Below, piece after piece: positions 1 to 11,494 of a stretch of DNA of 11,494 nucleotides. The number at the start of each line of letters is the position of its first letter. Within the stretch, counting starts at the first letter, position 1. Made by a program: the position numbers and the translations under genes. The stretch is from contig QMWA01000034.1 of assembly GCA_003661385.1 (NCBI GenBank), positions 1 through 11,494 on the forward strand, given 5' to 3'. Under the pieces are notes generated by a model. The model made no database searches, was not told the origin of the DNA, and saw nothing but the letters and a program-made list of their open reading frames with translations. This DNA is from Thermoproteota archaeon. GTDB taxonomy: Archaea; Korarchaeota; Korarchaeia; B14-G2.

Positions 1-942
1 AGTAAACCCGACCACGTAGATTTCCCCGCTGCACGCTGCAACACCATAGGCTTCGTCCCTGCCGTCTCCACCCCATGTCTTGCTCCAGACTAGGTTGCCG
101 CTTGCATCGTATTTGAGCAGGAATGCATCCGAGCGCCCTCGCGTGAAGCTCTCCGTATACCCTGCCACGTATATGTAGCCTCCGCCTTCAGCAACAGCTT
201 GAGCAGCGTCATTAGCCCCACCACCCCAGGCTCTGCTCCAAGCCAGCTGCCCGCTGCTGTCGTACTTGAGTAGAAACGCATCCAGCCCACCATACTCATA
301 TCCATAGGACTGCCCTGCCACGTACACGTGTCCGCCGCCTACGCACACAGCTAGAGCTGCGTCGGTGTCATCCCCGCCCCACGAGGCAGCCCACAGCAGG
401 CCTCCATCCAGATCGAATGCAAGCAGTATTGCCTCACTCCTCTTGTCAGGTGACACACTGAGCGACTCCCCAGCTACATAGAGCTCTCTGCCGCCTACAG
501 CAAGGGAATAAGCGTAGTCGTCTTCCTTCCCTCTCCACTCTGCTGTCCACAGTAGCTGCCCACTCTTACTGTACTTCAGTAGGAATATGTCAGCTGAGCC
601 AGCAGCCAGCGAGTACCCTGCAGTATAGATGTAGCTGCCAACAACAGCTACTCCTGTAGCAGCCTCATATGAGCCTCCTCCCCATGTAACCCCCCACTGG
701 AAGCCTCCATCCCTACCATACTTGAGCAGAAAGGCATCTCCACTCCCATAGCTTCTAGACACGCCAGCAACATACACGCTGCTTTCATCCACATCCACGT
801 TAAATGCAGCGTCAGCCCCTCCACCACCCCAGACTGCAGTCCAGCTGGGCTCAAGCCTAAGGAGCTGCGCGCTGAGAAGTGCTGAGCTGCTAGCTCCAGC
901 TGCTAAAGCCAGCAGCAACCAAACCAGGCTTTGCTTCGCCAA
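1..942 (-). CDS. Secreted beta-propeller repeat protein (SBBP-type), 3' end beyond window
   Basis: The minus strand is open from a TTG at 942 to base 1 (314 codons) and runs off the edge. An in-frame TAG lies five codons upstream, so TTG is the only sensible start. Residues 1-25 form a short basic then hydrophobic signal peptide. The rest is six tandem units of about 49-52 residues whose W-x3-W boundaries fall near residues 34, 83, 132, 184, 235 and 286. Each reads roughly W-GG-DAA-x-VAV-x-VYVAG, a variable loop, then DAFLLKY-x-G-L-W. This is the pattern of SBBP/delta-60-like beta-propeller repeats, so the chain probably folds into an extracytoplasmic propeller of seven or more blades. Such proteins are usually surface or binding proteins; no enzyme motif is visible and the substrate is unknown. 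The family is clear, the function is not. Confidence 0.85.
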   Translation of the reverse strand, partial: MAKQSLVWLLLALAAGASSSALLSAQLLRLEPSWTAVWGGGGADAAFNVDVDESSVYVAGVSRSYGSGDAFLLKYGRDGGFQWGVTWGGGSYEAATGVAVVGSYIYTAGYSLAAGSADIFLLKYSKSGQLLWTAEWRGKEDDYAYSLAVGGRELYVAGESLSVSPDKRSEAILLAFDLDGGLLWAASWGGDDTDAALAVCVGGGHVYVAGQSYGYEYGGLDAFLLKYDSSGQLAWSRAWGGGANDAAQAVAEGGGYIYVAGYTESFTRGRSDAFLLKYDASGNLVWSKTWGGDGRDEAYGVAACSGEIYVVGFT

Positions 943-973
943 ACTAAGACCTAGCTACACCGTGTTAGTGGAG

Positions 974-981
974 AATAAAAA
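974..981 (-). promoter_or_regulatory. TATA box for the beta-propeller gene
   Basis: Read on the minus strand this is TTTTTATT, centred about 36 bp upstream of the TTG start. That places transcription start near 952 and gives a leader of about 10 nt with only a weak AGGT ribosome binding site. The assignment is inferred from archaeal promoter spacing. Confidence 0.5.
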
Positions 982-1013
982 CCTTAATGGTAGAATACGC
1001 CTGCTACAGCGCC

Positions 1014-1239
1014 TTAAGCCAGCTTCAATCTCCAGGAGATCGCCCTCAACTTCAGCTTAAACCTCAGGCTAAAGCCGTCAGCACCACCCCTCAACAGGGA
1101 AGCCTCCTCCTCTAAATGCTCCTAGAAGCCTAGAGGATACCTCCATAGCCCCCTCCTCGGCGCTAGCCGTGCTCAAAGGAGGCCCCCTCCAAACGCTATG
1201 CTGTAAGCCTGCTAATAGGCTAAGCCACAGTGCTGGCAT
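1014..1239 (-). pseudogene. Possible frame-broken small ORF
   Basis: An ATG at 1239 opens a 53-codon frame ending with TGA at 1078-1080 (starts MPALWLSLLAG, ends PVEGWC). A second minus frame, offset by one, is open through the same stretch and ends at TAA 1014-1016 with a basic amphipathic tail (GFSLRFKLKLRAISW). Joining the two near 1105-1120 would give a single protein of about 75 residues. The sequence looks coding-like, but I recognise no family and see no strong promoter. It could be a decayed gene, a sequencing frameshift or chance. Confidence 0.22.
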
Positions 1240-1497
1240 GCAGCAGCACTGAGCTCAAGGCCTTAGCTCAGGCATATCCTCAAGCTTGGAGCCAGGCCAT
1301 GCAACGCAATCAAAATACCTCCGAGAGCTCTTTTACACCACAGCTCATCCGCAGCAGCTAAGATAACCTGTAGTGCATGCAGCTACATGAGCTCAAGCCG
1401 TGGACAGAGGTGCACCCAGCATGTAGGCTTCGAGCTCACCTCTACAGCCATCTTCAGCTGCTGTAAGCCTTTTGAGTACACAGAGCACAGGGATGAT

Positions 1498-3573
1498 ATG
1501 AGCAGGCAGAGCAGTAGCAGCCTACTCTTCACTGCTCCGATGCTAGCCTCACTGTTCTTCATACAGGGGCTGAGAGCCTATATGATGCACCTCTACAAGC
1601 TCATCTGGGACCTGACCACCTGGGGGGCTCCTGGTGCTAGTCCTCTCCTCTTAGCTACCTTATGGTGGCTTGCTGCACCAGCTATATCACTTTTCCTCGT
1701 GAAGCTTGCTGCACCAGGTAGGCTCTCATCTACCTCACTAGCCTTCCTATCCATAGCTTCAGCTCTGCTCTCACTGGGCCTGCCATATGAGGCTGAGATG
1801 GCCCTGTCTTCAGCTGCGGTAGGGCTTTACTGCTTCTTCTTCACCTCATACTTCAGCTACAGGCTTGAGCAGCGGGACCACGTTGTGTACGCTGCAGCCA
1901 GCTTGACAGCTGCCTTGCTCCTAGATGTGCTGGTGAGGGCGGCTGGAAACACATGTGATGCGCCCATGAACCCCAGGCTTGCAGCAGTCGAGGTGGCTTT
2001 AGCTGCTGTAGCCCTTAGGGCCGCCATCCAGCTGGCAAGCGAGCCTACGAGCATACCAGGTGAAGAAGGCTCCTGGAGCCTAGCAGCTGCCGCATCCATT
2101 TCAGGCCTCTGGACCCTGCTGCTCATAGAGCTCATGGTCCTCAGCAGCCCCAGCACAGTTCTCAGAATGGCTTACCCAGGCTTCGAGTACAGGAGCCTAG
2201 CCCTCTACTACTCTCTCCTAGCATTCGCCTTAGCTGGCTCCGTAGCTCTAGCACTTCAGCCTGCATTCCAGCTAAGAGCCTCCAGGCACCAGGTAGCAGC
2301 TCCATCTGCGATCCTAATGCTCGGCGCGGTCTTCTCACTGCTCTACACAAGGTCCCTAGCTTCTGCTGCAGCAGCTCTAATATCTCAGCTCCTCACTTCA
2401 GCTATCATATACGGCTTCCTGAGGCTAGCTTCAAGCTACCCCCCTAAAGTGAGAGCTAAGCTGTTGGCTTCCTCCTCTACACTAGGGCTAGTAGTCGTGC
2501 TAGTCTGGAACTTCATGTACGCGTTCACCTTCGTACATCCATTCCTGCCCTTAGCTAAGCCATTTGAGGGAAGGCTCCCTGCTGTACTGCTGTCAGCATG
2601 CCTCATCCTAGCTGCATCCTCCTCAGCTTCCTCGCTGCTGGCAGAGAAGACCAAAGCCCGTGTCCATGCCAGCAGGAAGCTGGCCATAGTGGCCTTAGCC
2701 ATGGCCTTAGCAACACTAGCATACTGCATGCTAGCCTACAGAGTCTCTCCAGCACCTCCAGCAGACAGCGTGATACGCGTAGTGACATACAACATCCACG
2801 AGGGCTTTGCTGTAGACGGCCAGCTGAACCTAGAGTGGATCGCTAGGACAATAGAGGCCTTAAACCCAGGCATAGTGGTGTTGCAGGAGGTAGATCAAGG
2901 AGTAGGCATGACAGCCTACGTCGACGAAGCCAGGTGGCTTGGCCTACGCTTAAACATGCACTGCATACATGCTCCAACACTAGAGCAGATGTGGCAGGGA
3001 GACGTCATCCTCACCAAGTACCCTATACTGCAGTCAAGCTGCCTGCTGCTGCCAAGCCCGGTTGAAACAGATGTGCTCTTGAAGGCTGTCCTGGATGTAG
3101 GCGGCATAAGGCTCACAGTGTATGCAGTCCACTTCACAGCAGTCAGCTCGGAGGGGAGAGCAATACAGCTCCAGATAGCGCTGAAGGAGGTTAAGTCAGC
3201 GAGCCACCCCATAATATGGGCAGGGGACTTCAACATGGACGCCTACACAAGAGACCCGCTCGACAAAGCTAGCCTAGAGGAGATAAAGAGCATACTCGTA
3301 GACTCGTTTGAGGCATGTCCACCAAGCTCACGCTACGGGAACCTCACATGCCCATCCTGGAGCCCAGCTGAGAGAATAGACTACATCCTCATTTCACCAA
3401 GCATTAAGGTGCTCAAGCACCAAACCGTATACACGCTGGCATCAGACCACCTCCCTGTATACGCTGAGCTACAGCTAGCACCCAAGAGCAGCCTAAAGCC
3501 AAGCCATAGCCCACGCTGGCTAAAGGCCATGTGCTCCAGCCTAAGCAAGCCATGGAAAGCTCAGCTACTCTAG
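1498..3573 (+). CDS. Polytopic membrane protein with C-terminal EEP (DNase I-like) domain, CWH43-like architecture
   Basis: Residues 1-415 (of 691) contain about 13 hydrophobic segments, roughly at 11-29, 50-71, 78-95, 101-120, 130-148, 160-180, 194-215, 233-255, 268-285, 288-310, 324-347, 359-381 and 395-415. Residues 426-660 are a complete endonuclease/exonuclease/phosphatase domain with the expected catalytic residues: N432 (YNIHEG), E464 (LQEV), H545 (AVHF), D577 and N579 (GDFN), D628 (ERIDYI), and D650-H651 (SDH). EEP enzymes hydrolyse phosphodiester or phosphomonoester bonds with Mg2+. Many TM segments followed by an EEP domain is the layout of eukaryotic CWH43/PGAP2IP, which remodels GPI-anchor lipids, so a membrane lipid phosphoesterase role is a reasonable inference. 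I chose ATG 1498 over the open GTG/ATG-rich extension from 1387 because the extension looks non-coding and a TATA-like stretch lies 24 bp before 1498. The domain is certain; the substrate is unknown. Confidence 0.85.
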   Translation: MSRQSSSSLLFTAPMLASLFFIQGLRAYMMHLYKLIWDLTTWGAPGASPLLLATLWWLAAPAISLFLVKLAAPGRLSSTSLAFLSIASALLSLGLPYEAEMALSSAAVGLYCFFFTSYFSYRLEQRDHVVYAAASLTAALLLDVLVRAAGNTCDAPMNPRLAAVEVALAAVALRAAIQLASEPTSIPGEEGSWSLAAAASISGLWTLLLIELMVLSSPSTVLRMAYPGFEYRSLALYYSLLAFALAGSVALALQPAFQLRASRHQVAAPSAILMLGAVFSLLYTRSLASAAAALISQLLTSAIIYGFLRLASSYPPKVRAKLLASSSTLGLVVVLVWNFMYAFTFVHPFLPLAKPFEGRLPAVLLSACLILAASSSASSLLAEKTKARVHASRKLAIVALAMALATLAYCMLAYRVSPAPPADSVIRVVTYNIHEGFAVDGQLNLEWIARTIEALNPGIVVLQEVDQGVGMTAYVDEARWLGLRLNMHCIHAPTLEQMWQGDVILTKYPILQSSCLLLPSPVETDVLLKAVLDVGGIRLTVYAVHFTAVSSEGRAIQLQIALKEVKSASHPIIWAGDFNMDAYTRDPLDKASLEEIKSILVDSFEACPPSSRYGNLTCPSWSPAERIDYILISPSIKVLKHQTVYTLASDHLPVYAELQLAPKSSLKPSHSPRWLKAMCSSLSKPWKAQLL

Positions 3574-3721
3574 CCTCCTCCTCTTCCTCTTTTTCTCCTC
3601 CTTGATGCCGACCTTAACCCCCCTCCTCTCCTCCCCTCTAGCTTCTTCTCCCCCAGATCGCCTAGGCCTATCAGTCTTAGCCTTCAGCCGCTTATACCTA
3701 TCTCTCCCTACAGCTACTCAC
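3565..3721 (-). pseudogene. Frame-broken small basic protein, convergent with the EEP gene
   Basis: A TATA box (CATATAAGG, 3750-3742 on the minus strand) is centred about 25 bp upstream of a GTG at 3721. The reading frame from this GTG (MSSCRER) stops after seven codons at TAG 3700-3698. A second frame, offset by one base, continues immediately with DRYKRLKAKTDRPRRSGG and a tail of KEEKKRKRRRLE, ending at TAG 3567-3565 and overlapping the convergent EEP stop codon by a few bases. Arginines are almost all AGG/AGA, as in the neighbouring genes. One single-base indel would make a basic protein of about 50 residues. In the second frame the only upstream codons before a TGA (3720-3718) lack a standard start. 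I do not recognise the family. It may be a recent pseudogene, a sequencing error or an unusual start. Confidence 0.35.
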
Positions 3722-3823
3722 CAGATGCTCACTGCCTCACGCCTTATATGCCTTCTCCCTTCAGCAAAGTCTCAGAGCCCACACGTCACCCAGCATGGTT
3801 TAAAGCCTTAAGCTAGCGTGCAG

Positions 3824-4378
3824 CTACAGCATGTAGCTTAGAGCTGTAAGCAGAGCTGCTATAGCTGCTCCCAAAGCCAGCTCCCTACTGCTATGCGCTC
3901 TAAGCTTGAGCCTAGCCCACCAGACCACTGGGAGCAGCAGCAAAAGCAGCAGGTGGGCTGCTCCAGCCTCGATAGCTAAGGCTATAGTAGGCCCAACAAG
4001 CCCTGCTACATGGATGCTCACTTTAACTCTGAGGCTTGCAGCCAGCACACCCAGTGTGACCATGAAGTAAGCTCTAGCAAGCCTAGCTAGCGGCTGAACC
4101 TCATCGAGGAGAGCTAGCGCCACCAAGTATGAGGCTAGGGCTGCAGCCAGGTACCAAGGCCTCTCTTCTCTCCTAGAGACATTTAAGTCAGTCCTACCGC
4201 TTGCTGCGCTAGCTACCACAGGAGCCACAGGGAGGGCGGCGATGAAGGCCAGAGCCTCCGCCACAGCTGCAGCATCCAGCCTGTACTCGCTCGAGATGAC
4301 AGCTATAGCTAAAGCAGTCACTGAAGGAGGGTGTATAACAGCTGAAACCAGCTTAGCCAGCCTCACACACCCTGACAC
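3824..4378 (-). CDS. PAP2-like integral membrane phosphatase family protein
   Basis: This 184-residue, very hydrophobic protein has about six membrane segments. Its polar signature follows the PAP2 (type 2 phosphatidic acid phosphatase) pattern in reduced form. R69-R70-E-E-R73-P74 matches the first motif (K-x6-RP-like). K119-V-S-I-H123-x-AG matches the central SGH-like motif of archaeal members. R156-x5-H162-x3-E166 matches SR-x5-H-x3-D, with Ala for Ser and Glu for Asp. The likely role is dephosphorylation of a lipid phosphate (for example a polyprenyl or archaeol phosphate) at the membrane; this is inference from the fold. GTG 4378 is the longest start, with GTG 4366 as an alternative, and a TATA box centred near 4409 fits either. 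The gene diverges from the aminopeptidase gene with 114 bp between starts, and it points towards the EEP membrane protein. Confidence 0.68.
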   Translation of the reverse strand: MSGCVRLAKLVSAVIHPPSVTALAIAVISSEYRLDAAAVAEALAFIAALPVAPVVASAASGRTDLNVSRREERPWYLAAALASYLVALALLDEVQPLARLARAYFMVTLGVLAASLRVKVSIHVAGLVGPTIALAIEAGAAHLLLLLLLPVVWWARLKLRAHSSRELALGAAIAALLTALSYML

Positions 4379-4404
4379 CAGCTAAGGCCCTCTATCGAAG
4401 AGGT

Positions 4405-4413
4405 GATATAAGC
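4405..4413 (-). promoter_or_regulatory. TATA box for the PAP2-like gene
   Basis: GCTTATATC on the minus strand is centred about 31 bp upstream of GTG 4378, predicting transcription start near 4384 and a very short leader. Confidence 0.55.
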
Positions 4414-4492
4414 GTAGCTCTACAGCAGTCCCAGCAAAGCCTTAAGCAGGAAAGCCTAAAATCAGTGCAATGCAGCAGGCCTAGGGGCGTCC

Positions 4493-5494
4493 ATGGATCC
4501 AGCTGAGGCAGCAGGTAACGCTCTGAAGTTCGTCCTCGAAGCTGTACCTGGAGAGAGCATCCTGATAGTAGCTGACGAGGAGAAAGCTGAGGTAGCAGAA
4601 GCCTTCTCCAGTGCATCCATCTCACTAGGCCTATGGACAAGGCTCTTCACCCTAGAGCCGCCTCAAGGGTACAGGAAAGCTGTCCCACCACACCTGAGGG
4701 AGCTTGTGATCTCTAACCGCCCAGACATCTACATGAACCTGCTGAGAGGCCCTGCTGAGGAGGTGGGGTTCAGAATAGAGCTGATAAGGCTTGAGACAAG
4801 GCGTAGAGTGAGGCTAGCCCACTGCCCTGGAGTAACCCTAGACATGCTAGCTAACGGAGCGCTGGCACTAGCCGAGAGGGACTACAGCGAGATGAAGCAG
4901 CTAGCACAAGAGCTGCTAGCTACGCTACAGGATGCAGTGGAGGTGAGAGTAGTAAGCCCGGGTGGAGCAGACTTCACTCTCTTAGTAGAAGGCAGAGAGT
5001 TCTTCACAGACGTGGAGCTAGACTGGAGAAGCCTCAAGTGGATAAACCTGCCTGTAGGAGAGGTCATGGTAGCTCCAGTTGAAAGCAGCATGAGCGGAAA
5101 GCTTGTAGCTGAAGCTGCAGGTGGAGTAGGCCCAGTCGAGGGAGGCATCACGATCCAAGTTAGCAGGGGGAGAGCTGACGTAGAGAACCTAGAGTGCTCT
5201 CCTGAAGCCAAGGAGGTGATCCAGAGGGTGCTTAAAGCAGATGTCCAAGCCAGCTTGCTAGGGGAGTTCGCGATAGGAGTCAACAGGAAAGCCAGAGTGG
5301 TAGAGGAGTTTCTAGAGAGCGAGAAGGTCTACGGGACAGTCCACGTAGCCTTCGGAAGCAACAGGGACTTCCCAGGAGGCAGAAACACCTCCAAGAGCCA
5401 CATAGACTTCCTCATACTGAAGCCAACTGTGACAGTAAAGTACAGAGACGGCTCAACAAGGGAAATCCTGGCTGAGGGCGAGTTCAAGCTCTAA
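4493..5494 (+). CDS. M29-type metal-dependent aminopeptidase (AmpT/AmpS family, COG2309)
   Basis: This 333-residue cytoplasmic peptidase is shorter than the roughly 410 residues of bacterial AmpS/AmpT; the N-terminal domain appears reduced. The C-terminal half carries the family's metal site. E190 lies in NLPVGE, E258 in LGEFAIG, H284 in GTVHVAFGSN, and H303 and D305 in SHIDF. These correspond in order to the two glutamates, two histidines and aspartate that bind the di-metal centre in AmpS/AmpT. The FPGGRN loop before the last pair is also typical. It should release N-terminal residues from peptides during protein turnover. The start ATG 4493 has only a weak G-rich upstream stretch. A TATA-like cctaaaatc lies near 4452-4461, about 36 bp before the start. 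No partner gene is adjacent, and the gene ends 77 bp before the TPP riboswitch. Confidence 0.87.
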   Translation: MDPAEAAGNALKFVLEAVPGESILIVADEEKAEVAEAFSSASISLGLWTRLFTLEPPQGYRKAVPPHLRELVISNRPDIYMNLLRGPAEEVGFRIELIRLETRRRVRLAHCPGVTLDMLANGALALAERDYSEMKQLAQELLATLQDAVEVRVVSPGGADFTLLVEGREFFTDVELDWRSLKWINLPVGEVMVAPVESSMSGKLVAEAAGGVGPVEGGITIQVSRGRADVENLECSPEAKEVIQRVLKADVQASLLGEFAIGVNRKARVVEEFLESEKVYGTVHVAFGSNRDFPGGRNTSKSHIDFLILKPTVTVKYRDGSTREILAEGEFKL

Positions 5495-5542
5495 CATAAC
5501 CTAGTGCTCAGCAGTCACCTCCCGTATACACGTACCTGAAAG

Positions 5543-5551
5543 CTTTAAGAT
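5543..5551 (+). promoter_or_regulatory. TATA box of the TPP riboswitch-cytX transcript
   Basis: The sequence ctttaagat is centred 25 bp upstream of base 5572, where the riboswitch P1 helix begins. The RNA should therefore start essentially at the aptamer. The box is flanked by two AAGCTT palindromes (5540s and 5550s) that could be an operator, but this may be chance. Confidence 0.65.
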
Positions 5552-5571
5552 AAGCTTCCACTGGGCTCCCA

Positions 5572-5675
5572 GCGGGCACCGGGGGAGCTGGGGCAACCCG
5601 GCTGAGAGGGCGGCTAGCGCGCCGCCGACCCCTTGAACCTGATCCGGGTAATGCCGGCGTAGGGAGCGTGCCCGC
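5572..5675 (+). ncRNA. TPP riboswitch (THI element) aptamer
   Basis: The conserved core is complete: gctgagaggg (5601-5610), acccc-ttgaacctgat (5628-5643), gggtaatgccggcg (5646-5659) and tagggag (5660-5666). P1 is 8 bp (gcgggcac 5572-5579 with gtgcccgc 5668-5675). P2 is GGGG (within 5581-5585) with CCCC 5629-5632. P3 is 5587-5592 with 5597-5602 and is closed by a GCAA tetraloop. The optional P3a is ggcggc 5609-5614 with gccgcc 5621-5626. P4 and P5 are 5638-5640/5661-5663 and 5644-5647/5654-5657. It binds thiamin pyrophosphate. A transporter of the predicted HMP-uptake type follows directly, so TPP should lower its expression. Confidence 0.97.
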
Positions 5676-5699
5676 GGCACCTCCTTACCCGCACCTCGG

Positions 5700-5723
5700 C
5701 CCCTCCGGTGTCTGCTGGAGGGG
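5700..5723 (+). promoter_or_regulatory. Hairpin covering the cytX ribosome binding site (riboswitch expression platform)
   Basis: CCCCTCC (5700-5706) and GGAGGGG (5717-5723) form a perfect 7-bp stem with a 10-nt loop. The 3' arm contains the Shine-Dalgarno GGAGG four to six bases before ATG 5728. Two alternative pairings with the aptamer core could open it: GGCTGAG 5600-5606 with CTCGGCC 5695-5701 (one G-U), or GAGGG 5606-5610 with CCCTC 5701-5705. The pairings are visible in sequence; translational control is inferred. Confidence 0.7.
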
Positions 5724-5727
5724 AGCT

Positions 5728-6993
5728 ATGCCCGATAGAGGAAGGTCCTGGATTAGAGCTCCACCTGAGTGGGGGGTTGAGCCAGTCCCCAAGGAGGCAA
5801 GGATTCTAAGAGGCATAGACCTCTTCGTACTGTGGTCAAGTCTCGGCGTAGGCATCCTAGTGCTACAGGCTGGAGCGCTAATGATCCCGTCACTCACCTT
5901 AAAGCAGGCTTTAGCAGTATCTCTCATAGGCTCCATCATCGGGAGCATGCTGCTAGCTGCAGCTGGAGTCATAGGAGCCAGGCACGGTGTGCCCACGATG
6001 GTCTCTCTGCGCCCGGTCTTCGGCAAGTCAGGTTCATACATCGCTACAGCCCTGAATGTGCTCCAGCTAGTAGGCTGGACAGCCTTCGAGCTTAAAGTGA
6101 TGGCTGAGGCAGCTGCTATGGTAGCTGGAGGAGCCAAGCTGACGATAGCATGGCTAATAGCCTTCTCAGCCTTCGTAGCACTGCTAGCAATAGGAGGCCC
6201 ACTAGCTGTAGTAAGGCAGTGGCTCGAGAAGTTCGCCATATGGCTAGTCTACATCTCCACAGCCTGGATAACCTACCAGGTTCTAAAGGCTCCAGCATGG
6301 GCTATAGAAGGAGGCCAAGGAGGCATGCCATGGCCCCTAGCCCTAGACCTCGTGATAGCAATGCCGATCTCGTGGATGCCTCTGATATCAGACTACAACA
6401 GGTTCAGCATGAAGCCCTCCTCCGGCTTCGCTGGCACGCTGCTGGGCTATACAGCAGCCAACACGTGGTTCTATGCCCTGGGCGCAGCTCTAGCTGCTCT
6501 AGCAGGAGAGGAGTTCGTAGCAGCCTCAATACTCCAGCTATACATGGGCACGCTAGCCCTCATAGCAATTCTAGTCGACGAAACAGACAACGCGTTCGCA
6601 GACGTCTACTCGTCAGCAGTCTCGATACAGAACATACTACCCAAGCTAAGGCAGTGGAAGCTCGTCCTAGCAGTCACAGTAATATCAGCAGTGCTAGCCT
6701 ACACCCTCCCCCTAGCAGAATACGAGTGGTTCCTCCTCATGATAGGAGCAACCTTCGTCCCGCTGTTTGGCACAACGCTCTCAGAGTACTTCATAGTGAG
6801 AAGAGGCCAGGTAGAGCTAGACGAGTTCTACGAGAAAGCTCCACGTGTAGCCTGGAGGTCAATAGTGTCATGGGCAGCAGGGCTAGCAACATACTTCCTA
6901 CTGGTAAAGTACATGCCAAACCTAGGAGCAAGCCTGCCCTCGTTGGCAGTCTCAGCAGCTCTTCAAGCTGCACTGGGCAAAGCTAGGAAATAG
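5728..6993 (+). CDS. cytX: NCS1-family transporter, putative hydroxymethylpyrimidine transporter CytX
   Basis: This 421-residue inner-membrane permease has about 12 hydrophobic segments. The N-terminal PPEWGVEPVP and the following LRGIDLFVLWSSLGVGILVL are typical of CytX, a cytosine-permease relative predicted to import HMP for thiamin salvage. Internal NCS1 features include PISWMPLISDYNRF (residues 213-226) and DETDNAFADVYSS (284-296). ATG 5728 was chosen because a strong GGAGGGG lies just upstream. The open frame extends back to GTG 5668, but that codon is inside the riboswitch P1 helix and its peptide is unlike the family. Control by the upstream TPP riboswitch independently supports the thiamin-related substrate. 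The stop codon abuts the inverted-repeat element at 6994. Cytosine or another nucleobase remains a possible substrate. Confidence 0.92.
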   Translation: MPDRGRSWIRAPPEWGVEPVPKEARILRGIDLFVLWSSLGVGILVLQAGALMIPSLTLKQALAVSLIGSIIGSMLLAAAGVIGARHGVPTMVSLRPVFGKSGSYIATALNVLQLVGWTAFELKVMAEAAAMVAGGAKLTIAWLIAFSAFVALLAIGGPLAVVRQWLEKFAIWLVYISTAWITYQVLKAPAWAIEGGQGGMPWPLALDLVIAMPISWMPLISDYNRFSMKPSSGFAGTLLGYTAANTWFYALGAALAALAGEEFVAASILQLYMGTLALIAILVDETDNAFADVYSSAVSIQNILPKLRQWKLVLAVTVISAVLAYTLPLAEYEWFLLMIGATFVPLFGTTLSEYFIVRRGQVELDEFYEKAPRVAWRSIVSWAAGLATYFLLVKYMPNLGASLPSLAVSAALQAALGKARK

Positions 6994-7133
6994 GGGCTGG
7001 CGTCGGAGCCTAGCATATAGGCCTCCCCAGGAGTCCTCAGACTCCTAGGGAGTACCCCTGAGCCCCTGAGCAGCCTGATAGGCTACCCTGAGATCAGCAG
7101 GAGCACCTATATGCTGGCTTACTCCGCCAGCCC
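6994..7133. repeat. 140-nt nested inverted-repeat element; candidate structured RNA or MITE
   Basis: GGGCTGGCG (6994-7002) pairs perfectly with CGCCAGCCC (7125-7133). After a symmetric 9-nt/9-nt internal loop, AGCATATAGG (7012-7021) pairs perfectly with CCTATATGCT (7106-7115). Enclosed is a hairpin of CTCCC/GGGAG plus AGGAGT/ACTCCT around a CCTCAG loop (7023-7052). There are also smaller hairpins at 7072-7084 (AGCC/GGCT) and perhaps 7087-7101 (CCTG/CAGG). CCCCTGAG occurs twice in tandem (7055-7070), and a CCCTGAG recurs at 7086-7092. Each outer arm can also fold on itself (GCTGG 7113-7117 with CCAGC 7127-7131), suggesting two conformations. It does not match tRNA, SRP RNA or RNase P RNA as I know them. 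On the plus strand it is the 3' UTR of cytX, with T-runs following at 7157-7167. On the minus strand a TATA-like GCTAAAATG (7163-7155) sits 25 bp before the outer arm. The strand is therefore undecided. Confidence 0.6.
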
Positions 7134-7181
7134 GCCACCTGCTTTCTTGCCATGCATTTTAGCTTTTCCCATTAAATAGTA

Positions 7182-7189
7182 TTTATATA
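7182..7189 (+). promoter_or_regulatory. TATA box for the PD-(D/E)XK-like gene
   Basis: TTTATATA, a near-consensus archaeal TATA box, is centred about 32 bp before GTG 7218. Transcription should start near 7211 with a leader of about seven bases. Confidence 0.75.
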
Positions 7190-7217
7190 GCATTGAAAAC
7201 CGGGCTTCAGCCTCCAG

Positions 7218-7886
7218 GTGTCCCTCTTGAAGGATATCGAAGAAGACCTTGACATACTCGCCAGCAAGCTACACCCCAGCCCAGGCACGTGGGCAGCCCA
7301 CCAGCTTGAGAGGGTCATCAGCAAGCTAAAAGATATGCATAGGAGAAAGCTCCTAAAAAGCAACCACAGCATAATGGAAGCCATATGCGCATGGCACTTA
7401 GCCACCCAAGGATATGAGGTAGATGTCGAGTACAAGCTAGGCGAAAGCCTAGTCTGCGACGTATACGCAGCAAGAGACGGAGAAACCCTGATAGTTGAGG
7501 TTGAAACCGGATACGTCCCACCGGAAAATGCCCTAGACCCAATAGCATACAGGTACACGAGGATAGCAGCAAAGATAGCAAGATACAGCAAGCACGCCCA
7601 CACATTTGCCCTAGCCACACCACCATACCACATCCTGCAGATACCTCCAGTCTTAGCCAAGCCTCCAGAGCAAAGAAGCCTCCAAGAGCTTCAAAGGCTA
7701 AAAGCCCTATGCGACAACTACTACAAGAACCCACCAATATCGCTAGAAGAGCTCAAGCAAGCAAAGCTAACCCACGTCTATATCGTAAACGTTGACTCCA
7801 CGCAGGTTCAAAGAATGGAAGCCGTAGAGTACATCAGGCAAATAGAGAAATCCCATCTCGCAGTAAGACCACCCCCCCAACTCTAA
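7218..7886 (+). CDS. Crenarchaeal hypothetical protein with PD-(D/E)XK nuclease-like core
   Basis: This soluble protein has 222 residues. Residues 50-100 resemble the restriction-endonuclease-like core: E54 in a helix (SIMEAICAWHL), then a strand with D81 (LVCDVYAA), a turn, and a strand LIVEVETGY with E94 and E96. In canonical members the last motif is ExK; here the lysine position is Glu96, so either catalysis is altered or the fold has another use. The following segment, TGYVPPENALDP then a helix RIAAKIARYS, looks strongly constrained and is, as far as I recall, shared by crenarchaeal homologues. The C-terminal 60 residues are helical with a VYIVN strand. Start GTG 7218 fits the strong TATA box; TTG 7227 is an alternative. 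It stands alone, with no operon partner. Nuclease activity is inference only. Confidence 0.72.
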   Translation: MSLLKDIEEDLDILASKLHPSPGTWAAHQLERVISKLKDMHRRKLLKSNHSIMEAICAWHLATQGYEVDVEYKLGESLVCDVYAARDGETLIVEVETGYVPPENALDPIAYRYTRIAAKIARYSKHAHTFALATPPYHILQIPPVLAKPPEQRSLQELQRLKALCDNYYKNPPISLEELKQAKLTHVYIVNVDSTQVQRMEAVEYIRQIEKSHLAVRPPPQL

Positions 7887-8190
7887 ACAAAAGCGCAGCC
7901 CTATAGCACGCCTCTCAAATCCAGTCTAGACAGCTGGCAGCCATCTTACACCACAAAATCAAAGCCAGAGCTACCGGTGCAGCTATAGCTGCCACAACCT
8001 CAAAGACAATTACCCTTCTCCAGCCGCACCTACACACCAGCATCCGGGCTCGCTTATTTCGGCTCGAGGCTATCTTAGGCTCCTTAAGGGGCGGGCCATA
8101 GTCCTCAGCGGTAGCTAGCCTCCTCAGCAGCCTCTAAGCTCTCAATCCCGAGAGCAGCCGGGGCCTCATCGAGGGGTTCTGCTATGGGCG
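7887..8190. other. Intergenic gap between convergent genes
   Basis: These 304 bp separate the 3' ends of the PD-(D/E)XK-like gene and the prolidase gene. Apart from the possible small minus-strand ORF at 7915-8043 I see no tRNA, repeat array or long hairpin. Confidence 0.5.
7915..8043 (-). CDS. Possible 42-residue single-span membrane protein
   Basis: ATG 8043 begins a 42-residue frame with a cysteine-rich basic start (MLVCRCGWRR), one hydrophobic segment of about 20 residues (VVAAIAAPVALALILW) and a short Cys-containing tail, ending at TGA 7917-7915. The same frame is open upstream to about 8138 without a standard start codon, and that part also looks coding-like (AEDYGPPLKEPK). It lies downstream of the prolidase gene on the same strand. 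A TATA-like cctaagata is centred about 32 bp upstream of the ATG. No Shine-Dalgarno is visible and I know no homologue. The Ala-Ile-Ala codons create a 14-bp palindrome at 7979-7992 by composition. It may be chance. Confidence 0.28.
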   Translation of the reverse strand: MLVCRCGWRRVIVFEVVAAIAAPVALALILWCKMAASCLDWI

Positions 8191-9282
8191 CTAGACAAGC
8201 ACTATGTCGTCTAGCTCCTTCTTGAAGGATGTGAGGAGCTTGGCTCCATGCTCCTCTACAGCTATGTCGTCTTCTATCCTTACTCCAAGCTTCTCTGAGA
8301 TGTATACTCCTGGCTCTACTGTGAACACCATGCCTTCTTTGAGCTTGTAGTCCTCACCTTCCTTGAGCCTTTTCCCCTCATGTACGTTGAGGCCTATCAT
8401 GTGGCCTAGTGAGTGTGGGTATGGTGGGTATCCCCTAGCCTTCAGCGTCTCCTTCGCTCTCTTATCTGGCTCCTCTGCTTTGACACCTGGCTTTATGGCG
8501 TCTATCGCCTTGAGCTGAGCTTCCAGCACGGCTGTGTACACGTCCTCTAGCTCCTTGTCTCTTGCTAGGAGGAATGTCCTCGTTATATCTGAGACATACC
8601 ACCTGCACTTAGCTCCCAGGTCTATTAAGACGAGCTTCTCTGGCTTCTTGTCTCTGGAGCCTGTTGTGTAGTGTGGTATCGACGCGTTCTCGTCGTATGC
8701 TACTATGGTCTGGAATGCTGGCTCACAGCCTTCCTTTAGCATCCTGTACTCTATCTCAGCTCTGAGGTCCTTCTCGCTGGCTTCCTCGACATCTACTGTG
8801 TAGACGACGCTGAGCGCTTTCTCAGCTGCTCTGGCAGCATTCTGTATCGCCTCTACTTCAGAGCTGTCCTTTATCATCCTCATCTCATCGAAGTCCTCTG
8901 AGACATCGACTATTGCTACTCCCATCTCTCTTACTCTTGCAGTGATGTCAGCTGGTGTGAACTTGAGGTTCATGCCTATTCTCCTGAACTTCCTTAGGGA
9001 CTTGAATACCTGCTCAGGCTTCTCTATCACCTCGACTTCCACAGCTCCCTTCCTGACAGCGTCCATCCTCTTGGCTGCAGGCTCCTCGAGCCTGTAGGTG
9101 TAGAGTACAGCTCTTTTCTTGGAGAGGACCAGGTATGAGCCCTCGAAGAGGCCTGTTTCAGGCTGAAGCAGGTATATGAAGTTCAGGTCGACTTGAGGGT
9201 AACTCAGGTTGAGCAGCACTATGGCATCTAGGTTGAGCTCCTCTAGGAGCTCTAAGGCCCTCTCTACTCTGTTACCTGGCAT
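8191..9282 (-). CDS. pepQ: Xaa-Pro dipeptidase/aminopeptidase (M24B prolidase)
   Basis: This 363-residue cytoplasmic enzyme cleaves peptides with proline in the second position. Residues 1-125 form the creatinase/prolidase N-terminal domain and about 140-363 the pita-bread catalytic domain. All five dinuclear metal ligands are present: D221 (LIDLG), D232 (VSDITRTF), H294 (HSLGHMIG), E323 (TVEPGVY) and E337 (VRIEDD). The substrate-site histidines H204 (SIPHY) and H301 (NVHEG) are also there. Length is normal for archaeal prolidase. ATG 9282 fits a leaderless transcript from the symmetric TATA box at 9304-9312, exactly 26 bp away, which it shares with the divergent TrmO-deaminase gene. Whether it prefers dipeptides or longer peptides cannot be read from sequence. 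Confidence 0.95.
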   Translation of the reverse strand: MPGNRVERALELLEELNLDAIVLLNLSYPQVDLNFIYLLQPETGLFEGSYLVLSKKRAVLYTYRLEEPAAKRMDAVRKGAVEVEVIEKPEQVFKSLRKFRRIGMNLKFTPADITARVREMGVAIVDVSEDFDEMRMIKDSSEVEAIQNAARAAEKALSVVYTVDVEEASEKDLRAEIEYRMLKEGCEPAFQTIVAYDENASIPHYTTGSRDKKPEKLVLIDLGAKCRWYVSDITRTFLLARDKELEDVYTAVLEAQLKAIDAIKPGVKAEEPDKRAKETLKARGYPPYPHSLGHMIGLNVHEGKRLKEGEDYKLKEGMVFTVEPGVYISEKLGVRIEDDIAVEEHGAKLLTSFKKELDDIVLV

Positions 9283-9303
9283 GCTTTATGCCTGTGCTCT
9301 CAG

Positions 9304-9312
9304 CTTAAAAAG
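9304..9312. promoter_or_regulatory. Symmetric TATA box shared by divergent leaderless genes
   Basis: CTTAAAAAG reads CTTTTTAAG on the other strand, so it resembles a TATA box in both directions. Its centre (9308) is 26 bp from the prolidase start (9282) and 26 bp from the TrmO-deaminase start (9334). No Shine-Dalgarno precedes either start, as expected for leaderless mRNAs. Confidence 0.72.
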
Positions 9313-9333
9313 AGTTATCAGGTTAGCCTGCTG

Positions 9334-10203
9334 ATGGCCATGAGGGCTTCGATATCGCCTATAGGTGTGATCAGGTCTCCATTCAAGCGTGTGGAGGATG
9401 TGCCTTGGGACTACAGCCAGGTTGAGGGGGAGATACACATCTACCCGGAGTACAGGGATGGTCTTAGAGACCTAGATGGCTTCTCGCATGTAATAGTCCT
9501 GTGGCTGTTCCACTTGGCTAGAGGCGAGAGCCTGCTGGTTAAGCCTCTCTATGACAGCGGGGTCAGGGGTGTGTTTGCTACCAGGCACCCGAATAGGCCT
9601 AACAGGATAGCTTTGACTGTGATGGAGCTTCTCGCTGTCAGGGAGTCCTCGCTGAGGGTGAGAGGCGTTGATGCAGTTGACGGCTCTCCTGTAGTAGACA
9701 TAAAGCCATACACCTTCAAGGACAGGGTTGCTTTCTTGAGGCTAGGCTGGCTTGCGAGGGTTTTCTCAAGGAGGGCTGATGAAAGCGCCCAGCTCCACAG
9801 GCTTGTGTCGCTTGCAGCTGAAGCAATGAAGGCTGCTTACGCCCCCTACTCCAAGTTCAGGGTTGGTGCTGCGGTCCTGGCGTCTAGCGGTGCAGTCTAC
9901 ACAGGCTGTAACATAGAGAACGCATCCTATGGCCTCACCGTATGCGCTGAGAGGGTTGCAGTCTTCAAGGCTATCTCGGAGGGTGAGCGAGGGATCAGGG
10001 CTGTAGCTGTCGTAACAGAGGCTGAGAAGCCTACACCACCATGTGGAGCATGCAGGCAGGTCATCTACGAGCACGGCCCGAGCGCTGTCGTTGTCATGGC
10101 CAACACCAGGGGAGACATGGAGGTAGCCAGCATAAGAGACCTCCTTCCCAAGGCCTTCAGCAGCTCTGACCTCAGTAGCAGGGCATCTGCTAAACCTTTA
10201 TAG
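9334..10203 (+). CDS. trmO-cdd: TrmO-cytidine deaminase fusion protein
   Basis: One uninterrupted 289-residue chain holds two enzymes. Residues 5-127 are a TrmO/TsaA (UPF0066) domain: IGVIRSPFK (10-18), GEIHIYPEYRDGLRDLDGFSH (32-52), GVFATRHPNRPN (79-90) and VRGVDAVDGSPVVDIKPY (109-126). TrmO is the SAM-dependent N6-methyltransferase of t6A37 in tRNA. Residues 154-285 are a full-length cytidine deaminase with YAPYSKFRVGAA (169-180), substrate residues N193 and E195 (CNIEN), zinc ligands C204, C237 and C240, proton-shuttle E206 (CAERV, PPCGACRQV), and a normal AFSSSDL end. A linker of about 25 residues joins them. Start ATG 9334 fits the shared TATA box; ATG 9340 is also possible. An in-frame GTG at 9805 could yield a free deaminase. 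Its links to the divergent prolidase and the following membrane gene are unclear. Confidence 0.95.
   Translation: MAMRASISPIGVIRSPFKRVEDVPWDYSQVEGEIHIYPEYRDGLRDLDGFSHVIVLWLFHLARGESLLVKPLYDSGVRGVFATRHPNRPNRIALTVMELLAVRESSLRVRGVDAVDGSPVVDIKPYTFKDRVAFLRLGWLARVFSRRADESAQLHRLVSLAAEAMKAAYAPYSKFRVGAAVLASSGAVYTGCNIENASYGLTVCAERVAVFKAISEGERGIRAVAVVTEAEKPTPPCGACRQVIYEHGPSAVVVMANTRGDMEVASIRDLLPKAFSSSDLSSRASAKPL
10195..10203 (+). promoter_or_regulatory. TATA box overlapping the stop codon of the fusion gene
   Basis: CCTTTATAG is centred about 25 bp before 10225 and 35 bp before ATG 10235. It would start the membrane protein-winged helix transcript independently of the fusion gene. Confidence 0.6.
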
Positions 10204-10234
10204 GGGCTTTACACTGGGCTTTAGGAGCTAAGGG

Positions 10235-10876
10235 ATGATGCCAGCTCCTCTGATAGTGGACGTTATAGCCGAGCTGATGAGCTCTCTGATAGCCTTCTCT
10301 GTTGGGTACTATGCTCTCAGAGGGTATAGGGTAGCTAGGGAGAGGGTTCTTCTGCAGCTTAACTTGAGCTTTACTCTGGTTGGCAGCGGCATGCTGGTCC
10401 ACGTGGCCTCAAAGCTGTCAGTGATCCTCCCTGCACTGAGGTCTCCTAGGCCCCCTCCACCAGTCAAGTTTGTTCCAGTAGTCAGGGTAGGCTACCTCAT
10501 ATACTTTGCAGCGGGAATGGTGGGCTACTCCATACTCCTCTACGCATACCTCAAGAAGGCTAGAGGCTTTTCTTCTCTCCTCCTGCTTCTCCCCAGAGAG
10601 TACGACCCAGCATACGAGCTCCTCCTCCTGTTCATCTTGTCAGCTGTCACAGCATTCTCAGTCCAGAACTACCTTACCAGGAGGTCTCTGAACTCGCTGA
10701 TGGTCTCAGCTGGCTTCATGCTGATAGCTATAAGCCACCTGCTGCTTGTAATGACCAGGGCAGGCCCTATCATGCTGATGCTAGCTGGAGTAGTGAGGCT
10801 AGCTGGCTTCAGCAGCTTCCTAGCTATGGTGGTGAGGGTAGAGAGGCTTGCGGGTCAGAGGAAAGCTCAGGAGTAG
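10235..10876 (+). CDS. Six-helix membrane protein of unknown function, paired with a winged-helix regulator
   Basis: This 213-residue protein is predicted to span the membrane six times (about residues 5-28, 38-64, 79-105, 127-145, 152-174 and 177-202). A proline-rich loop (SPRPPPPVK, 70-78) lies between helices 2 and 3, and the C-terminal tail is basic and cytoplasmic-looking. I recognise no enzyme or transporter motif. GGAG at 10224-10227 lies seven bases before ATG 10235; ATG 10238 is equally placed. The last 29 bases overlap the winged-helix gene if that starts at TTG 10848, so the two are translationally coupled or at least co-transcribed. A membrane sensor paired with a DNA-binding partner is one reading, offered as inference. 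Confidence 0.8.
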   Translation: MMPAPLIVDVIAELMSSLIAFSVGYYALRGYRVARERVLLQLNLSFTLVGSGMLVHVASKLSVILPALRSPRPPPPVKFVPVVRVGYLIYFAAGMVGYSILLYAYLKKARGFSSLLLLLPREYDPAYELLLLFILSAVTAFSVQNYLTRRSLNSLMVSAGFMLIAISHLLLVMTRAGPIMLMLAGVVRLAGFSSFLAMVVRVERLAGQRKAQE

Positions 10877-11135
10877 AGTGAAAATCTGCAGTGACATCCT
10901 GAGGACAATAGAGGAGGAGGGAGGTGAAGCTAGGCCTACGCGCATAATGTACAGGGCAAACCTCTCCTACACGAGGCTCAAAGCATACTTGAGTGAGCTG
11001 AAGGAGATGGGTCTCATCAAAGAGGAGGTCTCTGGGGAGCACACAGTCTATAGGCTGACGAGGAAGGGCGTCTACTTCCTCATTGAGCTGAGGAGGATAG
11101 AGGAGTTCCTAGCTGCATTTGGCTTCGCCCTGTAG
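10848..11135 (+). CDS. Sso10a-like winged-helix DNA-binding protein
   Basis: This 95-residue protein is one winged-helix domain (about residues 8-73) followed by a long C-terminal helix (74-92) that in Sso10a-type proteins forms the antiparallel coiled-coil dimer. The pattern KLRSRVKICSDIL, then TRIMYRANLSYTRLKAYLSELKEMGLI, then VYRLTRKGVYFL is that of COG3432/HTH_45 archaeal regulators. It should bind DNA as a dimer, as a regulator or chromatin-like protein. The start is uncertain. TTG 10848 keeps the conserved basic N-terminus and has GGTGAGG at 10830-10836. GTG 10878 lies just after the upstream stop with GGAG at 10870-10873, and would remove ten residues. It overlaps or directly follows the membrane protein gene. 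Confidence 0.85.
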   Translation: MRVRGKLRSRVKICSDILRTIEEEGGEARPTRIMYRANLSYTRLKAYLSELKEMGLIKEEVSGEHTVYRLTRKGVYFLIELRRIEEFLAAFGFAL

Positions 11136-11145
11136 TAGCGGGCAA

Positions 11146-11153
11146 GTTTAAAG
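11146..11153 (+). promoter_or_regulatory. TATA box for the znuA-like gene
   Basis: GTTTAAAG is centred about 29 bp before ATG 11179, predicting a start near 11174 and a five-base leader. Confidence 0.65.
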
Positions 11154-11178
11154 GCAACCTCCCCAAGCTATACTGGGT

Positions 11179-11494
11179 ATGTGTAGGATAGTACCTCTCA
11201 TGTTGATGGCTCTGGCAGCAGCCCCCCAGCCCCAAGGCAAGGTAGTTGTCGTGGCTACCATACCCCCTCTGGCAGCTATAGCCAGGGAGGTTGGTGGAAG
11301 CCGTGTCGAAGTGTATTCGCTGGTCCCATTCGGCAGCGACCCACACCAGTATGCTCCAACTCCAAGGGACATTGAGCTAGTAAGGGGCTGCGACATCCTA
11401 CTCACCATCGGAACTGAGCCCTTCCTAGCGAGCATAGGCCCTGGAGGGAGGGTTAGGGTGGGCTGGAGCGACTGGCTTTCAGCTGGAGTATACA
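11179..11494 (+). CDS. znuA: Zinc/manganese ABC transporter substrate-binding protein (ZnuA/TroA type), 3' end beyond window
   Basis: The first 105 codons of a cluster A-I (TroA) metal receptor are visible. Residues 1-19 look like a signal peptide of the ordinary kind; there is no lipobox cysteine after it. The mature part begins KVVVVATIPPLAAIAREVGG, followed by VEVYSLVPFGSDPHQYAPTPRDIELV, where H56 of DPHQY is the first metal-binding histidine of the family, then CDILLTIG. The protein binds Zn2+ or Mn2+ outside the cell and hands it to an ABC permease, whose genes would be expected to the right of the window. Metal specificity cannot be told because the other ligands and any His-rich loop are not in the window. 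Confidence 0.9.
   Translation, partial: MCRIVPLMLMALAAAPQPQGKVVVVATIPPLAAIAREVGGSRVEVYSLVPFGSDPHQYAPTPRDIELVRGCDILLTIGTEPFLASIGPGGRVRVGWSDWLSAGVY

Follow-up and report, generated by a model that had tools for sequence, protein, structure and literature searches.

Our analysis indicates that the 140 nucleotides located directly behind the cytX gene (positions 6994-7133 of the window, the whole stretch of 11,494 nucleotides analysed) constitute a predicted stand-alone gene for a non-coding RNA of about 140 nt, encoded by the minus strand and arranged tail-to-tail with cytX. We assign a probability of about 0.68 to this reading. The stability of the minus-strand fold, its rank within the genome, and a promoter match placed as in tRNA genes led us to regard the element as an independently transcribed ncRNA gene. 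The window is one contig of an archaeal assembly of 1.74 Mb (91% complete), whose source, a heat-loving archaeon, is the sole member of its family.

The predicted transcript, running from 7133 to 6994, adopts a Y shape. Its ends are joined by a closing helix of 9 bp, in which the 5' strand, GGGCUGGCG, occupies positions 7125-7133, and the 3' strand, CGCCAGCCC, identified by both inverted-repeat analysis and folding, occupies positions 6994-7002; the fold and the TATA spacing place the putative transcription start at or near 7133. Both perfect helices noticed in the sequence-only reading, this one and another of 10 bp (AGCATATAGG with CCTATATGCT), are present, and position 6994 is indeed the first base after the cytX stop codon. 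The symmetric 9x9 internal loop described there was not recovered, as it is mostly zipped in the predicted folds (GAGCC/GGCUU on the plus strand and AGCC/GGCU on the minus strand), with a small internal loop remaining. Inside the closing stem, two arms are predicted to give rise to a three-way junction: arm A (7055-7105, boundaries approximate), with the inner 9-bp hairpin GGGUAGCCU/AGGCUGCUC, and arm B (7023-7052), a 13-bp hairpin CUCCCUAGGAGUC/GACUCCUGGGGAG with one G-U pair and the loop UGAG. A longer inverted repeat extending into cytX was considered and rejected, because the matches in the flanks do not line up with the stem and are probably due to chance.

The minus-strand fold, a long closing stem with two arms and 59 pairs in total, has a computed energy of -96.2 kcal/mol (z -8.0), and that of the plus strand -76.4 kcal/mol (z -5.75). 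It had been proposed that such folding is far beyond chance, and this was confirmed for both strands: none of 200 dinucleotide shuffles was as stable on either of them. Among 37,430 windows, each 140 nt long, sampled from both strands of 20 contigs of the same genome (377 kb, rRNA included), none reached the stability of the minus-strand fold; the most stable of these background windows (-87.9 kcal/mol) lies within 16S/23S rRNA. When modelled at 80 C, the minus-strand RNA still remained folded (-30.3 kcal/mol), and its ensemble diversity was low (3.7). The G+C content of the element is 62%, compared with 50.6% in the genome sample, and structured RNAs of Pyrococcus abyssi were likewise reported to be G+C-rich (PMC3124441).

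The plus strand folds well too, as any inverted repeat must. The minus fold contains 8 G-U pairs, however, and the plus fold only 1. Since a G-U pair on one strand is an A-C mismatch on the other, the fold looks as if it were maintained as an RNA of the minus strand. This strand bias survives composition-matched shuffling, as demonstrated by the z values of -8.0 and -5.75. A G-U asymmetry this large would arise in a neutral palindrome with a chance of about 4% according to our own arithmetic (a simple sign test), which makes the strand argument modest when taken alone. As modelled, the minus strand would clearly make the better RNA of the two.

Further evidence comes from the region preceding the element on this strand. 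A promoter matrix of 15 bases, trained on the sequences preceding 16 tRNA genes of the same genome, found its best site in the vicinity at about 7168-7154 of the minus strand. This sequence, GAAAAGCTAAAATGC, the putative BRE and TATA core promoter of the predicted RNA, scores 12.4, as compared with 9.0-17.8 for the tRNA promoters, and a score this high is reached by only 3.3e-5 of the positions in the genome sample. The end of the site lies 20 nt ahead of position 7133, and for most tRNA promoters the corresponding distance to the tRNA is 19-23 nt; we calculate the chance of encountering such a promoter within a span of seven positions at about 2e-4. Its position and context agree with the pattern of archaeal start sites, in which TATA falls between -30 and -20, an A-rich BRE about 5 bp upstream of it, an A-rich segment around -10, a pyrimidine at -1 and a purine at +1 (PMC5316973); in the element, the TATA box spans -29 to -22 and is directly preceded by a BRE rich in A, with A residues near -10, a C at -1 and a G at +1. 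An own BRE/TATA promoter at the correct spacing, by which an independently transcribed archaeal ncRNA may be recognised, is therefore found here. No other minus-strand gene follows this promoter, and thus the element appears to be its natural product. Within the same genome sample, strong promoter sites preceding strongly folded RNA belong mostly to tRNA genes. The 3' flank of the element on the minus strand, CTATTTCCTAGCTTTG, would make a weak terminator; the tRNA genes of this genome are similarly devoid of long T runs. A partial look-alike of the promoter motif is present in the last cytX codons, on the other strand (p 0.0045); promoter-like motifs can arise out of coding sequence, and this one is probably a product of chance.

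The T-rich stretch TTTTAGCTTTTCC (7157-7171, plus strand), whose reverse complement contains the promoter of the predicted RNA gene, could also terminate cytX. This gene (5728-6993, plus strand) encodes a putative transporter of the vitamin precursor hydroxymethylpyrimidine (TIGR02358, E 1e-90; 304.8 bits, with the cut-off at 309.85; Pfam PF02133) and is preceded by a TPP riboswitch (5571-5683, plus strand; Rfam RF00059, 67.3 bits). It might be supposed that the element is a structured 3' untranslated region of the cytX mRNA, read from the plus strand, which protects the end of the message or aids its termination at the T-rich stretch, in cooperation with the riboswitch at the opposite end. 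Such a role would be in line with the start of the element on the very base that follows the stop codon, with the z value of the plus fold and with the T-rich stretch downstream. However, the plus fold is the weaker one and carries A-C mismatches where the minus fold has G-U pairs. Moreover, a synteny comparison revealed no such element after cytX in relatives, where another reading frame, by eye thiD in most cases, begins almost immediately behind the gene. We regard this possibility as rather unlikely. The sequence-only reading had offered an RNA gene on either strand, a cytX 3' untranslated region and a MITE; the RNA gene is the best of these three, with the minus strand selected by the evidence, the MITE was not supported, and the untranslated region is a weaker proposal, as it accounts neither for the minus-strand promoter nor for the strand bias of the fold.

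Searches for relatives of the element returned nothing beyond the element itself. DNA matches in its own genome and in 60 relatives were of chance level only (14-49 nt), and a covariance model of the minus fold (R1), applied to 26 genomes of the class and to 297 genomes overall, recovered only the element, no homologue being detected in the 296 other genomes. These results, together with its absence after the cytX genes of relatives, suggest that it is an orphan, belonging to a lineage of which no close relatives have been sequenced. Searches of phage, plasmid and viral collections found no relatives either. The occurrence of the element in this lineage, while it is missing after cytX in relatives, would also fit a DNA palindrome, either the solitary relic of a MITE-like or mobile element or a site forming a cruciform, which folds only as DNA, and so would its 28-nt terminal inverted repeats, which are imperfect (79% complementary). 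We consider this explanation unlikely. There is a single copy in the 91% complete assembly, which, along with the lack of matches in the phage, plasmid and viral collections, argues against a MITE; no direct repeat that could represent a target-site duplication is seen by eye around 6994 and 7133; and the G-U strand bias as well as the tRNA-grade promoter point to RNA.

The earlier statement that the element matches no known RNA class holds true for Rfam 15, in which nothing matched at gathering score or, within the element, up to E 10. Models of archaeal RNase P RNA (RF00373) and SRP RNA (RF01857) do not match at this locus, and the copies of this genome are located elsewhere (G000:C20:3619-3903 and G000:C25:13172-13481, respectively); no tRNA, i.e. 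a cloverleaf with a T arm, was detected in the element by ARAGORN. Recurrent CTGA motifs had been taken as a hint of kink-turn or box D-like protein binding. By eye, the main internal loop contains no standard kink-turn, and no C/D layout is seen. A box C/D guide RNA was not supported, as the ends of the element form the 9-bp helix, where neither box C nor box D is found by eye. A divergent H/ACA-type guide RNA, with the 9-bp helix as its lower stem and the small internal loop as a pocket below an upper stem, would resemble the stem, internal loop and stem outline of archaeal H/ACA RNAs. Nevertheless, the flank 3' of the lower stem, CCCCTATTTCC, contains no ANA box, a kink-turn was not found by eye, and the top is branched into two arms rather than one. 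None of the pocket patterns tried has a matching site in 23S rRNA or the 3' end of 16S rRNA, and the element has no complementarity of at least 9 nt to these sequences. We find an H/ACA identity extremely improbable.

If real, the predicted RNA, which comes from a lineage sampled only poorly, would combine a very stable structure and a tRNA-grade promoter with the lack of any known family, and it would thus add a new class of RNA to be searched for. The prediction of its strand and ends is precise enough for simple transcript mapping. To our knowledge, few archaeal non-coding RNAs other than guide and housekeeping RNAs are understood. The sRk RNAs, intergenic non-coding RNAs of the hyperthermophile P. 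abyssi (PMC3124441), are comparable to the element in being small, structured, G+C-rich and intergenic, and in having their own BRE/TATA promoter; on the other hand, no relative in sequence or structure was found for the element, and it is known from sequence rather than from experiment.

We infer transcription, both ends, a protein partner and a function of the predicted RNA in the following way. RNA polymerase would be recruited by the BRE/TATA box (about 7170-7155) and would start at about 7133. The resulting RNA of about 140 nt would immediately adopt the shape of a Y, very stable to heat and with the 5' end sealed to the 3' end, and transcription would stop near the cytX stop codon. Such a molecule would most likely act as a folded object, that is, as a protein-binding structural RNA, and not as a linear antisense. 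An effect on cytX is also possible, because both transcripts would be fully complementary in the region just after this gene; read-through from cytX could then be limited, or its 3' end affected, either by the convergence of the two transcription units or by base pairing of the RNA with the 3' end of cytX. Closed RNA structures pair slowly, though, and we therefore rank this effect second to action through shape.

A separate problem is the relation of the predicted RNA to its divergent neighbour, an uncharacterised gene at 7218-7886 of the plus strand. No Pfam match was obtained for this gene, whose homologues are found in 15 genomes of archaea, some related and some distant. The motif E...D...EVETG, recognised by eye, suggests that its product may be a PD-(D/E)XK-like nuclease; a structure model was of low confidence (mean pLDDT 48.6) and was not used. 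Eight genomes from a related genus (L171-L178, about 1501-1622) carry an undescribed three-hairpin RNA of about 122 nt (CGGGAAAGGGG...CCCCCCCGAAAG) as a single copy 3' of the homologues of this gene, on the opposite strand. It is preceded, about 20 nt upstream, by the conserved promoter GAAGGTTTATTAG, shows changes on both sides in 11 of its 36 predicted pairs, and has no Rfam match where tested. A shorter relative of about 93 nt is located at the corresponding position in four further genomes (L145-L148). This RNA is similar to the element in the distance of its promoter, in having several hairpins, and in lying near the 7218-7886 homologue on the strand opposite to it. Their sequences and shapes are different, however, and the 122-nt RNA lies 3' of the gene, whereas the element lies 5' of it. 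As the covariance models of the two (R1 and R2) do not detect each other, they should be regarded as two different RNAs. The presence in both lineages of a structured, independently promoted RNA near this gene and opposite to it in strand raises the idea that the element is this lineage's version of an RNA working with the 7218-7886 protein, which diverged beyond recognition. We see this as highly unlikely; if true, it would mean a previously unknown archaeal RNA-protein system.

Elsewhere in the window, an intergenic stretch between gene 7218-7886 and an M24 peptidase gene (8100-8190) is moderately structured on the minus strand (z about -3.3) and includes the motifs GATGAGG and CTGAGG. One reading frame at 9334-10203 of the plus strand comprises domains of a TrmO-like tRNA methyltransferase and of a cytidine deaminase, which is an unusual fusion. 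Finally, ARAGORN reported a tRNA-Pyl on the minus strand of L166:5150-5243; its anticodon loop, by eye CTTCTAA, suggests that it is more likely a tRNA-Arg(UCU) whose D-arm region carries an insertion.
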